In this document: piece after piece, positions 1 to 64,000 of the stretch
How positions within the stretch are numbered: the stretch's first letter is position 1
How the letters are laid out: every line of letters starts with the position of its first letter
From: an uncultured Selenomonadales bacterium
Lineage (GTDB): Bacteria > Bacillota > Negativicutes > Selenomonadales > Selenomonadaceae
Assembly (NCBI GenBank): GCA_947165295.1
Contig: CAMUZU010000001.1
Span: 1 to 64,000 of the forward strand
DNA: 64,000 nt
Direction of reading: 5' to 3'
The notes under the pieces: generated by a model
What the model saw: the letters and a program-made list of their open reading frames with translations, nothing else
Told to the model about the DNA's origin: nothing
Databases searched by the model: none
Program-made: the position numbers and the translations under genes

Positions 1-185
1 GCTCGCGAATCGGCAAGAAAATTTTTATCGGGGACAGCCAACGTTCCGAAGACATCATCGGTATCGGCGGCCTTGAAGTACGACACAGCACTTGCGCCGA
101 CCTCACCGACACCGATAACTCTGAGCTGCGGAAATGAATCGTCAAAATCAAAATCGTCGTTACAATCGATCTCAAAAAATTCCAC
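1..185 (-). CDS. Unrecognised protein with glycine-rich nucleotide-binding-like N-terminus (partial)
   Basis: The gene starts at a GTG at 185 preceded by a strong AAAGGAGG and runs off the left edge, so only the first 61 residues are visible. They are an acidic stretch (DCNDDFDFDD) followed by LRVIGVGEVGASAVSYF, a beta-strand plus glycine-rich turn plus helix. That pattern occurs in FtsZ/tubulin-like proteins and in Rossmann folds, but the canonical FtsZ GGGGNN is not present. No function is assigned. It is divergent from the PBP2 gene and separated from it by inserted repeats. Confidence 0.55.
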   Translation of the reverse strand, partial: MEFFEIDCNDDFDFDDSFPQLRVIGVGEVGASAVSYFKAADTDDVFGTLAVPDKNFLADSR

Positions 186-251
186 GGCGATTCCTCCTTT
201 CGAGCGTATTTTAATTGTCGCCGCGCAGAAAAGCAATTCACGCGTTGCCAC

Positions 252-279
252 TTTAAATTTCGCTTTCGCATGATATAAT
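252..279 (+). promoter_or_regulatory. Putative extended -10 promoter upstream of mrdA
   Basis: TATAAT at 274-279 is preceded by TG at 271-272, giving an extended -10 element. A weak TTTAAA at 252-257 lies 16 bp upstream. It is the best promoter between the two divergent genes, but repeats A1 and B1 now lie between it and mrdA. Confidence 0.45.
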
Positions 280-325
280 CGCCGCGAATACAAAGACTGT
301 GCAACTCAACCGCAACGGAAAATCC

Positions 326-431
326 GGCCGTCATGGATGACGGCCGCAATCGCCTGTCGCATGACGCAGGATGCGTCATAGCAAGCGCGGCTTTCTTTGG
401 TTACTTTCTTTGTCCGCACAAAGAAAGTAAC
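326..431 (+). repeat. Repeat A, copy A1 (three consecutive hairpins)
   Basis: Three palindromes follow each other: GGCCGTCATGGATGACGGCC (326-345), ATGACGCAGGATGCGTCAT (361-379) and a 32-bp hairpin at 400-431 with arms GTTACTTTCTTTGT and ACAAAGAAAGTAAC. The same order recurs six more times in this window. One frame through the copies gives similar peptides (RLSHDAGCVIA, then GYF and KESN), but without a ribosome binding site; I read this as a by-product of the conserved DNA. No transposase is encoded. Confidence 0.85.
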
Positions 432-461
432 ACACACACAATTTTTCGGAGGGCAACGCAC

Positions 462-584
462 ATGATTGACAACAACAACGGCGGCCACTTTAAAAGTGGC
501 GGAACAGTTTTCGCGTCTGACGTTTCAACAACCGTAACCGATTCGCCGCGAACCAAATTTACGGAGGATAACGCAAGTGATTGA
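462..584 (+). CDS. Possible 40-residue upstream ORF overlapping the mrdA start
   Basis: This ORF exists because the mrdA start region is duplicated. It has a CGGAGG 9 bp upstream and an ATG followed by the same codons as mrdA (IDNNNG), then reads through repeat B1. Its TGA at 582-584 lies just beyond the mrdA GTG (577), so the two reading frames overlap by 8 bp. Translation would couple it to mrdA, but whether it is translated is unknown. It has no recognisable domain. Confidence 0.35.
   Translation: MIDNNNGGHFKSGGTVFASDVSTTVTDSPRTKFTEDNASD
484..561 (+). repeat. Repeat B, copy B1, bracketed by duplicated mrdA start region
   Basis: The repeat has the palindrome GCCACTTTAAAAGTGGC followed by GGAACAG and TTTTCGCG, and ends in TTCGCCGCGAAC. 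On its left (447-483) and right (562-598) lie two 37-bp copies of the mrdA Shine-Dalgarno, start codon and first codons, matching at 33 of 37 positions. The left copy starts with ATG and the right with GTG. Confidence 0.8.
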
Positions 585-2382
585 CAACAACAACGGCGAC
601 GAATATATCGGGCGACTTAAACCGCTCGCGATTTTGGTGACGCTGGTCATTGCGATTTTGATTGCACGCGTCGGCTACCTGCAGATTTACGACGGCGAAT
701 ATTACGCAAGCTTGGCCGACGGCAACCGAATCCGAATTATCCCGTCAATGGCACCGCGGGGAACTTTTTACGACCGCAACGGTCAACTGCTCGTGACGAA
801 TCGGCCGGGCTTCACGGTGAGTCTGTTGCCTTTGACGGAACCGATTTCGCCCGAAGTCGTCGAACGCGTCGCCAAACTTCTCAACGTGCCGATCGAAGAA
901 ATTCAGCAGAAAATCTCCGTGCACTCCGGCTTCGACCCGATACGAATCAAACTCGACGTCACGCAAGACATCGTAACGATTATCGAGGAGCAAAAAGACC
1001 TGTACCCCGGCGTCGTCATTGAAGTTCAGCCGATACGCAACTATCAGCTCAAGCAGGAAGGCGCGCACACTTTCGGCTACGTCAGCGAAATTTCCGACGC
1101 TGAACTTGAACGCAAAAAAGACGAAGGCTACAAGTCCGGCGACATTGTCGGCAAGTTCGGTTTGGAGCGCGTCTACGACAAAGAAATTCGCGGCGAAAAC
1201 GGCGGCGAACAAGTTGAAGTTGACGTGGCGGGCAAACCCGTTCAAATTCTCGGCAAGAAAGAACCCAAGCCCGGTTACGACTTGATTTTGACGATTGACA
1301 AAGACTTGCAGGAAGCTGCCGAAAAAGCCGTTGACGACATGCTTAACAGTTTGGGCTGTCACGCGGCGGCGGCGGTTGTCTTGAATCCGCAGACGGGCGA
1401 AGTGCTTGCAATGGTCAGCCGCCCCGCCTTCGACCCGAATTTGTTCGCGCACGGCATTTCGACCAAAGACTGGAACGCAATCAACGAAAACCCGTATCAC
1501 CCGATGGACAACAAGACGATAACCGGCGAATATCCCCCCGGCTCGACGTTCAAAATCGTAACGGGCACGGCGGCTCTTGCTTCGGGAAAAGTTGCGCCCG
1601 ACGAATTGATTTTCGACGGCGGCACGCACTGGCTTGTTCCCAAAGGCAACGCGGGCGGCGAGGCTCTCGGTTGGCTGGACTTCCACACCGCGCTAAGTCA
1701 TTCGGATAACGTTTACTTCTACGAAATGGGCAACCGACTCGGCGTCGACTTGCTGGAAAGTTATGCGCGCATGTTCGGGCTCGGTCAAGTGACGGGCATT
1801 GATTTGCCGTATGAATCGCCCGGTCTTGCCGACTGGAAAGAATACAAGCGCGAAGTTTACGAAGACGATTTTTATCTGTCGGAGGTCATGGACGCCGCCA
1901 TCGGGCAAGGTTTCAATCTCGTGACGCCGCTTCAAGCCGCAATGGTCATGGGCGAAATTGCCGCAAACGGCAAACGTTTTAAGCCGCATCTCGTTCGACA
2001 AATCGTCACGCAGGACAAGGAAGTCATCAAAGATTTTCAGCCCGAATTGCTCAGCGAATTGCAAGTTGAGCCGTGGGTTATTCAGCTTGTGCAATCGGGT
2101 CTGCACGACGTTACTGTCAACGGCACGGCGGCGCGAAACTTCGCGGGCTTCCCGTACGACATTGCGGGCAAGACGGGTACGGCGGAAAATTCGCAGGGCA
2201 TTGATCACGGCTGGTTTGTCGGTTACGGCCCTTTCGATAACCCGACAATTTCCGTCGCGGTTATCGTCGAAAACGGCAGCTTCGGCGCGGTCTCGGCTGT
2301 ACCAATCGGGCGCGTGATTATGGAAAAAGCCTTCGCGTTGATGGTTGAGCGCGGCGAAATGGCTCCTCCTGCGGCGAAGTGA
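577..2382 (+). CDS. mrdA: Penicillin-binding protein 2 (peptidoglycan D,D-transpeptidase)
   Basis: This is a class B penicillin-binding protein that cross-links peptidoglycan during cell elongation, working with RodA. A single membrane segment lies near residues 14-33, facing a periplasmic dimerisation domain. The transpeptidase domain has all three active-site motifs: S323-TFK, S376-DN and K532-TG. The 601-residue length is normal for PBP2. The start is the GTG at 577 behind CGGAGG. That start region has a second copy 115 bp upstream, separated by repeat B1, so the ancestral leader was duplicated when the repeat arrived. RodA and MreBCD are not adjacent in this window. A repeat A copy lies directly after the stop codon. 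Confidence 0.95.
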   Translation: MIDNNNGDEYIGRLKPLAILVTLVIAILIARVGYLQIYDGEYYASLADGNRIRIIPSMAPRGTFYDRNGQLLVTNRPGFTVSLLPLTEPISPEVVERVAKLLNVPIEEIQQKISVHSGFDPIRIKLDVTQDIVTIIEEQKDLYPGVVIEVQPIRNYQLKQEGAHTFGYVSEISDAELERKKDEGYKSGDIVGKFGLERVYDKEIRGENGGEQVEVDVAGKPVQILGKKEPKPGYDLILTIDKDLQEAAEKAVDDMLNSLGCHAAAAVVLNPQTGEVLAMVSRPAFDPNLFAHGISTKDWNAINENPYHPMDNKTITGEYPPGSTFKIVTGTAALASGKVAPDELIFDGGTHWLVPKGNAGGEALGWLDFHTALSHSDNVYFYEMGNRLGVDLLESYARMFGLGQVTGIDLPYESPGLADWKEYKREVYEDDFYLSEVMDAAIGQGFNLVTPLQAAMVMGEIAANGKRFKPHLVRQIVTQDKEVIKDFQPELLSELQVEPWVIQLVQSGLHDVTVNGTAARNFAGFPYDIAGKTGTAENSQGIDHGWFVGYGPFDNPTISVAVIVENGSFGAVSAVPIGRVIMEKAFALMVERGEMAPPAAK

Positions 2383-2389
2383 CGAGCTT

Positions 2390-2496
2390 GTTACTTTCTT
2401 TTGGCAGCAAAAGAAAGTAACCAAAGAAAACTGCGCCTGCTATGACGCATCCTGCGTCATGCGACAGGCGGTTTGCGGCCGTCATCCATGACGGCC
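2390..2496 (-). repeat. Repeat A, copy A2 (inverted orientation)
   Basis: Same three hairpins as A1 read on the minus strand: the GTTACTTTC/GAAAGTAAC hairpin at 2390-2422, the ATGACGCATCCTGCGTCAT hairpin and GGCCGTCATCCATGACGGCC at 2477-2496. It starts 7 bp after the mrdA stop and ends about 80 bp from the pfp stop. It could act as a bidirectional 3' structure between these convergent genes. Confidence 0.85.
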
Positions 2497-2519
2497 GGTT
2501 AGCGACGTTCGTTGCAATC

Positions 2520-2556
2520 AAAAATCCCCGTCGAGCGAATCGGCGGGGAAAATTTT
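2520..2556 (-). terminator. Rho-independent terminator of pfp
   Basis: On the minus strand a CCCCGCCG.. ..CGACGGGG stem is followed by a T run, 19 bp after the pfp stop codon. The plus-strand stem is 2526-2548. Confidence 0.8.
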
Positions 2557-2574
2557 TTTCGTGTCGGTTGAAGT

Positions 2575-3849
2575 TTACGAATTGCTGTCGAGCGTCGGTT
2601 CTTCGTCAAACAGGTAAGTGTAACGGTTCTTGAATTCTTCGGGCGACATGCGGAAGGCGTTGGCGACACCCGCGTCGTTGAGATCGTCTTTTTCAAGGCG
2701 CGTCATGAAGCCGCGAGCAATGCGGTAGTGCACGGAATTGATGTTGACTTTGCGCACGAAGGTTTTGCCGGTTTCGGGGTCGCGAATGTCCTCGAAGCGA
2801 AGCGGCACGGCCTTGTTGTCCTGAATCGTGATGAGTGCGCCGCTTTCACCGCGCATAAGGAATTGCATTGCCTCGTAGCCCAAGTTGCGGGCGTAGTCGA
2901 TGTCGTAAGCGATCGGAGCCGTGCAACGAAGTTCGTAGCCGATTTCTTTGTCGACGATTGAAATTTTGATACCGATGCGTTTGAGTTCGGCAAGAACTTT
3001 CTGCTTGAGAATTTCGCCGAAGTCCAGTTCCGCGTAACGAATGTGGCCGTGTTCGTCGAGCTGAACGTTGCCGAGTTCCTGGAAGTCTTCGTCGGCGATT
3101 TTTTCGATGACACCTTCAGCGACGACCGCGACGCCGTAATTCTTGCCGATGAGGTAACGCTTGACGATTGAGCCGGTGATAATGTCAACGACCTGTTGCA
3201 GGCGGATTTTTTCCTGCGGGAACTCTTCGGGAATAATCGTGACGGCGGCACCTGCGGAGCGTCCCATGCCCAAAGCAAGGTGACCTGCCGTGCGTCCCAT
3301 TGCGATTGTGAAGTACCAGCGATTGTTCGAGGTGTGCGCGTCCTCCATGAGGTTTTGAATTTCCGTCGTGCCGAAAGCGCGTGCAGTTTCAAAGCCGAAC
3401 GTCGGAATTCCTTCGGGCAACGGCAAGTCGTTGTCAATCGTCTTCGGAACGTGAACGACGTTAATCGTCCTGCCGAGTTTGCGGGCGTATTCGCTGACCG
3501 CCGACGAGCTGAACGCGGTATCGTCGCCGCCGATTGTCACGAGGTAGCCGACGCCAAGTTCGGTGAGCGTGTCGACGACCGTGCGCAAATCGGATTCTTT
3601 TTTCGTCGGATTGAAGCGCGACATGCGCAAGATACAGCCGCCCGTCAAGTGAATGCGATTGACAACCGACGAATCAAGGCGAATGTAACTTTTTTCGCCG
3701 CGACCGAGATGACTGAAGCCGTCGTACATGCCCAAAACGTCCCAACCGTGACGCGAAGCCGTATTCGTGACCGCATTGATGACCGCGTTGATACCGGGCG
3801 CGGGACCGCCGCCGCAGACGATTGCCACAACTTTTCTGACACCAACCAT
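2575..3849 (-). CDS. pfp: 6-phosphofructokinase, probably PPi-dependent
   Basis: It phosphorylates fructose 6-phosphate to fructose 1,6-bisphosphate in glycolysis. The N-terminal nucleotide-binding loop reads CGGGPAPGINAVI, followed by TIGGDDT and PKTIDNDLP. In this family GGDD together with PKTIDND, instead of GGDG with PGTIDND, marks the pyrophosphate-dependent subgroup; that assignment is family knowledge, not shown here. The length is 424 residues with the ATG at 3849, chosen because AAAGGAG lies 9 bp upstream; the frame is open further upstream but lacks a start signal. The gene diverges from sstT and ends in a clear terminator. Confidence 0.88.
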   Translation of the reverse strand: MVGVRKVVAIVCGGGPAPGINAVINAVTNTASRHGWDVLGMYDGFSHLGRGEKSYIRLDSSVVNRIHLTGGCILRMSRFNPTKKESDLRTVVDTLTELGVGYLVTIGGDDTAFSSSAVSEYARKLGRTINVVHVPKTIDNDLPLPEGIPTFGFETARAFGTTEIQNLMEDAHTSNNRWYFTIAMGRTAGHLALGMGRSAGAAVTIIPEEFPQEKIRLQQVVDIITGSIVKRYLIGKNYGVAVVAEGVIEKIADEDFQELGNVQLDEHGHIRYAELDFGEILKQKVLAELKRIGIKISIVDKEIGYELRCTAPIAYDIDYARNLGYEAMQFLMRGESGALITIQDNKAVPLRFEDIRDPETGKTFVRKVNINSVHYRIARGFMTRLEKDDLNDAGVANAFRMSPEEFKNRYTYLFDEEPTLDSNS

Positions 3850-3946
3850 GTAAAATACTCCTTTCGCGTGTGCGTGATTGAATTTGCTTTGAACTTCGCG
3901 CACGTCGACGATTTTCCTGCAACGTTGTCAACGCGGACAAAAATTT

Positions 3947-3975
3947 TTGCACGTTGCTTGATTCGGTTGTATAAT
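3947..3975 (+). promoter_or_regulatory. Promoter of sstT
   Basis: TTGCAC (3947-3952), 17 bp spacer, TATAAT (3970-3975). The sstT start codon follows 35 bp after the -10. Confidence 0.7.
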
Positions 3976-4009
3976 GCACGCGAACTTTTACTTAACGAGG
4001 AGGGTGCAC

Positions 4010-5263
4010 ATGTTATCCAAAGTTACAAAAGTCTACGGCGAAACCGCGCTGATAAAATTAATCGCCGTGGGCTTGGTGATTGGCATTTTGTTGGCGCTGT
4101 TCGTGCCGCAAGTCGTGCCGGTGATTGCGGTCTTCGGCAAGCTGTTCGTCAGCGCGTTGAAGGCAGTCGCGCCGATTTTGGTCTTCGTGCTGGTCATGAA
4201 CGCAATGAGTCAACGCTCCGAATCAACCGCGACAATGAAGCCGATAATTCAGCTGTACGTTATCGGAACGTTTCTTGCGTCGCTTGTTGCGGTGACGGCG
4301 TCTTTCCTGTTCCCGACAACGCTTAAACTGCAAATCGGCGCGGACACGACAATCACTCCGCCGGGCGGCATCATCGAAGTTTTGCAGAACGTCATCATGA
4401 ACATCGTTGACAACCCGATTCACGCGCTCACGACGGCAAATTACATCGGAATTCTTGCTTGGGGCGTCATCATGGGACTTGCCTTCCGTCACGCGGGCGA
4501 CGAACTCCACAGCGTCTTGACCGACCTTGCCAAAGCCGTGACCAAAGTCGTGCAGTGGGTGATTCGTTTCGCGCCGTTCGGTATCATGGGACTTGTTGCG
4601 GACGCGATTGCCACAAGCGGTGTCGACGCCTTGCTCGGTTACGCGAAATTGCTTGCGGTGTTGCTCGGAGCATTCTTCAGCGTCGCGTTGATTATGAACC
4701 CGATAATCGTCTTCGTGAAACTCGGCATAAACCCGTATCCGCTTGTGCTTGCGACGCTCAAGGAAAGCGGCATTTACGCATTCTTCACGCGGTCAAGCGC
4801 GGCAAACATCCCCGTCAACATGAGCTTGTGCAAACGCCTGGGCTTGAACGAAGACTTGTATTCGATTTCGATTCCGCTGGGCGCGACAATCAACATGGCG
4901 GGCGCGGCGATTACGATTGCGGTTTTGAGTTTGGCGGCGGCGCACACGTTGGGAATTTCGGTTGACATGCCGACCGCGTTGCTGCTGTGTATCATTTCGA
5001 CCGTCGGCGCGTGCGGAGCGTCGGGCGTTGCGGGCGGCTCGCTGTTGCTGATTCCCGTCGCGTGTTCGAGTTTCGGCATCGACAACGATATCGCAATGCA
5101 AGTCGTCGGCGTCGGATTTATAATCGGCGTGTTGCAAGACTCGTGTGAAACGGCGTTAAATTCGTCGAGTGACGCGCTGTTTACCGCGACGGCAGAATTC
5201 GCCGAACGCAAGAAAGCCGGCACGTTGAAAGCCTCCGACATGACGCCTCGCGCCGAAGAATAA
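4010..5263 (+). CDS. sstT: Serine/threonine:sodium symporter
   Basis: This is an inner-membrane transporter of the dicarboxylate/amino acid:cation symporter family that imports serine and threonine with Na+. The 417-residue protein is hydrophobic throughout. It carries the [12 protein letters not shown] hairpin motif, the [13 protein letters not shown] motif and a C-terminal [14 protein letters not shown], which resemble SstT more than glutamate or C4-dicarboxylate transporters. The ATG at 4010 follows AGGAGG with suitable spacing. It is a single-gene transcription unit, with a canonical promoter upstream and a terminator at 5286-5312. Confidence 0.9.
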
Positions 5264-5285
5264 ACTTACACGGACAAAAAAATTT

Positions 5286-5312
5286 CCCCGTTCGATTGAG
5301 CGGGGTTTTTTT
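5286..5312 (+). terminator. Terminator of sstT
   Basis: CCCCG stem pairing with CGGGG around GTTCGATTGAG, followed by seven T. It begins 22 bp after the sstT stop. TruA ends just beyond it on the other strand. Confidence 0.85.
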
Positions 5313-6096
5313 AATAGAAAACCTGTTGCAGACACAAGCCGTGAGCCGGTGCCGTCGCGGGGACAAGTGACCTGTCGAGTGCCGCGAAAACTTTTCGGAA
5401 GTCGTCGACGCTCCAACGCCTTCGCCCGACTTCGACAACCGCCGCGACAATGTTTCGAGCCATGTGATACAAAAAGCCCGTAGCGTGAAGTTTTATCGTC
5501 AACACGTCGCCGCCGAAAAATTCTTCGTCGAAAATTTCAGCCACCAAGATTGTGCGCACGGGGTCACGGAAGACGTTGCTTGCCGACTTGAACGCCGAAA
5601 AGTCATGCGTGCCGACCAACAAGTTCAACGCTTCGCTCATCGGTTCAACGTCAAGCGGCCGCCAAATGTGCCACGCAAACCGATTGACGAACGGATTAGA
5701 CGCCGCAGTTCGCAAGATTCGGTACAGATAAATTTTGCTCTTCGCCGAATGCAACGCGCTGAAGTTCGCGTCGACTTCCCGCGCCTCACGAACGACAATG
5801 TCCGCAGGCAAAACCGTCGAAGCCGCCAACGGGATTTTGTCGACGGGGATTCGTCCGTCCGTGAAAAAGTTGACGACTTGCCCGAAAGCGTGAACACCCG
5901 CGTCCGTGCGACCAGAAGCCGCCAGTTCGATTTTATCGCCAAAAATTTTCGGCAGGCGTTCTTCCAAAACGTTTTGCACGGCGACGAGCGGCGGGCTTTG
6001 CCACTGGAAGCCGTGATAATTCGTGCCGTCGTAAGCGACCGTCAACGCGATGTTTCGCCGACGAAGTTTCATTTCGGCTTTGTGTTCAAAACGCAT
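5311..6096 (-). CDS. truA: tRNA pseudouridine(38-40) synthase
   Basis: TruA makes pseudouridine at positions 38-40 of the tRNA anticodon arm. The catalytic motif SGRTDAGVHA holds the essential Asp65, and the N-terminal IALTVAYDGTNYHGFQ is typical. The length is 261 residues. The start at 6096 is supported by a GGAGG 9 bp upstream. In the duplicated 30-bp segment at 6240-6269 the same sequence encodes the last residues of EcfT, so the ATG of truA originally overlapped the ecfT stop codon. Repeat A3 now separates the two genes, and the local duplication has restored both the ecfT end and the truA start. Confidence 0.93.
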   Translation of the reverse strand: MRFEHKAEMKLRRRNIALTVAYDGTNYHGFQWQSPPLVAVQNVLEERLPKIFGDKIELAASGRTDAGVHAFGQVVNFFTDGRIPVDKIPLAASTVLPADIVVREAREVDANFSALHSAKSKIYLYRILRTAASNPFVNRFAWHIWRPLDVEPMSEALNLLVGTHDFSAFKSASNVFRDPVRTILVAEIFDEEFFGGDVLTIKLHATGFLYHMARNIVAAVVEVGRRRWSVDDFRKVFAALDRSLVPATAPAHGLCLQQVFY

Positions 6097-6115
6097 AACT
6101 CAAACCTCCGACCGC
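6086..6115. repeat. 30-bp direct repeat flanking repeat A3 (left copy)
   Basis: A perfect 30-bp match to 6240-6269, beginning TCAAAACGCATAACTCAAAC. It contains the truA start codon and its Shine-Dalgarno; the other copy contains the ecfT stop. Repeat A3 lies between them. Confidence 0.9.
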
Positions 6116-6126
6116 AACGAAGTTTC

Positions 6127-6232
6127 GGCCGTCACGGATGACGGCCGCAATCGCCTGTCGCATGACGCAGGATGCGTCATAGCAGGCGCAGTTTCTTTTG
6201 GTTACTTTTCTTTGCTGCCAAAGAAAAGTAAC
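6127..6232 (+). repeat. Repeat A, copy A3, between ecfT and truA
   Basis: Three hairpins as in A1: GGCCGTCACGGATGACGGCC, then ATGACGCAGGATGCGTCAT, then GTTACTTTTCTTTG.. ..CAAAGAAAAGTAAC. It is enclosed by a perfect 30-bp direct repeat (6086-6115 and 6240-6269), so insertion and duplication can be read directly from the sequence. Confidence 0.9.
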
Positions 6233-6239
6233 ACAACCG

Positions 6240-7040
6240 TCAAAACGCATAACTCAAACCTCCGACCGCCGCGCAGATTGTCAACGTCGCGAAGACTGCG
6301 CCCGCGTCCGCCGAAGAAAACTTCAACGCCTTCAAGTGAGTTCGTCCTTCGCCGCCGCGATAACAGCGCGCCTCCATTGCCAAAGCCAACTCGTCCGCAC
6401 GACGGAAGCTCGACAGGAACAGCGGAACCAAAATCGGCACGAACGCTTTCAATCGCCCGACAAGTCCGCCCGACGAAAAGTCCAGCCCGCGTGACTTTTG
6501 CGCCTTGATAATTTTGTCGGTCTCTTCAAGCAACGTCGGCACGAAACGAATTGCGATTGTCATCATCATTGCCAATTCATGCGCGGGCACGCCGACAACT
6601 TTCAGCGGCGACAAAAGTCTTTCCGTCGCGTCGGTGAGTTTGAGCGGCGAAGTCGTCAACGTCAACAAGCTCGACAAAATTATCAACAGCACCAGCCGCA
6701 AGCTTATCATCACGCCGTAAAGAATTCCTTCGTCGGTGACTTTGAACACGTAGACTTGAAGCAAAACTTTTCCGTCGTGGCTGACGAAGTGAATCAACAG
6801 CGTGAACAAAATTATCCACATGAGCGGCTTGACGGATTTAATTACGGTCACGGGCGGCACCGTCGACAAAAAAATCAGCGCGACGGTCAACGCCGACAAC
6901 GCGCCGTAAGCCCGCCAACCGTCCGCCGCGAAGATCAAGATTATCAGCGCGAACAGCGAAATTATTTTCGTGCGCGGGTCAAGTCTGTGAAGTATCGAAT
7001 TGCCGGGGAAGAATTGCCCCAGCGTTATGTTTTGCAACAT
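6240..7040 (-). CDS. ecfT: Energy-coupling factor transporter transmembrane protein
   Basis: EcfT is the membrane scaffold of ECF vitamin or metal importers, linking two ATPases (EcfA) to a substrate-specific S component. The 266-residue protein begins with GNSILHRLDPRTKI, typical of the family, has several hydrophobic segments, and carries the C-terminal coupling region with SFRRADELALAMEARCY. No ecfA genes or S component lie nearby; the upstream neighbour is an unrelated DUF4422 protein 18 bp away. The ATPases are therefore presumably encoded elsewhere. Its last codons overlap the right copy of the duplicated segment around repeat A3. Confidence 0.9.
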   Translation of the reverse strand: MLQNITLGQFFPGNSILHRLDPRTKIISLFALIILIFAADGWRAYGALSALTVALIFLSTVPPVTVIKSVKPLMWIILFTLLIHFVSHDGKVLLQVYVFKVTDEGILYGVMISLRLVLLIILSSLLTLTTSPLKLTDATERLLSPLKVVGVPAHELAMMMTIAIRFVPTLLEETDKIIKAQKSRGLDFSSGGLVGRLKAFVPILVPLFLSSFRRADELALAMEARCYRGGEGRTHLKALKFSSADAGAVFATLTICAAVGGLSYAF

Positions 7041-7058
7041 GTGTCAAGCGTCCTCAAG

Positions 7059-8507
7059 TCAAACGTCGTCGCGGTACATTATCGGCAATGTTTTGATTCG
7101 CAAGTGATTTTTCATGAGCCAAACCGTCAACATCCTTTCGGCGAAGAAAGACATCATGCGCGAATAAACGTGCGGCATTTCGTCAAGTTTTTTGCCGTCG
7201 ACGGTGACGGCGGACATTTCTTCGGTCGCGTCAAGCAGGAAGGCGAACAGCCACGTGCAGTAAGCGTCCAAAACATTTCGGCGCGTGACGTGAATTCCGT
7301 ACTCGAAGAAAACGAAGCCGTTAATCACCGCGTCGAAGGCGTCCAGATAATCGGCGTGCACGCGAGCCAAATGTTTGCGCACAATCTCTTCGGCGGCGGC
7401 GACAAGTTCGGGCGAGCCCGTCGACATAATCATCAATTCGCGTTGGTTGCGGTCGCTGACCATTTCCGTGCAGGCAATCAAGTCGTATTCACGCAGGAGT
7501 TTCACAATCTCCGCAGCGGACAAAATGTCTTTCGCGTTGAAACGTTTCGGCGTCGGCTTACTCGTGAGCAAGCGGCGGTAATGGACAAGTCCCGCGTGCG
7601 TGTGCGTCGTGTTGCGCCAAATCCAATACAGCGCGGTTATCTCGTCGAGGAAAATGTTCAGGCAGCTGATATTGTCGCCAGTGTCGTCGCCCGCGTAACC
7701 GAAATCGTTCTTCGCAAGCGCGTGCCCCGCGTGAATAATTTTGTAACCTTTCGGCGCGGAAAGTTTGGCGTCCTTGTGCGTGACGATGTAAACTCCGACG
7801 TCCGCGGGCGGCGAAACTTTTTTCAACAAGCACCAGTGACCGCCGTCGGTTTTGAAGGCGTCGACCTGCGCGAAGATTTTCTGCGACGTTTGCAGCCAAC
7901 TTTCAAGCGGTGAATTCTTTCGCACGAACGTCAAAATGTTTTCGCTCAAAGCGTCGGTGTCAATCAGCGCGTCGGAAAATTCTTCGGGCGTGCGCTCTCG
8001 TGTCAAAAGTATCGCGTCGAACAGTTGAAGTCGGCATTCGTCGAACGTGCGGAAAACCTTCGCGTAAACGTTCTCGTAAATCGGCAACGTCGCGCCCGCG
8101 AAGTTCTGAGCAATGCACGCCGCTTTGAATTCGCCCGCCGCAGTCCTGAAGTCGCTTTTGGCAAGGTAACAGTCGAAATCCAGCACGCGCCCGAAAATTT
8201 TCTTGCGTCGAACGATGCCATAAAAATCGTTCAGCGCGTCGTACGAAAAGAAACCGTCGTGAATTTTCGTCGCGAAAGATTCGGCGGACATTGCGCGTCG
8301 ATTCGGCGGAAAATTTTTCAGATACAGCGCGAACTCCACGGCGTCGGTAAAGACGAAATACTCGGTGTCGGTGAGCAAAAATTTCGCCGCGTCGCCCGCC
8401 TGAGCAAAATTTGTTCGCCCGACAACTTCAACGGGCTTGTCGCCAATCGTTTTGCGAAAATCATCTTCGTTGCCGCACAGCAACACACGCGGAACATACG
8501 TCGACAT
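7059..8507 (-). CDS. DUF4422-domain glycosyltransferase-like protein
   Basis: The protein is 482 residues from the ATG at 8507, which sits behind GGAGG. The C-terminal half has the features of DUF4422, a domain found in polysaccharide-biosynthesis glycosyltransferases: [31 protein letters not shown] and GLVHYRRLL. The N-terminal ~240 residues ([12 protein letters not shown] onwards) match nothing I recognise and may be a separate sugar-chain or nucleotide-handling domain. It precedes ecfT and truA on the same strand, probably in one transcript, though no functional link is evident. A role in surface glycan assembly is inferred from the domain only. Confidence 0.72.
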
Positions 8508-8645
8508 AAGATCAACTCCTCCGCAAAAAATTTTAAGCACGACGCTTTGTTTCGTCAAGGCGGAAATTTTTTCGTCAACCGCCGCGCAGGAATTATTCCG
8601 CCCGTCGACGAATTTAGCGCAAACGATTTTTCGGGAGGGATTGAA

Positions 8646-10151
8646 TTGGCAACTTATTACGAACAACCGTCTCACACTTTCGGCGAATATCTGCTCGTGC
8701 CGGGCTATTCGTCGACGGACTGCATTCCCGCAAACGTCACACTGCAAACGCCTCTGGTCAAGTTCAAGCGCGGCGAAGAGCCCAAACTGTCGCTCAACAT
8801 TCCGCTGGTCTCGGCGATAATGCAGTCGGTGTCCAACGACACAATGGCAATTGCTTTGGCGAAAGAAGGCGGCGTGTCGTTTATCTTCGGCTCGCAGTCA
8901 ATCAAGTCACAGGCGGAAATGGTTTCACGCGTCAAAAATTACAAGTCGGGCTTCGTGTCCAGTGACTCGAATTTAAAGCCGACGACGACCCTTCGCGAAA
9001 TGCTTGAACTTTTGCAACGGACGGGTCACTCGACAATGGCGGTCACCGAAGACGGCAAACCGACGGGCAAGCTGTTGGGTATCGTCACCAGCCGCGACTA
9101 CCGAATCACGCGCATGACGGGCGACGAACTTGTCCGCGACTTCATGACGCCTTTCGACAAACTCATTTACGCCGACGCCGATTCGACAACCCTGCCAATG
9201 GCAAACGATTTAATTTGGGAGCACAAACTCAACATGTTGCCGCTCGTGGACAAGAAACAACGCCTGCGCTACATGGTCTTCCGCAAAGATTACACGGACA
9301 ACAAAACCAATCCGCTCGAACTCATCGACAAGAAGAAACGCTACATTGTCGGCGCGGGCATTAACACTCGCGATTACGCCGAACGCGTTCCCGCACTGTT
9401 GAAGGCAGGCGCGGACGTTTTGTGTATCGATTCGTCGGAAGGCTTCACGGAGTGGCAACGAATCACCCTGCAACACATTCACCGCGAATTTGGCGAAGAT
9501 GTCAAAGTCGGCGCGGGCAACGTCGTCGACGCGGACGGCTTCAGATTTTTGGCTGAGGCGGGCGCGGACTTCGTCAAAGTCGGTATCGGCGGCGGCTCAA
9601 TCTGCATTACCCGCGAAACGAAAGGCATCGGGCGCGGACAGGCGACGGCGGTTATCGACGTGTGTCGTGCCCGCGACGAATACTTTGCAGAAACGGGCGT
9701 GTATATTCCCGTGTGCTCCGACGGCGGCATTGTCCACGATTATCACATGACGCTTGCCCTTGCAATGGGCGCGGATTTCTTGATGCTCGGCAGATATTTT
9801 TCGCGCTTCGACGAATCACCGACGGACAAAATCCGAATCAACGGCACGTATTACAAAGAGTACTGGGGCGAAGGTTCCAATCGTGCGCGCAACTGGCAAC
9901 GTTACGATCTCGGCGGCGACAAGAAACTTTCGTTCGAGGAAGGCGTCGACTCTTACGTTCCTTACGCCGGCGCGCTCAAAGACAACTTGGACAACACGCT
10001 TGCGAAGATTCGTTCGACCATGTGCAACTGCGGCGCGTTGAATTTGGCTGAACTTCGCGACAAAGCTAAGATAACTTTGGTTTCGGCGACAAGTATTGTC
10101 GAGGGCGGAAGTCACGACGTCATCTTACGCGACCAGTTTTCCCGCACGTAA
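8646..10151 (+). CDS. guaB: Inosine-5'-monophosphate dehydrogenase
   Basis: GuaB oxidises IMP to XMP, the committed step of GMP synthesis. The N-terminal barrel half is followed by a CBS-domain region (about residues 110-215) and then the catalytic half with [12 protein letters not shown], whose C320 is the active-site cysteine. DGGI and the flap region near [10 protein letters not shown] follow. The length is 501 residues. The start is a TTG at 8646 behind GGGAGGG; an ATG is not available in a sensible place. It is divergent from the DUF4422 gene. The sequence is somewhat unlike the common GuaB and may be the variant type found in Firmicutes. Confidence 0.92.
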
Positions 10152-10193
10152 GTGACCGTTCGATTTTCACGGACGTAACGGAGGTATCGAATC

Positions 10194-10719
10194 ATGTTGA
10201 CCGTTAAAGAGTACACCAAACGCCTTGACGACGCGTTGACGTTCTTGAACGACGTCGAACTTCAAAACGAATACATCGAAGACTTTCCGCAGTTCATGAC
10301 CGATTACGCACGCGAACGCCACGCAATGGGCGAAGTTGACACGTGGCCGAACGCGACGGGCGAATTCGGGCGCACGCCGACCAATCCGATTCTCGTCAAC
10401 GAAACTTGGGGCGAAATAACTTACCTGTCGCGGCTTGTGACGACCGACGACGGTCAACGCATGATTTTTCATCGCCTGGGCAGCGGAGCGGGCGCGCTTG
10501 ACATCTTCGAGCTTGTCAGCGAAGGCGGGTTACACCTTGCTCAAGACGCTTGACGGCATAACCGGCACGAGTGAACGAATTGCCGACTTCCCCGACGACG
10601 TTTGCGCGACGTTAGTTCACACGGCGATTAACAAATTCGGCGCGGCGGTTGTCAGCTACAGCGTCGCCAAATTCGACGAGGACAAAGTCGCCGAACTTTT
10701 AAAACGTGTTCGCGGATAA
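10194..10719 (+). pseudogene. Hypothetical protein gene with a one-base frameshift
   Basis: The first part (ATG at 10194 behind GGAGG) reads 119 residues and stops at 10553. The continuation lies in another frame with no credible start (YTLLKTLDG to LLKRVRG). Removing one G from the GGG at 10527-10529 would join them into one protein of about 174 residues (..SEGGYTLLKTL..). I therefore call it one gene broken by a one-base insertion, or a sequence error. Its natural 3' end is duplicated: repeat B2 supplies a TAA just after the first copy, and the intact end lies at 10793-10873. No domain was recognised. Confidence 0.55.
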
Positions 10720-10866
10720 TGTTCGCGGCGAAAAGGTTGCGGTTGTCGAAAACGTCAATCGCGAAAATTGTTCCGCCACTTTTAAAGTGGCCGCGGCGGT
10801 TGTCAGTTACAGCGTCGCCAAATTCGACGAAGACAAAGCCGCCGAACTTTTGAAACGCGTTCGCGG
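10642..10866. repeat. 74-bp direct duplication enclosing repeat B2
   Basis: 10642-10715 and 10793-10866 match at 69 of 74 positions and both encode AVVSYSVAKFDEDK. The 77 bp between them is repeat B. Confidence 0.9.
10716..10792 (-). repeat. Repeat B, copy B2 (inverted)
   Basis: On the minus strand it reads GGCCACTTTAAAAGTGGC, GGAACA, TTTTCGCG and ends in TTCGCCGCGAAC, the same layout as B1. It lies between two copies of the 3' end of the preceding gene. Confidence 0.85.
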
Positions 10867-10914
10867 CAGTTGACCCTGACACCTAAAACCTGACACCTGA
10901 ACTAAGGATTCACC

Positions 10915-12153
10915 ATGACTGAACTTGAATTCGCAAAAAAAATTCACGACGCGGGCGGCACGGCTTACCTTGTCGGCGGGGCTGTTCGCGACAAATTTCG
11001 CGGCGTCGAGGCTCACGACCGCGATTATTGCGTCACGGGCATTGACGAGAAAACTTTTGTCGACATCTTCCCCGACGCGGAAAAATTCGGCAAGTCGTTT
11101 CCCGTCTACAGCGTCGACATTGACGAGGCGCACTGCGAAGTTGCTTTCGCCCGCACGGAACGCAAAGTTTCGGCGGGCTATCGCGGCTTCGAGATTTTGT
11201 TTGCGCCGACCGTGACGATTGAGCAGGACTTGTACCGCCGCGACACCACGATTAACGCAATGGCCGTCGATTTGTTGACGGGTAAGCTTGTCGATCCGTT
11301 CGGCGGACGCGAGGACGTGCTTGACAAAAAGATTCGTGCGGTCAGCGAACACTTCACCGATGACCCCGTTCGTGCTCTTCGTGCGGCAAGGCAGGCGGCT
11401 CAATTCGGCTTCGACATCTGCGCGGACACGGTTGACGCAATGAAACTTTGCGGCGACGAACTTGCCCGCGAGCCGACCGAAAGAATTTTCGACGAGCTGG
11501 CAACCGCACTCAAGACCGACAGGCCGTCGATTTTTTTTCGCAGCTTGGAGCGGGCGGACTTGCTTGCGATAACGTTCCCCGAAATTGCCGACCTGCGCGG
11601 GAAGATTCAACCGACGGCGTTTCACCCCGAAGGCGACGCTTACGAACACACGCTTAACCTTGTCGACGAAGTTGCCGCCGTTAACCCGAAACCGAGCGTT
11701 CGATTCGCCGCGTTGATGCACGACATCGGCAAGGGCACCACACCGCCCGAAATGTTGCCGCACCATTACAAGCACGAGACACGCGGGCTTGACGTCCTCA
11801 AGCAAATGAGCCGACGCATGACGTTGCCGGGCGATTGGAAGAAAGCCGCCGCGTTTGTCATTCGCGAACACATGCGCGCCCCGCAACTCAAACACGCGGG
11901 CAAAATCGTCGACCTGCTGTTGAACTTGCACGCGCAGAAAATTTCCGTCGCGGACTTCTGCGACATTATCAACGCGGACAATCACGGTTTGCCGCCGTAC
12001 CTTGCCCGTGCCGAAGAAATTATCGCCGAGCTTATGAAAGTCAGCGGACGCAACGCCCCGCCCGAAATCACCGGAAAAGATGTCGGCAACTGGATTCGCG
12101 CCGAACGCATTCGCCGTTTCGTCACGCTGAAAAATCTTCGCGAGGAGGCCTGA
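10915..12153 (+). CDS. cca: CCA tRNA nucleotidyltransferase with HD domain
   Basis: The enzyme adds or repairs the 3' CCA end of tRNAs. The nucleotidyltransferase head has GGAVRD at residues 21-26 and the metal-binding D35-x-D37. RRDTTINAMA and DPVRALRAARQAAQ define the class II fold, followed by a C-terminal HD phosphohydrolase domain (MHDIGKG). The length is 412 residues. It is followed directly by a glycosyltransferase, and the stop codon overlaps that gene's leader. The whole cca-glycosyltransferase unit is repeated 2,314 bp downstream; this first copy is intact and is presumably the working enzyme. Confidence 0.92.
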   Translation: MTELEFAKKIHDAGGTAYLVGGAVRDKFRGVEAHDRDYCVTGIDEKTFVDIFPDAEKFGKSFPVYSVDIDEAHCEVAFARTERKVSAGYRGFEILFAPTVTIEQDLYRRDTTINAMAVDLLTGKLVDPFGGREDVLDKKIRAVSEHFTDDPVRALRAARQAAQFGFDICADTVDAMKLCGDELAREPTERIFDELATALKTDRPSIFFRSLERADLLAITFPEIADLRGKIQPTAFHPEGDAYEHTLNLVDEVAAVNPKPSVRFAALMHDIGKGTTPPEMLPHHYKHETRGLDVLKQMSRRMTLPGDWKKAAAFVIREHMRAPQLKHAGKIVDLLLNLHAQKISVADFCDIINADNHGLPPYLARAEEIIAELMKVSGRNAPPEITGKDVGNWIRAERIRRFVTLKNLREEA

Positions 12154-12156
12154 TTG

Positions 12157-13278
12157 ATGGACGCAAAAATTTCCGTCATTGTCCCGCTGTACAACGCCGA
12201 AAAATATATCGCCGAGTGCCTCGACAGTCTTCTTGCGCAGACGTTCACGGCTTTTGAAGTCATAATCGTCGACGATTGTTCGACCGATTCAAGCGCGGCG
12301 ATTGTCGAAAGTTACCGTGAAAAATTCGGCGGACGATTGACCTTCACGCGCCTGAAGAAAAATTCGGGCAACGCGGGCTACAGCGCACGCAACCGCGGCT
12401 TCAACTGCTCACGCGGCGAATATGTCTTCTTCGTCGACGCCGACGACACGTTGACGAAAACCGCGCTCGAACAACTTTACACTGTCGCCAAAAAGTTCGA
12501 CGCAGATGTCGTTTACACGGGAGCGCGCTACTTTTACACGACGACTGCGGGCGCAACTTTAAAAATTGACGAATACGGAACCGCGCTGAAAAAAAATGCT
12601 CTCGAAGACCGCCCGATACTCATTGCCGATTCGCCGAAAAAAGTTCTGGACATTTATCTTGTGAACTTCGGGATGTTTCATACCGGCATGTACAACACGC
12701 CGTGGACGAAATTTGTTAAGCGCGATTTCTTGGCGACGGAAGGCATCACTTTCTACGAGATACTTTCTTCCGGCGACCTGCTTTGGACGATTGAACTGTT
12801 CGCCTGCGCAAAAAGATTCGTGCGAATTCCCGACGCGCTTTATTTTTACCGCAATGATGCCGTCGACTCAATGACACGCGTACAGAAGTCCGACGCCGCG
12901 CAAATTGCCAAGTGGAGCAAAATTTTCGTGCAATGGTCGCAGTGCCTGCTTAAGCTCAACGACAAGCTGGACATACTGAAACAGCATCCCGAATACGCGT
13001 ACTCGGCTTTGGCGTTTCATTTCTACATGTGTTTAAAGCGCAACAACGAAGCGCGAATGCACGTCAATCCGCAAACGATTTACAATGTTTTGCGCGGCGA
13101 ATTCGACGAAGATTTGACCGTGCCGTTCCTGTTCAGCATGATTGACTTGCAACAGAAAAATTCTGCTGCAACCTTGCGGCGGTTCAATCAATTCGCGGCG
13201 GCGGCTAACAAGCGCATTGCTCAGCTTGAAGCCGAAGTTAAACGTTTGCAGTCTTCAGTTCGCGGCGAACAAGTTTAA
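12157..13278 (+). CDS. Family 2 glycosyltransferase (copy 1 of duplicated unit)
   Basis: A GT-A fold glycosyltransferase: ISVIVPLYNAEKYIAECLDS, IIVDDCSTD and FFVDADDTL are the nucleotide-sugar and metal binding motifs. It probably builds a surface polysaccharide. The ATG at 12157 lies behind GAGGAGG. The first ~100 residues are encoded by DNA that looks identical to copy 2 (12019-12464 against 14333-14778). The acceptor-side remainder is wholly different, and both end in a short coiled coil (RIAQLEAEVKRLQ). The last residues SSVRGEQV are extra relative to copy 2. The length is 373 residues. Confidence 0.85.
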   Translation: MDAKISVIVPLYNAEKYIAECLDSLLAQTFTAFEVIIVDDCSTDSSAAIVESYREKFGGRLTFTRLKKNSGNAGYSARNRGFNCSRGEYVFFVDADDTLTKTALEQLYTVAKKFDADVVYTGARYFYTTTAGATLKIDEYGTALKKNALEDRPILIADSPKKVLDIYLVNFGMFHTGMYNTPWTKFVKRDFLATEGITFYEILSSGDLLWTIELFACAKRFVRIPDALYFYRNDAVDSMTRVQKSDAAQIAKWSKIFVQWSQCLLKLNDKLDILKQHPEYAYSALAFHFYMCLKRNNEARMHVNPQTIYNVLRGEFDEDLTVPFLFSMIDLQQKNSAATLRRFNQFAAAANKRIAQLEAEVKRLQSSVRGEQV

Positions 13279-13309
13279 CGTTGCGACAGTTGCTCCGACA
13301 GTTTCAAAA

Positions 13310-14467
13310 GTTCGCGGCGTCAAGGCTCACGACCGCGATTATTGCGTCACGGGCATTGACGAACAAACTTTCGTCGAGCACTTCCCCGATGCGGCGAAGT
13401 TCGGCAAAAGTTTTCCCGTCTACAGCGTGGAGATTGGCGACGCGCAATGCGAAGTTGCTTTCGCCCGCACGGAACGCAAAATTTCGGCGGGTTATCGCGG
13501 CTTCGAGATTTTGTTTGCGCCGACCGTGACGATTGAGCAGGACTTGTACCGCCGCGACACCACGATTAACGCAATGGCCGTCGATTTGTTGACGGGTAAG
13601 CTTGTCGATCCGTTCGGCGGACGCGAGGACGTGCTTGACAAAAAGATTCGTGCGGTCAGCGAACACTTCACCGATGACCCCGTTCGTGCTCTTCGTGCGG
13701 CAAGGCAGGCGGCTCAATTCGGCTTCGACATCTGCGCGGACACGATTGACGCAATGAAACTTTGCGGCGACGAACTTGCCCGTGAGCCGACCGAAAGAAT
13801 TTTCAACGAGCTAGAGACCGCGCTCAAAACCGACCGACTGTCGATTTTTTTTCGCAGCTTGGAACGTGCGGACTTGCTTGCGATAACGTTCCCCGAAATT
13901 GCCAACCTGCGCGGGAAGATTCAATCGACGGCGTTTCACCCCGAAGGCGACGCGTATGAACACACGCTTAACCTTGTCGACGAAGTTGCCAAAGTCAATC
14001 CGAAACCGATTGTTCGTTTCGCCGCGTTAATGCACGATATCGGCAAAGGTACCACGCCGCTCGAAATGTTGCCGCACCATTACAAGCACGAACTGCGCGG
14101 GCTTGATGTTCTCAAGCAAATGAACCGACGCATGACTTTGCCGACCGATTGGAAGAAATCCGCCGCATTCGTCATTCGTGAACACATGCGCACGCCGCGA
14201 CTCAAACACGCGGGCAAAATCGTCGACCTGCTGTTGAACTTGCACGCGCAAAAAATTTCCGCACAAGACTTCTGCGACATTATCAACGCGGACAATCACG
14301 GACTGCCGCCGTATCTTGCTCACGCGACGGAGATTATCGCCGAGCTTATGAAAGTCAGCGGACGCAACGCCCCGCCCGAAATCACCGGAAAAGATGTCGG
14401 CAACTGGATTCGCGCCGAACGCATTCGCCGTTTCGTCACGCTGAAAAATCTTCGCGAGGAGGCCTGA
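13310..14467 (+). pseudogene. 5'-truncated second copy of cca
   Basis: From about codon 29 onward this is a copy of cca (10996-12153), including HDRDYCV, RRDTTINAMA and the HD domain. The first 28 codons, with the GGAVRD motif, are missing. The frame remains open upstream but has no usable start codon near the junction and no Shine-Dalgarno. Identity is patchy: some blocks look perfect (11188-11429 against 13502-13743), while others carry scattered substitutions. It is probably non-functional as a nucleotidyltransferase, although its long open frame suggests a recent event or gene conversion from the intact copy. An HD-domain-only product cannot be excluded. Confidence 0.75.
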
Positions 14468-14470
14468 TTG

Positions 14471-15568
14471 ATGGACGCAAAAATTTCCGTCATTGTCCCG
14501 CTGTACAACGCCGAAAAATATATCGCCGAGTGCCTCGACAGTCTTCTTGCGCAGACGTTCACGGCTTTTGAAGTCATAATCGTCGACGATTGTTCGACCG
14601 ATTCAAGCGCGGCGATTGTCGAAAGTTACCGTGAAAAATTCGGCGGACGATTGACCTTCACGCGCCTGAAGAAAAATTCGGGCAACGCGGGCTACAGCGC
14701 ACGCAACCGCGGCTTCAACTGCTCACGCGGCGAATATGTCTTCTTCGTCGACGCCGACGACACGTTGACGAAAACCGCCTTGGAAGAACTTTACACGCTT
14801 GCCAAAGATTTTGATGCCGACGTTGTTTACTGCGAAAAATATTTCATGTCGTCGGGCATGGGGCAGGACTTCAAAAAAAATATTCATCCCGCCGACTTCA
14901 AAATTCAAAAACCGCCTTTTGTCAACGAGCCGCTCTTTGAACCTGAAAATTTGTCCGAACGAATCAAAAACATCCTGAGCGAAAGATTTTGGGTTACACC
15001 TTGGCTGAAATTGGTTCGGCGAAATTTGCTTATAGAAAACAGGCTGTTTTTCCCGAACTTGACAATCAGCGACGACGATATTTGGACTTACGGTTTGATT
15101 TTCTGCGCGAAGAAATTTTTACGCGTGCCCAACGCAGTTTACATTCGTCGCATGAGAGAAGACTCGCTGTCGTTCATAAAACGCACTCCGCAACAGAAGA
15201 TAAATTTTTGGCTCAACCCAATATTGTTCGGTCTGAAGTTGCTCGACACGTTTATGAGCCGACACGAATTCTTCCGCCGAAATCCGCAGTTCCGCTACGC
15301 CGTCTTGGATGCTTTTGTCGCGGGCAGATTCGGCGCGATTTTTGAAGGTGCCGCTCAACTTCAGCCGTTTGAGGTTTACGAGGCGATAAAGCATGAATTC
15401 GGCGACAGGCTCGGCGAACATGACGTTTTGCTTTGTGCGCTGTGTACGGCTTTGAACACGCAACAAAAAATCAACGTCATCAATCGGCAACAGTTCAATC
15501 AATTTGCCGCGCAGGCACAAGCCCGCATCGCTCAGCTTGAAGCCGAAGTGAAACGTTTGCAGTTATAA
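14471..15568 (+). CDS. Family 2 glycosyltransferase (copy 2 of duplicated unit)
   Basis: The N-terminal donor-binding domain matches copy 1 at DNA level through 14778, including IIVDDCSTD and FFVDADDTL. It then switches to an unrelated acceptor-specific C-terminal half. The C-terminus again ends in RIAQLEAEVKRLQ. The length is 365 residues; ATG at 14471 behind GAGGAGG. Identical head, different body and similar tail is what one expects if heads are exchanged by recombination between tandem genes. The substrate is unknown. Confidence 0.85.
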   Translation: MDAKISVIVPLYNAEKYIAECLDSLLAQTFTAFEVIIVDDCSTDSSAAIVESYREKFGGRLTFTRLKKNSGNAGYSARNRGFNCSRGEYVFFVDADDTLTKTALEELYTLAKDFDADVVYCEKYFMSSGMGQDFKKNIHPADFKIQKPPFVNEPLFEPENLSERIKNILSERFWVTPWLKLVRRNLLIENRLFFPNLTISDDDIWTYGLIFCAKKFLRVPNAVYIRRMREDSLSFIKRTPQQKINFWLNPILFGLKLLDTFMSRHEFFRRNPQFRYAVLDAFVAGRFGAIFEGAAQLQPFEVYEAIKHEFGDRLGEHDVLLCALCTALNTQQKINVINRQQFNQFAAQAQARIAQLEAEVKRLQL

Positions 15569-15588
15569 ATTTTATGGAGGTTGATTAG

Positions 15589-16131
15589 ATGGATGCCGTT
15601 ATTCTGCCGTACAAGGGCAAGCGACCCGAAATTGCCAAAGACGTTTTTGTTGCGCCCAGTGCCTCTGTCGTCGGCGACGTGAAAATCGGTGCCGGCTCAA
15701 GTATTTGGTTCGGCGTCACCGTGCGCGGAGACTTTCAGCCCGTGCGTATCGGCTGTTACACGAACATTCAGGACAACTGTACCGTGCACGTCATGGGCGA
15801 CGAGCCGACGGTTATCGGCAATTACGTCACGATCGGGCACAACGCGATTATCCACTGCCGCAACATCGGCAACGACTGCTTAATCGGCATGGGCTCAATC
15901 ATTTTGGGTTACTCCGAAATCGGCGACAACTGCATTATCGGCGCGGGCACTGTCATTACGCAGTACAAAAAAATTCCGAGCAACTCGCTGGTCTTCGGCA
16001 ATCCCGCCAAAATCATGCGCGCCCTGCGTCAAGACGAAATGGCGGCTCTTCGCACGTCGGCAATGCATTATTACGAGTGCGCGAAAGAATACGTCGTTCA
16101 CTTGGGCTTGACTGCCTGGCGCGACGATTGA
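15589..16131 (+). CDS. Gamma-class carbonic anhydrase-like hexapeptide-repeat protein
   Basis: A 180-residue left-handed beta-helix protein of the YrdA/PaaY type. Hexapeptide repeats run from VGDVKIGAG to IIGAGTVI, and the zinc-ligand histidines are in TVHVMGD and IGHNAIIH. Members hydrate CO2 or have uncharacterised activity; the activity here is not known. ATG at 15589 behind TGGAGG. It sits between the glycosyltransferases and the RND genes and ends 6 bp before the adaptor gene. Confidence 0.88.
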   Translation: MDAVILPYKGKRPEIAKDVFVAPSASVVGDVKIGAGSSIWFGVTVRGDFQPVRIGCYTNIQDNCTVHVMGDEPTVIGNYVTIGHNAIIHCRNIGNDCLIGMGSIILGYSEIGDNCIIGAGTVITQYKKIPSNSLVFGNPAKIMRALRQDEMAALRTSAMHYYECAKEYVVHLGLTAWRDD

Positions 16132-16137
16132 AATGCA

Positions 16138-17187
16138 ATGCGTAACTTTTTCGTGACGGGATTGGTCGTCGCAAGTTTGTTGACCGTCGGTTGTCATGAA
16201 GTCATCGTTCCGCCGAAGTCGCCCGTCGTCAAAGTCATGCAAGTCAAGCCGTCAAGTTCCGCGTCGCAAGAAAATTATTCGGGCGTCGTCAAAGGTCGTT
16301 ACGAAACGAATCTGTCGTTTCAAGTCGGCGGAAAAATCATTTCGCGTGACGTGCAAGTCGGCAGTCAAGTCAACGCGGGCGAAATTTTAATGACGCTTGA
16401 CCCGAAAGACATCGTCGAACAATCGCACAGTGCCGAAGCTCAAGTGTCCTCGGCTCTGGCGCAACTCAAACTTGCCGAAGCGAATTTGAATCGTTACACG
16501 GAGCTGTTCAAGTCCGAAGCGATAGCCGCCGCCGTGCTTGACCAGTACCGCACGCAATTCGACGCCGCGAAGGCCGCTTACGACGCCGCAGTCGCTCAAG
16601 CTCAACAAAGCCGAAACGCGCTCGGTTACACGCACTTGACAGCGAACGCCGACGGAGTCATCTCGAACGTCAACGCGGAAGTCGGGCAAGTCGTCGCTGC
16701 AGGTCAAACGGTTTTGACGCTCGTTCAGACGGGCGAATTTGAAGTTGTCGTCAACATCCCCGAAAACAAAATTTCCGCCGTGCAAATCGGTCAACGCGTC
16801 ACGATAAACTTTTGGGCGACGGGCGACGTTGCTGTCGGAAGCGTGCGCGAAATTTCACCGATGGCTGATTCGGCAAGTCGAACCTTCGCCGTGAAAATTT
16901 CGTTGCCCGAAGCCGCGAACGTTCAGCTCGGCATGACGGCAAATGTTTCCGTGACCTCCGACGTTTCAACCGACGCGATTATTCTGCCGCTCAGCGCGAT
17001 TTATCAGACGGGCGACGCCGCTCAAGTTTGGCTCGTCGACGGCGACAAAGTTTCGTTGCGAAAAGTTGAAGTCATTGCCTTCGACGAAAACAATGTTCGT
17101 GTGCGCGGGCTCAAGTCGGGCGATATTGTCGTTACGGCGGGCGTGCAAAAACTTCGCGACGGGCAAGCGGTCAGGGTTGGTGATTGA
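16138..17187 (+). CDS. RND efflux periplasmic adaptor (membrane fusion lipoprotein)
   Basis: This is the adaptor subunit that bridges an RND pump and an outer-membrane channel. It has a lipoprotein signal with lipobox LTVGC (C19), a barrel-sandwich half (GGKIISRDVQVGSQVNAGEIL), an alpha-hairpin (about residues 85-155) and the second half (GYTHLTANADGVISNV), with a beta-barrel to the C-terminus. The length is 349 residues. The pump gene starts 2 bp after the stop codon, so the pair is co-translated. No TolC-like gene is in the window. Its presence is evidence for an outer membrane. Confidence 0.92.
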   Translation: MRNFFVTGLVVASLLTVGCHEVIVPPKSPVVKVMQVKPSSSASQENYSGVVKGRYETNLSFQVGGKIISRDVQVGSQVNAGEILMTLDPKDIVEQSHSAEAQVSSALAQLKLAEANLNRYTELFKSEAIAAAVLDQYRTQFDAAKAAYDAAVAQAQQSRNALGYTHLTANADGVISNVNAEVGQVVAAGQTVLTLVQTGEFEVVVNIPENKISAVQIGQRVTINFWATGDVAVGSVREISPMADSASRTFAVKISLPEAANVQLGMTANVSVTSDVSTDAIILPLSAIYQTGDAAQVWLVDGDKVSLRKVEVIAFDENNVRVRGLKSGDIVVTAGVQKLRDGQAVRVGD

Positions 17188-17188
17188 C

Positions 17189-20100
17189 ATGCGCAACTTA
17201 ACTGAACTGTCGCTGAATCACCGTGCGCTCGTTTGGTACTTCATAATCGCGGCGTTTGTCGGCGGAATTTTTTCGTACTTCAAACTCGGTCGCATGGAAG
17301 ATCCGAAATTCGTCGTGCGTCAAATGATTGTCGCGGCGGTATGGCCGGGCGCGACGGCAGACGAAATGCAACGGCAGGTTACCGACAAGCTCGAAAAAAA
17401 GTTGCAGGACATCCCCGACCTTGACAACCTGCGCAGCGAAACTCGCCCGAACTCGACCGTGATTTACGTCGAACTTGACGACACGCTTCCGACTTCGACG
17501 ATTCGTCCGACGTGGCGCGACGTGCGAAATTACTGCGCGGACATCAAAAGCGAACTTCCCGAAGGCGTCGCGGGAATTTTTTTCAACGACACTTACGACG
17601 AAGTTTTCGGCTCGGTGTATGCTTTGACGGGCGACGGTTTCACTTACGAAGAACTGCGCCGTCACGCGGAAGATATTCGCCGCCTGCTGTTGACCGTCGA
17701 CGACGTGAAAAAAATTGAACTCGTCGGTGTGCAGACCGAAATTGTTTACGTCGAAATTGAACTGTCGAAACTTGCCGCGCTCGGTATCAGCCCGCGAACA
17801 ATTTCCGACACTTTGAACGCGCAAAACGCAATGACGCCCGCCGGCATGTTCGACACGTCAAGCGACAATGTTTATCTGCGCGTGACGGGAACTTTCGACG
17901 ACGTGGACGCGATTAAAAATCTGCCGATTAACGCGAACGGCAAAGTTTTCAAGCTCGCCGACATTGCAACCGTTGAGCGACGCTTCGTTGACCCGCCGAA
18001 CCCGAAAATGTTTTTCGACGGAGTGCCCGCAATCGGTATCGCAATCGCAATGGACGACGGCGGAAACATTTTGCACCTTGGCGAAAATCTGCGCGTCATG
18101 ACCGAACAAATTCAAGCCGAATTGCCGCTGGGACTCGAACTGCATCAGGTGTCGAATCAACCGCTTGTCGTCGAAAGATCAATCGGCGACTTCGTCGAAA
18201 CGTTGTTGCTTGCAATTGTGATTGTGCTCGCCGTGAGTTTCGCAAGTCTCGGTTTACGAACGGGACTGGTCGTCGCGGGTTGCATTCCGCTCGTGCTTGC
18301 GGGGACGTTCTGTTTCATGTTCGCGCTCGGCATTGACCTGCACAAAGTTTCGCTCGGCTCGCTGATAATCGCGCTGGGACTTTTGGTTGACGACGCGATA
18401 ATCGCCGTCGAAATGATGAGCGTACAACTTGAACGCGGGCTTAGCAGATTCGACGCGGCTTGTCACGCCTTCAACGTCACTGCCAAACCAATGTTGACGG
18501 GCACGCTGATAACTTGCGCGGGCTTCATTCCTGTTGCGTTCGCGAAAGGCATTGCAAGCGAATTCTGCCGCGACTTGTTCTGGGTCGTGAGTATCGCGCT
18601 GTTGCTGTCGTGGATTGTCAGCGTCATGGTTGCGCCGCTGTTCGGGACGTACATTATCCGCGTCGAAAAAAAATCCGCCGACGAAATTTACGACAGCCGC
18701 TTTTACAGGATGTTTCGTCGACTGCTGGAAATTTTCTTGCGCAACAAAATTCTCGTGCTGTCGGGGACGATTGCAAGTTTCGCGTTGACGATTTTCGCGG
18801 CGGAGTTTGTGCAGATGGAATTTTTCCCGCCGTCGATTCGCCCGGAAATTTTGATTGAATTCAAGTTGCCCGAAGGTTCGTCGCTCGCCGCCACGCAATC
18901 CGAAGTTGACCGCTTCGCAAAGTTCCTCAACACGGAGCGCGACAATATCGAAAACTTTGCCTGTTACGTCGGGCGGGACACGCCGCGTTTCGTCTTGACA
19001 ATCGCGCCGAAAACCGACGCCGACAATCGCGCAAAGTTTGTCGTCACCGCAAAATCGGAAGACGTTCGCGACGCGCTGATTGCAAAGATTCGCAACGAAC
19101 TCAACGAAAACTTTCCGCTCGTGCGTGCGAACATCCAACTGATTCAGACGGGGCCGCCCGCCGATTATCCGATTATGTTGCGCGTGTCGGGCACGGACAT
19201 CGAAAAAGTTCACGCGTTGGCGGAACGTGTTGCCGACAAAGTTTCCGCCGACCCGAACGTCACGGGCGTCAATCTCGACTGGAACGAAAAATCCAAAGTC
19301 GTGCGCGTCGAACTTGATCAAGACAAACTTCGTGCGCTCGGAGTCTCGCCGCAAGCCGTCAAGTCCACGCTGTACACGGAGCTGACGGGCGCGAAGTCCG
19401 CCGAATTTTACACGGGCGACAGGACGATTGCCGTTGACCTGCGACTTGCCGCCGTCGACCGAAAAAATCTTTCCGCGCTGAAAAATTTGCCCGTTTACCT
19501 CGGACAAGCCGGTTACGTGCCGCTCGAACAAATTGCGAAAATTTCTTTCGACGCGGAGTACGGCTTAATCGGACGGCGCGACCTCAAACCGACAATCACC
19601 GTGCAGGCGAACATCTTATCGGGCACGGCGAACGACGCGACGAAGAAAGCTCTCGCGGCGACGGAAGACCTGCGCGAAGATTTACCGCTCGGCTACTCGA
19701 TTGAAGCGGGCGGCGACCTCGAACAATCCGCGAAGTCCACGGGACATTTAGCCGCAATGTTGCCGCTTGTCGTCTTCGTGATAATGACGCTGTTGATGAT
19801 TCAGTTGCACGACGCGAAGGCAATGTTGTTGACGCTGTTGACCGCGCCGCTCGGATTAATCGGCGTCGTGTTCGCGCTTGTGCTTTTGTCGAAGCCGTTG
19901 GGTTTCGTCGCGGAGCTGGGCGTTGTCGCGCTGTCGGGCATGATAATCCGCAACTCGGTCATCTTAATCGACCAGATACAACAGCACGTCGCGGCGGGCG
20001 AAAATCTTCACGACGCGATAATCGATTCGGCAGTGTTGCGTTTCCGCCCGATAATGTTGACTGCGGCGGCGGCGATTCTCGGAATGTTGCCGCTTATGGC

Positions 20101-20212
20101 AAGCGTCTTTTGGGCACCGATGGCGGTTGCGATTGCGGGCGGACTTTTAGTCGCCACGGTGTTGACGCTGTTGGTTTTGCCCGTCATGTACGCAAGTGTT
20201 TATCTTGTTTGA
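17189..20212 (+). CDS. RND family efflux transporter permease
   Basis: A proton-driven inner-membrane pump of the AcrB/MexB-like superfamily, 1,007 residues. There is one N-terminal membrane helix, a first periplasmic loop (PGATADEMQRQVTDKLEK), helices 2-6 with GLLVDDAIIAVEMM, a second large loop, and helices 8-12 near SGMIIRNSVILIDQI. The paired Asp in LLVDDAI on TM4 fits proton relay. The ATG at 17189 directly follows the adaptor stop. Substrates may be drugs, bile salts or metals; sequence alone does not tell which. It resembles the shorter, simpler RND pumps rather than the CusA metal type. Confidence 0.93.
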   Translation: MRNLTELSLNHRALVWYFIIAAFVGGIFSYFKLGRMEDPKFVVRQMIVAAVWPGATADEMQRQVTDKLEKKLQDIPDLDNLRSETRPNSTVIYVELDDTLPTSTIRPTWRDVRNYCADIKSELPEGVAGIFFNDTYDEVFGSVYALTGDGFTYEELRRHAEDIRRLLLTVDDVKKIELVGVQTEIVYVEIELSKLAALGISPRTISDTLNAQNAMTPAGMFDTSSDNVYLRVTGTFDDVDAIKNLPINANGKVFKLADIATVERRFVDPPNPKMFFDGVPAIGIAIAMDDGGNILHLGENLRVMTEQIQAELPLGLELHQVSNQPLVVERSIGDFVETLLLAIVIVLAVSFASLGLRTGLVVAGCIPLVLAGTFCFMFALGIDLHKVSLGSLIIALGLLVDDAIIAVEMMSVQLERGLSRFDAACHAFNVTAKPMLTGTLITCAGFIPVAFAKGIASEFCRDLFWVVSIALLLSWIVSVMVAPLFGTYIIRVEKKSADEIYDSRFYRMFRRLLEIFLRNKILVLSGTIASFALTIFAAEFVQMEFFPPSIRPEILIEFKLPEGSSLAATQSEVDRFAKFLNTERDNIENFACYVGRDTPRFVLTIAPKTDADNRAKFVVTAKSEDVRDALIAKIRNELNENFPLVRANIQLIQTGPPADYPIMLRVSGTDIEKVHALAERVADKVSADPNVTGVNLDWNEKSKVVRVELDQDKLRALGVSPQAVKSTLYTELTGAKSAEFYTGDRTIAVDLRLAAVDRKNLSALKNLPVYLGQAGYVPLEQIAKISFDAEYGLIGRRDLKPTITVQANILSGTANDATKKALAATEDLREDLPLGYSIEAGGDLEQSAKSTGHLAAMLPLVVFVIMTLLMIQLHDAKAMLLTLLTAPLGLIGVVFALVLLSKPLGFVAELGVVALSGMIIRNSVILIDQIQQHVAAGENLHDAIIDSAVLRFRPIMLTAAAAILGMLPLMASVFWAPMAVAIAGGLLVATVLTLLVLPVMYASVYLV

Positions 20213-20236
20213 CGGCGGAAAATTTTTTGCTACAAT
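20209..20236 (+). promoter_or_regulatory. Promoter of the small-protein / guanylate kinase-like operon
   Basis: TTGACG (20209-20214), 16 bp spacer, TACAAT (20231-20236); it overlaps the stop codon of the RND pump. Confidence 0.6.
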
Positions 20237-20278
20237 TGTTGGCAGATTTAATGACGCGGTTGCAAGGAGTTGATTCTA

Positions 20279-20590
20279 TTGGAGAATTTCTGCGTCGCGA
20301 TAAGTTTTCGCGGCTCGCTCGGCTGGGTTGAATACGACGAAGCTGCCCGCCGTGCAAAAGTTTTTTTGGGTGACGACGAAGGCAAACGCCTTGCCGAAGA
20401 ATTTCTGTCGACGCCGCACAAAATCAGCGTGCCGCACGAAACGTTGTTGGACTTCACCGAAGAGACTTTCGACGCGAACGAAAGTGCGCAAAGTTTGAAA
20501 GTTGTTTTGACGCGGCTTTGGGAAGCGACGGGCGTTCATGTCGATTGGAGCCGCCCCGTCGACTACGTCAAAGCTCATCCGCATTACTGA
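20279..20590 (+). CDS. Conserved-looking small hypothetical protein
   Basis: 103 residues from a TTG at 20279 that follows AAGGAG at the right distance. It is mixed alpha/beta with no membrane segment: ENFCVAISFRGSLGWVEYDE, KISVPHETLLDFTEETFD, DWSRPVDYVKAHP. I do not recognise the family. It is the first gene of a short operon with a zinc-ribbon protein (16 bp away) and a P-loop kinase-like protein. Confidence 0.65.
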   Translation: MENFCVAISFRGSLGWVEYDEAARRAKVFLGDDEGKRLAEEFLSTPHKISVPHETLLDFTEETFDANESAQSLKVVLTRLWEATGVHVDWSRPVDYVKAHPHY

Positions 20591-20606
20591 TTGGAGGCGA
20601 ATCTTC

Positions 20607-20819
20607 ATGCCGAAAGAATACGTCAGCTGTCCGAAATGCGGCCGCAAGGATTTTGGCGAAATTTTGGAGTGCAAACGTTGCTCGCTGATTTTTTGCCAAA
20701 AATGCAAGGGCAAGCGTTCATTGCCCGACGGCACGCAATACGAATGCTGTCCGCGTTGCGGAGCCGAAATTGACGAGGACGAAGACACCGTTCACGTCAT
20801 TGCCAAACAAAAACGTTGA
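20607..20819 (+). CDS. Small zinc-ribbon protein
   Basis: 70 residues with four CxxC knuckles: CPKCG, CKRC, CQKCKG and CPRCG, enough to bind two zinc ions. The tail is acidic then basic (EIDEDEDTV.. AKQKR). ATG at 20607 after TTGGAGG. The function is unknown; it is possibly an RNA- or protein-binding accessory factor. It lies between the unknown protein and the guanylate kinase-like gene. Confidence 0.7.
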   Translation: MPKEYVSCPKCGRKDFGEILECKRCSLIFCQKCKGKRSLPDGTQYECCPRCGAEIDEDEDTVHVIAKQKR

Positions 20820-20831
20820 GGAGGATATTTC

Positions 20832-21419
20832 ATGGCGAACAACAGGATTTACACTTTTCTGGGGCCGCACGCGTCCGGCAAAACGACAATGGTCTCACAG
20901 CTTATGAGTATGGGCGTCCACTACATCCCGACCGTCACGACCCGCGTGTTCGACGACCGCTACGCTTACAAACGCCGCCTGTACAAAACCGTCAGCAAGG
21001 ACGACTACAAGAAGGAAAAATTCATCGTCAACAACACGTATCAGGCGAACAACTACGGCTTGCTCAAGTCCGACGTGCTCGACGCTTACTCGAATCACAA
21101 GGTCAGCATTGCCATCTTGCACGACGCGGCGGGCATCAAGCAGTTGCAGAAATTCATCAATCAAGACTTGGTGTCCGTGTTCCTCATGATTGACGATGTG
21201 GTTTTCGTCGACAGACTGCTCCGTCAAGGTTGCTCGAATGACGAAATTCGCTATTACGTCGAAACCGCCGAAGAGACGGGCGAATTTGAACACTGGCGCG
21301 ACGTTGACTTCGTCGTCAAGAACACGTCGACCGCCCGCGTCGCCCTCGAACAAATTCTTGCGATTATGGGCTTGGTCACGCTCGTCCCGCAAGCCGACTT
21401 CGACAACATGGTCAAGTGA
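20832..21419 (+). CDS. Guanylate kinase-like P-loop protein
   Basis: 195 residues. It starts with IYTFLGPHASGKTTMVSQL, in which GPHASGKTT (11-19) is a Walker A loop, followed by a GMP-kinase-like VTTRVFDDR and YKTVSKDDY. These parallel the TTR and F/Y-substrate motifs of guanylate kinase. The sequence is too divergent to say that GMP is the substrate. It is the last gene of the operon; a terminator follows at 21447. Confidence 0.7.
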   Translation: MANNRIYTFLGPHASGKTTMVSQLMSMGVHYIPTVTTRVFDDRYAYKRRLYKTVSKDDYKKEKFIVNNTYQANNYGLLKSDVLDAYSNHKVSIAILHDAAGIKQLQKFINQDLVSVFLMIDDVVFVDRLLRQGCSNDEIRYYVETAEETGEFEHWRDVDFVVKNTSTARVALEQILAIMGLVTLVPQADFDNMVK

Positions 21420-21446
21420 ATCAACATCACCGACGCAAAAAAATTT

Positions 21447-21474
21447 CCCCGTCACACGCGGCGGGGATTTTTTG
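21447..21474 (+). terminator. Terminator after the guanylate kinase-like gene
   Basis: CCCCG.. ..CGGGG stem followed by ATTTTTTG, 27 bp after the stop codon. Confidence 0.8.
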
Positions 21475-21525
21475 TTGCAGGAAAAGTTTCCGACGCGCAG
21501 AAACTTCGCCGCAGGAGGTGGCGAC

Positions 21526-23112
21526 ATGAAAAAAATTTTTGCGGCTCTGCTGATTGTCGCGGGTTTGGTGACGGCGTCACTTGTCGGCGCGACTGTCAAA
21601 ATGTACACCGCGACCGCCGAAGATTACGCCAGCGAAGTCGAATCGCAGGACATTGCCAAACTTCGCGCACGTGACAAGGCGATTAAAAACGCGACGAAGC
21701 AAGCCGGCGTTTACCTGAAGACTTATTCGCGCTCCGTCGACAACGAATTGACCGACGACGAAGTCACCGCGATAACTTCAAACAGTTGGCAACTTGTCGG
21801 CGAACCGAAGTTTTCTCGAAGCGTCAAGCAACTCAGCGACGAAACTTCAATTATCGTTTGGACGGCGACGGTTGAAGTCAACGTTGACGACGCGGAGTTA
21901 CAAAGTTGGCTTAACCGCGACGACAAAGACAAGTCGACGATTATCACGCAGACCCGCGAGGCGCAAAAATCTTCCGACGAAAACGAACGCACAATCGAAG
22001 ACTTGCGCGAACGGTACAATCAAGCCGCGTCGCAAGCCGAACGCGACAAAATCCGTCAACAGATGAACGACGCCGACCGCGACTTTTTGGCGAACCAGAA
22101 ACTTGAAGACGGCAACAAACTTTCCTACGCTAAAGATTACGACGGCGCGATTCGGCTTTACAACGAAGCCATCGAACTCAAGCCCGATTGGCCGTGGCCG
22201 TACATCAATCGCGGCATTGCTCACAAAAATTTGGAACGCTATGACGATGCACTTGCCGATTACACGAAGGCGATTCGGCTTGACCCCGACGATGCCGACG
22301 CGTATTACAATCGCGGCTGCGCTTACGACGACATCAAGCAATACGAACAGGCAATTCAAGATTACGACAAGGCGATTGAACTCAATCCGAATGATGCCGA
22401 TACGTACTACAATCGCGGCATTGCTTATCGTCACTTGAAGCAATACGAACGGGCGATTCAAGATTTCGACGAAGCGATTAAGCTCAATCAAAATTTTGCG
22501 GAGGCGTACACCAATCGCGGCAGCAGTTACGACGACCTCGAACAATACGAGCGGGCGATTCAAGATTACAACAAGGCTCTGCAACTCAATCCGAATGATG
22601 CGGAGACGTACAACAATCGCGGCACGGCTTACAACGACCTTGGGCAGTACGAACGTGCGATTGCCGATTACGACAAGGCCATTGAACTCAACCCGAATGA
22701 CGCCGACTTTTACTTCAATCGCGGCGGCACGTACAAAAATTTCAAGCAGTTCGACCGTGCGATTCAGGATTACAATCAGGCGTTGAAGCTCAATCCGAAT
22801 TATGCAGATGCGTACAACAATCGCGGTTTCGTTTACGACGAACTTGAACAGTACGACCTTGCGATTGCCGACTATGACAAAGCTCTGGAACTCAACCCGA
22901 AGTTGGAGTTTGCGTACACCAACCGCGCCATTGCCTTCGTCGCCTTGGGAAATATCGATCGGGCGATTGCCGACGCAACGAAAGCGATTCAGCTCAATCC
23001 GAATTACGCGGACGCTTATTATTTGCGCGGGATTTGTTATCAAGAACTCGGCGACGAAGCCAAAGCTCAAGCCGACCTCGACAAAGCAAAAGAACTCGGC
23101 TACGACGGCTGA
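21526..23112 (+). CDS. Secreted TPR-repeat protein with LPP20/FlgT-like N-terminus
   Basis: 528 residues. It has a signal peptide (KKIFAALLIVAGLVTASLVG), then an N-terminal domain (AEDYASEVESQDIAKLRARD) reminiscent of FlgT/LPP20-type periplasmic domains, a charged coiled coil (ERTIEDLRERYNQ), and about nine 34-residue TPR units. The TPR units repeat patterns such as AIQDYDKAIELNPNDADTYY. The DNA of the TPR units is itself repetitive, so copy number may vary by recombination. It is probably a periplasmic or surface protein-interaction scaffold. ATG at 21526 after GCAGGAGG. Confidence 0.85.
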   Translation: MKKIFAALLIVAGLVTASLVGATVKMYTATAEDYASEVESQDIAKLRARDKAIKNATKQAGVYLKTYSRSVDNELTDDEVTAITSNSWQLVGEPKFSRSVKQLSDETSIIVWTATVEVNVDDAELQSWLNRDDKDKSTIITQTREAQKSSDENERTIEDLRERYNQAASQAERDKIRQQMNDADRDFLANQKLEDGNKLSYAKDYDGAIRLYNEAIELKPDWPWPYINRGIAHKNLERYDDALADYTKAIRLDPDDADAYYNRGCAYDDIKQYEQAIQDYDKAIELNPNDADTYYNRGIAYRHLKQYERAIQDFDEAIKLNQNFAEAYTNRGSSYDDLEQYERAIQDYNKALQLNPNDAETYNNRGTAYNDLGQYERAIADYDKAIELNPNDADFYFNRGGTYKNFKQFDRAIQDYNQALKLNPNYADAYNNRGFVYDELEQYDLAIADYDKALELNPKLEFAYTNRAIAFVALGNIDRAIADATKAIQLNPNYADAYYLRGICYQELGDEAKAQADLDKAKELGYDG

Positions 23113-23129
23113 AAATCGTTCCAACAAAA

Positions 23130-23168
23130 AAACCGACGGGACAAATCATCTCGTCGGTAATTTTTTTT
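23130..23168. terminator. Bidirectional terminator between the TPR gene and cobS
   Basis: Stem ACCGACGGGA/TCTCGTCGGT (23132-23158) with A run on the left and T run on the right, so it can serve both convergent genes. Confidence 0.8.
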
Positions 23169-23176
23169 GTCTGAAG

Positions 23177-23953
23177 TCACAGCACCGTTGCAAATGCAAA
23201 CGTTATCAGCGCGAACGTTTCGGACAGCGTGGTTACCGCGCCGTAAATGTCGCCCGTGACGCCGCCGATTTTCTCCGTCGCGAAAGTTGCGAACCTCCAC
23301 GTCACGAAGCTTGCAGTCAACGTTGCCGCAATTGCCGTCACGAAAAGTTTCACGTCGACGAACAAAAGCACTGCGATTAATGCCGCCGCCTCGACAGCCG
23401 CGAAAATTATCGTGCGCCGCGTGGTGAACTTCGCGAACGCCTTGCCCATGCCTTCAGGTCTCGCGTACGGGAACAGCCCGATTGTCGCGACCATCATCAG
23501 CCGACCGATTATCGGGGACGCGAAAATTGCCGCGCACAGTTGAGCCGTCGACAGTCTTGCAAGTTCGGTCAAAGCCGCAACGTCAAGCATTGCGATTAAA
23601 ATCATCGACACGACGCCGAATGAGCCCGCCCGCGAATCTTTCATGATGTCGAGAATTTTTTCGCGCTCGCGACCCGAAAACAAACCGTCCGCCGAATCCA
23701 TCAGCCCGTCGCAGTGAATGCCGCCCGTCAACAGAATCAGCGACGCGAAGCCGACGGCTCCGACGATTGACGGCAACGCGCCCGACGTCATGAAGTTCAG
23801 CAAGCCGACAATTCCCGCGCAGATTGAGCCGATTATCGCGCCAATCAACGGGAAGAACTTCACCGACCGGCCGAAACTTCGTTCAGTCCAAACAGTTTGC
23901 TTGACGACGAAAATCCGCGTCAAGAACTGCAATCCGATTAAAAACGAATCCAC
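23177..23953 (-). CDS. cobS: Adenosylcobinamide-GDP ribazoletransferase (cobalamin synthase)
   Basis: CobS joins adenosylcobinamide-GDP to alpha-ribazole in the last assembly step of vitamin B12, in the inner membrane. The motifs are GGIHCDGLMDSADGLF, MKDSRAGSFGV and KFFPLIGAIIGS. The 258-residue length is normal, with several hydrophobic helices. It begins 4 bp after the stop of the polysaccharide deacetylase on the same strand, an odd pairing. No other cob genes and no cobalamin riboswitch are visible here. Confidence 0.92.
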   Translation of the reverse strand: MDSFLIGLQFLTRIFVVKQTVWTERSFGRSVKFFPLIGAIIGSICAGIVGLLNFMTSGALPSIVGAVGFASLILLTGGIHCDGLMDSADGLFSGREREKILDIMKDSRAGSFGVVSMILIAMLDVAALTELARLSTAQLCAAIFASPIIGRLMMVATIGLFPYARPEGMGKAFAKFTTRRTIIFAAVEAAALIAVLLFVDVKLFVTAIAATLTASFVTWRFATFATEKIGGVTGDIYGAVTTLSETFALITFAFATVL

Positions 23954-23957
23954 GCGT

Positions 23958-24944
23958 TCACCACGGTTGAGGCGTCATTGGCGTGACGACACCGAACTTG
24001 TAGCCCCAATCGCGCAGGAAGTGAATAATTTCGGGCAACGCCTTGACGGTCTCGGTCTTGTCGCCGTTGCAGTGCATGAGCAGAATAACCGTGCGCGGCG
24101 GCTGTTCGCCCAAATATTTCAGCACGTTGTTGACTTGGTCGGAAGCGTTCGGGCGTGACGGCGTGGCGTCTTCGGTCAAGACGTTCCAATCGTGTTCGAC
24201 GTAGCCGCAATCGTCAACCATCGAATAATAATTCGCGGTGAACATGCTGCCCGCGCCGCCCGGTGCACGAACTATGAACGGGCGCACGCCGATAATGTTT
24301 TTAATCGATTCGTCGGTTTTGATGACTTGCTCCATGAAACTCCACGGGCTTGCGTAAATCTGATTGTAATCGTGGTTGTAGCTGTGGTTGCCAATCGCGT
24401 GCCCTTCGTTGAACATGCGGCGCAAAACGTCGGGGTTCGCGTCAACCATGTTGCCGCACACGTAAAACGTCGCCTTGACACCTTCGGCTTTGAGGATGTC
24501 GAGAACTTGCGGCGTGATTTTGTCGTCGGGGCCGTCGTCGAAAGTCAAGTAAACCGTTGACTCGGCTTCGTACGGCGCAAGCTGCGGCAGAGCGACGGGC
24601 AAACCTTTTTCTTGACGTTCCCAGAGCGTGTACTTGTCGTAAACGGGAATCGTCGCGTCGGTCAGTTGCAAGTTGGAATAATCGTCGGCGGCGACAATGT
24701 AATCTTTGCCTTCTTGAGCTTGAACGGTCGGTTTGACTTCGGGCGGCGCTTCGGCGGACTTCGCGTCGTCGGTTTTGGCGTCGGACTTCGTGTCGGGCTT
24801 GCCGTCGGTCTTCGCGTCGACGGTCTTGCCCGTCGCCACTTCGGTCGGGATGTCGTTGGCGTCGGTTTTCTTAGATTCGTCACTGCAACCGCTTAAACAC
24901 GTCGTCAACGTCAACAACAGTATCGCGCAAAAAATTTTCTTCAT
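23958..24944 (-). CDS. Polysaccharide deacetylase (NodB domain) lipoprotein
   Basis: A carbohydrate esterase family 4 enzyme that removes acetyl groups from peptidoglycan or other glycans. It is 328 residues with a lipobox at LSGC (C20), then a low-complexity Asp/Lys/Thr linker of about 50 residues (repeats like DTKSDAKTDD). The NodB domain has LTFDDGPDD, NHSYNH (metal ligands), RAPGG, DWNVLTED and LLMHCNG. The ATG at 24944 lies behind GAGGAG, with a promoter at 24988-25016. The lipid anchor places it at the envelope. Confidence 0.9.
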   Translation of the reverse strand: MKKIFCAILLLTLTTCLSGCSDESKKTDANDIPTEVATGKTVDAKTDGKPDTKSDAKTDDAKSAEAPPEVKPTVQAQEGKDYIVAADDYSNLQLTDATIPVYDKYTLWERQEKGLPVALPQLAPYEAESTVYLTFDDGPDDKITPQVLDILKAEGVKATFYVCGNMVDANPDVLRRMFNEGHAIGNHSYNHDYNQIYASPWSFMEQVIKTDESIKNIIGVRPFIVRAPGGAGSMFTANYYSMVDDCGYVEHDWNVLTEDATPSRPNASDQVNNVLKYLGEQPPRTVILLMHCNGDKTETVKALPEIIHFLRDWGYKFGVVTPMTPQPW

Positions 24945-24987
24945 CGGTAACTCCTCGCTGCATGAAATTTTTTTGAAACCGTAGCAA

Positions 24988-25016
24988 ACTATAGCGCAAG
25001 CCGCACGCAGAATCAA
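24988..25016 (-). promoter_or_regulatory. Promoter of the deacetylase-cobS unit
   Basis: On the minus strand TTGATT (25011-25016), 17 bp spacer, TATAGT (24988-24993), about 44 bp upstream of the start codon. Confidence 0.65.
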
Positions 25017-25088
25017 GCGTGCAAAAATTTTTTCGGCGACGAAAAGGGTTGACGCGAAACTTAGGGAAATAACCTGCGGGGTGATTCT

Positions 25089-26333
25089 ATGGTCGACAAA
25101 AATTTGTTCCCGTACGACTTGGCGATTGTCGCCATCTTCAAGGACGAGTCGCCGTACCTGCGCGAATGGCTCGATTATCATTTGCTTGCGGGCGTCGAAC
25201 ATTTTTATCTGTACGACAACGATTCAAGCGACGGTTACGCCGAAGTTCTTCAGCCTTACGTTGACGCGAACATCGTCACGCTGATTGATTGGCCGGGCAA
25301 GGCAATGCAAAATCCCGCGTACATGGACGCCTTGACGCGCTTCAGATTTTTTTGTCGGTACATGGCGTTCATTGACTTGGACGAATTCATCTTGCCGCTT
25401 GAAGGTCAAAGCATCGTTGAAGTCGTCGACGAAGTTTTGCCGCGTCATGAACGTGCACAAGCTCTGTCGATAACGTGGCGACTTTTCGGCTCTAACGGTC
25501 AAGAAACTGCGGATTATTCACGCGGCGTGCTGGAACGTTTCACTCGCCGTGCGCCGAACGAAGGCGATATCGGCGGCGAACCGTACGTTAAACTTGTCGG
25601 CAACCCGCGCAGCATGAAATTTTTTTCGGGCGCGCATTACGCTTTGCACTTCGGAGGGAACATCACCGTCGACGAATTCGGCAACAAACTCAAAAGCCAC
25701 GCCAACGCAAGCAAACGCGTCGAAAAGATTGTGCTTAATCATTACGCCGTAAAGTCGCTCGAAGAGTTCAGCCGCAAAGACCGCCGCGGTTTCGCCGACA
25801 ACACCAACGTTCGTCCGTACACGCGTGAACTGTTTGATTCGCTCGATCGCAACGAAGTTTTCGACGACGACATCTTGACATACCGCGCAATGCGTGCGCA
25901 AACTTTTCAGCTGACGGACGACGTTCAACGTTTCGCCCGCGTTGAAAAAGTTTTGCTCGACACGTTGACTTCGCAGTCGCCGTTCGACGCGCCGCCCGAA
26001 TTTTTCAACGACAAGCTCGAAACTTTTTTGACGTGCAGGAAGTTGGCTGAAGTCTTTGGCTCGCGAATCGGCGGCAAGTCGGCCGAAGAATACGCGCTGG
26101 TTTGGCTGTATCAAACGTTGACGACGCGCCACCCGTTCAATTACGCCGAACTGCAACTTTTGCTCAACGAAATGCCCGCGCTTTTGAGTCGGCCGTTTCC
26201 ACTGTGCCGAAAGATTTTGTTCCTGGCGACGGAAAAAGTTTTCCCGCTCGCTGACGAAGACTTGAAACGTGCGCAAAATTGGGGCGGTCTTTATTACATG
26301 GATTATCTTCGGCGGCTGTTGAATTCAATTTGA
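25089..26333 (+). CDS. GT92-like (DUF23) glycosyltransferase, tandem copy 1
   Basis: 414 residues, first of four tandem paralogues. The N-terminal motif LAIVAIFKDESPYLREWLDY with GVEHFYLYDNDSSD, followed by FIDLDEFILP (DxD metal site), fits the GT92 / Glyco_tranf_2_4 group of glycosyltransferases. The C-terminal helical part is family-specific: FQLTDDVQRFARVEKVL and EEYALVWLYQTL recur in copies 2 and 3. It probably transfers sugars in surface polysaccharide or protein glycosylation; no acceptor is known. It starts divergently from the deacetylase. Confidence 0.82.
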   Translation: MVDKNLFPYDLAIVAIFKDESPYLREWLDYHLLAGVEHFYLYDNDSSDGYAEVLQPYVDANIVTLIDWPGKAMQNPAYMDALTRFRFFCRYMAFIDLDEFILPLEGQSIVEVVDEVLPRHERAQALSITWRLFGSNGQETADYSRGVLERFTRRAPNEGDIGGEPYVKLVGNPRSMKFFSGAHYALHFGGNITVDEFGNKLKSHANASKRVEKIVLNHYAVKSLEEFSRKDRRGFADNTNVRPYTRELFDSLDRNEVFDDDILTYRAMRAQTFQLTDDVQRFARVEKVLLDTLTSQSPFDAPPEFFNDKLETFLTCRKLAEVFGSRIGGKSAEEYALVWLYQTLTTRHPFNYAELQLLLNEMPALLSRPFPLCRKILFLATEKVFPLADEDLKRAQNWGGLYYMDYLRRLLNSI

Positions 26334-26342
26334 GGTGACTTT

Positions 26343-27590
26343 ATGGTCGACAAAAATTTGTTTCCGTACGACTTGGCGATTGTCGCGATTTTCAAGGACG
26401 AGGCACCGTACTTGTGCGAATGGCTCGATTATCATCTGCTCGCGGGCGTCGAACATTTCTATTTGTACAACAACGAATCAAGCGACAACTGCACCGAAGT
26501 TCTTCAGCCTTACGTTGACGCGAACATCGTCACGCTGATTGATTGGCGGGGCAAGTTAATGCAAATGCCCGCGTACAACGACGCGCTCGAACGTTTCAGA
26601 TTTTTTTGCCGGTACATTGCCTTCGTTGACTTGGACGAATTCATCTTGCCGAAGACAGGTCAAAGCATTGTTGAAGTTGTCGACGAAGTTTTGTCGCAGG
26701 ACGAACACGCGGCGGCTCTTGCAATTAACTGGCAAGTCTTCGGCTCCAACAGTCACGAACGTGCGGATTATTCACGCGGCGTGTTGGAACGTTTCACCCG
26801 CCGTGCGCCGAGCGATTGGGTTCCCGATGACTTCGGCAACGCGCACGTCAAAACCGTCGTCGACCCGCGCAAGACGGATTTCGTGCCGAGTCCGCACTTC
26901 GCCGTTTACTTGCACAACTTCCACGCCGTCAACGAGACGGGCAACGTCGTCGAAACTTTTTTGAGCGCGCCGCCGACTGCCGAGCGAATCGTCGTCAATC
27001 ACTACTACATCAAAAGTCGCGAAGAATGCGCGGCGAAATTAAATCGCGGGCGTTCGGACATTGCGAAAGGTTACGAGCCGAATGTTTTTGACGCGTACGA
27101 CCGCAACGAAGTTTTCGACGACGGGATTTTGACATACCGCGCAATTCGTGCGCAAACTTTTCAGTTGACGGACAACGCTCAACGTTTCGCCCGCGTGGAA
27201 AAAGTTTTGATTGACACGTTGACTTCGCAATCGCCGTTTGACGCGCCGGCTGAATTCTTCGTCGGCAAGCTTGAAACATTTTTGACGTGCCGACGGTTGG
27301 CTGAAGTCTTGGGCACGCGAATCGGTCAACGTTCGGCGGAAGAATACGCACTTGTTTGGCTGTATCAAACGCTTAACGTCGACGGCGCGCTGACTTACGC
27401 GGACTTGCAATTGTTCATGCACGAGTTGCCCGAGCTGCTCAAGCGGCCGTTCCCGTTGACGAAAAAACTTTTGCAGCTGACTCGCGAACGAGTAATCCCG
27501 ACGATTTGCGAAGCTCTGAAGTTCAACTTCGACTGCAAGACGTTCACGGAACTGCAATACGTTGGGCGGTTGTTGAATTTGATGGGGTGA
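26343..27590 (+). CDS. GT92-like glycosyltransferase, tandem copy 2
   Basis: 415 residues, 9 bp after copy 1. The first ~90 residues are almost the same as copies 1 and 3 (DLAIVAIFKDEAPYL, DLDEFILPKTGQS). The middle (residues about 155-230) differs. From FDDGILTYRAIRAQTFQLTD to GALTYADLQLF it is almost identical to copy 3. Shared ends with a variable middle suggest exchange among copies and different acceptors or sugars. The leader TTGAGGTGACTTT before the ATG recurs at the later copies. Confidence 0.82.
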   Translation: MVDKNLFPYDLAIVAIFKDEAPYLCEWLDYHLLAGVEHFYLYNNESSDNCTEVLQPYVDANIVTLIDWRGKLMQMPAYNDALERFRFFCRYIAFVDLDEFILPKTGQSIVEVVDEVLSQDEHAAALAINWQVFGSNSHERADYSRGVLERFTRRAPSDWVPDDFGNAHVKTVVDPRKTDFVPSPHFAVYLHNFHAVNETGNVVETFLSAPPTAERIVVNHYYIKSREECAAKLNRGRSDIAKGYEPNVFDAYDRNEVFDDGILTYRAIRAQTFQLTDNAQRFARVEKVLIDTLTSQSPFDAPAEFFVGKLETFLTCRRLAEVLGTRIGQRSAEEYALVWLYQTLNVDGALTYADLQLFMHELPELLKRPFPLTKKLLQLTRERVIPTICEALKFNFDCKTFTELQYVGRLLNLMG

Positions 27591-27594
27591 CTTT

Positions 27595-28881
27595 ATGGTC
27601 GACAAAAATTTGTTTCCGTACGACTTGGCGATTGTCGCGATTTTCAAGGACGAGGCACCGTATCTGCGCGAATGGCTCGATTATCATTTGCTTGCGGGCG
27701 TCGAACATTTTTATCTGTACAACAACGATTCAAGCGACAACTGCACCGAAGTTCTCAAGCCTTACGTCGACGCGGGTTTGGTGACGCTGATTGATTGGCG
27801 GGGCAAAATCATGCAAATGCCCGCGTACAACGACGCGCTTGAACGTTTCAGGTTCAGCTGTCGATACATGGCGTTCGTTGACTTGGACGAATTCATCTTG
27901 CCGAAGACGGGTCAAGGCATTGTTGAAGTTGTCGACGAAGTTTTGTCGCGTGACGATACTGCGGCGGCTCTTGCAATTAACTGGCAAGTCTTCGGCTCCA
28001 ACGACCTGGAACGTGCGGATTATTCACGCGGCGTGTTGGAACGTTTCACCCGCCGTGCACCGAGCGATTGGACTTCCGCCGACAACAAAAATATTTTCGA
28101 CAAAAAAATCGAAAAGCTCCTCGGCAACATCCACATCAAGACGCTTGCCAACCCGCGTGCGACGAGTCACTTTTACAACCCGCACTTCGCGGTTTACTTC
28201 GATAACTTTCATGCGGTAAACGAGATTGGTCGTCCCGTTGAAAAATTTTTTAACCTGCCGATAACCGCCGAGCGAATCGTCGTCAATCACTATTACACGA
28301 AGAGCCGCGAAGAATACGCGCTGAAGTTCAATCGCGGGCGTTCCGACGTTGACGGCGGATATGTTCCCGGCTTGTTCGACATTTATGACCGCAACGACGT
28401 CTTTGACGACGGGATTTTGACGTACCGCGCAATTCGTGCGCAAACTTTTCAGTTGACGGACGAAGCTCAACGTTTCGCCCGCGTGGAAAAAGTTTTGATT
28501 GACACGCTGACTTCGCAGTCGCCGTTCGACGCTCCGGCTGAATTCTTCGTCGGCAAGCTCGAAACTTTCTTGACGTGCCGACGGGTGGCTGAAGTCTTGG
28601 GCACGCGAATCGGTCAACGTTCGGCGGAAGAATACGCACTTGTTTGGCTGTATCAAACGCTTAACGTCGACGGCGCGCTGACTTACGCGGACTTGCAGCT
28701 GTTCGTTGACGAAGTGCCCGAAATTTTGTCGCGGCCGTTCCCGACTGCTCGAAAAGTCATGCAAGCGTTTCAAGCCCGCGCATTGCCCGCAATGGCCGAG
28801 GCCGTCAAAATCAATCGCCCGTGGAAAGAGCTCAAAGACATCAACTACCTGCAGCGCATGTTAAATCTAATCTTGAGGTGA
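27595..28881 (+). CDS. GT92-like glycosyltransferase, tandem copy 3
   Basis: 428 residues, 4 bp after copy 2. It has the same head (LAIVAIFKDEAPYLREWLDY) and DLDEFILPKTGQG. The middle is longer than in copy 2, with an insert around NIFDKKIEKLLGN, which accounts for the greater length. The C-terminal block is shared with copy 2. It is part of the same transcript as its neighbours, judging by spacing. Confidence 0.82.
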   Translation: MVDKNLFPYDLAIVAIFKDEAPYLREWLDYHLLAGVEHFYLYNNDSSDNCTEVLKPYVDAGLVTLIDWRGKIMQMPAYNDALERFRFSCRYMAFVDLDEFILPKTGQGIVEVVDEVLSRDDTAAALAINWQVFGSNDLERADYSRGVLERFTRRAPSDWTSADNKNIFDKKIEKLLGNIHIKTLANPRATSHFYNPHFAVYFDNFHAVNEIGRPVEKFFNLPITAERIVVNHYYTKSREEYALKFNRGRSDVDGGYVPGLFDIYDRNDVFDDGILTYRAIRAQTFQLTDEAQRFARVEKVLIDTLTSQSPFDAPAEFFVGKLETFLTCRRVAEVLGTRIGQRSAEEYALVWLYQTLNVDGALTYADLQLFVDEVPEILSRPFPTARKVMQAFQARALPAMAEAVKINRPWKELKDINYLQRMLNLILR

Positions 28882-28885
28882 TTTT

Positions 28886-30139
28886 ATGGTTGACAAAAGA
28901 TTGTTTCTGCATGACCTGTCGGCTGTCGCGTTCCTGCGCGGCGGCGAGGCGAAGTATCTGCCCGAATGGCTCGATTATCACTTGGCGGCGGGCGTCGAAC
29001 ATTTTTATCTGTACGACAACGCGCCGACCGACGAGACGAAAGAGTTGCTCAAGCCTTACGCCGAAGCCGAACAGATCGATTATTTTGCCGTGCCGGGCGA
29101 ACTGATGCAAATTCCCGCGTACAACGACGCGGCGCGCAGGTTCCGTTTCGCAACGCGATACATGGCCTTCATCGACGTGGACGAGTTTTTGTTCCCGAAG
29201 ACTGAACAGAGCATTGCCGAAGTCGCCGACGAAATTTTGTCGCGTGACGAACGTGCGGCGGCTTTGGTTGTCAATCAACAAACTTTCGGCTCCGACGGAC
29301 AACAGACCGCCGATGACTCCAAAGGCGTGCTCGACAGGTTCACACGCCGTGCGCCGCGTGACTGGTTCATTGCGCCCGCTGAAGGCGTTCAGCCTGCGGG
29401 AAACATTTTCGTTAAGACGATTGCAAATCCGCGTTACATTCGCTACATCGTCAATCCGCATTTCGCGTACTTCTTCGACGGGAAGTTCGCCGTCAACAGC
29501 GCGGGCGGACGCGTGGCGCATTGGGGCAACGACCCGGTCTTGAGCGACAAAATCGTCGTCAATCGCTACATCAAAAGCCGCGAAGAATTCATGAGCAAGT
29601 TCGGCGACGAAAAATTTTTCGACACGCTCGACCGCAACGACGAAGTTGACGACGACATTCACCTTTACCGCGACATTCGCAACGAAAGTTACACGCCGCC
29701 GAAAAAATTTGAACGCGAAGACTTTTTCCGCACGCTCGAACAAATTCTGTTGCCCGCCGTGCGCTCGGACGTGCCGCAAGATTTCTTCGACGGCAAGCTT
29801 GAAATGTTTTTGACGTGCAGATCTTTGGCGGGAATTTTGAAACGCCGTTACCCGAAAGACAACCGCGGCAAGTTCATGGAAGAGGCCGCCTTGCGCTGTG
29901 TCCACCGCACGCACTTCAGCCGCATGACTTACGCCGAAACAATGCTGATGATTAACTCGTTGCCGCCGATTTTGACTTTGCCGTATCCCGTCGTCGACGA
30001 CATTCGCAAAAACTGCATGAGCTTCGTGCGACAGATAATGAACGACCTGAAACGCAACATGCGCTGGGACACCTTCATTGACCTGGGCAACTACCTCGAC
30101 TTGTTGAATGCCTTCGGCTCGAAAGTTCCGCAAACGTAA
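28886..30139 (+). CDS. GT92-like glycosyltransferase, tandem copy 4 (divergent)
   Basis: 417 residues, 4 bp after copy 3. The layout is the same (EWLDYHLAAGVEHFYLYDNA, FIDVDEFLFP), but it is the most diverged member, including a different N-terminus (HDLSAVAFLRGGEAKYL) and C-terminus. It is the last gene before repeat A4, which may end the transcript. Confidence 0.8.
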   Translation: MVDKRLFLHDLSAVAFLRGGEAKYLPEWLDYHLAAGVEHFYLYDNAPTDETKELLKPYAEAEQIDYFAVPGELMQIPAYNDAARRFRFATRYMAFIDVDEFLFPKTEQSIAEVADEILSRDERAAALVVNQQTFGSDGQQTADDSKGVLDRFTRRAPRDWFIAPAEGVQPAGNIFVKTIANPRYIRYIVNPHFAYFFDGKFAVNSAGGRVAHWGNDPVLSDKIVVNRYIKSREEFMSKFGDEKFFDTLDRNDEVDDDIHLYRDIRNESYTPPKKFEREDFFRTLEQILLPAVRSDVPQDFFDGKLEMFLTCRSLAGILKRRYPKDNRGKFMEEAALRCVHRTHFSRMTYAETMLMINSLPPILTLPYPVVDDIRKNCMSFVRQIMNDLKRNMRWDTFIDLGNYLDLLNAFGSKVPQT

Positions 30140-30143
30140 ATCC

Positions 30144-30316
30144 GGCCGTCATGGATGACGGCCGCCCGCAGTTGAAACAGGATGTTTCACCTGCGGGCAC
30201 GCGAGTCACGGCTAACGACAACGCAAGAGTCAACAACCCTGTGCTCCACGCAGTGGCGCTCCACGCGCAGTGGCGGCTTTCTTTGCTACTTTCTTTCGCC
30301 GCTCGAAAGAAAGTAG
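30144..30316 (+). repeat. Repeat A variant, copy A4
   Basis: It has the GGCCGTCATGGATGACGGCC hairpin (30144-30163), then a different second hairpin with arms CCCGCAG and CTGCGGG around a GAAAC/GTTTC inner stem, and a third hairpin CTACTTTCTTTCG/CGAAAGAAAGTAG. Extra DNA between the second and third contains two copies of CTCCACGC..AGTGGCG. It follows the last glycosyltransferase by 4 bp. Confidence 0.75.
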
Positions 30317-30361
30317 TCCACAGATACAAATTCGTCGAATCAGCTTGAAGGAGATGACAAC

Positions 30362-33300
30362 ATGCTCGACAAAAAAGACGTTCTGCACAATTCGCAAAAC
30401 ATCTACTATCGCTCGACCGTCGGCACGGCGGAGGCAGGCTCAACCGTGCGGCTCGGCATCCGAATCAAAGGCAACGCCGACATCAAGCAAGTTCTGTTGC
30501 ACACGTGGCTTGAGAGCACGGGCGAAAAGTGGTCAAACCTGTCAACCCGCGACGCAGACACCGCGCCCGAAAAATTTTATTCGCTCGCAGTCAAAATGCC
30601 CGACAAAGGCGGTCTGCTGTGGTATTACTTCATCATCGTCACGGGCGGACGAACTTACTACTACGGCAACAATCCCGAACTGCTCGGCGGCGTCGGCGAA
30701 CTGTACGACCATCAACCGCCCGCGTTCCAAATCACCGTGTACCAGAAAGGCGCAAAAACTCCCGACTGGTTCAAGCACGCTGTCATGTATCAGATCTTCC
30801 CCGACAGATTTTATCGCGACGGCAACGAAATTGTCGAAAAGGAAGGCGCGGTTTTTCACGCAAGCTGGAGCGATGACCCGGTTTACTTCAAAGACCCCGA
30901 CACGAAAGAAATTATCGCGTATGACTTTTTCGGCGGCAACCTGCGCGGCGTCGAAAAGAAACTTGACTACCTCAAAGACCTCGGAATCAGCGCGATTTAC
31001 TTCAATCCCGTGTTCGAGTCCGAAAGCAATCACCATTACGACACGGGCGATTATCACAAGATTGACCCCGTGCTCGGCACGAACGAAGACTTCAAGCACC
31101 TGATTGACGTTGCCAAGTCCAAAGGCATCCGAATCATTATCGACGGCGTGTTCAGTCACACGGGCTCCAACAGCAAGTACTTCAACCGCAAGGGCAAGTA
31201 TGACACCGTCGGCGCGTTTCAATCGAAGGATTCGCCTTACTACGACTGGTACAGCTTCAAAAATTTCCCGACCGACTACGACAGCTGGTGGAACTTCGAC
31301 ACGCTTCCGAACGTGCGCGAAACGACGCCCAGTTACATGGACTTCATTATTCGCGGCCGTGACAGCGTACTCAAGCACTGGATGCGCGAAGGTATCAGCG
31401 GTTGGCGACTTGACGTTATCGACGAATTGCCCGCCGAATTCAGCCGCACGTTCTTTGCTGAGCTGAAGAAGATTAATCCCGACGCCGTGTTGATCGGTGA
31501 AGTTTGGGAAGACGCGTCGAACAAAATCGCTTACGGCGTTCAGCGGCAATATCTTTGCGGCTACGAAATGGATTCGGCGATGAATTACCCGCTTCGTGCG
31601 CACATCTTCGATTTCATTCTCGGCGCGATTGACGGCGAACTTTGCATGCGTCGCATGGAAAGTTTGCGCGAAAATTACCCGAAAGAAAATTTCTACGCGA
31701 TGATGAACTTAATCGCAAGTCATGACATCATGCGCCCCGTGACGATTTTCGGTGAGGCTCCGTATTACGACCAAATGCCCGCAGTCGAGCAATCGCGCTT
31801 CCGCCTTGACGCGAACGCTGAGAAACTCGGCAAGGCTCGTTTGAAAATGGCGGCTCTGTGGCAAATGACGTATCCCGGCGTCCCGTGCATTTACTACGGC
31901 GACGAACTCGGTATGCAGGGCTTCAAAGACCCGACGAACCGTCGACCGTATCCGTGGGGCGGCGGCGACCAAGAACTTTTGGCGATGTACAAAAAATTCA
32001 TCAAGCTCCGTAACGACAAACTTGTCATGCAGACGGGCGAACTGTTGCCGCTGCCGTCGAAAGGCGACGTGGTTGCTTATGCCCGCGTCATTCGCAACGG
32101 TCACGACGTCTTCGGGCACGAGGCGGAAAACGACATTTATCTTGTCGCGTTCAATCGTTCAAACCGCGCCAAGGAAGTCAGCTTCGACGTGAGCGACTTT
32201 GCAAACGGCGTGTTCGTTGACGCTTTCGACGAAGACAATCCGAAACGCAAGTTCCCCGTCACTCGCGGGCGCGTCACGTTCAAGCTTGAGGCGTTGGAAG
32301 GTTTACTGCTTCACCACGTCCCGCAACAGCAAAATTACGACCGTCGCGCAGGAATTCTGCTTCACCCGACAAGCCTGCCGTCGAAATACGGTATCGGCGA
32401 CATGGGCAAAGAGGCGTTCGAGTTTGTCGACTTCCTCAAGGCCGCCGGTCAATCGATTTGGCAAATTCTGCCGCTGAACCCCGTCGGCTACGGTTATTCG
32501 CCGTATCAATCGCCGTCGGCGTTCGCGGGCAACCCGATGCTGATTTCAATCGACGCGCTTATCGAAGACGGTTTGCTTGACGAAGGCGACATCAAAGTTC
32601 CGCTCAAACTCGGCAAGGCGAAATGGGTTGACTTCGAGTCCGTCGGCAAGCTCAAAGACGCGGCGTTGACCAAAGCGTTCGACAACTTCAAAGCGCGGCT
32701 CAAGTCGGACGCGGCACTTGACAAGGCGTTTAAAATCTTTTGCAAGGAGCAAGCTTATTGGCTGGACGATTACGCTTTGTTCGCCGCGATTAAGTCCAAA
32801 CACGGCGGCGCGTATTGGATTGAGTGGGACGCCAAAATCAAACAGCGCGACAAGAAAACTTTGACGACGCTTCGCAAGGAGCTTGCCGACGAAATTTTGT
32901 TCGTGCAGTTCGAGCAGTTTATTTTCGAGCGGCAGTGGCAGAAACTTCACACTTACGCACTTGACCGCGGCATTCAGATTTTGGGCGACATGCCGATTTT
33001 CGTTTCGGCGGACAGCGCGGACGTCTGGGCGAATCAGCAAGAGTTCAAGCTTGACAAGGAAGGTCACCCCGAAAAAGTCGCGGGAGTTCCGCCCGATTAT
33101 TTCAGCGCGACGGGTCAGCTTTGGGGCAACCCGCAATACGACTGGGACGAAATGGCTTCGACGAAATACAAGTGGTGGAAGTTGCGTTTCAAGCGGCTGT
33201 ATGAGCTGGTTGACATCGTGCGCATTGATCATTTCCGTGCGTTCGAGTCTTACTGGTCGGTTGACGGCGACGCGACGACTGCGATTGACGGCGAGTGGCT

Positions 33301-33835
33301 CAAAGGCCCCGGCTTGAAGTTCTTCAACGAGATTCGCAAGGAGATTGGCGACGCGCAGATTGTTGCCGAAGACCTGGGCATTATCACTGACGCCGTCGAC
33401 ACGTTGCGCGAAGATTGCGGCTTCCCCGGCATGAAGGTTTTGCATTTCGCCCTGCATTACAACGAGGACGGTCGTATCGGCTTCGTCGCGCCCGAAAATT
33501 CCGTGACGTACACGGGCACGCACGACAACAATACGACGGTCGGTTGGTTCATGGAAGACGTTGACAACGACTCGAAAGCCACGATTGCCGCGCTGGTCGG
33601 TGCCGACGTTCGCCGTCCCGACGACGTTTGCCAAAAGCTGATTGAGTTTGCTTACGCGTCGAATTCGCGCTTCACGATTGTCCCGATGCAAGACATTTTG
33701 AAACTTGACGGACGCAACCGCATGAACACGCCCGGCACGGTCGGCACGAACTGGGGCTGGCGACTCAAGCCCGATTACCTGTCCGAGGCGGCCGCCGACA
33801 AGCTCAAGGCTCTGTGCAACAAATATCTGCGCTGA
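30362..33835 (+). CDS. Fusion of GH13 alpha-amylase and GH77 4-alpha-glucanotransferase
   Basis: 1,157 residues with two complete enzymes. Residues 1-130 form an N-terminal beta domain. Residues about 135-650 are a GH13 alpha-glucanase with MYQIFPDRFY, DGVFSHTG, GWRLDVIDEL (nucleophile D351) and GEVWED (acid E380). From about residue 660 a GH77 MalQ domain follows: LLHPTSLPSKYGIGDMG, LPLNPVGYGYSPYQ, DIVRIDHFRAF, VAEDLGII and GTHDNNTT. The first domain would cut starch, maltodextrin or glycogen and the second would rearrange the oligosaccharides. No signal peptide is visible, so it acts in the cytoplasm. ATG at 30362 after GAAGGAG. Confidence 0.93.
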   Translation: MLDKKDVLHNSQNIYYRSTVGTAEAGSTVRLGIRIKGNADIKQVLLHTWLESTGEKWSNLSTRDADTAPEKFYSLAVKMPDKGGLLWYYFIIVTGGRTYYYGNNPELLGGVGELYDHQPPAFQITVYQKGAKTPDWFKHAVMYQIFPDRFYRDGNEIVEKEGAVFHASWSDDPVYFKDPDTKEIIAYDFFGGNLRGVEKKLDYLKDLGISAIYFNPVFESESNHHYDTGDYHKIDPVLGTNEDFKHLIDVAKSKGIRIIIDGVFSHTGSNSKYFNRKGKYDTVGAFQSKDSPYYDWYSFKNFPTDYDSWWNFDTLPNVRETTPSYMDFIIRGRDSVLKHWMREGISGWRLDVIDELPAEFSRTFFAELKKINPDAVLIGEVWEDASNKIAYGVQRQYLCGYEMDSAMNYPLRAHIFDFILGAIDGELCMRRMESLRENYPKENFYAMMNLIASHDIMRPVTIFGEAPYYDQMPAVEQSRFRLDANAEKLGKARLKMAALWQMTYPGVPCIYYGDELGMQGFKDPTNRRPYPWGGGDQELLAMYKKFIKLRNDKLVMQTGELLPLPSKGDVVAYARVIRNGHDVFGHEAENDIYLVAFNRSNRAKEVSFDVSDFANGVFVDAFDEDNPKRKFPVTRGRVTFKLEALEGLLLHHVPQQQNYDRRAGILLHPTSLPSKYGIGDMGKEAFEFVDFLKAAGQSIWQILPLNPVGYGYSPYQSPSAFAGNPMLISIDALIEDGLLDEGDIKVPLKLGKAKWVDFESVGKLKDAALTKAFDNFKARLKSDAALDKAFKIFCKEQAYWLDDYALFAAIKSKHGGAYWIEWDAKIKQRDKKTLTTLRKELADEILFVQFEQFIFERQWQKLHTYALDRGIQILGDMPIFVSADSADVWANQQEFKLDKEGHPEKVAGVPPDYFSATGQLWGNPQYDWDEMASTKYKWWKLRFKRLYELVDIVRIDHFRAFESYWSVDGDATTAIDGEWLKGPGLKFFNEIRKEIGDAQIVAEDLGIITDAVDTLREDCGFPGMKVLHFALHYNEDGRIGFVAPENSVTYTGTHDNNTTVGWFMEDVDNDSKATIAALVGADVRRPDDVCQKLIEFAYASNSRFTIVPMQDILKLDGRNRMNTPGTVGTNWGWRLKPDYLSEAAADKLKALCNKYLR

Positions 33836-33850
33836 GGTTTTACGAGTATC

Positions 33851-35367
33851 ATGAAGAAGTTTTTCGCCAAGCTTGCCGTCGGGTTGACGGCTCTGTCGAT
33901 TATGACCTGTGACGTTTCTGCCTGCACAATCACGTTGGTGACAAAAGGCGCCTCCGCTGACGGCAGTGTTTTCGTGTCGCATTCAAACGACGGCTTCGGC
34001 GGTGACCCCAACGTCGTCTTCGTGCCCGCGAAGAATCACAAGCGCGGAAGTCTTCGCCCCGTGTATCCGACGGCGGCGGCTGTTGACGAAATTCCCGAAT
34101 ACAACTGTTACTTCAATCCGTATCTTGTCGCGCCCGAACGAGCCGACGCTTATATCCCGTCATGAACGAACACGGCTTGATGTTGGGCGAGTGTACCGAC
34201 AAATGCGGACATTTGCCCGAAGTTGCTTACACCGAAGGCGGCGGGATTTTCTATTCGTCGGAACTTGGACGCGTCGCGCTGGAACGTTGCAAGACTGCCC
34301 GCGAGGCGATTGAACTCATGGGCGCGCTTATCGACGAGTACGGCTTGTACGGCACGGCGGAAGCTCTTTTCGTCGCCGACCGTGACGAAGGCTGGCTTTT
34401 TGAAATGCAACCGACGCCCGACGGCAAAGGCGTTTGGATTGCCGAAAAAATTCCCGACGGACATTTTTCAATCGCCGCGAATCAACTGCGAATTCGTGCG
34501 ATACGCGAAGGCGATCCGAATCAGATTTTCAACCCGAAACTGCCGCAGACGTTGCAAGAACTCGGTTGGGCGGCTTACGACACGCAAGGCAATTTGGATT
34601 GGGTCAAGTCACTGTGCGGCGAAGAATACTTTCACCCGTATTATTCGATGCGGCGTGTGTGGCGCGGATTGAACACCGTTGCCCCGTCGCTCAATCTTTC
34701 GCCGACCGTCGACGATTGGGATTCGGATTATTATCCGCTGAGCGTGCGCCCCGACAAAAAGTTGACCGTTGCCGACGTGATGAATTTGTATCGCGACTAT
34801 TATCAAGATACCGAATTCGACAAGTCGACAAGCAACTTCGCGGGCTTGCACGGTTCGCCTTACCATTACGAAAACGAAAAACGCACCGAACGCGGAATTC
34901 TTTCGGCGAAGACGACGTTCACGCACATTGCGCAGGTCAACGACAAATTGCCCGCGCCGATTTGCTGGGTGTCGATTAACACGCCGTTTGAAAATCCGTT
35001 CGTGCCGTTCGCCGTCGCGAAAATTCCCGCCGCTTACTGCAAAGCTTTGCGCGACACTTTCGACGCGTCGAAGATGTATTGGGCGTCCGTGCAAGTCATG
35101 GCTTTGACGCAGGGCTTTTGGAACGTGATTAGCCCGACCGTCGCCGAAGCCGTCAAGCAATCCGAAGCGAATTCGTTGCGGCTCGTCGAAGAATCTGCTA
35201 ACCTGTCGAAAAACAAATTCGTCGCGGCTTTGAATCGTAACGCGGTCAAAGTCTTCGACGATTGGAAAAATCTTTACACGCGGCTTTTAATCAAGTACGA
35301 CGGCGGCGCGGGCGTCACTTACGACGAACGACACTTGCCCGACCCCGACGCGCCGACAAAATATTGA
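33851..35367 (+). pseudogene. C69-family dipeptidase split into two frames
   Basis: The 5' part (33851-34165) encodes a signal peptide, then ACTITLVTKGASADGS, whose C25 is the expected N-terminal nucleophile of this Ntn-hydrolase family, and stops at DAYIPS. The 3' part (34162-35367, 401 residues) begins MNEHGLMLGECTDKCGH and carries the rest of the domain. The two overlap by ATGA. Intact relatives have about 20 residues between these points, including a segment before the conserved MNEHG, so a small out-of-frame deletion is likely. Coupled translation of two fragments is a possible but less likely alternative. Confidence 0.7.
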
Positions 35368-35388
35368 TTAACTCCGAAAGGTGATGTT

Positions 35389-36075
35389 ATGTCCGATAAA
35401 ACTTTTGTGGTCAAGAAAACCTGTCCGATTTGTCAAGACGAGACGCGTGTCGTCAAGGTTCGTTCGCGCCTGCCCGTGCTCAAACGCGACGAGGACGGCT
35501 GCGTTCATTACGAAGACTTCAATCCGTATTTTTACACGGTGTGGACGTGCGAACACTGCGGCTTTGCGGCGGACGAAAAAACTTTCACGACGAAAATGCC
35601 CGACCGTCACTTGAAAATTCTGCGCGGCGAGTTGCTCAAGAATAAATTCGGCATGGACTTTGTCGAAGAACGCACGGCCGACGACGCGATTTTTGCGCTC
35701 AAGTTGGCGATAAGTTACGTCGAACAAGTCGAAGGCAAATTCTTCACGCAGGCGAAGTACGCGCATCAACTGGCGTGGGTTTACCGCGACGTTCCCGACG
35801 AAGACAACGAACGCAAGTTTCTTGAACGTGCGGCCAAACTTTACGACGCGTCGCTTGCCAAAGAAACTTACCCGATTGAAGGCTTGTCGGATTCGGGCGC
35901 AACTTATCTGATCGGCGCAATTTATTGGCGGCTCGACGAGGCCGAAAAGTGCGGCGTGTATCTGTCGCGGCTCATGAAAGATGACGGCCTGCGCAGTCGT
36001 GACCCGCGGCTTTACGACAAAGTTCGCGACATGTGGGGCGACGTGCGCTCTGCCTTGCGCGACGCCAAAAAGTAA
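35389..36075 (+). CDS. DUF2225 zinc-ribbon/TPR-like protein
   Basis: 228 residues. Two zinc knuckles, CPICQDE near the N-terminus and CEHCGFAADEKTF, are followed by a helical repeat region (AIFALKLAISYVEQVEGK, KYAHQLAWVYRD). This is the standard layout of DUF2225 proteins of Firmicutes, whose function is unknown. ATG at 35389 after GAAAGGTGA. It lies in a run of envelope-related genes. Confidence 0.85.
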   Translation: MSDKTFVVKKTCPICQDETRVVKVRSRLPVLKRDEDGCVHYEDFNPYFYTVWTCEHCGFAADEKTFTTKMPDRHLKILRGELLKNKFGMDFVEERTADDAIFALKLAISYVEQVEGKFFTQAKYAHQLAWVYRDVPDEDNERKFLERAAKLYDASLAKETYPIEGLSDSGATYLIGAIYWRLDEAEKCGVYLSRLMKDDGLRSRDPRLYDKVRDMWGDVRSALRDAKK

Positions 36076-36093
36076 CCGGAGTGTGTTTTTGAA

Positions 36094-37692
36094 GTGGCAA
36101 CAACCAAACTGTTTCGAGTCGTCGCCTGCCTGCTTGCGATAATCTTCGTGTGCACGGCGGGCGTCTGCTCGGCGAAAAAGAAAGTCGGCAAAGAAAAAAT
36201 TCTCTACATCCCGCACGACAACCGCCCGATTGTTCACAAGCAAACCGTCGAAGTTTTGCAGAAGGCGGGCTATGAAGTCGTGTCGCCGCCCGATGAATTT
36301 TTAGGCGGACGCGAAAATCTCGGTGACCCCGATTTACTTTGGGACTGGCTCAACCGTAACGCGAAGAAAGATATTAAGGCGGCTGTCATTTCGTCGGACG
36401 CGTTGCTTTACGGCAGCTTAGTCGGTTCGCGCAAACACGACTTCGACGGCGACGAAATTCTTGCACGGGCGGACTTGTTCACGGAGTTTCGCAAGCGTCA
36501 CAAAAAAATTCCGCTGTACGTCTTCGGTTCGATTATGCGCACGCCGCGCACGGGTCTTGCTTCGGGCTACGAGGAGCCGGACTATTATCGCTACTACGGC
36601 ACGAACATTTTCCGCTTGACCGAGCTTATGGACAAAAACGAAACCGAAGGTCTCACGCCGCGTGAAGTCAAAGAAGTCAACTTCCTGCAACGGCTGATTC
36701 CCGCACGTGCTATTGAAGACTGGATGAGTCGCCGCGAAAAAAATTTCAACGCGAACAAAATGCTCATTGACTGCGCACGCAACAAGACATTCGATTATCT
36801 GTTGCTTGGACGCGACGACAACGCGCCTTATTCGCAGACGCACAACGAAGGTCGCAAGCTGTTGACTTACGGCGCGGGCATCAAAACTTACCAGACAACT
36901 TCCGGCATTGACGAAATGGGTCTTGTGCTTTTGACGCGAGCTGTTAATGAACGCACGAAGAACGAGCCGAAAGTTTTCGTCAAGTACAACTGGGGACGCG
37001 GCGCGCTGACGATTCCCTCTTACGCCGACGAAACGATTGACGATTCGATTCGCGGGACGATTAAGGCGACGGGCGCAACTTTGGTCGACGACGAACGCAA
37101 CGCCGATTTCGTCATGGCGGTCAACACAAACCCCGACGGCTTGACTTTCGAGGCGGACAGCAACGTCAACACCCGCAACGATCGCGGCGGCACGAAATAT
37201 TTCGCGGACTTGGTTTCCGATTACGTCGACGGCGGCAAGAAAGTTATCGTCGCGGACGTCGCCTTTGCCAACGGTGCCGACAACGCGTTAATGGACGAAC
37301 TCAAACGTCGCGCTCTGCTGTTCAAGCTCACGGCTTACGGCGGCTGGAACACGGCGACGAACTCAAGCGGCTTCGCGCTGTCGACGGGCATTCTGTCAAA
37401 GCGCATGACCGACGCGCAGGTTGACGAGCTGTTACTTCGCAGATACCTGGACGATTGGGCTTATCAGTCGAACGTGCGCAAGTCTCTGTCGGCTCAACTT
37501 GATTGGATTGCGGGCGACGGGCGTTATGAAACTCTCGACGGCAAACGCGACGCGGCTTGCGAAGATTGCGCGCAGTTGCTCAAGTTCTTCGCGACGCACA
37601 ACTTGCCCGCGTTCACCGGCCGCGACAATCTGCGCGTCAAGTTTCCGTGGAACCGCATGTTTGAGGCCGACATTTATTTGAACGGGAGGTGA
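36094..37692 (+). CDS. DUF4127 secreted protein
   Basis: 532 residues from a GTG at 36094. It has a signal peptide ending near VCSAKKK, then ILYIPHDNRPIVHKQTVEVL, DALLYGSLVGSRKH, LLGRDDNAPYSQTHNEG and NTATNSSGFALSTGI. These are hallmark segments of DUF4127, a family of uncharacterised exported proteins in Firmicutes. It may bind or hydrolyse a ligand in the envelope; no catalytic site is established. It is 4 bp upstream of an M23 peptidase gene and probably co-transcribed. Confidence 0.83.
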   Translation: MATTKLFRVVACLLAIIFVCTAGVCSAKKKVGKEKILYIPHDNRPIVHKQTVEVLQKAGYEVVSPPDEFLGGRENLGDPDLLWDWLNRNAKKDIKAAVISSDALLYGSLVGSRKHDFDGDEILARADLFTEFRKRHKKIPLYVFGSIMRTPRTGLASGYEEPDYYRYYGTNIFRLTELMDKNETEGLTPREVKEVNFLQRLIPARAIEDWMSRREKNFNANKMLIDCARNKTFDYLLLGRDDNAPYSQTHNEGRKLLTYGAGIKTYQTTSGIDEMGLVLLTRAVNERTKNEPKVFVKYNWGRGALTIPSYADETIDDSIRGTIKATGATLVDDERNADFVMAVNTNPDGLTFEADSNVNTRNDRGGTKYFADLVSDYVDGGKKVIVADVAFANGADNALMDELKRRALLFKLTAYGGWNTATNSSGFALSTGILSKRMTDAQVDELLLRRYLDDWAYQSNVRKSLSAQLDWIAGDGRYETLDGKRDAACEDCAQLLKFFATHNLPAFTGRDNLRVKFPWNRMFEADIYLNGR

Positions 37693-37696
37693 CCCG

Positions 37697-38953
37697 ATGT
37701 CCGACGACAAAACTTCCAAACCCGACGACAAAACTTCCAAACCTGACGAAAAGACTTCAAAGCTCGACGACAAAACTTCCAAACCTGCGAAGGTCGAAAC
37801 TTACACGATAACCATTGCGGGCGGCTCACGTGACCGCGTCGTCAAGCTGTCGTCGAAGATGTTTCGACTTGGCGTGGCGTCGCTCATGGTCGCGGGCGGC
37901 TTACTGTTGGCAACAAGTGCGTGGACATTTTACAGCGCACTCAGAATGCAACGTGACGCGGCGACGATTCGCGAAGTCGAACAGGCGTCCGAACTTCGAC
38001 AGGAACAGCTTTTGACGCTCTCGAAGAAAGCCGCCACGTTAAGCGAAACGATTCAAAATCTCACGCGGCAGGAACAGGAACTGCGCATTCAAGCCGGACT
38101 CAACCCGATTAAAGACGAAACGCAACCGACCGAATCACCCGCAGAAACTCCGCCCGCCGAGTCGACGGAAGCTCAACCCGCGTCAACCGAATCAACCGAA
38201 ACTCAACCGACGGACGCTCAACCTGCCGCCGAAACTTCCGACGGCGAACACAACGGGCAAGGCGGCCCCGTCGGCGAACTGGAACTTGCCGAAGTGTCCG
38301 AGGCTCTCGACATGCTGGAGGCGAAAGTCAACACACGCCGCGAAAGTTTGGACGACTTCCAAAGCGAACTCAAACAGCGTCGCGAACAAATGGCTGTCGG
38401 TGCACGTGTCGCAAGCGGTTACACGCCCGGCAGCGGCTCGACGAGTTTTGTGCCGAGCGGAGTTGAATACGATTTCGCGAACGGTTTGCCGATAATTCCC
38501 GCGGCAGGTTCAATTCCCGCGCCGGGGTCGTTCCCGTTTGACCCAAGTCTTGTCGGCGGCAGCGGTGCGGCTGATTCGCATATTCCGTCAATTTGGCCGA
38601 CTACGGGCGAAGTCACGTCGCCTTACGGTTTGCGTTGGGGCGGCACGGACTTTCACCCGGGCATGGACATTGCCAACGACATGGGCACGCCGATTGTCGC
38701 AACCGCCGACGGCGTTGTCGATTACGCGGGCTGGAATTCGGGCGGCTACGGCAACATGGTCGACATCGATCACGGCAACGGCATCATGACGCGCTACGGG
38801 CACGCTTCGCAAGTCGTCGTTACGACAGGTCAACACGTCAAGCGCGGGCAACTTATAGCTTACATGGGCTCGACGGGCTTCTCGACGGGGCCGCACGTTC
38901 ACTACGAAGTTCACGTAAACGGCAACCGCGTCAACCCGATAAGTTACTTATAA
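37697..38953 (+). CDS. Membrane-anchored M23 metallopeptidase
   Basis: 418 residues. A cytoplasmic tail of four 7-residue repeats (DDKTSKP or variants, residues 3-30) comes first, then one membrane segment (LGVASLMVAGGLLLATSAW), a coiled coil, a Thr/Glu/Pro-rich linker (repeats like TESTETQPTD), another short coiled coil, and a C-terminal peptidase domain with FHPGMDIAND and HVHYEVH (zinc ligands). Such enzymes cut peptidoglycan cross-bridges or activate amidases. ATG at 37697 after GGGAGGTGA. Confidence 0.9.
   Translation: MSDDKTSKPDDKTSKPDEKTSKLDDKTSKPAKVETYTITIAGGSRDRVVKLSSKMFRLGVASLMVAGGLLLATSAWTFYSALRMQRDAATIREVEQASELRQEQLLTLSKKAATLSETIQNLTRQEQELRIQAGLNPIKDETQPTESPAETPPAESTEAQPASTESTETQPTDAQPAAETSDGEHNGQGGPVGELELAEVSEALDMLEAKVNTRRESLDDFQSELKQRREQMAVGARVASGYTPGSGSTSFVPSGVEYDFANGLPIIPAAGSIPAPGSFPFDPSLVGGSGAADSHIPSIWPTTGEVTSPYGLRWGGTDFHPGMDIANDMGTPIVATADGVVDYAGWNSGGYGNMVDIDHGNGIMTRYGHASQVVVTTGQHVKRGQLIAYMGSTGFSTGPHVHYEVHVNGNRVNPISYL
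37700..37787 (+). repeat. Four 21-bp tandem repeats inside the M23 gene
   Basis: Units of the form GACGACAAAACTTCCAAACC, one per 7 codons. The unit length is a multiple of three, so gain or loss of a unit keeps the frame and changes only the length of the cytoplasmic tail. Confidence 0.8.
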
Positions 38954-38965
38954 GGAGGTCACGCC

Positions 38966-40090
38966 TTGAAGAATTTCGTCAAGCTTATCGAACAAGTTCA
39001 CGCACAACGTTACATGAAAGTTTTGACCGAAATTGTAACGAAACAAATTCCCGTCGCTTTTCTGTCGATTGAGTCAACCGCTAAAGCCGTCGCCGCCGTC
39101 AAAGACCTTCGCTCGCAAGGGTTGAACGTCACGCTATTAATCATGACGTTTGATCCGTGCGACGAGGAGGACTTCGACGTTGTCAACCTGGACGCGGCAA
39201 AGACAATTTATCCGCAACCCGAATACATCTTCACCAACGGACCGTTTGCGCCGCGTGTCGCGCTGAAAAATTTTCCCGCCTCGAAAGTCATCAGCTTGAA
39301 TGGCAACACTGACGCGGAATACGAAGCTTTCATGACACACCTTGACGACTTGCGCGAAGTTTACGAATCGCTGATTGACGAAGTGTCGCGCAAAACTTTC
39401 TGCGGCTATTGGCTCGGCAGAATTTCCAATCGCGTCGGCGAAATTGTTTACTCGAACGCGGAGCATTACCTGACTGACGGCTTTATTCCCGACGCGGGCG
39501 CGGTTGTCATTGACGGCGGAGTTTTCGACGGCGGCACGGCAAAGATTTTCGCGCAGATGGGTTATCGAGTTTACGGCTTTGAAATTGACAGGCTCAGTTA
39601 CGAATCTGTCCGCGAAAAGTTCAAGGATATGTTCGTCGTCGAAAATGTCGGTCTTGGCTCGTACAAGCACGAAATGCGTTGCACTCCTGCGGGACGCAGC
39701 GACAACTGCTTGAGCGACGACGGTACCGAAACCGTTCAAGTAACGACGCTTGACGCTTATGTTCGCGAAAAAAATTTGCCGCGTGTCGACTTTATCAAGC
39801 TCGACGTGGAAGGTGCCGAACTCGACGTGCTTAAAGGCGCGGTGACTTCAATCGCACGTTTCAAGCCGATTCTTGCCCTCAGCGCATATCACAAGTTTGA
39901 CGACTTCTGGACGCTTATGAACTTCGTCAAGTCAATAAGACCCGATTACGAATTCGCTCTGCGTCAATCGTTCGACTCGTATGAAGACTTGCCGTCTGCC
40001 TTCACGCAAGATATTTTAATCGAACTTGACGAGTTGGGCTTGGAACCTGACACGCGCTGGTTCGGCGAATGCGTTCTGTTCGCCAGATAA
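38966..40090 (+). CDS. FkbM-family methyltransferase, copy 1
   Basis: 374 residues from a TTG at 38966 behind AAGGAGG. The C-terminal half is a SAM-dependent methyltransferase of the FkbM type: VVIDGGVFDGGTAKIFAQMG (motif I), VDFIKLDVEGAELDVLKG (motif with the FkbM-typical DVEG). The N-terminal ~150 residues (FVKLIEQVHAQRYMKVL) form a separate domain shared with the next gene. Such enzymes O-methylate sugars of surface polysaccharides. Its downstream paralogue starts 23 bp later. Confidence 0.85.
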   Translation: MKNFVKLIEQVHAQRYMKVLTEIVTKQIPVAFLSIESTAKAVAAVKDLRSQGLNVTLLIMTFDPCDEEDFDVVNLDAAKTIYPQPEYIFTNGPFAPRVALKNFPASKVISLNGNTDAEYEAFMTHLDDLREVYESLIDEVSRKTFCGYWLGRISNRVGEIVYSNAEHYLTDGFIPDAGAVVIDGGVFDGGTAKIFAQMGYRVYGFEIDRLSYESVREKFKDMFVVENVGLGSYKHEMRCTPAGRSDNCLSDDGTETVQVTTLDAYVREKNLPRVDFIKLDVEGAELDVLKGAVTSIARFKPILALSAYHKFDDFWTLMNFVKSIRPDYEFALRQSFDSYEDLPSAFTQDILIELDELGLEPDTRWFGECVLFAR

Positions 40091-40113
40091 ATTATCTGTA
40101 AGGAGGTCACGCT

Positions 40114-41255
40114 TTGAAAAATTTCGTCAAACTCATCAAACAAGTTCACGCGGAAAGATTTTCCGTCGTCATGAACAAAATCGTCACGAAAAAAATTCCC
40201 GTCGCGTTCCTGTCAATCACGCCGATTGCTCAAGCCGTCGAGGCAACGAAAAATCTTCGCGCTCAGGGTTTGAACATCACAACACTTTTCGTCGCAGACA
40301 ACACCCCCCCCCGAACGATTTAGAATTTGACGTCGTTCACGTGAGCGACGCCGTGCAGATTTATCCGCAACCCGAATTTGTTTTCGTCAGCAACTTTGAG
40401 AGCGCAAGTTTCGTAAAAAAATTCTTGAGTCAGAGCAAAATCGTTTTTCCCAGGCCTTTGCGCGGTTTGGACAGCGAAAACATTTACGAAATCTTCATGG
40501 CGCACCTTGACGACTTGCAGGAAGTCTACGAGTCGCTCATTGACGAGGAGTCCCGCAAAACTTTCTGCGGCTATTGGCTCGGAAACATTGCAAATCAAAT
40601 CGGTGAAATTGTTCCCGCCGACACGCCGCATTATTTCTTGACGGGCTTCAATCCGAAACCCGGAGACATTTTTATCGACGGCGGCTGTTACGACGGCTGG
40701 ACTGCCGCGCAATTCGCAGCGCTCGGTTGCAAGGTTTACAGTTTTGAAATGAACAAGACGAATTTCGAGTTGGCAAGCAAAGTCGCCGAAGAAAAAAATT
40801 TTGTCCTGGAAAATCTCGGACTGGGTTCCTTCAAGCACGAATCGCGCTACATAGATTCCAAAGCTGCAAGCCGACTGGATCCGAACGGTGCCGACACAAC
40901 GACAATCACGACGCTTGATTCTTACGTCCGCGAAAAAAATTTGCCGCGTGTCGATTACATCAAGCTCGACGTTGAAGGCGCCGAACTCGACGTGCTCAAA
41001 GGCGCGACGATAAGTATTTCGTGCTTCAAGCCGACTCTTGCAATAAGCGCGTACCACAAGTTCGACGACTTTTGGACGCTGATGAATTTCGTCAAGTCGA
41101 TTCGCCCCGATTACGAATTCGCCATGCGCCAGTATCCGACATCTTACGAAAGCTTGCCAAATGCATTTGACGGCGGCCTGAAATATTTCTTCGACTCTTT
41201 CGGACTGGATTGCACATATCCGAATTACGAGGAATGCGTACTGTTCGCCCGATAA
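40114..41255 (+). CDS. FkbM-family methyltransferase, copy 2, phase-variable and off here
   Basis: The reading frame starts at a TTG at 40114 behind AAGGAGG and breaks at a run of nine C (40304-40312), stopping at 40323. The rest of the protein (DLEFDVVHVSDAVQIYPQPE to EECVLFAR) continues in another frame. C10 or C7 would restore a 380-residue protein like copy 1, with FIDGGCYDGWTAAQFAALG and VDYIKLDVEGAELDVLKG. Everything after the tract is intact. A homopolymer of this length slips during replication, so this is most simply a switchable gene in its off state. A sequencing error in the tract is the alternative. Confidence 0.8.
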
Positions 41256-41351
41256 AATTTTGCGACGACGTGTCGACAACCGCTCCGGATTCGTTACGCG
41301 AACAAAAATTTTCGTTGACAAAACCTTTCGCCTTGACTTATCGTTGAGGCG

Positions 41352-41415
41352 GTCGCTTTAAAAGCGACGGAACAGTTTTCGCGATTAACGTTGTCGACAT
41401 TCCGACGTTGTCGCC
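41352..41415 (+). repeat. Repeat B, copy B3
   Basis: It has the palindrome GTCGCTTTAAAAGCGAC, then GGAACAG, TTTTCGCG, and ends in TTGTCGCC next to GCGAAC, the same layout as B1. It is enclosed by the duplicated promoter segment. Confidence 0.85.
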
Positions 41416-41430
41416 GCGAACAAAAAATCG

Positions 41431-41460
41431 TTGACAAAACATTTCGCCTTGACGTATGGT
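41431..41460 (+). promoter_or_regulatory. Promoter of the ROK-met operon (proximal copy)
   Basis: TTGACA (41431-41436), 18 bp spacer, TATGGT (41455-41460). The duplicated distal version is TTGACA (41315-41320), 18 bp, TATCGT (41339-41344). Confidence 0.6.
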
Positions 41461-41492
41461 TGAGGCGAATTTTTCTTTGAGGAGGTCATCAC

Positions 41493-42386
41493 GTGAAAAA
41501 GTTTCTGGCGATTGACGTCGGCGGCACGTTCATCAAGTTTGCCGTCATGAGCGGTGTGCGTGCGTTCAAGATTGTCAAGCAAGACAAAATCCCGACGCCG
41601 AAAGAAAGTCACGAAAAATTTCTCGGCGCGCTTGTCGACATCTTCAACGCCAACAACGACGTCGCAGGCATTGCACTTGCCATGCCCGGCTTGATTGACA
41701 CCGAAAAAGGCATTTGCGTTTCAAGCGGCGCGCTCGACTTCAGCAACGGTCATTGCATTGCCGAAGAGTTGCAGAACGCGTGCGGCGTGCCCGTCACCGT
41801 CGACAACGACGCCAAATGTGCGGCTTTGGCGGAAGTCAAGTCGGGCTGTCTCGTCGACGTGAAGGACGCCTTCGTTTTGGTTTTCGGGACGGCTGTCGGC
41901 GGCGCGTTCGTGCACAATCGGGAAGTTTATCGCGGCTCGCATTTCTGCGCGGGCGAAGTTTCTTACACGCTCAAAACCAACCAATCTGTCATGAGCGAAA
42001 AAAATTTTTACGCCAGCGAAATCAGTGCGTCGGTCTTCCAAAAAACCTGCGCGAAGATTTTAAACATGCCCGTCGAAGACGTCACGGGCGAAATGATTTT
42101 CGACCTGATTGACGAAAACGATGACGAAATGCTCGACGCGCTGTACAAGTTCGCTCACGGCGTCGCGGTGAAAATTTTTAATCTGCAAATGCTGTTCGAC
42201 CCAGAACGTTTCGCGCTCGGCGGCGGAATAAGTCAGCGACAAAGTTTTATCGACGCCGTCAACGACGAACTCGCCGCGTTGTTCGAAAAAGCACCCGAAT
42301 TTTTGCCGCGCCCGCAAGTCGTCGCCTGCAAGTATCACAACGACGCAAACTTGTTCGGCGCGCTGTACCGTCATTTAAGGAAGTGA
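41493..42386 (+). CDS. ROK-family sugar kinase
   Basis: 297 residues from a GTG at 41493 after GAGGAGG. The ATP-binding loop is AIDVGGTFIKFAV, the catalytic Asp is in TVDNDAKCAALAE, and FGTAVGGAFV is the second phosphate loop. The Cys-rich zinc motif of many ROK proteins is absent; GSHFCAGEVSY stands in the equivalent place. It probably phosphorylates a hexose or amino sugar, but the substrate cannot be read from the sequence. The stop overlaps the metN start (GTGA), so it heads the metN operon. Confidence 0.88.
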   Translation: MKKFLAIDVGGTFIKFAVMSGVRAFKIVKQDKIPTPKESHEKFLGALVDIFNANNDVAGIALAMPGLIDTEKGICVSSGALDFSNGHCIAEELQNACGVPVTVDNDAKCAALAEVKSGCLVDVKDAFVLVFGTAVGGAFVHNREVYRGSHFCAGEVSYTLKTNQSVMSEKNFYASEISASVFQKTCAKILNMPVEDVTGEMIFDLIDENDDEMLDALYKFAHGVAVKIFNLQMLFDPERFALGGGISQRQSFIDAVNDELAALFEKAPEFLPRPQVVACKYHNDANLFGALYRHLRK

Positions 42387-43441
42387 AACGTTTGATTAAG
42401 CTTATCGGCATCGAAAAAATTTACGACAGTCCGTCGGGCAAAGTCCACGCGCTTAAAGGCATTGACTTGGACATTGCTCGCGGCGAAATTTACGGCATTA
42501 TCGGCTTGTCGGGCGCGGGCAAGTCAACGCTCGTGCGCTGTATCAACATGCTTGAACGACCGACCGCGGGAAAAGTTTTCGTCGACGGGCAAGACATGAC
42601 CGCTTTGACTGATTCGGAACTTCGGGCGGCGCGAAAAAATATCGGCATGATCTTTCAGCACTTCAACCTGTTAAGTTCGGCGACGGTTTACGACAACATT
42701 GCCTTCCCGCTGAAACTGTCGAACACGCCCGACGACGTTATCGAAAAAAAAGTTCGCCCGCTGCTTGAACTCGTCGGCTTGAGCGACAAAGCCAACCAAT
42801 ATCCGTCGCAACTGTCGGGCGGACAAAAACAGCGCGTCGGCATTGCCCGTGCGTTGGCAAGCGACCCGAAAGTTCTTTTGTGCGACGAAGCAACTTCCGC
42901 GCTTGACCCGCAGACGACGAAATCAATCCTCGACCTGATTCGCGTCATCAATAAAAATTTGTCGCTGACCGTCGTCGTCATCACGCACGAAATGCAGGTT
43001 ATCAAGGAACTGTGCGACAAAGTTGCGGTGATAAGCGACGGCGTCATTGCGGAGCGCGGCTCGGTTCTCGACGTGTTCACGCACCCGAAGCACCGAATCA
43101 CGAAGGAATTTATAAGCGTGCTGTTGTCGAACGCATTGCCCGCCGCGTTCCGTGGCAACGAAATTTCGCAGGACAGGACGCCCGACAGTTTGCTGTTGAT
43201 TCGGTTGATTTTTCTCGGCGACAGAGCCGACGACCCCGTACTTGCAAACATGATTCGCGCTGTACCCGTCGAATGCACGATGCTTTTCGGCAACCTGGAC
43301 GAAATTCACGGCGTGCCCTTCGGACGGTTCATTGTCGGCTTGAGCGGTTCGGACGACGCCATTAATGCCGCGCTGAAGTTTCTCGGCGGGCAAGATGTTC
43401 GCGTGGAGGTGATTGGTTATGTTAAACGCAATTCGATTTAA
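42383..43441 (+). CDS. metN: Methionine ABC importer ATPase
   Basis: 352 residues. Walker A is GLSGAGKSTL, the signature is QLSGGQKQRVGIARAL, Walker B is VLLCDEATSALDP, and the switch His is in ITHEMQV. A C-terminal NIL domain (LIRLIFLGDRADDPVLANMI) senses intracellular methionine. It supplies energy for methionine uptake with MetI. Between metN and metI lies a small secreted protein, and no MetQ-type binding protein is present here. The GTG start overlaps the ROK gene. Confidence 0.93.
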   Translation: MKRLIKLIGIEKIYDSPSGKVHALKGIDLDIARGEIYGIIGLSGAGKSTLVRCINMLERPTAGKVFVDGQDMTALTDSELRAARKNIGMIFQHFNLLSSATVYDNIAFPLKLSNTPDDVIEKKVRPLLELVGLSDKANQYPSQLSGGQKQRVGIARALASDPKVLLCDEATSALDPQTTKSILDLIRVINKNLSLTVVVITHEMQVIKELCDKVAVISDGVIAERGSVLDVFTHPKHRITKEFISVLLSNALPAAFRGNEISQDRTPDSLLLIRLIFLGDRADDPVLANMIRAVPVECTMLFGNLDEIHGVPFGRFIVGLSGSDDAINAALKFLGGQDVRVEVIGYVKRNSI

Positions 43442-43838
43442 GGCGGCAATAATTTTCGTCGCGTTCGTGCTCATGGTTCCGCAAATTGTCTTCGCGGCGG
43501 ACGTGCCCGACGTCAGACAAATTTCGTCAAGCATTGTGCTCAAGCAGGCTGTTCCCGCCGACGAAAATTCTGCGGGCTTTTACGAATATTTGTGCGAAGA
43601 CGACAACGCGACGCAGTATTTCAATCAATACGCGCAGTTGCTGATTTCCGCCGGCTTTGAAATTATCGAAGGCAGAGAGCCGGGCGAAGACATGATGATC
43701 TGGGGTCTCGTTCACCTCGGTAAAGATGTTCCCGTGTTTCAATTTAAACTTGACACGCCGGTTCACGTTTTGATTGAGCAGACGGGCTCGAAATTTCAAA
43801 TTCGGACGGCTCCCGGCATCACGTACGGCAACGAATAA
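43419..43838 (+). CDS. Small secreted protein between metN and metI
   Basis: 139 residues from an ATG at 43419 after GGAGGTGA, starting inside the end of metN. It has a clear signal peptide (FKAAIIFVAFVLMVPQIVFA), then a small mixed domain with DDNATQYFNQYAQLL and PVFQFKLDTPVHVLIEQTG. It has no similarity to MetQ that I can see and is half its size. Its position within a methionine transporter operon suggests a periplasmic accessory role; that is inference. Confidence 0.75.
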   Translation: MLNAIRFKAAIIFVAFVLMVPQIVFAADVPDVRQISSSIVLKQAVPADENSAGFYEYLCEDDNATQYFNQYAQLLISAGFEIIEGREPGEDMMIWGLVHLGKDVPVFQFKLDTPVHVLIEQTGSKFQIRTAPGITYGNE

Positions 43839-43859
43839 ATTTTCGGCAGGTGAATTTTA

Positions 43860-44510
43860 TTGGCAGACATAATCCCGCTGTTGACCAAAGCACTCGGCGA
43901 AACAATTTACATGGTCGTCGTGTCAATGGCTATCGCGTCGGCAATCGGCGTGCCGCTGGGAGTTTTGTTGCACACGACGGCGAAAGGTCAGATACTCGAA
44001 AACGTCATCATCAATCAAACGGTCGGCTCGGTCGTCAACGCCGTGCGCTCGATACCGTTTATAATCTTGATGGTTGCAATTATCCCGTTGACGCGCTTGC
44101 TTGTCGGCTCGGCAATCGGCACCACGGCGGCTATCGTCCCGCTGGTTATCGCGTCGATACCGTTTATCGGGCGGCAAGTCGAAACGTCGCTTAAAGAAGT
44201 CCCCGCAGGTCTCGTCGAAGCGGCTGAAGCAATGGGCGCAACTCCCGCGCAGATTATCACACGTGTTCTGTTGCCCGAAGCAATGCCCGGTATCGTCGCG
44301 CAGTTGACCACGGTAATTATCGCGCTCGTCGGCGAATCGGCAATGGCGGGCGCAATCGGCGGCGGCGGTCTCGGCGACTTGGCAATTCGTTACGGCTATC
44401 AACGGTTCCGCCCCGAAGTCATGTTGGCAACCGTCGTCGTGCTGATTGTTTTGGTTCAGCTCGTGCAACTTGCGGGCAACACGCTGGCGAAGCGTCTCGA
44501 CAAAAGATGA
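43860..44510 (+). CDS. metI: Methionine ABC importer permease
   Basis: 216 residues from a TTG at 43860 after GCAGGTGA. It has five hydrophobic segments and the coupling motif EAAEAMGATPAQIITRVLLPEAMP of binding-protein-dependent permeases. ETIYMVVVSMAIASAIGVPLG at the N-terminus and IGGGGLGDLAIRYGYQRF near the C-terminus are typical for MetI. Its stop overlaps the next gene's start by 4 bp (ATGA). Confidence 0.9.
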   Translation: MADIIPLLTKALGETIYMVVVSMAIASAIGVPLGVLLHTTAKGQILENVIINQTVGSVVNAVRSIPFIILMVAIIPLTRLLVGSAIGTTAAIVPLVIASIPFIGRQVETSLKEVPAGLVEAAEAMGATPAQIITRVLLPEAMPGIVAQLTTVIIALVGESAMAGAIGGGGLGDLAIRYGYQRFRPEVMLATVVVLIVLVQLVQLAGNTLAKRLDKR

Positions 44511-46186
44511 ACGCGCTGATTGATTGGACGAATTTTCCGCCCGACGTGATCGAAATTCTTTTGCGCGACTTCAACGGCGGCAGAAAAATTTTTGACGGCG
44601 ACATTGCAAACGTTGTCCCGCGTGCCCGAAAGTCCGCCGACGAAAAATCTGCGCGCACGCGTTCAATCGCCGAAGTCTTCACGCCGCCGCACGTCGTCAA
44701 GTTCATGGTCGACGCCGCACTTGTCGACAGCCCGATTGATTCGCGCTGGATTGAAATTGCTTGCGGGGAAGCGCCGTTTATCACCACGCGATACGACGCG
44801 GAGTCGGGCGAAGCAATTCCCGTCACCGAACGCGTCGGAATTCTCGACAGGAAACTTCGCGCATGTCCCGCCAACGTCGACAAGTTCACGTGGGCGACGC
44901 AAGCCGTTCAAAGCGTCTACGGCTACGAACTGCAGGGCGACAGTCTTTTAATTGCGCGGGCGAACGTCCTTTTGACCGCCGCCGAATTCGTCAACGACAT
45001 CAAGCCCGACGAACTGCGCGAACTTGCCGAAATTGTCGCTCGGAACTTTTGGCAAATGGACGGGCTCAATCCGCCGCAAGCTCAGGCGTCACTCTTCGAC
45101 AACGGCAACGACTGCCGAATCACCGATTGGCGCACGGGCGACGAAATTTTTTTCACGGGAGGTATCGCAATGAAGTTCGACGTTTTAATCAGCAACCCGC
45201 CGTATCAAGAAATCAAGGACGACAACGGTCGACAGCCGCCGATTTATCATCACTTCTTGCAGGAAGCTCCGAAGGTCGCCGAAAAGTCCGTGCTTATTAC
45301 GCCCGCAAGATTTTTGTTTGACGCGGGACAGACGCCCAAAAGTTTTAATCGCCGAATGCTCAACGACCCGCACTTCAAGGTTTTGCATTACGAACCGAAC
45401 GCCGGCAAACTTTTCCGCGACGCTGTCGAAATCAAAGGCGGCGTGGCAATTACGCTTTACGACACGACAAAAAATTTCGGCGCGATTGGCATGTTCACCG
45501 AGTTTGAAGAACTCAATTCGATTCATCGTAAAGTTTGCGTCGAAAATACGAAGTTTCGTTCGCTCAAAGAAATTGTTCGCACGCCCGTCGCTTACAGGTT
45601 GTCGGAAAAATTTTTCGCCGAACGCGCAGATTTAATCGACAGACTTCAAGACGCCGCGCTTCGGACAAACATTTTTGAACGCTTGCCCGAAGTTTTCATC
45701 GACGACGAGCCGCACGACGGACGCGAATACGTTCAGATTTTGGGACGCTTGAACAATCAGCGCGTTTACAAATTCATTCGCCGCGATTATGTAACGGACG
45801 ACAACTTAATCGCACGCGTGAAAATTTTTCTGAACGAAGCCAACGGCACGGGAGCTTTCGGCGAAACGTTGACTGAACCGTTTATCGCCGACGCGGGAGT
45901 CGGCTGCACGCAAACATTTATCACGATTGGCGCGTTCGACACTCGCGACGAAGCCGAAGCTTGCCTGACTTACATCAAGTCGAAGTTTGCCCGCGCAATG
46001 CTCGGTATCTTGAAGGCGACGCAACACAATCCGCCTGCGACATGGGCGAAAGTTCCGCTGCAAGACTTCACGTCGGGCGGTGACATTGATTGGCGCGCAG
46101 GTGTCGACGAACAGCTTTATCGCAAGTACGGTCTGAGCGCGGCGGAAGTTGACTTCATCGAGTCGCACGTCAAGGCAATGGATTGA
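44507..46186 (+). CDS. Eco57I-like DNA methylase / restriction-modification protein
   Basis: 559 residues. It belongs to the Eco57I-type adenine methyltransferase group: an unusual motif I region (WIEIACGEAPFITTRYD), IYGYE-type motif (VYGYELQGDSLLIARANVL), the catalytic NPPY at 230-233, and a C-terminal target-recognition part. No separate restriction gene is adjacent, and no PD-(D/E)xK site is obvious, so it may be a methylase without partner or a remnant of a larger system. Its ATG overlaps the metI stop (ATGA), linking it to methionine uptake, and metK lies downstream. Confidence 0.83.
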   Translation: MNALIDWTNFPPDVIEILLRDFNGGRKIFDGDIANVVPRARKSADEKSARTRSIAEVFTPPHVVKFMVDAALVDSPIDSRWIEIACGEAPFITTRYDAESGEAIPVTERVGILDRKLRACPANVDKFTWATQAVQSVYGYELQGDSLLIARANVLLTAAEFVNDIKPDELRELAEIVARNFWQMDGLNPPQAQASLFDNGNDCRITDWRTGDEIFFTGGIAMKFDVLISNPPYQEIKDDNGRQPPIYHHFLQEAPKVAEKSVLITPARFLFDAGQTPKSFNRRMLNDPHFKVLHYEPNAGKLFRDAVEIKGGVAITLYDTTKNFGAIGMFTEFEELNSIHRKVCVENTKFRSLKEIVRTPVAYRLSEKFFAERADLIDRLQDAALRTNIFERLPEVFIDDEPHDGREYVQILGRLNNQRVYKFIRRDYVTDDNLIARVKIFLNEANGTGAFGETLTEPFIADAGVGCTQTFITIGAFDTRDEAEACLTYIKSKFARAMLGILKATQHNPPATWAKVPLQDFTSGGDIDWRAGVDEQLYRKYGLSAAEVDFIESHVKAMD

Positions 46187-46189
46187 CGC

Positions 46190-46218
46190 TTGCAAAAAGT
46201 TTCACGCCGTGATAAACT
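46190..46218 (+). promoter_or_regulatory. Putative promoter of the antisense antitoxin RNA
   Basis: TTGCAA (46190-46195), 17 bp spacer, TAAACT (46213-46218). Transcription would start near 46225, run through the two short repeats at 46246-46271 and end at the hairpin 46277-46303. Confidence 0.5.
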
Positions 46219-46224
46219 GCAAAC

Positions 46225-46303
46225 ATCCAAGATTGATAACCACATACAAGGTAGTCACGGAAACGTACAACAAAAAGAACCCCGAGTTCGCACCTCGGGG
46301 TTC
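46225..46303 (+). ncRNA. Candidate antitoxin RNA (RNA II-like)
   Basis: Predicted 80-nt plus-strand RNA. It holds ACAAGGTAGTCACGG (46246-46260) and AACGTACAAC (46262-46271). The same two words occur at 46445-46459 and 46493-46502, inside the toxin transcription unit, which is made from the other strand. The RNA would therefore pair with the toxin mRNA at its first nucleotides and over the GTG start codon, and share the terminator hairpin. This is the arrangement of the pAD1 par locus. Existence of the RNA is inferred. Confidence 0.55.
46272..46303 (-). terminator. Shared terminator of the candidate toxin-antitoxin locus
   Basis: 10-bp stem GAACCCCGAG / CTCGGGGTTC (46277-46286 and 46294-46303) with a 7-nt loop. 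On the minus strand it is followed by TTTTTG. On the plus strand the T tail is weak. Confidence 0.8.
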
Positions 46304-46361
46304 AAACGCTTTATGGGCGATTATTCGTTTTTCGGGGTAACGATAACCACCGGGCTGTCTG

Positions 46362-46457
46362 TTATCTGTTCCGCTTGTCCAGCCACTTGCAAACGAAGTA
46401 CAGAGCGACGCCCGACACAACGTTTGCTGCGACAGTCACGAGAAACAAGGTAGTCAC
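46362..46457 (-). CDS. 31-residue membrane peptide, candidate Fst-like type I toxin
   Basis: GTG at 46457 with AAAGGAGGTGA 6 bp upstream; TAA at 46362-46364. The peptide is a single hydrophobic helix (LFLVTVAANVVSGVALYFV) ending in the charged tail CKWLDKRNR, resembling the one-helix plus W-L-x-x-R tail of Fst/Ldr-family toxins. It has its own promoter (TTGTCA, 17 bp, TAAAAT) and terminator. Such toxins damage membranes when made in excess and are held off by an antisense RNA. It lies between the methylase and metK, opposite to both. Confidence 0.7.
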   Translation of the reverse strand: MTTLFLVTVAANVVSGVALYFVCKWLDKRNR

Positions 46458-46508
46458 GGTATTCACCTCCTTTTGGTCTACAAGAAGTGAACAACGTACA
46501 ACGCGCTT

Positions 46509-46537
46509 ATTTTAGCGAAAAGTTTTTCCCGTGACAA
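46509..46537 (-). promoter_or_regulatory. Promoter of the small membrane peptide
   Basis: On the minus strand TTGTCA (46532-46537), 17 bp spacer, TAAAAT (46509-46514). The mRNA would begin near 46502, so the repeat GTTGTACGTT is at its very 5' end. Confidence 0.7.
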
Positions 46538-46548
46538 GTTGACGCGTG

Positions 46549-46557
46549 TGGTACAAT
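46549..46557 (+). promoter_or_regulatory. Extended -10 element upstream of metK
   Basis: TGGTACAAT at 46549-46557, 31 bp before the metK ATG. No good -35 is visible, and no SAM riboswitch fits in the short leader. Confidence 0.5.
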
Positions 46558-46588
46558 CGACACGAAAACTATTTGAGGAGGCTTGCAC

Positions 46589-47776
46589 ATGCGCAGAGTT
46601 TTGTTTACATCCGAATCCGTGACCGAAGGGCACCCCGACAAGGTCGCGGACAGAATTTCCGACAGCATTTTGGACGCGATTATCGAGAAAGACCCCGAAG
46701 GTCGCGTTGCCTGCGAAACTTTGGTGACGACGGGGCAAGTACACGTTGTCGGCGAAATTTCGACGCATTGCTACGTTGACATACCGAAGATAATTCGCGG
46801 CGCGATTGCCGATATCGGTTACACGAATTCCAAATACGGCTTCGAGGCGGACACGGTCGGCGTGCTGGTTTCGTTGGACGAACAAAGCCCCGACATTGCT
46901 CAGGGCGTCAACAAAGCGTTGGAGGCTCGCGAAGGCGACATGGCGATTGAGGACGCTATCGGCGCGGGCGATCAAGGCATGATGTTCGGTTACGCGACGA
47001 ACGAAACGCCGGAGTTCATGCCGTTGCCGATTTCGCTTGCGCACAAGTTGGCGCGTCGTTTGGCTGAAGTCCGCAAAGTCACGCACGAAGTCGATTACCT
47101 GCGCCCCGACGGCAAAACTCAAGTGACGGTCGCTTACGAAGACGGCAAGGCGGTCGCGGTCGACACGATTGTTATTTCGACGCAACACAATCCCGACGTT
47201 TCGCTTGAGCAGATTAAGCGCGACATGATTGAGTACGTCGTCAAGCCGATTGTGCCCGCGGAGCTGTTGACCGACGCGACAAAGTTTTTCGTGAACCCGA
47301 CGGGCAAATTCGTTATCGGCGGCCCCCAAGGCGACAGCGGCTTGACGGGACGCAAGATTATTGTCGACACGTACGGCGGCTGGGCGCGACACGGCGGCGG
47401 AGCTTTCAGCGGCAAAGACCCCACGAAGGTTGACCGCTCGGCAAGTTACGCGGCTCGTTACGTCGCCAAAAACGTCGTTGCGGCAGGTTTGGCGGACGAA
47501 TGCGAAATTCAACTTGCGTACGCAATCGGCGTCGCAAAACCCGTCAGCGTGCGCGTCGACAGCCACGGCACCGCCAAAGTCGACGAAGAATTGATTGAGC
47601 GTCTCGTCAACGAAAACTTTGACTTGCGTCCGGCGGGCATTATCAAGATGCTTGACCTGCGTCGCCCGATTTACAAAGACACGGCGGCTTACGGGCACTT
47701 CGGCAGAACCGATGTCGATTTGCCGTGGGAGCGCGTCGACAAGGCGGAAACGCTTCGTCAACAAGCCGGCTTGTGA
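46589..47776 (+). CDS. metK: S-adenosylmethionine synthetase
   Basis: MetK makes SAM from methionine and ATP in the cytoplasm. The motifs are [31 protein letters not shown] and [16 protein letters not shown]. The 395-residue length is standard. The ATG at 46589 follows GAGGAGG. Methionine import (metN, metI) and a SAM-dependent methylase lie just upstream, though the toxin-antitoxin locus separates them and metK has its own promoter. Confidence 0.96.
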
Positions 47777-47796
47777 AATAATTTTTGACACGTCGT

Positions 47797-47822
47797 CCCC
47801 GTCACTCGGCGGGGATTTTTTG
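47797..47822 (+). terminator. Terminator of metK
   Basis: CCCCG.. ..CGGGG stem followed by ATTTTTTG, 20 bp after the stop codon. Confidence 0.8.
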
Positions 47823-47823
47823 T

Positions 47824-47914
47824 GCGCCGTTACTGACCCGCTTTAAAAGCGGGGGAACAGCTGACGCGCCGCAATTTTTTCGTCGAGTTAATGTCGTCGC
47901 CGCGCCGTTACTGA
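47824..47914 (+). repeat. Repeat B, copy B4, with 13-bp direct repeats at its ends
   Basis: GCGCCGTTACTGA occurs at 47824-47836 and 47902-47914. The 65 bp between has the palindrome CCCGCTTTAAAAGCGGG, then GGAACAG and a TCGTCGCC end. This looks like a target-site duplication around a small inserted element, lying between the metK terminator and the ftsX promoter. Confidence 0.85.
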
Positions 47915-47943
47915 AAACATTTTCATGCCAAAAAAATTCGTTG

Positions 47944-47952
47944 TGCTATAAT
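47944..47952 (+). promoter_or_regulatory. Extended -10 promoter of ftsX
   Basis: TGC followed by TATAAT (47947-47952), 30 bp upstream of the ftsX start. The -35 region is weak. Repeat B4 lies directly upstream, so it may have replaced upstream sequence. Confidence 0.6.
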
Positions 47953-47982
47953 CGGCGACAAGTAATTTTCGGGAGTGGTCGA

Positions 47983-48870
47983 ATGAAACTTCAAACGATC
48001 GAATACTTTTTCCGCGAAGTCGTTTTGTCGATGATTCGCAACCGCCTGATGACTTTCGCGTCAATCGGGACGGTCGCCGTGTCGCTGTTCGTGCTGGGCG
48101 TGTTTCTCGTGCTGGTAATGAACATGTCCAAAATGGCGTCGAGCCTTGAAAGTCAAGTGCAAATTTCGGTTTACATCAGCGACACGTTGCCCGAAGAAGG
48201 CCGCGCCGAAATCGAACGCATGACCCGCGAAATGAAATCGGTTGCCTCGGTCGAGTACGTGCCGCGTGAACAGGCGATGAAAATTTTCCGCGAACGTCTC
48301 GGCGAAAACCAAAAGATTTTGGACGCGCTGGGCGAAGCGAACCCGTTGCCGAATTCGTTTCTGGTAACCGTCAACAACGCCGACGACGTGAAAAAAACTG
48401 CGGCGGCAATCGCTGACCTGTACGGCGTCGACGAAGTCAAATACGGGCAGGACGTTGCCGCAAACCTGTTCGAGTTGACGCACCTTATGCGTTTCTTCGG
48501 CGTGATTCTGGTGATTTTGCTTTTGGGCGCGACGGTCTTCATAATCTCAAACACGATTCGCCTGACGGTTTTCGCCCGCCGCAAAGAAATCGCAATCATG
48601 AAATACGTCGGCGCAACTGACTGGTTTATTCGCTGGCCGTTCATTTTGGAAGGCGTGGCACTGGGCATAATCGGCGGCGGAGTGAGCGCGCTTGCCCTGC
48701 GAAGTTTTTATTCGGCGATGATCGCGAAGATTTACGAATCGCTGACGTTCTTCCCGATGGTCGAGCAGTATCCGTTCATGAATTACTTGACGCTGACGCT
48801 GATTGGCACGGGAATTTTTATCGGCATCTTGGGAAGCACCGTCTCGCTGAAACGTTTCATGGAGGTTTGA
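47983..48870 (+). CDS. ftsX: Cell-division ABC transporter permease FtsX
   Basis: FtsX, with the ATPase FtsE, controls cell-wall hydrolases at the septum. The 295-residue protein has a membrane helix near 25-47, a periplasmic domain (ISVYISDTLPEEGRAEI, VEYVPREQAM), and three more helices with ARRKEIAIMKYVGATDWF. ATG at 47983 after GGGAGTGG. FtsE normally precedes ftsX; here metK and repeat B4 are upstream and ftsE is absent. The gene is followed 3 bp later by an EnvC-like peptidase, the class of protein FtsEX regulates. Confidence 0.92.
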   Translation: MKLQTIEYFFREVVLSMIRNRLMTFASIGTVAVSLFVLGVFLVLVMNMSKMASSLESQVQISVYISDTLPEEGRAEIERMTREMKSVASVEYVPREQAMKIFRERLGENQKILDALGEANPLPNSFLVTVNNADDVKKTAAAIADLYGVDEVKYGQDVAANLFELTHLMRFFGVILVILLLGATVFIISNTIRLTVFARRKEIAIMKYVGATDWFIRWPFILEGVALGIIGGGVSALALRSFYSAMIAKIYESLTFFPMVEQYPFMNYLTLTLIGTGIFIGILGSTVSLKRFMEV

Positions 48871-48873
48871 CAT

Positions 48874-50112
48874 GTGTTGAAAAAGTTTTTGACTTTGTTG
48901 TCGGCGGCGATACTGTTGACAACTTCGCCCGTCTTCGCCGACGACGACGAAATTCAGCAACTCGAATCCGAAAAGGCCGCTTACGACGAGGCGGCCGAAA
49001 AAGCGCGTGCGGCGGCTGAACTGATTCAAGGCAAGATTGATTCGGTGTCGGAATTCAAACGTCAACTCGACGCGGAAGCCGCCGAAGCCACGGCGGTTTA
49101 CGAAGAACGTCAAGCGGCACTGGACGAAACCGTTTACCGTATCGGCGAAAACGAAAATAAACTCGTCGAAGTCACCGCCGAACTCAACGCAAAACACGGC
49201 GTGCTTGAAAACCGCGTGCGCGACATTTACATCAACGGGCAAATTTCTTATCTGGACGTTTTATTCGGCGCGCAGGACTTTGGCGACTTCCTGACGCGAA
49301 TGGACTTGCTCAAACGCGTCATGACCCGTGACGCCGAACTTGTCGCGGAAGTTTTGAAGTACCGCAACGAGATTGTCGAAGTCGGCAAGCAACTCGAAGC
49401 CGACAAACGAATTCAAGAAGAACTTGCCGCCAAAGCCGAGGCCGCCAAAGACGTTCAGCTCGAAAAGGTCGCCAAACAACAAGCACTTATCGATTTAATG
49501 CAGAACGACAAGGACGTCTACGACCGGCAGTATGACGAAATGATTGCGTCGTCCAACGAAGTTGCGCGGCTGATTCAGGAGAGCAAGTATCGCGCCGAAG
49601 CCGAGGCCGAAGCGCAACGTCGACAAGCCGAAATGGAAGCTCAACGTCAAGCGGCGGCGGAAGCAGGCAACCTTGTCGTGATTGACGAAGGCGACGGCGG
49701 CGGCGACGATTATGTCATGCCTGCGGGCGGCGGCGGAATGATTTGGCCAATTTCCGGCCCGATAACAAGCGAATTCGGTTGGCGCACGCACCCGATTTTC
49801 GGCAACGCACGTTTCCACAGCGGACTTGACATCGGCGGCGATTACGGCTTGCCGATTCACGCGGCACAAAGCGGCGTCGTCATTGAAGCGGGCTGGATTG
49901 GCGGCTACGGCAACACCGTCATGATTGACCACGGCGGCGGCATTTCCACGCTGTACGGGCACAACGAAAGCCTTGCGGTCGGCGTCGGGCAACACGTCAA
50001 TCAAGGCGACGTTATCGCTTACTGCGGCTCGACGGGCAACTCGACGGGGCCTCACTGTCACTTTGAAGTTCGTTTGGGCGGCGAACCCGTAAGCCCGTGG
50101 GACTACTTGTAA
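48874..50112 (+). CDS. EnvC-like M23 peptidase with coiled coil
   Basis: 412 residues from a GTG at 48874 behind GGAGG. It has a signal peptide (FLTLLSAAILLTTSPVFA), a long coiled coil (about residues 25-255; ESEKAAYDEAAEKARAAAEL), a Gly/Asp-rich linker, and an M23 domain with RFHSGLDIGGDYGLPI and HCHFEVRLGG. The zinc ligands H, D and H are present, so it may be catalytically active. The fusion of coiled coil and M23 domain next to ftsX matches the FtsEX-activated peptidoglycan hydrolase system of cell division. Confidence 0.9.
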   Translation: MLKKFLTLLSAAILLTTSPVFADDDEIQQLESEKAAYDEAAEKARAAAELIQGKIDSVSEFKRQLDAEAAEATAVYEERQAALDETVYRIGENENKLVEVTAELNAKHGVLENRVRDIYINGQISYLDVLFGAQDFGDFLTRMDLLKRVMTRDAELVAEVLKYRNEIVEVGKQLEADKRIQEELAAKAEAAKDVQLEKVAKQQALIDLMQNDKDVYDRQYDEMIASSNEVARLIQESKYRAEAEAEAQRRQAEMEAQRQAAAEAGNLVVIDEGDGGGDDYVMPAGGGGMIWPISGPITSEFGWRTHPIFGNARFHSGLDIGGDYGLPIHAAQSGVVIEAGWIGGYGNTVMIDHGGGISTLYGHNESLAVGVGQHVNQGDVIAYCGSTGNSTGPHCHFEVRLGGEPVSPWDYL

Positions 50113-50123
50113 TGCGTAATTTT

Positions 50124-50227
50124 GGCCGTCATGGATGACGGCCACACCGCTTGCGCGTGATACAGGATGTATCACAGCAAGCGCGGCTTTCTTTGGTTAC
50201 TTTCTTTGTCCGCACAAAGAAAGTAAC
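50124..50227 (+). repeat. Repeat A, copy A5
   Basis: GGCCGTCATGGATGACGGCC, a GTGATACAGGATGTATCAC hairpin in second position, then GTTACTTTCTTTGT/ACAAAGAAAGTAAC. It starts 12 bp after the EnvC-like gene. Confidence 0.85.
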
Positions 50228-50278
50228 GTAACACGAACGAACCGCAGTCAATGCCCGTCGTGTGCGACGACAAAAAAA

Positions 50279-50307
50279 ATCCCCCGCAAACCGCAGGGGA
50301 TTTTTTG
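50279..50307. terminator. Bidirectional terminator between repeat A5 and the tRNA pair
   Basis: ATCCCCCGC.. ..GCAGGGGAT stem flanked by an A run on the left and a T run on the right. Confidence 0.75.
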
Positions 50308-50333
50308 TTATGTCCGATATTATTTTCGTGTCG

Positions 50334-50409
50334 TGGTGCTCGCTGAGAGACTCGAACCCCCGACCTCCTCCATGTGACGGAGATGCTCTACCAACTGAGC
50401 TAAGCGAGC
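50334..50409 (-). tRNA. tRNA-Val (anticodon CAC)
   Basis: 76 nt. The acceptor GCTCGCT pairs with AGCGAGC; the D arm is GCTC/GAGC, the anticodon loop GTCACAT gives CAC, and the T loop is TTCGAGT. The CCA end is encoded. Confidence 0.93.
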
Positions 50410-50423
50410 CGCCTAAAAAAAAT

Positions 50424-50500
50424 TGGTGGGGCTGACAGAACTCGAATCTGTGACCTCCTCGATGTCAACGAGGCACTCTAACCATCTGAGCTACAACCCC
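50424..50500 (-). tRNA. tRNA-Val (anticodon GAC)
   Basis: 77 nt. The acceptor GGGGTTG pairs with CAGCCCC, the anticodon stem CCTCG/CGAGG encloses loop TTGACAT giving GAC, and the T loop is TTCGAGT. CCA is encoded. It lies 14 bp from the other tRNA-Val and is probably co-transcribed. Confidence 0.93.
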
Positions 50501-50560
50501 ACGTCCCTTAAGACAAGCGCAATTATAGACGCTCAATCGCGAACTGTCAAGCAAAAATTT

Positions 50561-50881
50561 TTACAGACCCGGGAACGCGTCAACGAACTTGATTTTGATG
50601 TCGGGGAACGCGTCGACGAACTGAATCGTAAAATCGGGGAACGAGTCAACAAATTGCCACTCGCCGATGTCGTCGGGGAACGCGGAAACTTTTTTGACCT
50701 TCAAGTCGGCGAACGCGTCGACAACCTGAACTTTGATATCCGCGAACGAATTGACGACCTTGACGCGCCCGCAAAGTTTGATGCCGTTGAAGTAACCGTT
50801 GCTTGAAATCGGATTGGCAAGCGCGACCGTCGCCGTCAACAAAATCACAAGCGCAATCGTCGCTGAAAAAAATTTCCGCAT
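50561..50881 (-). CDS. Small secreted repeat protein (DUF6150-like)
   Basis: 106 residues with a signal peptide (FFSATIALVILLTATVALA). The mature part is a series of short repeats such as VVNSFADIKV, VVDAFADLKV, VSAFPDDIGE and FVDAFPDIKI. They are spaced by about 10-15 residues, like the repeats of DUF6150, a small family of exported proteins with a predicted beta structure. The function is unknown. It is 17 bp downstream of the LCP gene. Confidence 0.7.
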   Translation of the reverse strand: MRKFFSATIALVILLTATVALANPISSNGYFNGIKLCGRVKVVNSFADIKVQVVDAFADLKVKKVSAFPDDIGEWQFVDSFPDFTIQFVDAFPDIKIKFVDAFPGL

Positions 50882-50897
50882 GATTCGTCGCCTCCCG

Positions 50898-51989
50898 TCA
50901 AAGTTTGTTGTCCGACAGATCCAAATTGCGGCGGTGCAGATAATCCAGCAGGCGCAAATCTTTTTCAGGATTGGGATTCACGTCGTAATAATCCGCGTCG
51001 TTGCCGGGCGTGTATTCGTCGGCGAGTTTCTCGAAGTGTTTCTTGTCCGCGTCGTCGAAGCCGAGATGTTTTGTCATGACGCTGCCGAGTCGTTCGGCGT
51101 TGGGAATCAGGTAGCTGACTTCGTCGATGTACTGCAACCAGCCGGGCACGACGCCGGTTTTAATGTTGCCCGCCGCCTCCGCGTTTTTGAGTGAGCCCGC
51201 CGCCGCAAGCATTTCCGTCGAAGTCAAGTCGGTGTCGACGGCGTCAAGAGCGACGCTCAACAGTTCGGGAATTTTAATCAGCATGGACGGTTCGCTCAAT
51301 CTGTCCGCGCAAGCCTTCATGAAAGCCTGTTGCCGACGCACGCGCCCGACGTCACCTTCGGCGTCGCGGAAACGCACAAATTCAATCGCGGTTTTGCCGT
51401 CAAGATGTTGAATGCCCTGCTTTAAATCGATGTAAAGCCCGCCGTCGTCGTCCCAAGGGTCTTCGTAATGCATGTCGCGTTCGACGTAAATGTCAACGCC
51501 GCCCATAGCGTCAATGACTTCAGCGAAGCGCGACTTGTGAATCATGACGTAGCGGTCAATGTCGATGCCCAAAAATTCTTCGACGGTCTTGCGGGCAAGT
51601 TTCGCGCCGCCGTGAGCATAAGCCGCGTTGACTTTCTGATAGCCGTGGCGTTCGATGTAAACCAGCGTGTCACGCGGTATCGTGAGCAGCGACGCCTTGT
51701 CTTTGGACAGTTGCAAAACCATGAGCGTATCGGAACGCCCGACGTCGTCTTTGCGTTCGTCGACGCCCATAATCATGATTGTCGTCGGTTTCTGCAACGT
51801 CGGCAAGATTTTTTCGGGCGCGACCTTCGACGTGATATCTTCTTTGATTCGCGTGAAGTCCGAGTTAAAGCCCAGGTGCGCCAAAGAGCCGACGATTATC
51901 AGCGTGCAAATGATGAATGACCAAAATAATTTCCGATTGCGCATCTTGCGACTCAACTCCCGACGGCGTTTTTCCAACCGTTCGCGCAT
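50898..51989 (-). CDS. LytR-CpsA-Psr (LCP) family protein
   Basis: LCP enzymes transfer anionic polymers or capsular polysaccharide from a lipid carrier to peptidoglycan. The 363-residue protein has a cytoplasmic basic tail, one membrane helix (FWSFIICTLIIVGSLAHLG) and the catalytic domain with IMIMGVDERKDDVGRSDTLMV, IPRDTLVYI, KVNAAYAHGG, VDIYVERDM and EFVRFRDAEGDVGRVRRQ. The conserved Arg and Asp residues that bind the prenyl phosphate are all present. The ATG at 51989 after GGAGGTGA was preferred to an upstream ATG without a signal. Confidence 0.93.
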   Translation of the reverse strand: MRERLEKRRRELSRKMRNRKLFWSFIICTLIIVGSLAHLGFNSDFTRIKEDITSKVAPEKILPTLQKPTTIMIMGVDERKDDVGRSDTLMVLQLSKDKASLLTIPRDTLVYIERHGYQKVNAAYAHGGAKLARKTVEEFLGIDIDRYVMIHKSRFAEVIDAMGGVDIYVERDMHYEDPWDDDGGLYIDLKQGIQHLDGKTAIEFVRFRDAEGDVGRVRRQQAFMKACADRLSEPSMLIKIPELLSVALDAVDTDLTSTEMLAAAGSLKNAEAAGNIKTGVVPGWLQYIDEVSYLIPNAERLGSVMTKHLGFDDADKKHFEKLADEYTPGNDADYYDVNPNPEKDLRLLDYLHRRNLDLSDNKL

Positions 51990-52020
51990 TGTTATCACCT
52001 CCAATCCGCGAAAGTTTCGG

Positions 52021-52560
52021 TTAAAATCTAAGTGAAGTTTTCAGCTTTGTCAAGTCAATGTCGGTTGAAAGTTCGGGATGTTTGCGCAGAAAATTTTGTT
52101 CGGCTTCGGGCGCGACGACGAAACTTTTCAGCCGCCCGACACGCACGAAACATTTGCGGGCGAATTTCGGATTCGAGTTCGGGTCATTGATTGTCAAACG
52201 TGCGCTTGAAACTGCGGGTTGCTTGCCGCGATTGGCGATAAAGTTCAGGTGCAGTTCAACTTGCGGCTCGTCTTCGCCCGTCGAGTAGTAGACGCCCAGA
52301 TTGTTTTCGGCGTAAGGATTGAGCGCGGTGAACAAAATATCCATGAGCACGGACAAATCGCGTTTCTTCGGGTTGAATTCGATTTCGACGGCGGAAATTT
52401 CGTCGACTTCGCACGGTTCGGGTTCGACGTAACTGCGGACATTTCGCGCAGAAATTTTCCCGACCAAAACGTTGACGACGCCGGGCACGTCGCGGAAAAT
52501 TTCCTGCAGTTCGTGGACGTTGCCGCCGCTGAAGTAAATTTTTTTCGTGTACAAGTTCAA
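52021..52560 (-). CDS. MsrA-like protein lacking the catalytic cysteine
   Basis: 179 residues. The N-terminus IYFSGGNVHELQEIFRDVPG and the following GVVNVLVGKISA line up with the methionine sulfoxide reductase A core. There the motif is GGCFWG followed by F..+PGV...VGY. At the Cys position this protein has Asn, so the usual reductase chemistry is not possible. The later part (CFVRVGRLKSFVVAPEAEQNFLRKHP) also fits the MsrA fold. It may be a binding or regulatory relative. Located between cydC-like and LCP genes, in the same direction. Confidence 0.7.
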   Translation of the reverse strand: MNLYTKKIYFSGGNVHELQEIFRDVPGVVNVLVGKISARNVRSYVEPEPCEVDEISAVEIEFNPKKRDLSVLMDILFTALNPYAENNLGVYYSTGEDEPQVELHLNFIANRGKQPAVSSARLTINDPNSNPKFARKCFVRVGRLKSFVVAPEAEQNFLRKHPELSTDIDLTKLKTSLRF

Positions 52561-52566
52561 ACCTCC

Positions 52567-54030
52567 TTAAGGAACGAGTTCAAAGCGTCCGAGTTCCGAA
52601 AAATAATTCGAGTCGTGCGTGATGACAATCAGCGTGCGATTTTTTTTGCGGCAGTCGTCGACAAGCGCGGCAACCAAACTTTCTGCGCGGCTTTTGTCGA
52701 GTCCCGCCGTCGGTTCGTCGAGAATCAAAACGTCAGGCTCCGTCGCGACAGCCAACGCAATTTGCAAGCGATTTCGTTCGCCGCCCGAAAGTTTCGCGCC
52801 GTCGAAGCCGACTTCCGAATCAACGTCGAAGCCGTCAAGCCCGCAAAGTTTCAGCGCGTCGGAAATTTTTTCGTCGGACACGTCGCCGCAATAAATCTTG
52901 AAGTTCGCCCGAATCGACGCGGAAAAAATGTAATTCGCGAACGTCGACGCGGAAACTTGCCCGTTCGTCGCGACGCTGCCCGAATCCGCCGCAAAAAGTT
53001 TCGTCAGCAGGTACAGCAAAGTCGTCTTGCCCGCGCCCGACTCGCCGACAATCGCAAGCATTTCGCCGCGTTTGACCGTCAAGTTCACGTCGCGCAGAAT
53101 TTTTTCGGACGCGTAGCCGAAGTTGACGTTTCGCATTTCGACGGCATGACTTGTCGACGAAACCTGCGCGGGAGAAATTTTTTCGTCGGGCAAGTTGACG
53201 GCGCGAATTTTTTTCCACGTGCGAATCGACGACGGAATTTGCGCGAACAGTTCCAGCGTCGCCAAGAAAATCAACGCCCAGACCGTCAACGCGATTTTAT
53301 CAACTGCCGCGCCGAGTTTCAACAGCATAAAAAAAAATCCCGCCGCGACGAAAAGTTTTATCGCCGTGTCGAAATTTATTTGCCGTGTCGTCAATCGCAA
53401 ACTTTGCGCGCCGAAAGATCTTGCCGCATCGTCGAGTGATTGAATTGCAGGTGCCGTGCCGAAAATTTTCAGTTCGTCGCGCCCGTCGGTGAAGTCCAAA
53501 AGTTTTTCGCGGTAAAGCGAATCGTCGGCGGTTTTCGCGTCGAGCAACGTCGAAAGTATCACCGTCAACAAAAAAATCGCGGGCAACGTCAACGCGAAAA
53601 TTTTCAGCGGCGCGAATAAAAATCCCGTCAACAACAGCGTCACGAGTGCGGCGGTCACGAACGGCAAAATCACTCGCGGCAGGAAATCTTTCAGCAAGTC
53701 CGCCGAAATTGTCAGCGCGTGCAAAAGTTCGCCTTCGTGCGTGCGCCCAGATTTGAGCGGAAATATTTTTGCCGTGCGACGGAAGATGTCTTCGCGCAGG
53801 TCGTCGAGTAACGCGAAAATTATTTTGTGCGAAAAAAATCTGTCCGCGTAACGAAGTGCGGCGCGTGAAATTCCTGCCGTGCGAACGAGCGTTATGCCGA
53901 CCGACAGCGCGCTCAACGGCGGGTGCAGTGCTGCCGAGGCGATTAACCACGCGGCGGACGCCATCAACAAAATTTCCGACAAAGCCGCCGAAATGTTCGC
54001 GACGACGGCGGGCAAGAACTTCAACTTCAC
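52567..54030 (-). CDS. CydC-like ABC exporter
   Basis: 487 residues. The membrane domain (residues about 1-270, six helices) resembles type I exporters; the ATPase has IVGESGAGKTTLL (Walker A), KLSGGERNRLQIALAVA and DVLILDEPTAGLD. Overall it is closest to CydC, half of the CydDC cysteine/glutathione exporter; the CydD partner is absent. The start at GTG 54030 fits the promoter at 54051-54078; upstream in-frame codons would precede transcription. It could equally export the double-glycine peptide whose gene lies just upstream, but it has no C39 peptidase domain. Confidence 0.75.
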   Translation of the reverse strand: MKLKFLPAVVANISAALSEILLMASAAWLIASAALHPPLSALSVGITLVRTAGISRAALRYADRFFSHKIIFALLDDLREDIFRRTAKIFPLKSGRTHEGELLHALTISADLLKDFLPRVILPFVTAALVTLLLTGFLFAPLKIFALTLPAIFLLTVILSTLLDAKTADDSLYREKLLDFTDGRDELKIFGTAPAIQSLDDAARSFGAQSLRLTTRQINFDTAIKLFVAAGFFFMLLKLGAAVDKIALTVWALIFLATLELFAQIPSSIRTWKKIRAVNLPDEKISPAQVSSTSHAVEMRNVNFGYASEKILRDVNLTVKRGEMLAIVGESGAGKTTLLYLLTKLFAADSGSVATNGQVSASTFANYIFSASIRANFKIYCGDVSDEKISDALKLCGLDGFDVDSEVGFDGAKLSGGERNRLQIALAVATEPDVLILDEPTAGLDKSRAESLVAALVDDCRKKNRTLIVITHDSNYFSELGRFELVP

Positions 54031-54050
54031 GAGCGTCACCTTCCGCGAAC

Positions 54051-54078
54051 ATTGTAACCGAAAACTTCGCGCCGTCAA
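54051..54078 (-). promoter_or_regulatory. Promoter of the CydC-like gene
   Basis: On the minus strand TTGACG (54073-54078), 16 bp spacer, TACAAT (54051-54056). The predicted transcript starts about 14 nt before the GTG start and includes AAGGTGA. Confidence 0.65.
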
Positions 54079-54081
54079 ACG

Positions 54082-54110
54082 AAAAAACCCTCCGACGTGT
54101 TGTCGAAGGG
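54082..54110 (-). terminator. Terminator of the double-glycine peptide gene
   Basis: 9-bp stem CCCTTCGAC/GTCGGAGGG (54088-54110) followed by TTTTTT on the minus strand. Confidence 0.8.
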
Positions 54111-54130
54111 CTAATTCGCAGTTACAAGTT

Positions 54131-54478
54131 TCAAATGGCGTACATGCTAATTCGGTTGATAACTTGGGAGTGAGTCATGCTCCGGCCGCCGTTGCGCAAA
54201 TCTTTGTACGTGTTCGCTTTGGAGCCGAGTCCCGTGCCCAGGAAACCGAGGCTGATGTCAGCTTTGATACCCATTTCGACCTTCAGGATGTCTTCGACAA
54301 GAACCTTGTCGACCTGGTTGCTAATCGGAACGTGTGAGCCGGTTTCCAAAATACTTTTGAGTATCGGATTGTTCGCCATTGCGCTACAAATTTCTTCGTA
54401 CTCTCTCACGGTGCCGCCCGCGACTTGGTCGAGCTGTTCGTCGTTGAGGATTTCGTTGGTGAGAATTTCGTTCGTCAT
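54131..54478 (-). CDS. Peptide with double-glycine leader (bacteriocin/RiPP-like precursor)
   Basis: 115 residues from an ATG at 54478 after AAAGGAG. The N-terminus is a classic leader for export by peptidase-containing ABC transporters: ILNDEQLDQVAGG, with cleavage predicted after GG (about residue 22). The remaining ~93 residues include GFLGTGLGSKANTY and few cysteines (one), so it is not an obvious lantibiotic core; it may be a larger class II-like peptide or a Nif11-type leader product. It has its own terminator, and an ABC exporter follows. Confidence 0.65.
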   Translation of the reverse strand: MTNEILTNEILNDEQLDQVAGGTVREYEEICSAMANNPILKSILETGSHVPISNQVDKVLVEDILKVEMGIKADISLGFLGTGLGSKANTYKDLRNGGRSMTHSQVINRISMYAI

Positions 54479-54570
54479 GTTAATCAATCTCCTTTGCATG
54501 TGGTTGAATTTGTTTTCTGCAGCTTATACGTCGGAAGATCGATTGTGTTACATGCCGTGACAAAAAAATT

Positions 54571-55422
54571 TTACGGTTCGTCGAGCGTCACGCGTCCCAA
54601 CTTGCCTGCGCGGAATTCGTTGAGCACGAGCCGCAAAACTTTTTCGACGTCGATGTCGCCGCCTTTGACGAGACAACCGCGTTTGCGCCCGATTAAGTTC
54701 AGCAGTTCGTGCGCGTCCGTCGGAAGTTCGTCAAGCTTGTAACGTTCGCGAAGTCCCGTCGGATTTTTTTCGGCAAGCGTCGCCAAAAGTTTCGTGACGG
54801 TCGGTTCAAGGTCGTGAATTTCGTCGCTGATTGCGTAAGTCCACGAAAGTTTCAGCGCAACGTCCGCGTCGTCGAATTTCGGCCAAAGAATCCCCGGCAT
54901 GTCGAGCAAGTCGAGTCCGTCCGAAATTTTAATCCACTGCTTTGCACGTGTGACGCCGGGGCGGTTTTCGATTTTGACGTGATTCGTGCCCGCGAGCCGA
55001 TTAATCAGCGACGATTTGCCGACGTTGGGAATGCCGACAATCATCACGCGAGCTGAACGCGGCTTGGCACCTGCGCGGGCGAATTTGTTTGTCTTCGGCG
55101 CGGCGATAGATTTTGCGAGCGCGATTAAATTTTTGATGCCCGTGCCTTTGACTGCGTCGACGGCAACGGCGGAAATGTTTTCGTCGCGGAAACGTTTAAG
55201 CCACGCGTCAACGGATTTTTTGTCGGCAAGGTCGGCTTTACCCAAAACGATTAAACGCGCCTTGTCGCCCAAAATTTCACGCAGGAGCGGATTTTGACTG
55301 CTTGCGGGAATTCGTGCGTCCAACAGCTCAATCACCAGGTCGACGAGCCGCAAGTTTTCCTCGATTAGCCGCTGAGCTTTTTTCATGTGGCCGGGGAACC
55401 ACTGCAAATTTGTTTCGTTCAT
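54571..55422 (-). CDS. rbgA: Ribosome biogenesis GTPase RbgA (YlqF)
   Basis: This GTPase matures the 50S ribosomal subunit. It shows circular permutation: the G4 motif (LGKADLAD) comes before G1 (GIPNVGKSS) and G3 (DMPG). The N-terminal NLQWFPGHMKKAQR is diagnostic, and the C-terminal RNA-binding tail ends the 283-residue protein. The ATG at 55422 lies 4 bp from the stop of the coiled-coil gene upstream on the same strand. Confidence 0.93.
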   Translation of the reverse strand: MNETNLQWFPGHMKKAQRLIEENLRLVDLVIELLDARIPASSQNPLLREILGDKARLIVLGKADLADKKSVDAWLKRFRDENISAVAVDAVKGTGIKNLIALAKSIAAPKTNKFARAGAKPRSARVMIVGIPNVGKSSLINRLAGTNHVKIENRPGVTRAKQWIKISDGLDLLDMPGILWPKFDDADVALKLSWTYAISDEIHDLEPTVTKLLATLAEKNPTGLRERYKLDELPTDAHELLNLIGRKRGCLVKGGDIDVEKVLRLVLNEFRAGKLGRVTLDEP

Positions 55423-55426
55423 GGCG

Positions 55427-55768
55427 TTATTTGAGTGCCGACACAATCGCCCAAACAATCGCGCCGACGCCAAGAATTGTCGTAACCGACATCATCTGCA
55501 ACTGCGAGCTGAATTTGTCGAACTTGTCATCAATTTTTTTGTCCATCGCGTCGAACTTCGCGTAAAATCGCTGATTCATTTCCTTCATGTCGGCATCGTG
55601 TTTGGCTTGCGCGGCGTCTTGGCGTTCCCATAAACGACGCATATCTTCGCGCTGTTGCTGTACTTCGGCAATCACCATGTCAACTTTGGTCATCACATTA
55701 TCGATTCGTGCGTTTTGCGCGTCGATTTGCCGTTGAAGGTTTTCGTTAATTCTTTCTTGATCGGTCAT
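55427..55768 (-). CDS. Coiled-coil protein with C-terminal membrane anchor
   Basis: 113 residues. A long coiled coil (ERINENLQRQIDAQNARIDN, DAMDKKIDDKFDKFSSQ) ends in one membrane helix (TTILGVGAIVWAIVSALK). ATG at 55768 after GAAGGAGGCGATTGTC, an unusually strong signal. The family is unclear; similar layouts occur in Bdr/holin-adjacent and DUF1640-like proteins. It is directly upstream of rbgA. Confidence 0.75.
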   Translation of the reverse strand: MTDQERINENLQRQIDAQNARIDNVMTKVDMVIAEVQQQREDMRRLWERQDAAQAKHDADMKEMNQRFYAKFDAMDKKIDDKFDKFSSQLQMMSVTTILGVGAIVWAIVSALK

Positions 55769-55820
55769 GACAATCGCCTCCTTCGACGACATTTTAGCAC
55801 GTTTGGCGCGAAATTACACG

Positions 55821-56238
55821 ATGATTTTGTCTTTGAAGGCGGCCGCTTTAAAAGCGGCGGAACTCTTGGTGTAACCCGCGACCGTCCGACAGCCGCAACG
55901 TGTCACCTTCCGCGAAAAATTTTACAACAGCCGCGATGTTTACCGGCCGTCATGGATGACGGCCGCAACCGCCTGTCGCATGACGCAGGATGCGTCATAG
56001 CAGGCGCAGTTTTCTTTGGTTACTTTCTTTTGCTGCCAAAAGAAAGTAACATTTCACGTCGTGATTTTGTCTTTGAAGGCGTCGAATTTCTTATCGCCGA
56101 TACCGCGGCCGCTTTAAAAGCGGCGGAACTCTTGGTGTTACCCGCGACCGCCCGACAAACGCGACATGTCATGCCGAACAAAGCTTTAAGTGGTGATTTT
56201 GTCTTTGAAGGCGTCGAACTTTTTATCGCCGATACCGC
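55821..56238. repeat. Nested repeat cluster at the comEA end (B5, A6, B6) with triplicated comEA 3' sequence
   Basis: The comEA 3' end (56193-56238) is repeated at 56061-56106 (44 of 46 bp) and partly at 55821-55841 (TGATTTTGTCTTTGAAGGCG). Repeat B copies lie after the two extra copies (55840-55907 and 56107-56173; palindrome GCCGCTTTAAAAGCGGC, GGAACTCTTGGTGT). Repeat A6 occupies 55944-56050. The stretch contains no gene. It reads as successive insertions at one site, each duplicating the comEA end. Confidence 0.85.
55944..56050 (+). repeat. Repeat A, copy A6
   Basis: GGCCGTCATGGATGACGGCC, ATGACGCAGGATGCGTCAT and GTTACTTTCTTTTGCTGCC.. ..AAAGAAAGTAAC, in order. It lies within the comEA-end cluster. 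Confidence 0.88.
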
Positions 56239-56734
56239 GCACGTTCTTGATTTCGTCGATTGACTTAAACGCGCCGTTTTGTTCGCGGTACTCGATAATT
56301 CGTTGCGCAAGTGCGGGGCCAATGCCCTTGAGCGAAATTAACCGTTCGGCGTCGGCGGTGTTGATGTTGACTTTGTCGCCCGAATCAACGGCGGCGGAAA
56401 CTTCTTGCGTCGGGCGCAGGAAAATTTCTTTCGTCGGAATGTGCACGTGTTGCCCGTCGCTGATTGGCGCGGCAAGATTAACGGCCTCCGTGTCCGCCAA
56501 GTCCGTCAAGCCGCCCGCCAAGTTCACCGCGTCGACAATGCGCAGATTGCCGCTGTCTTCCAGTTCGACGACGGAAATATTTTTGACTTGCCCCGACACG
56601 TAAACTTGAATCTTTTTGACGGGCGGCTTCGGTTGTTCAATCGGCGTGTCGTCGTCGCGTGGACTGATATAAATCAGCGCGGCGAACAGCGTCACCATGA
56701 ACAGCCCGACACTGACGAGAAACTTGCGGTTCAT
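56186..56734 (-). CDS. comEA: ComEA-like DNA-binding competence protein
   Basis: 182 residues: an N-terminal membrane anchor (FLVSVGLFMVTLFAALIYI), a SLBB domain (QVYVSGQVKNISVVEL), and a C-terminal helix-hairpin-helix pair (INTADAERLISLKGIGPALA, IKNVRGIGDKKFDAF) that binds DNA during uptake. Start at 56734. The final codons are duplicated in the repeat cluster immediately downstream, but the gene itself is intact. No comEC is adjacent. Confidence 0.92.
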   Translation of the reverse strand: MNRKFLVSVGLFMVTLFAALIYISPRDDDTPIEQPKPPVKKIQVYVSGQVKNISVVELEDSGNLRIVDAVNLAGGLTDLADTEAVNLAAPISDGQHVHIPTKEIFLRPTQEVSAAVDSGDKVNINTADAERLISLKGIGPALAQRIIEYREQNGAFKSIDEIKNVRGIGDKKFDAFKDKITT

Positions 56735-56737
56735 GAT

Positions 56738-58309
56738 TCACACGTCGTAAGCGACGGGCGTCACGTCGAAAATCGGATCGAGCGATTTCATTTCGTCGAG
56801 GACGTTTTGCGGCATTGGATTGTCGACGGTCAAAACCATCAGGCTTGTGCCTTCAATCGCGGTTTTGCCGACGTTCATGCCCGAAATATTTATCTTGTGC
56901 TTCGCAAGCAACGTGCCGACAAGTCCGATAACGCCGGGGCGGTTGATGTGCGGGCAAATTAAAATTCGTGCGTGCGGGTCAACGTCGACGCGGAAATTGT
57001 TAATTTCGACGATGCGTCCTTCGTTGCCGAACAAAGTTCCCGTGACGACATTTTTATTTGCGGACACGGTTACGAGGTTTGCAAAGTCAAGCGTCGCCGA
57101 AGATTTGACTTCCGACAGATGAATCCCGCGTTCGGCCGCCAAAATGTTCGCGTTCACCAAATTGACGTTCGTGTCAAGCGCGGCGGTCAACATGCCTTTC
57201 AAGACGGCGGTTGAAATCAGGCTTGAATTCATGTCGGCAATCGTGCCGTTGATTTTGACTTGCACGTTTGAAATCGGTTCGCGGCTCATGCCCGTAATCG
57301 TGCGTCCGAGTCGTTCCGCCAAGTCGAGATAAGGCGCGAGCTTTTCGAGCACGTGCGACGGAATGTGCGGCAGGTTGACGGCGGTGGCGACGGGGCGATT
57401 GTTCAGCGCGTCGATAATTCCGCGTGCCACGTCAACCGAAACGCCGATTTGCGCTTCGACGGTCGAGGCTCCCAAGTGCGGCGTCAAAATGATGTTCGGC
57501 AAATTTCTCAGCGGCGAATCAGCGGCGAGCGGTTCACCGTCGAAAACGTCAATTGCCGCGCCCGCGATAATTTTTTCGGTCAACGCGGTTGCAAGGTCGG
57601 CTTCGTTGATAATCCCGCCGCGTGCGCAGTTAATCAGTCGAACGGTCGGCTTCATTGTCTTCATTTGCGGCAGTGAAATCATGTCGCGAGTTTTGTTCGT
57701 TAACGGCATGTGCACGGTGATAAAGTCCGCCGTCGCGCAGAGTTCGTCGAGGTTGACGAGCTTGACGCCGAGAGATTTTGCGCGTTCTTCGCTGACGAAC
57801 GGGTCATGCGCGATAACTTTCATGTCGAAGGACTGCGCACGTTTGGCGACGCCGGCACCGATTTTGCCGAGACCGATAACGCCCAAAGTTTTGTTGCGAA
57901 GTTCGACGCCGACGAATTTTTTTCTGTCCCAGCCGCCCGCGTGCATGACTTGATTCGCCTGCGGGATGTTGCGGCTAACGGCGAGCATCATTGCGAAAGT
58001 GTGTTCGGTCGCGGCGATTGTGTTGCCGTCGGGCGAATTGATGACGATAATTCCGCGTTCGGTCGCCGCCTGCACGTCGATATTGTCCACGCCGACGCCC
58101 GCACGTCCGATGATTTTCAACTTCGCGGCGCGTTCGAGGACGTCGGAGGTGACTTTTGACGCAGAGCGAACAATCAGCGCGTCGAACTGCGGAATGATTT
58201 CCAAAAGTTCTTCGTGCGAAATTTTGTCGCGAACGTCCACGTCGAAATTTTTCTTGAGCAGGTCAATGCCTTCGTTGGCGATACCGTCGGCTGCCAAAAT
58301 ATGAAACAT
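56738..58309 (-). CDS. serA: D-3-phosphoglycerate dehydrogenase
   Basis: SerA oxidises 3-phosphoglycerate to start serine synthesis. It has 523 residues: a substrate domain, a nucleotide domain with GVIGLGKIGAGVAKRA, the catalytic His in HLGASTVEAQ, Arg in NCARGGI, the ASB domain, and a C-terminal ACT domain (PGVIGLVGTLLAKHKINISG) that binds serine for feedback inhibition. ATG at 58309 after AAAGGAG. It ends 4 bp before comEA. Confidence 0.95.
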   Translation of the reverse strand: MFHILAADGIANEGIDLLKKNFDVDVRDKISHEELLEIIPQFDALIVRSASKVTSDVLERAAKLKIIGRAGVGVDNIDVQAATERGIIVINSPDGNTIAATEHTFAMMLAVSRNIPQANQVMHAGGWDRKKFVGVELRNKTLGVIGLGKIGAGVAKRAQSFDMKVIAHDPFVSEERAKSLGVKLVNLDELCATADFITVHMPLTNKTRDMISLPQMKTMKPTVRLINCARGGIINEADLATALTEKIIAGAAIDVFDGEPLAADSPLRNLPNIILTPHLGASTVEAQIGVSVDVARGIIDALNNRPVATAVNLPHIPSHVLEKLAPYLDLAERLGRTITGMSREPISNVQVKINGTIADMNSSLISTAVLKGMLTAALDTNVNLVNANILAAERGIHLSEVKSSATLDFANLVTVSANKNVVTGTLFGNEGRIVEINNFRVDVDPHARILICPHINRPGVIGLVGTLLAKHKINISGMNVGKTAIEGTSLMVLTVDNPMPQNVLDEMKSLDPIFDVTPVAYDV

Positions 58310-58390
58310 GATTCGTTGTCTCCTTTGACGAAAATTTTTTTGACTGCGTGTTGATTCTGCCCGCGCAAAAGATTTTCCTGCGTGGAGTTC

Positions 58391-58413
58391 TTACTTTTCT
58401 TTTGGCGCAAAAG
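58391..58413. repeat. Fragment of repeat A (third hairpin)
   Basis: TTACTTTTCTTTTGGCGCAA plus AAG matches the inverted third hairpin of A7 (62141-62163) without the rest of the element. It lies in the 257-bp gap between serA and the CYTH gene; nothing else was found in that gap. Confidence 0.55.
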
Positions 58414-58566
58414 TTGTCGGCGGTTGACGTTGACGGTTCGTCGCTGTGATTTGATATTGGCGTTGCTGATTGACGGCCGAAATTACCGTTGCGGTTGCAT
58501 GAAATTTTTATCGCAACTGCAGGGAAAAACGCCGCCTTATCGAAAAGACTGTGCGAGGTGTTGATT

Positions 58567-59034
58567 TTGGCGACAGAGATCGAACGCAAGTTTCTGGTCG
58601 ACGCGAAGAAAGTTTCCGCGCTGAACTTTTCCGACGAAGAATTTATCGCGCAGGGTTACCTGTCGACAAGTCCGACGGTTCGCGTGCGCCTGAAGAACAA
58701 TCGCGGCTTCCTGACGATAAAGTCTTCAACCGTCGGCATTGCGCGCAAAGAGTTCGAGTACGAAATTCCGTCACGCGACGCCGAAGAACTTTTGCAACTG
58801 TGCGGGTCGCATGTGCTGAAAAAAGTTCGTCGCAAAATTTCTTACGGCGGACACGTTTGGGAAGTTGACTTCTTCGGCGGCAAGCTTGACGGTTTGATTT
58901 TGGCGGAAGTTGAGCTTGCGCGTTGCGACGAAGTTGTTGAGCTGCCCGATTGGGTCACGCGTGAAGTTTCGGACGACGTGCGTTACTTCAACTCGAATCT
59001 GTCGTTGACTTCGGAGCTGCCTGACTGGAGATGA
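58567..59034 (+). CDS. CYTH-domain protein (triphosphate tunnel family)
   Basis: 155 residues from a TTG at 58567, after GAGGTG. It starts ATEIERKFLVD, the ExExK signature of CYTH proteins, with positively charged strands (VRVRLKNNRGFLTIKSS, RKEFEYEIP) forming the triphosphate tunnel. Members hydrolyse inorganic triphosphate or act on nucleoside triphosphates. It overlaps no gene; the MgtC gene follows 4 bp later. Confidence 0.85.
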   Translation: MATEIERKFLVDAKKVSALNFSDEEFIAQGYLSTSPTVRVRLKNNRGFLTIKSSTVGIARKEFEYEIPSRDAEELLQLCGSHVLKKVRRKISYGGHVWEVDFFGGKLDGLILAEVELARCDEVVELPDWVTREVSDDVRYFNSNLSLTSELPDWR

Positions 59035-59038
59035 TTTA

Positions 59039-59704
59039 TTGGTTTCGGAGTGGGAATTATTTTTGCGATTGACGTTGGCTTGTGTGTTGGGCGGGATTAT
59101 CGGCTACGAACGTCAAAGCCGCCGAAAATCCGCGGGTTTGCGCACGAACGTTTTGGTTTGTCTCGGCTCGTGTTTGATTATGGTTTTGAGTGAGGCGCTT
59201 TACTTCAACGTCGAAGGACGCACGAACGCCGACCCCGCACGTCTTGCCGCGCAGGTTGTAAGCGGTATCGGTTTCCTCGGCGCGGGCGCAATCATGAAGG
59301 AAGGCTTGACCGTCACGGGCTTGACGACGGCGGCTTGTCTTTGGGTTGTGTCGGGCGTCGGACTTGCCGTCGGTGCGGGTTACTATTCGGGCGCGTTGTT
59401 CACCACGGCTTTAATTTTCGCGACGCTCGGAACTTTGTCGCGGATTGACGAATGGGTCATGCACGAAAAAAATTTGCTCATCACGATTCACACCAAGGAC
59501 AAGCCGGGTCAACTTATGAACATCAGCTCGTGCATTGACGACCTGCAACTTAAAATCCGCGACGTGAAAGTCAAAGCCACCGACGACACGACCGACACGC
59601 TGATTATCGAGATGGAAGTTTACAACAAGCGCGCTTTGAAGAACGTCATTGTCCTTGACGCGGTCAAACGCGTTGACGGAGTTATCAGCGTCGACGTGGG
59701 CTGA
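59039..59704 (+). CDS. MgtC/SapB-family membrane protein
   Basis: 221 residues from a TTG at 59039. The membrane part has the family's motifs: GGIIGYERQSRRKSAGLRTN, VVSGIGFLGAGAIMKEG and VTGLTTAACLWVVSGVGLAVG. A C-terminal ACT-like cytoplasmic domain (ITIHTKDKPGQLMNISSCID) follows. In other species MgtC affects ATP synthase and Mg2+ or acid adaptation; no role is shown here. The CYTH gene is 4 bp upstream. Confidence 0.9.
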   Translation: MVSEWELFLRLTLACVLGGIIGYERQSRRKSAGLRTNVLVCLGSCLIMVLSEALYFNVEGRTNADPARLAAQVVSGIGFLGAGAIMKEGLTVTGLTTAACLWVVSGVGLAVGAGYYSGALFTTALIFATLGTLSRIDEWVMHEKNLLITIHTKDKPGQLMNISSCIDDLQLKIRDVKVKATDDTTDTLIIEMEVYNKRALKNVIVLDAVKRVDGVISVDVG

Positions 59705-59737
59705 CGTCGGCGAAAAAACTTTTTGGGAGGTTTCAAG

Positions 59738-60127
59738 ATGAATTACGACATTATCGACACGATTGTCAACACGGCGACAAACGCCATGCGCAATGCTTAC
59801 GTGGAGCACAATTCCATTGCGGCGGGCGCGTGTCTGCTTGCGTCCGACGGCACGCTTTACAGCGGCTGTTCGATTGACAGCGTCATTCCCGAATTCAAGT
59901 TGCCCGCAGAAGTCGTCGTTATGGCGAAGGCGATTTCCGAAGGCAAGCGCGAATTCGACGCCATTTCAATCGTCGCGGACATTGACGGCATGTACATTCC
60001 CGACGAACGCAGTCATAAGTTTCTGCTTGAGTTCAACGTCGAGAAAATCATTTTGGCGGACATGCAGGGCAACACGAAACTCGTTCCGCTTGAAGAACTT
60101 GTGCCGTACAAGACGCGCCGCCGCTGA
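59738..60127 (+). CDS. Cytidine deaminase-like protein without zinc ligands
   Basis: 129 residues. The layout of the cytidine deaminase fold is clear (VEHNSIAAGACLLASDGTLY, SGCSIDSVIPEF, PAEVVVMAKAISEG). The catalytic HAE/CAE has become PAE, and the PCxxC zinc pair is replaced by PDERSHK. A Zn-dependent deaminase is therefore not expected. It may bind nucleotides or have been recruited for another role. ATG at 59738 after GGGAGG. Confidence 0.75.
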   Translation: MNYDIIDTIVNTATNAMRNAYVEHNSIAAGACLLASDGTLYSGCSIDSVIPEFKLPAEVVVMAKAISEGKREFDAISIVADIDGMYIPDERSHKFLLEFNVEKIILADMQGNTKLVPLEELVPYKTRRR

Positions 60128-60146
60128 AAATTTTTCGGCAACAAAA

Positions 60147-60182
60147 AACTCCTCCACGCTTTCGGGTGTGAAGGAGTTTTTG
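60147..60182. terminator. Bidirectional terminator between the deaminase-like gene and ftsL
   Basis: Stem AACTCCTTCAC-type (AACTCCTCCAC/GTGTGAAGGAGTT) with an A run on the left and T run on the right. Confidence 0.75.
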
Positions 60183-60188
60183 TTTGCG

Positions 60189-60557
60189 TTATCGTTCGTG
60201 TGAGAAGTACATCTTGCGCGGCACGACCATGCCAAGCTCGTCTTCGGCGATTCGCTTGATTCGTTCGGGCGATTTGAGTTTGGCAATTTCAACGCGCAAC
60301 CGTTCGTTTTCAAGTTCAAGCTGTTGCGCCTGATTTTGCGTCGCCACCAGAGCATAACCGCGGCTCGCGCTTATTCCGCTGCGAATCACGACCGCCATTG
60401 CCAATATCGCGCACACGATAAAAAACACGCGACAACGCGACCGCAAGAGGTGATCCAAGCGCGGCCGACCTTTAATCAGCGTCAACGAGGCTTCCTTCGG
60501 CGAAGTTTCGCGTTGCGGCTGATTGTCGTATGATTTTAGTTTGCGTTTTACCGTCAC
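60189..60557 (-). CDS. ftsL: Cell-division protein FtsL
   Basis: 122 residues from a GTG at 60557 after GAAGGGGG. A basic cytoplasmic tail is followed by one membrane helix (RVFFIVCAILAMAVVI) and a leucine-zipper-like coiled coil (LELENERLRVEIAKLKSPER), ending in RIAEDELGMVVP, the C-terminal signature of FtsL. It lies downstream of rsmH in the usual order of the division and cell-wall cluster. Start placement excludes an unsupported N-terminal extension. Confidence 0.85.
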   Translation of the reverse strand: MTVKRKLKSYDNQPQRETSPKEASLTLIKGRPRLDHLLRSRCRVFFIVCAILAMAVVIRSGISASRGYALVATQNQAQQLELENERLRVEIAKLKSPERIKRIAEDELGMVVPRKMYFSHER

Positions 60558-60585
60558 AGTATTCCCCCTTCGTAATCGCGTTGAT

Positions 60586-61527
60586 TTATTGACTCGCGCC
60601 GCCAAGTTTTTCGACGACGCGCAGTTTCGCTGAACTTGCACGACTGTTGCCGTTGACTTCGTCGGGTGTCGGAAGTTGCGCCTTACCGCAAAGTTTGACT
60701 TCGGGCTTGTGGTTGCACACGCACACGGGAAAATTTTTCGGGCAAATGCAACCTTGAGCCGCACGCTTGAACGTGTCTTTGACGATGCGATCTTCGAGCG
60801 AATGAAAAGTTATGACCGCCAATCGCCCGCCGACTTTGAGCCGACCAATCGCCGACTTGAGCGCGTCCGACAAAATTTCCAGTTCGCCGTTGACTTCAAT
60901 GCGCACGGCCTGAAAAACTCGTTTCGCGGGGTGACCGCCGTTTTTCGTTCGCGGAACAGTTTGCTCAATTATTCGGGCAAGTTGACCCGTCGTTTCAATC
61001 GGTGAAGTTTTTCGCGTCCGACAGACGGCGGCGGCAATTCGTTTGGAAAATCGCTCTTCGCCGTAATCGTGAAAGATTTTCGCCAAACGCGCCTCGTCGT
61101 AAGTGTTGACAACGTCGAAGGCGGTCAAGCTCTGTCGCCTGTCCATGCGCATATCCAGCGGCGAATCCTTCATGTAAGAGAATCCGCGTGACGCCGTGTC
61201 AATCTGGTGCGACGAAACGCCCAAGTCAAAAAGTATTCCGTCGAGCTTGTCGACGTTCAAGTCGTCGAGAATCTTGTCGAGTTCGGTGAAGTTCCCGCGC
61301 ACGATTTTGACGGTGCAGGTCACGTCCGACAAATTTTCTTCGGCAGCGTGAATTGCGTCGTCGTCGCGGTCAATGCCGACAATCAATCCGTCGCCGTCGA
61401 GCCGCTGAGCAATCGCCTTTGCGTGTCCGCCGCCGCCCAACGTGCAATCGAGATACTTGCCGTGCGCCTTGACGTCGAGCGCGTCCAAAACTTCGCCAAG
61501 CATAACACTTACATGACCGAAATTCAA
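60586..61527 (-). CDS. rsmH: 16S rRNA (cytosine(1402)-N4)-methyltransferase
   Basis: RsmH methylates C1402 of 16S rRNA with SAM. The 313-residue length is normal. FGHVSVMLGEVLDAL starts the domain, LDCTLGGGGHAKAIAQRL is motif I, FDLGVSSHQID and ITFHSLEDRIVK are diagnostic. The TTG at 61527 matches the usual N-terminus; a weak GGAG is upstream. The expected mraZ upstream gene is missing: a DUF1858 gene stands there divergently. Confidence 0.93.
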   Translation of the reverse strand: MNFGHVSVMLGEVLDALDVKAHGKYLDCTLGGGGHAKAIAQRLDGDGLIVGIDRDDDAIHAAEENLSDVTCTVKIVRGNFTELDKILDDLNVDKLDGILFDLGVSSHQIDTASRGFSYMKDSPLDMRMDRRQSLTAFDVVNTYDEARLAKIFHDYGEERFSKRIAAAVCRTRKTSPIETTGQLARIIEQTVPRTKNGGHPAKRVFQAVRIEVNGELEILSDALKSAIGRLKVGGRLAVITFHSLEDRIVKDTFKRAAQGCICPKNFPVCVCNHKPEVKLCGKAQLPTPDEVNGNSRASSAKLRVVEKLGGASQ

Positions 61528-61621
61528 TGCGCAACCAGCTCCCAAACGTTTTGGAAGTTTATTCGCTTCGCGTTGCAAATTTCCTTTAAGCGTCGCGAAA
61601 AAATATTTCAGCGGAAATTCA

Positions 61622-61649
61622 TTGACAGCCGGTTGACGGGTGATATAAT
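61622..61649 (+). promoter_or_regulatory. Promoter of the DUF1858 gene
   Basis: TTGACA (61622-61627), 16 bp spacer, TATAAT (61644-61649) with TG in front: near-consensus, so expression is likely strong. Confidence 0.8.
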
Positions 61650-61677
61650 CGGCGGCAATTCAAAGGAGGAATTCACA

Positions 61678-61926
61678 ATGAAAATCACCAAAGACATGAA
61701 CATTGTCGAAGTCGTTCAGCGCTACCCCGACACCGCAATGGTCTTCATGTACGCGGGCATGGGTTGTTTCGGCTGTCACGCGGCGCGTTTCGAGAACATC
61801 GAAGAAGGCGCGACGGTTCACGGCATTGACCCCGACAAACTGGTCGAGGCTCTCAACGAGGTCGTCGCGGCCTCCGAAGAAGCCGAAGCAGAATCCGACG
61901 TTCAACTTGCTGGCGTCAATCAATAA
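61678..61926 (+). CDS. DUF1858 redox-disulfide protein
   Basis: 82 residues with the DUF1858 fold: IVEVVQRYPDTAMVFMYAGMG followed by CFGCHAARFEN. The CxxC pair fits the hybrid-cluster-protein-associated redox disulfide domain seen in anaerobes. ATG at 61678 after AAAGGAGG, with a near-consensus promoter. Divergent from rsmH. Confidence 0.88.
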   Translation: MKITKDMNIVEVVQRYPDTAMVFMYAGMGCFGCHAARFENIEEGATVHGIDPDKLVEALNEVVAASEEAEAESDVQLAGVNQ

Positions 61927-61977
61927 ATCAAACGCAACGGTAATCGTTCGTCATAAATAACCGTTGCCGACAAGTCC

Positions 61978-62164
61978 GGCCGTCATGGATGACGGCCGCG
62001 CCCGCAGTTGATACAGGATGTATCACCTGCGGGCTGTTTTCTTTTGAGCAACGTGGATGTTGCATCCAATTTGGTTCGACGTTTTCGCTTCGATTGGCGA
62101 GGCAGTCAACCAAACTGTTCCCCCGCTTTCAAAGCGGGTCTTTTGCGCCAAAAGAAAAGTAACA
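61978..62164 (+). repeat. Repeat A variant, copy A7, with an embedded repeat B remnant
   Basis: GGCCGTCATGGATGACGGCC, then a CCCGCAGTTGATAC.. ..GTATCACCTGCGGG hairpin, extra DNA, and finally CTTTTGCGCCAAAAGAAAAGTAAC. At 62116-62139 the inverted core of repeat B (CTGTTCC, CCCGCTTTCAAAGCGGG) interrupts it. It fills the gap between the DUF1858 gene and the nitroreductase gene. Confidence 0.75.
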
Positions 62165-62171
62165 CAACGGC

Positions 62172-62696
62172 TCATTCGCGCCACGAAACTTTGTCGAAGT
62201 TGAGCTTGTCGAGTTCACGAACTTTCGGCGGCCGCGCAGGATAACCCAACGACAAAATTGCCTGACACGCGAAAGTTTTGGGAAAGTCGACAATTCCGCG
62301 CACAAAGTCTTCGGCAGGCGAATCGTCTTCCGCCTCGCGATTGCGAACTTGAATCCAACAGTTGCCGATACCCAGCGACGTTGCCAAAAGTTCCATGTTC
62401 ATCAGCGCGACGCACGAATCCTCAACGAACGTGTCGGATTTATCTTTGTCCGCGACGACGACAATCGCGGCGGAGGCTTCCGCCAACATCTTTGCAATGT
62501 TTGACTTGCGACAGTGCGACATCTTTTCGAGCAGTTCGCGGTTCTTGACGACGATAAACTCGCACGGATATTTCGAGTGACCGCTGGGCGCAAGCAGTGC
62601 CGCAGTCACAATTTTTTTCAAGTCGTCGTCGGAAATTTTTTCGTCGGTGTAGCGGCGCACACTTCTGCGCGAACGCATAATTTCAAGCAGATCCAT
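62172..62696 (-). CDS. Nitroreductase-family FMN protein
   Basis: 174 residues. EIMRSRRSVRRYTDEKIS is the FMN-phosphate binding start; LLAPSGHSKYPCEFIVV and AILSLGYPA are family hallmarks. It reduces nitro compounds, quinones or related substrates using NAD(P)H; the actual substrate is unknown. The ATG at 62696 is preferred over an upstream start because AAAGGTTG lies in front of it. Confidence 0.9.
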   Translation of the reverse strand: MDLLEIMRSRRSVRRYTDEKISDDDLKKIVTAALLAPSGHSKYPCEFIVVKNRELLEKMSHCRKSNIAKMLAEASAAIVVVADKDKSDTFVEDSCVALMNMELLATSLGIGNCWIQVRNREAEDDSPAEDFVRGIVDFPKTFACQAILSLGYPARPPKVRELDKLNFDKVSWRE

Positions 62697-62724
62697 ATCG
62701 TCACAACCTTTCAAATGACGGCGC

Positions 62725-62757
62725 AAAAAAGTCGGAGACCGCAAGTCCCCGACTTTT
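62725..62757. terminator. Terminator between nitroreductase and the secreted-protein genes
   Basis: Stem AGTCGGAGA/TCCCCGACT (62730-62754) with runs of A and T on its sides. On the minus strand it follows the secreted protein gene and precedes the nitroreductase start. Confidence 0.8.
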
Positions 62758-62774
62758 TGATTGCGCACGGGAAT

Positions 62775-63707
62775 TTACTTCGCGGCGGTGTCAACCATGT
62801 CGTTGACGGGTTTCGCCTTGAGGACGTTTTTCGGAATGACGAAGCGTTTCTTCGCGTCGGGAATGTTTGGGTAAATCGTGTACGTGCGAATTTCGCTGTA
62901 AAACGCAATTGTTTCAAGCAGTTGGCTGACTTCGTCCGGCCAATGCTGATTCGGGTCGTCAAGCGCGGCGCGTGCCAGCTCCTGAATCACGCCCGAAAGA
63001 TTGTACTGCATTGCGACGGTGTGCCAGTCGCGCTTATCAATCGTCCACATGTACCAGATATCCGCCCTGCGAAGTGCTTGGTCAAGATAATCGACGGCAA
63101 CGGACTGCATTTGCCCATCGTTGGCGGTGCCTTTGTCGGCGGGCAATTCGTCGGATTTTGCGCGCAGGCTGTCGGCAAGTTTGTCGCCGTCGGGACGAAT
63201 CAACATCGTGCAGCGATACTCGTTGTCTTCAAGTATTGTGACTTCCTTCGTGTCGGCGATAATCTGTTCGACTTCAGCGGCGTTCGGCGTGGCAATGAAA
63301 TCCATCACTGCGGCGGCAAGACTCGGCGCGGTGAACTTCCGCCAGTTCTTCTGCTTTTCGTCGGTGCAAAAGTAAATCACCATGTCGTTGCCGCGCTGTT
63401 CCATGTGAAACGGAATTGCCGTCGCGCTTGACGTGCCGTCGTTCCTGTACTGCCAAATCGACAGCTCGCCCGCAGACTTGAAGACATCGCCGTCAACCAT
63501 GCCCAAAAGTTCCAGTTCGCCCTGCACGAAAGGCGACGCGAAGTAAAAATCCTGGTGAAACAATCTGTCCAACGCGTCGGAGTCTTTGGTCAAGGCCTCG
63601 CGGAAAAATTTGATGCCTTCGGTTTCTTCGGCGGCGAACGAACGTGTCGGCAACAGTGCCGCGCTCAACACAAGCAGGGCAATCAGCAGCCGAAAAATTT
63701 TTTGCAT
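62775..63707 (-). CDS. Secreted protein of unknown function (paralogue 1)
   Basis: 310 residues with a signal peptide (FRLLIALLVLSAALLPTRSFA). The mature protein has ITKDSDALDRLFHQDF-like and DKRDWHTVAMQYNLSG segments, and WPDEVSQLLETIAFYSEIRTYT near the end. It is similar over its C-terminus to the next gene, so the two are tandem paralogues. No family was recognised. It lies 37 bp downstream of the other copy. Confidence 0.72.
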   Translation of the reverse strand: MQKIFRLLIALLVLSAALLPTRSFAAEETEGIKFFREALTKDSDALDRLFHQDFYFASPFVQGELELLGMVDGDVFKSAGELSIWQYRNDGTSSATAIPFHMEQRGNDMVIYFCTDEKQKNWRKFTAPSLAAAVMDFIATPNAAEVEQIIADTKEVTILEDNEYRCTMLIRPDGDKLADSLRAKSDELPADKGTANDGQMQSVAVDYLDQALRRADIWYMWTIDKRDWHTVAMQYNLSGVIQELARAALDDPNQHWPDEVSQLLETIAFYSEIRTYTIYPNIPDAKKRFVIPKNVLKAKPVNDMVDTAAK

Positions 63708-63743
63708 GACATGACCTCCTTAAGTCGTCGTCAAAATGTCGGC

Positions 63744-64000
63744 TCACTTCTTAATGTCGACGAGCGAAATGTCTTTTGCCTTAAGGACGTTCTTCGGAAT
63801 GTCGAATTTTTTCTTCGCGGCGGGGTCGGCCGGATACATCGTGTACGAACGCAATTCACTGTAGAAAGCAACGCGTTCAAGCATCACGCGAATTTCGTCC
63901 GGCCACATTTGTTTCGGGTCTTGCAACGCGGCGCGGGCAATTCCCTGCAGGAAGCTGGAGAAGTTGTATTGCAAAACGACGGTGTGCCAGTCGCGCTTGT
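63744..64000 (-). CDS. Secreted protein, paralogue 2 (5' end beyond the window)
   Basis: Only the C-terminal 85 residues are visible. KRDWHTVVLQYNFSSFLQG, WPDEIRVMLERVAFYSELRS and FDIPKNVLKAKDIS match paralogue 1. The frame stays open to the window edge. It is co-oriented with the other copy. Confidence 0.7.
   Translation of the reverse strand, partial: KRDWHTVVLQYNFSSFLQGIARAALQDPKQMWPDEIRVMLERVAFYSELRSYTMYPADPAAKKKFDIPKNVLKAKDISLVDIKK

What the first reader, a model, noticed from the sequence alone, without database searches (positions are those of the whole stretch)
46190..46537. Candidate Fst/par-like type I toxin-antitoxin locus between a DNA methylase and metK
The sequence shows a 31-codon gene for a one-helix peptide with a CKWLDKRNR tail, a strong Shine-Dalgarno, its own promoter (TTGTCA-17-TAAAAT) and a hairpin terminator. 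On the other strand a promoter (TTGCAA-17-TAAACT) faces it from the far side of the hairpin. Two words, ACAAGGTAGTCACGG and AACGTACAAC, occur as direct repeats at 46246-46271 and at 46445-46459/46493-46502. Because the two RNAs run in opposite directions, the short RNA would pair with the toxin mRNA exactly at its 5' end and its start codon. Converging RNAs, two direct repeats and a shared terminator are the hallmark of the pAD1 par (Fst) locus. I know of no such description in this lineage.
Basis: partly seen in the sequence, partly recalled or inferred. Interest (0 to 1): 0.88.

Follow-up and report, generated by a model that had tools for sequence, protein, structure and literature searches.

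The report
Toxin–antisense-RNA pair behind DNA methylase
A rumen bacterium carries a tiny membrane-toxin gene that is probably silenced by a small antisense RNA, and in this genus such pairs sit repeatedly at the end of DNA-methylation (restriction–modification) genes, which suggests that they may help to keep those genes in the genome.

Summary
On the minus strand, 46457-46362 encodes a 31-aa one-helix peptide above NCBIfam's curated cut-off for Fst toxins (31.3 vs 26 bits). Promoters face each other, a hairpin lies between, and two words are repeated so that a small plus-strand RNA (RNA II) would pair with the toxin mRNA's 5' end and start codon. In 47 related loci the repeats co-vary: each toxin mRNA matches its own RNA II far better than others' (14.7 vs 9.8 of 18 positions; 0 of 5000 permutations; controls flat). 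The Fst/par reading is well supported; expression and toxicity are untested.

The new part is the setting. In the genus (Quinella-like Selenomonadaceae), for 21 of 30 best toxin loci the first larger gene on the RNA II side is a restriction–modification gene of one of three families, often with the RNA II promoter 3 nt from, or overlapping, its stop codon. No such family was listed for 35 neighbours outside the genus. Five related methylase genes keep RNA II and hairpin without an intact toxin, two at the same metK junction. Most likely: an Fst module coupled to DNA methyltransferase genes, perhaps guarding them.

The parts
44507..46186 (+). Eco57I-type DNA methyltransferase gene (559 aa); stop codon 46184-46186
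   Evidence: PF07669 63.3 bits vs cut-off 25.3; PADLOC MTase_II / type IIG
46190..46218 (+). Putative RNA II (antitoxin) promoter TTGCAA-17-TAAACT; -35 begins 3 nt after the methylase stop codon
   Evidence: read from sequence; motif and distance in relatives
46225..46303 (+). Putative antitoxin RNA II (5' end inferred; 3' end uncertain because no T-tract follows the hairpin on this strand)
   Evidence: fold z = -3.98 for 46225-46315; own-locus repeat match in relatives
46246..46260 (+). DRb, RNA II copy (complementary to the toxin start region)
46262..46271 (+). DRa, RNA II copy (complementary to the inferred 5' end of the toxin mRNA)
46277..46303 (.). Hairpin between the two transcription units; intrinsic terminator for the toxin mRNA (minus), stem-loop shared with RNA II (plus)
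46362..46457 (-). Fst-family toxin peptide gene (31 aa, GTG start)
   Evidence: NF033608 31.3 bits
46445..46459 (-). DRb, toxin mRNA copy, covers the GTG start codon
46460..46493 (-). 5' stem-loop of the toxin mRNA that pairs the Shine-Dalgarno
   Evidence: fold; SD unpaired probability 0.006 against 0.209 for shuffled leaders, 1 of 60 as low
46493..46502 (-). DRa, toxin mRNA copy at the inferred 5' end
46509..46537 (-). Toxin mRNA (RNA I) promoter TTGTCA-17-TAAAAT

Best explanation
This is an Fst/par-type (type I) toxin-antitoxin module placed directly at the 3' end of a DNA methyltransferase gene. The minus-strand mRNA (RNA I) encodes a 31-aa membrane peptide and masks its own Shine-Dalgarno in a 5' stem-loop. 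A short plus-strand RNA (RNA II) starts just behind the methylase stop codon, crosses copies of the two direct repeats, and ends in or after the hairpin. Its two repeat segments pair with the 5' end and start codon of RNA I, and the complementary hairpins give a further contact, so translation is blocked. Loss of RNA II, by loss of the locus or shut-off of transcription, would free RNA I for translation and the peptide would damage the membrane. Because no terminator lies between the methylase stop and the RNA II promoter (3 nt), methylase transcripts that read through would also carry the antitoxin sequence. Shown here: the sequence anatomy, family membership of the peptide, co-variation of the repeats, SD masking (by fold), and the recurrent link to restriction-modification genes. 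Inferred: expression, toxicity, translation block, read-through, any guard role.
For: NF033608 hit above cut-off. Repeats co-vary in 47 loci: DRb 14.74 of 18 within against 9.79 between, 0 of 5000 permutations, own partner best or tied in 44 of 47; codons 2-5 alone 9.19 against 6.93 of 12, 0 of 5000, best or tied in 35 of 47; DRa 7.87 against 6.25 of 10 in 46 loci, 0 of 5000, best or tied in 27 of 46; control regions 2149 and 509 of 5000. Cognate duplex -34.3 against -18.2 kcal/mol in 46 loci, cognate strictly best for 37 of 46 mRNAs; window -36.0 against -30.3 for the best non-cognate. SD less accessible than with shuffled leaders in 46 loci (0.080 vs 0.253, Wilcoxon p 1.3e-7; below the own 10th percentile in 31 of 46). 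Promoters enriched on both sides (37 and 25 of 46 at 9/12 or better, shuffles 4%). Loci that keep RNA II and hairpin but have lost or broken the toxin fit a toxin that is the costly half.
Against: No expression or toxicity data. The RNA II promoter is below the strict scan, and 21 of 46 related loci stay below 9/12 there. No T-tract for RNA II in the window, and in only 5 of 46 loci. The U-turn motif that matters in pAD1 is absent from the toxin-RNA loop here (18 of 46 loci have it). The TM motif is NXXXG rather than the published P/D/S/TXXXG; several relatives have DXXXG. A simple count of SD-pairing stem length was unremarkable (6 of 46 loci above their own 95th percentile). Only 5 of 15 aligned peptides, window included, reach E 0.01 for NF033608. 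In one tandem array (L147) a cross pair (-34.1) is as strong as the cognate ones.
Confidence: 0.85

Rival explanations
1. The module is a dedicated guard (addiction element) of the DNA methyltransferase / R-M gene: the antitoxin promoter is merged with the end of the methylase gene, so deletion or silencing of the gene removes the antitoxin and a longer-lived toxin mRNA is translated. It would be a type I counterpart of CreTA, which guards CRISPR-Cas.
For: In 21 of 30 genus loci chosen by toxin alone, the first ORF of 150 aa or more on the RNA II side is an R-M gene, in some with further copies of the module between; three R-M families (Eco57I-type, N6_Mtase+Methylase_S type IIG, EcoRI-type methylase); same orientation; of 19 array-end toxins measured, 13 have the stop codon within 8 nt of, or overlapping, the RNA II -35, two of them with a doubtful promoter match; R-M genes with Fst modules on both sides (L205, L207); no R-M family among those listed for 35 neighbours outside the genus.
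Against: Only 23 of 72 examined methylase 3' ends have a module. Nine of the 30 best loci do not have an R-M gene as that first neighbour. RNA II has its own promoter. Linkage can reflect co-transfer. Five methylases kept RNA II without an intact toxin and still have the gene.
Confidence: 0.35
2. Back-up abortive infection: when a phage escapes restriction and shuts off host transcription, the short RNA II decays first and the longer-lived toxin mRNA kills or stalls the cell.
For: Co-location with R-M genes; of 49 related methylases without the module, 7 have MNT-like genes (part of another TA kind) within 300 nt downstream by clustering (the name is my reading); Wadjet JetC-like proteins beside Fst loci in 2 of 35 neighbours outside the genus.
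Against: No phage data; RNA stabilities unknown.
Confidence: 0.2
3. Passenger: a selfish Fst element that inserts or is retained behind genes in defence islands, without functional coupling.
For: Tandem arrays and other contexts (flagellin; NadE-like and porin-like genes by my reading); Fst loci outside the genus sit next to diverse genes.
Against: Near-constant stop-to-promoter spacing and fixed orientation across R-M families.
Confidence: 0.35
4. The peptide is a benign small membrane protein whose synthesis is tuned by an antisense RNA.
For: No toxicity test; chromosomal Fst/Ldr loci lack a known deletion phenotype (PMC7472228, passages).
Against: Family membership; loci with the toxin deleted or broken but RNA II kept.
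Confidence: 0.12

Closest known systems
par locus of pAD1 (Fst / RNA I / RNA II), Enterococcus faecalis
   Same: Convergent promoters, hairpin between them, two direct repeats giving complementarity over the translation start, SD-masking 5' stem-loop, short TM peptide with a charged tail (PMC7472228, passages)
   Different: Chromosomal, behind DNA methyltransferase genes; RNA II side of the hairpin lacks a T-tract; no U-turn in the RNA I loop; NXXXG instead of PXXXG
fst-Sm/srSm of Streptococcus mutans
   Same: Chromosomal, convergent, repeats over the start codon (PMC3543317, passages)
   Different: Different neighbours (a COG2856 protease gene is named); no R-M link in the passages read
Streptococcus pneumoniae/mitis-type Fst loci with DXXXG (L078, L079, L082-L092)
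   Same: Best-scoring peptides from outside the Selenomonad records (50-54% identity); start-codon repeats (for example L078) and tandem copies
   Different: The nearest larger gene on the RNA II side is a 501-aa gene
CreTA, RNA guard of CRISPR-Cas
   Same: TA module bound to a defence locus (PMC9458426, abstract)
   Different: CreTA is repressed by Cascade at transcription; here antisense RNA on mRNA, and the guard role is unproven
tvrAT (Phd-Doc type) in the pneumococcal tvr R-M locus
   Same: TA genes inside an R-M locus (PMC6265443, passages)
   Different: Protein antitoxin; that study found mainly suppression of excision, and no clear addiction
symE-symR of E. coli
   Same: Type I TA (PMC3874152, passages); its place beside hsd/R-M genes is recalled, not from a call
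   Different: Antisense RNA overlaps the 5' part of the toxin mRNA; different toxin

Membership tests
Fst/par type I TA | Toxin matches the curated Fst profile | tested here: met
   NF033608 31.3 bits, cut-off 26; 5 of 15 aligned peptides match at E 0.01
Fst/par type I TA | Conserved Trp between TM helix and charged tail | tested here: met
   KWLD invariant in 15 of 15 aligned peptides
Fst/par type I TA | P/D/S/TXXXG motif in the TM segment ('majority' of toxins per PMC7472228) | tested here: inconclusive
   NXXXG in the window; DXXXG in several relatives
Fst/par type I TA | Convergent promoters | tested here: met
   By sequence only
Fst/par type I TA | Bidirectional intrinsic terminator | tested here: inconclusive
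   Hairpin met; T-tract RNA I side 46 of 46, RNA II side 5 of 46; small second hairpins on the RNA II strand are near shuffled energies
Fst/par type I TA | Direct repeats DRa/DRb giving complementarity between the two RNAs over the translation start | tested here: met
Fst/par type I TA | 5' stem-loop masking the SD | tested here: met
   by folding only (the simpler stem-length test was weak)
Fst/par type I TA | U-turn (YUNR) in the toxin-RNA loop (not universal per PMC7472228, so not defining for all homologues) | tested here: not met
   Toxin-RNA loop GUGCGAA lacks it; RNA II loop UUCGCAC contains one (loops)
Fst/par type I TA | Toxicity relieved by RNA II; two short RNAs expressed | not testable with these tools
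   needs expression data
Guard module of a defence locus (CreTA-like by function) | Stable physical linkage to the defence locus | tested here: inconclusive
   21 of 30 toxin loci next to R-M, but only 23 of 72 methylase ends carry a module
Guard module of a defence locus (CreTA-like by function) | Loss of the defence gene releases the toxin | not testable with these tools
   needs deletion experiment

The most novel reading that the evidence does not exclude
A type I toxin-antitoxin module that serves as a plug-in guard of DNA methyltransferase / restriction-modification genes: the antitoxin RNA is encoded as the immediate 3' continuation of the methylase gene, its promoter merged with the stop codon, so that loss or silencing of the methylase unleashes a membrane toxin. 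In this genus the same design has been attached to at least three different R-M families.
Probability: 0.3. Interest if true: 0.8.

Novelty: new variant of a known kind. Interest (0 to 1): 0.62.

Why it matters
The function of chromosomal Fst modules is an open question (PMC7472228, passages). A genus in which they sit in a near-constant position behind R-M genes, with co-varying RNA pairs in tandem and with relics that kept only the antitoxin half, gives a concrete and testable answer: protection of a defence or methylation locus. The 47-locus co-variation set is also a natural experiment on how antisense pairs stay specific beside near-identical neighbours.

Tried and rejected
Chance repeats: rejected. 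Known RNA family: only two tRNAs in the window reach Rfam gathering scores. Pfam: nothing above cut-off for the peptide (best E 0.03). Plasmids and phages: 3 plasmid and 2 satellite-phage records, best E 0.3 or weaker. Solved structures: LdrD at E 0.25, not significant. NF033608 in 60 genomes: over the cut-off only in the window's own genome, so that model is too narrow here and I used an own profile. Intact toxins behind 49 further methylases: 0 of 49 at E 0.01 within about 1 kb. MetK as a conserved partner: among loci fetched up, metK lay in the 1.5-2.5 kb flanks of the own genome only; two relic loci found later share it. Second RNA II terminator: small hairpins downstream average -2.5 against -2.0 kcal/mol for shuffles. 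Structure prediction was not run; for a 31-aa peptide I judged it not decisive.

Rows dropped: one search kept 79 of 97 toxins with a perfect stem of at least 7. I assigned 48 of these by hand to the genus-like set (genomes of the genus plus records titled Quinella, Selenomonadaceae or Selenomonadales); L166+831 (degenerate) was dropped, leaving 47; one with a short leader was dropped (46) and for DRa. In the outside set six Selenomonad-titled loci were left out beforehand (L080, L097, L101, L112, L120, L126; L097 and L120 do touch R-M genes); 57 were tried, 47 had a neighbour ORF of at least 150 aa within 1.3 kb, and 35 were scanned (12 near-identical Streptococcus ones left out). Of 30 in the genus sample 27 had such an ORF and were scanned. 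Of 73 methylase 3' ends one (G000:C22, at a contig end) was not examined. Loci are related, so counts are not independent; permutation counts are not phylogeny-corrected, but without coupling within- and between-locus matches should be equal. One search's promoter pattern misplaces the site in some loci (for example L144, L165).

Full report
WHAT IS THERE. The minus strand at 46457-46362 encodes VTTLFLVTVAANVVSGVALYFVCKWLDKRNR behind a strong Shine-Dalgarno. A promoter TTGTCA-17-TAAAAT lies at 46537-46509. On the plus strand TTGCAA-17-TAAACT lies at 46190-46218. Between the two transcription units lies a hairpin with perfect 10-nt arms, 46277-46303. Two words occur twice as direct repeats: 46246-46260 with 46445-46459 and 46262-46271 with 46493-46502; the first word occurs nowhere else in the 64 kb, even with two mismatches. 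The repeat copies on the RNA II side would make an RNA that is complementary to the toxin mRNA at its inferred 5' end and over its GTG start codon.

WHAT IT BELONGS TO. The peptide scores 31.3 bits against NF033608 (type I toxin-antitoxin system Fst family toxin), cut-off 26. Pfam has no match above cut-off and Rfam none here. The window is therefore from a Quinella-like Selenomonadaceae, class Negativicutes (the class name is recalled). With an alignment of 15 peptides, relatives are found in 51 of 66 genomes of the genus at E 0.01 and in 101 of 300 genomes of the class at E 1e-4, 28 of 97 genera, own genome included. NF033608 itself is over its cut-off in 1 of 60 genomes, the window's own. 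A Megamonas plasmid peptide is already named Fst.

DOES THE PAIRING HOLD UP? I collected 97 distinct toxin ORFs, 79 with a hairpin, 48 of them in the genus-like set, 47 after one degenerate copy was dropped. For each I compared the 18 bases around the toxin start with the RNA II region of its own locus and of all others. Within loci 14.74 of 18 match, between loci 9.79; 0 of 5000 permutations reach the observed mean; the own partner is best or tied in 44 of 47. Codons 2-5 alone: 9.19 against 6.93 of 12, 0 of 5000. DRa in 46 loci: 7.87 against 6.25 of 10, 0 of 5000, own best or tied in 27 of 46. Two control regions show no clear difference (2149 and 509 of 5000). Predicted duplexes in 46 loci average -34.3 kcal/mol for cognate and -18.2 for non-cognate pairs; in tandem arrays most cross pairs are much weaker than cognate ones, with exceptions (one of -34.1 in L147, as strong as its cognate pairs, and one of -29.1 in L006). 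The toxin leader hides the Shine-Dalgarno (unpaired 0.080 against 0.253 for shuffled leaders in 46 loci), although a plain stem-length count was weak.

THE SETTING. The methylase upstream (PF07669) is not an accident of this window. I took the best toxin hit of each of 30 genomes (L141-L170, chosen by toxin score alone) and asked for the first ORF of at least 150 aa on the RNA II side. It was an R-M gene in 21 of 30: 16 Eco57I-type, 4 with N6_Mtase plus Methylase_S (type IIG), 1 EcoRI-type methylase (families). In several of these the best toxin is an inner member of an array, with further modules before the gene (for example L145, L152, L156). In L155 an MNT-like gene comes first, and the end of an Eco57I-type gene lies about 1.26 kb away. 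In L169 an R-M gene lies on the other side. The other seven (L141, L143, L154, L159, L162, L168, L170) matched none of my eight R-M and MNT query proteins in the flanks held. The R-M gene runs convergent to the toxin, that is in the direction of RNA II. One search measured the distance from its stop codon to the RNA II -35 for 29 toxins: 10 are inner array members; of the other 19, six have 3 nt (window, L147, L064, L161, L156, L021), three overlap (L011, L067, L160), two have 4-5 nt (L166, L066), two 7-8 nt with a doubtful promoter match (L076, L165), and six lie 14-239 nt away or were misplaced by the pattern (L007, L144, L002, L062, L012, L008). Some type IIG genes carry modules at both ends (L205, L207). 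For contrast, 35 neighbours of Fst loci outside the genus show no R-M family among the 25 listed of 58 Pfam and the 25 listed of 42 PADLOC families; an unlisted family matches at most one member.

THE REVERSE COUNT AND RELICS. Of 73 methylase 3' ends found with the window protein in 66 genomes, 72 were examined: 23 have a toxin within about 0.6 kb downstream (coordinates) and 49 do not. Of these 49, five keep an RNA II-like promoter and the hairpin: L242, L248, L258, L277 without a toxin, and L241 with a broken remnant; L283 is a doubtful sixth. L242 and L248 lie between methylase and metK as in the window. Loss of the toxin with retention of RNA II is what a harmful peptide would lead to, and suggests that RNA II is a separate unit. 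Seven of the 49 have an MNT-like gene within 300 nt downstream, some followed by a HEPN-like gene (clusters; the MNT and HEPN names are my reading of the sequences); two more look the same by eye.

HOW IT MOST LIKELY WORKS. Shown: anatomy, family, co-variation, SD masking by fold, linkage. Inferred: RNA II, initiated at the methylase end and possibly also made by read-through from it, represses toxin translation; when RNA II is lost the peptide is made and perturbs the membrane. Whether this guards the methylase, acts as a back-up to restriction, or is a passenger cannot be decided here; I give the guard reading about one third.

LITERATURE. I searched the held library for Fst with its layout terms, Fst with Selenomonas, type I TA with Negativicutes, Quinella with toxin-antitoxin, and type I TA or antitoxin RNA with R-M terms. 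No title or abstract start in these listings describes an Fst module bound to R-M genes; two searches listed 10 of 12 and 8 of 40 papers, and subscription papers are mostly not held. Seen: passages of PMC7472228, PMC3543317, PMC3874152, PMC12548467 and PMC6265443 and the abstract and outline of PMC9458426.

VERDICT. A well-supported Fst/par-type locus, in a variant setting (coupled to DNA methyltransferase genes) that I did not find described in these searches. Interest 0.62.

Noticed in passing
L290 (G000:C72), toxin about 728-803 minus: A second toxin of the same genome follows a 1232-aa gene related to the N6_Mtase+Methylase_S type IIG genes, about 239 nt apart and co-directional; a 10-base repeat of the start region lies 132 nt upstream, so this subfamily (also L097, L169, L184) has a different layout.
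   Followed up: partly
L247, L249, L250, L261, L269, L277, L286 (and by eye L252, L284): MNT-like nucleotidyltransferase genes, some followed by a HEPN-like gene, stand close behind related methylases that lack an intact Fst module (names by my reading).
   Followed up: partly
L206, L294, L072, L035: A second recurrent context of these toxins: beside an outer-membrane-porin-like gene, in some with a MinD-like gene on the other side (names recalled from sequence, not from a search).
   Followed up: no
Fst loci outside the genus, alignment A3: Wadjet JetC-like proteins are the RNA II-side neighbour in 2 of 35 loci, and trypsin/PDZ proteases in 3 of 35.
   Followed up: no
window 46342-46350 and 46235-46243: A third repeated word, GATAACCAC, occurs in RNA II and in the region antisense to the toxin mRNA's 3' untranslated part; its surroundings (CGTTTT...AACGATAACCA) recur in many relatives.
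   Followed up: partly
L205, L198, L193, L076, L078, L081: Tandem arrays of two or more Fst-type modules.
   Followed up: partly
window 50337-50500 minus: Two adjacent tRNA genes.
   Followed up: no
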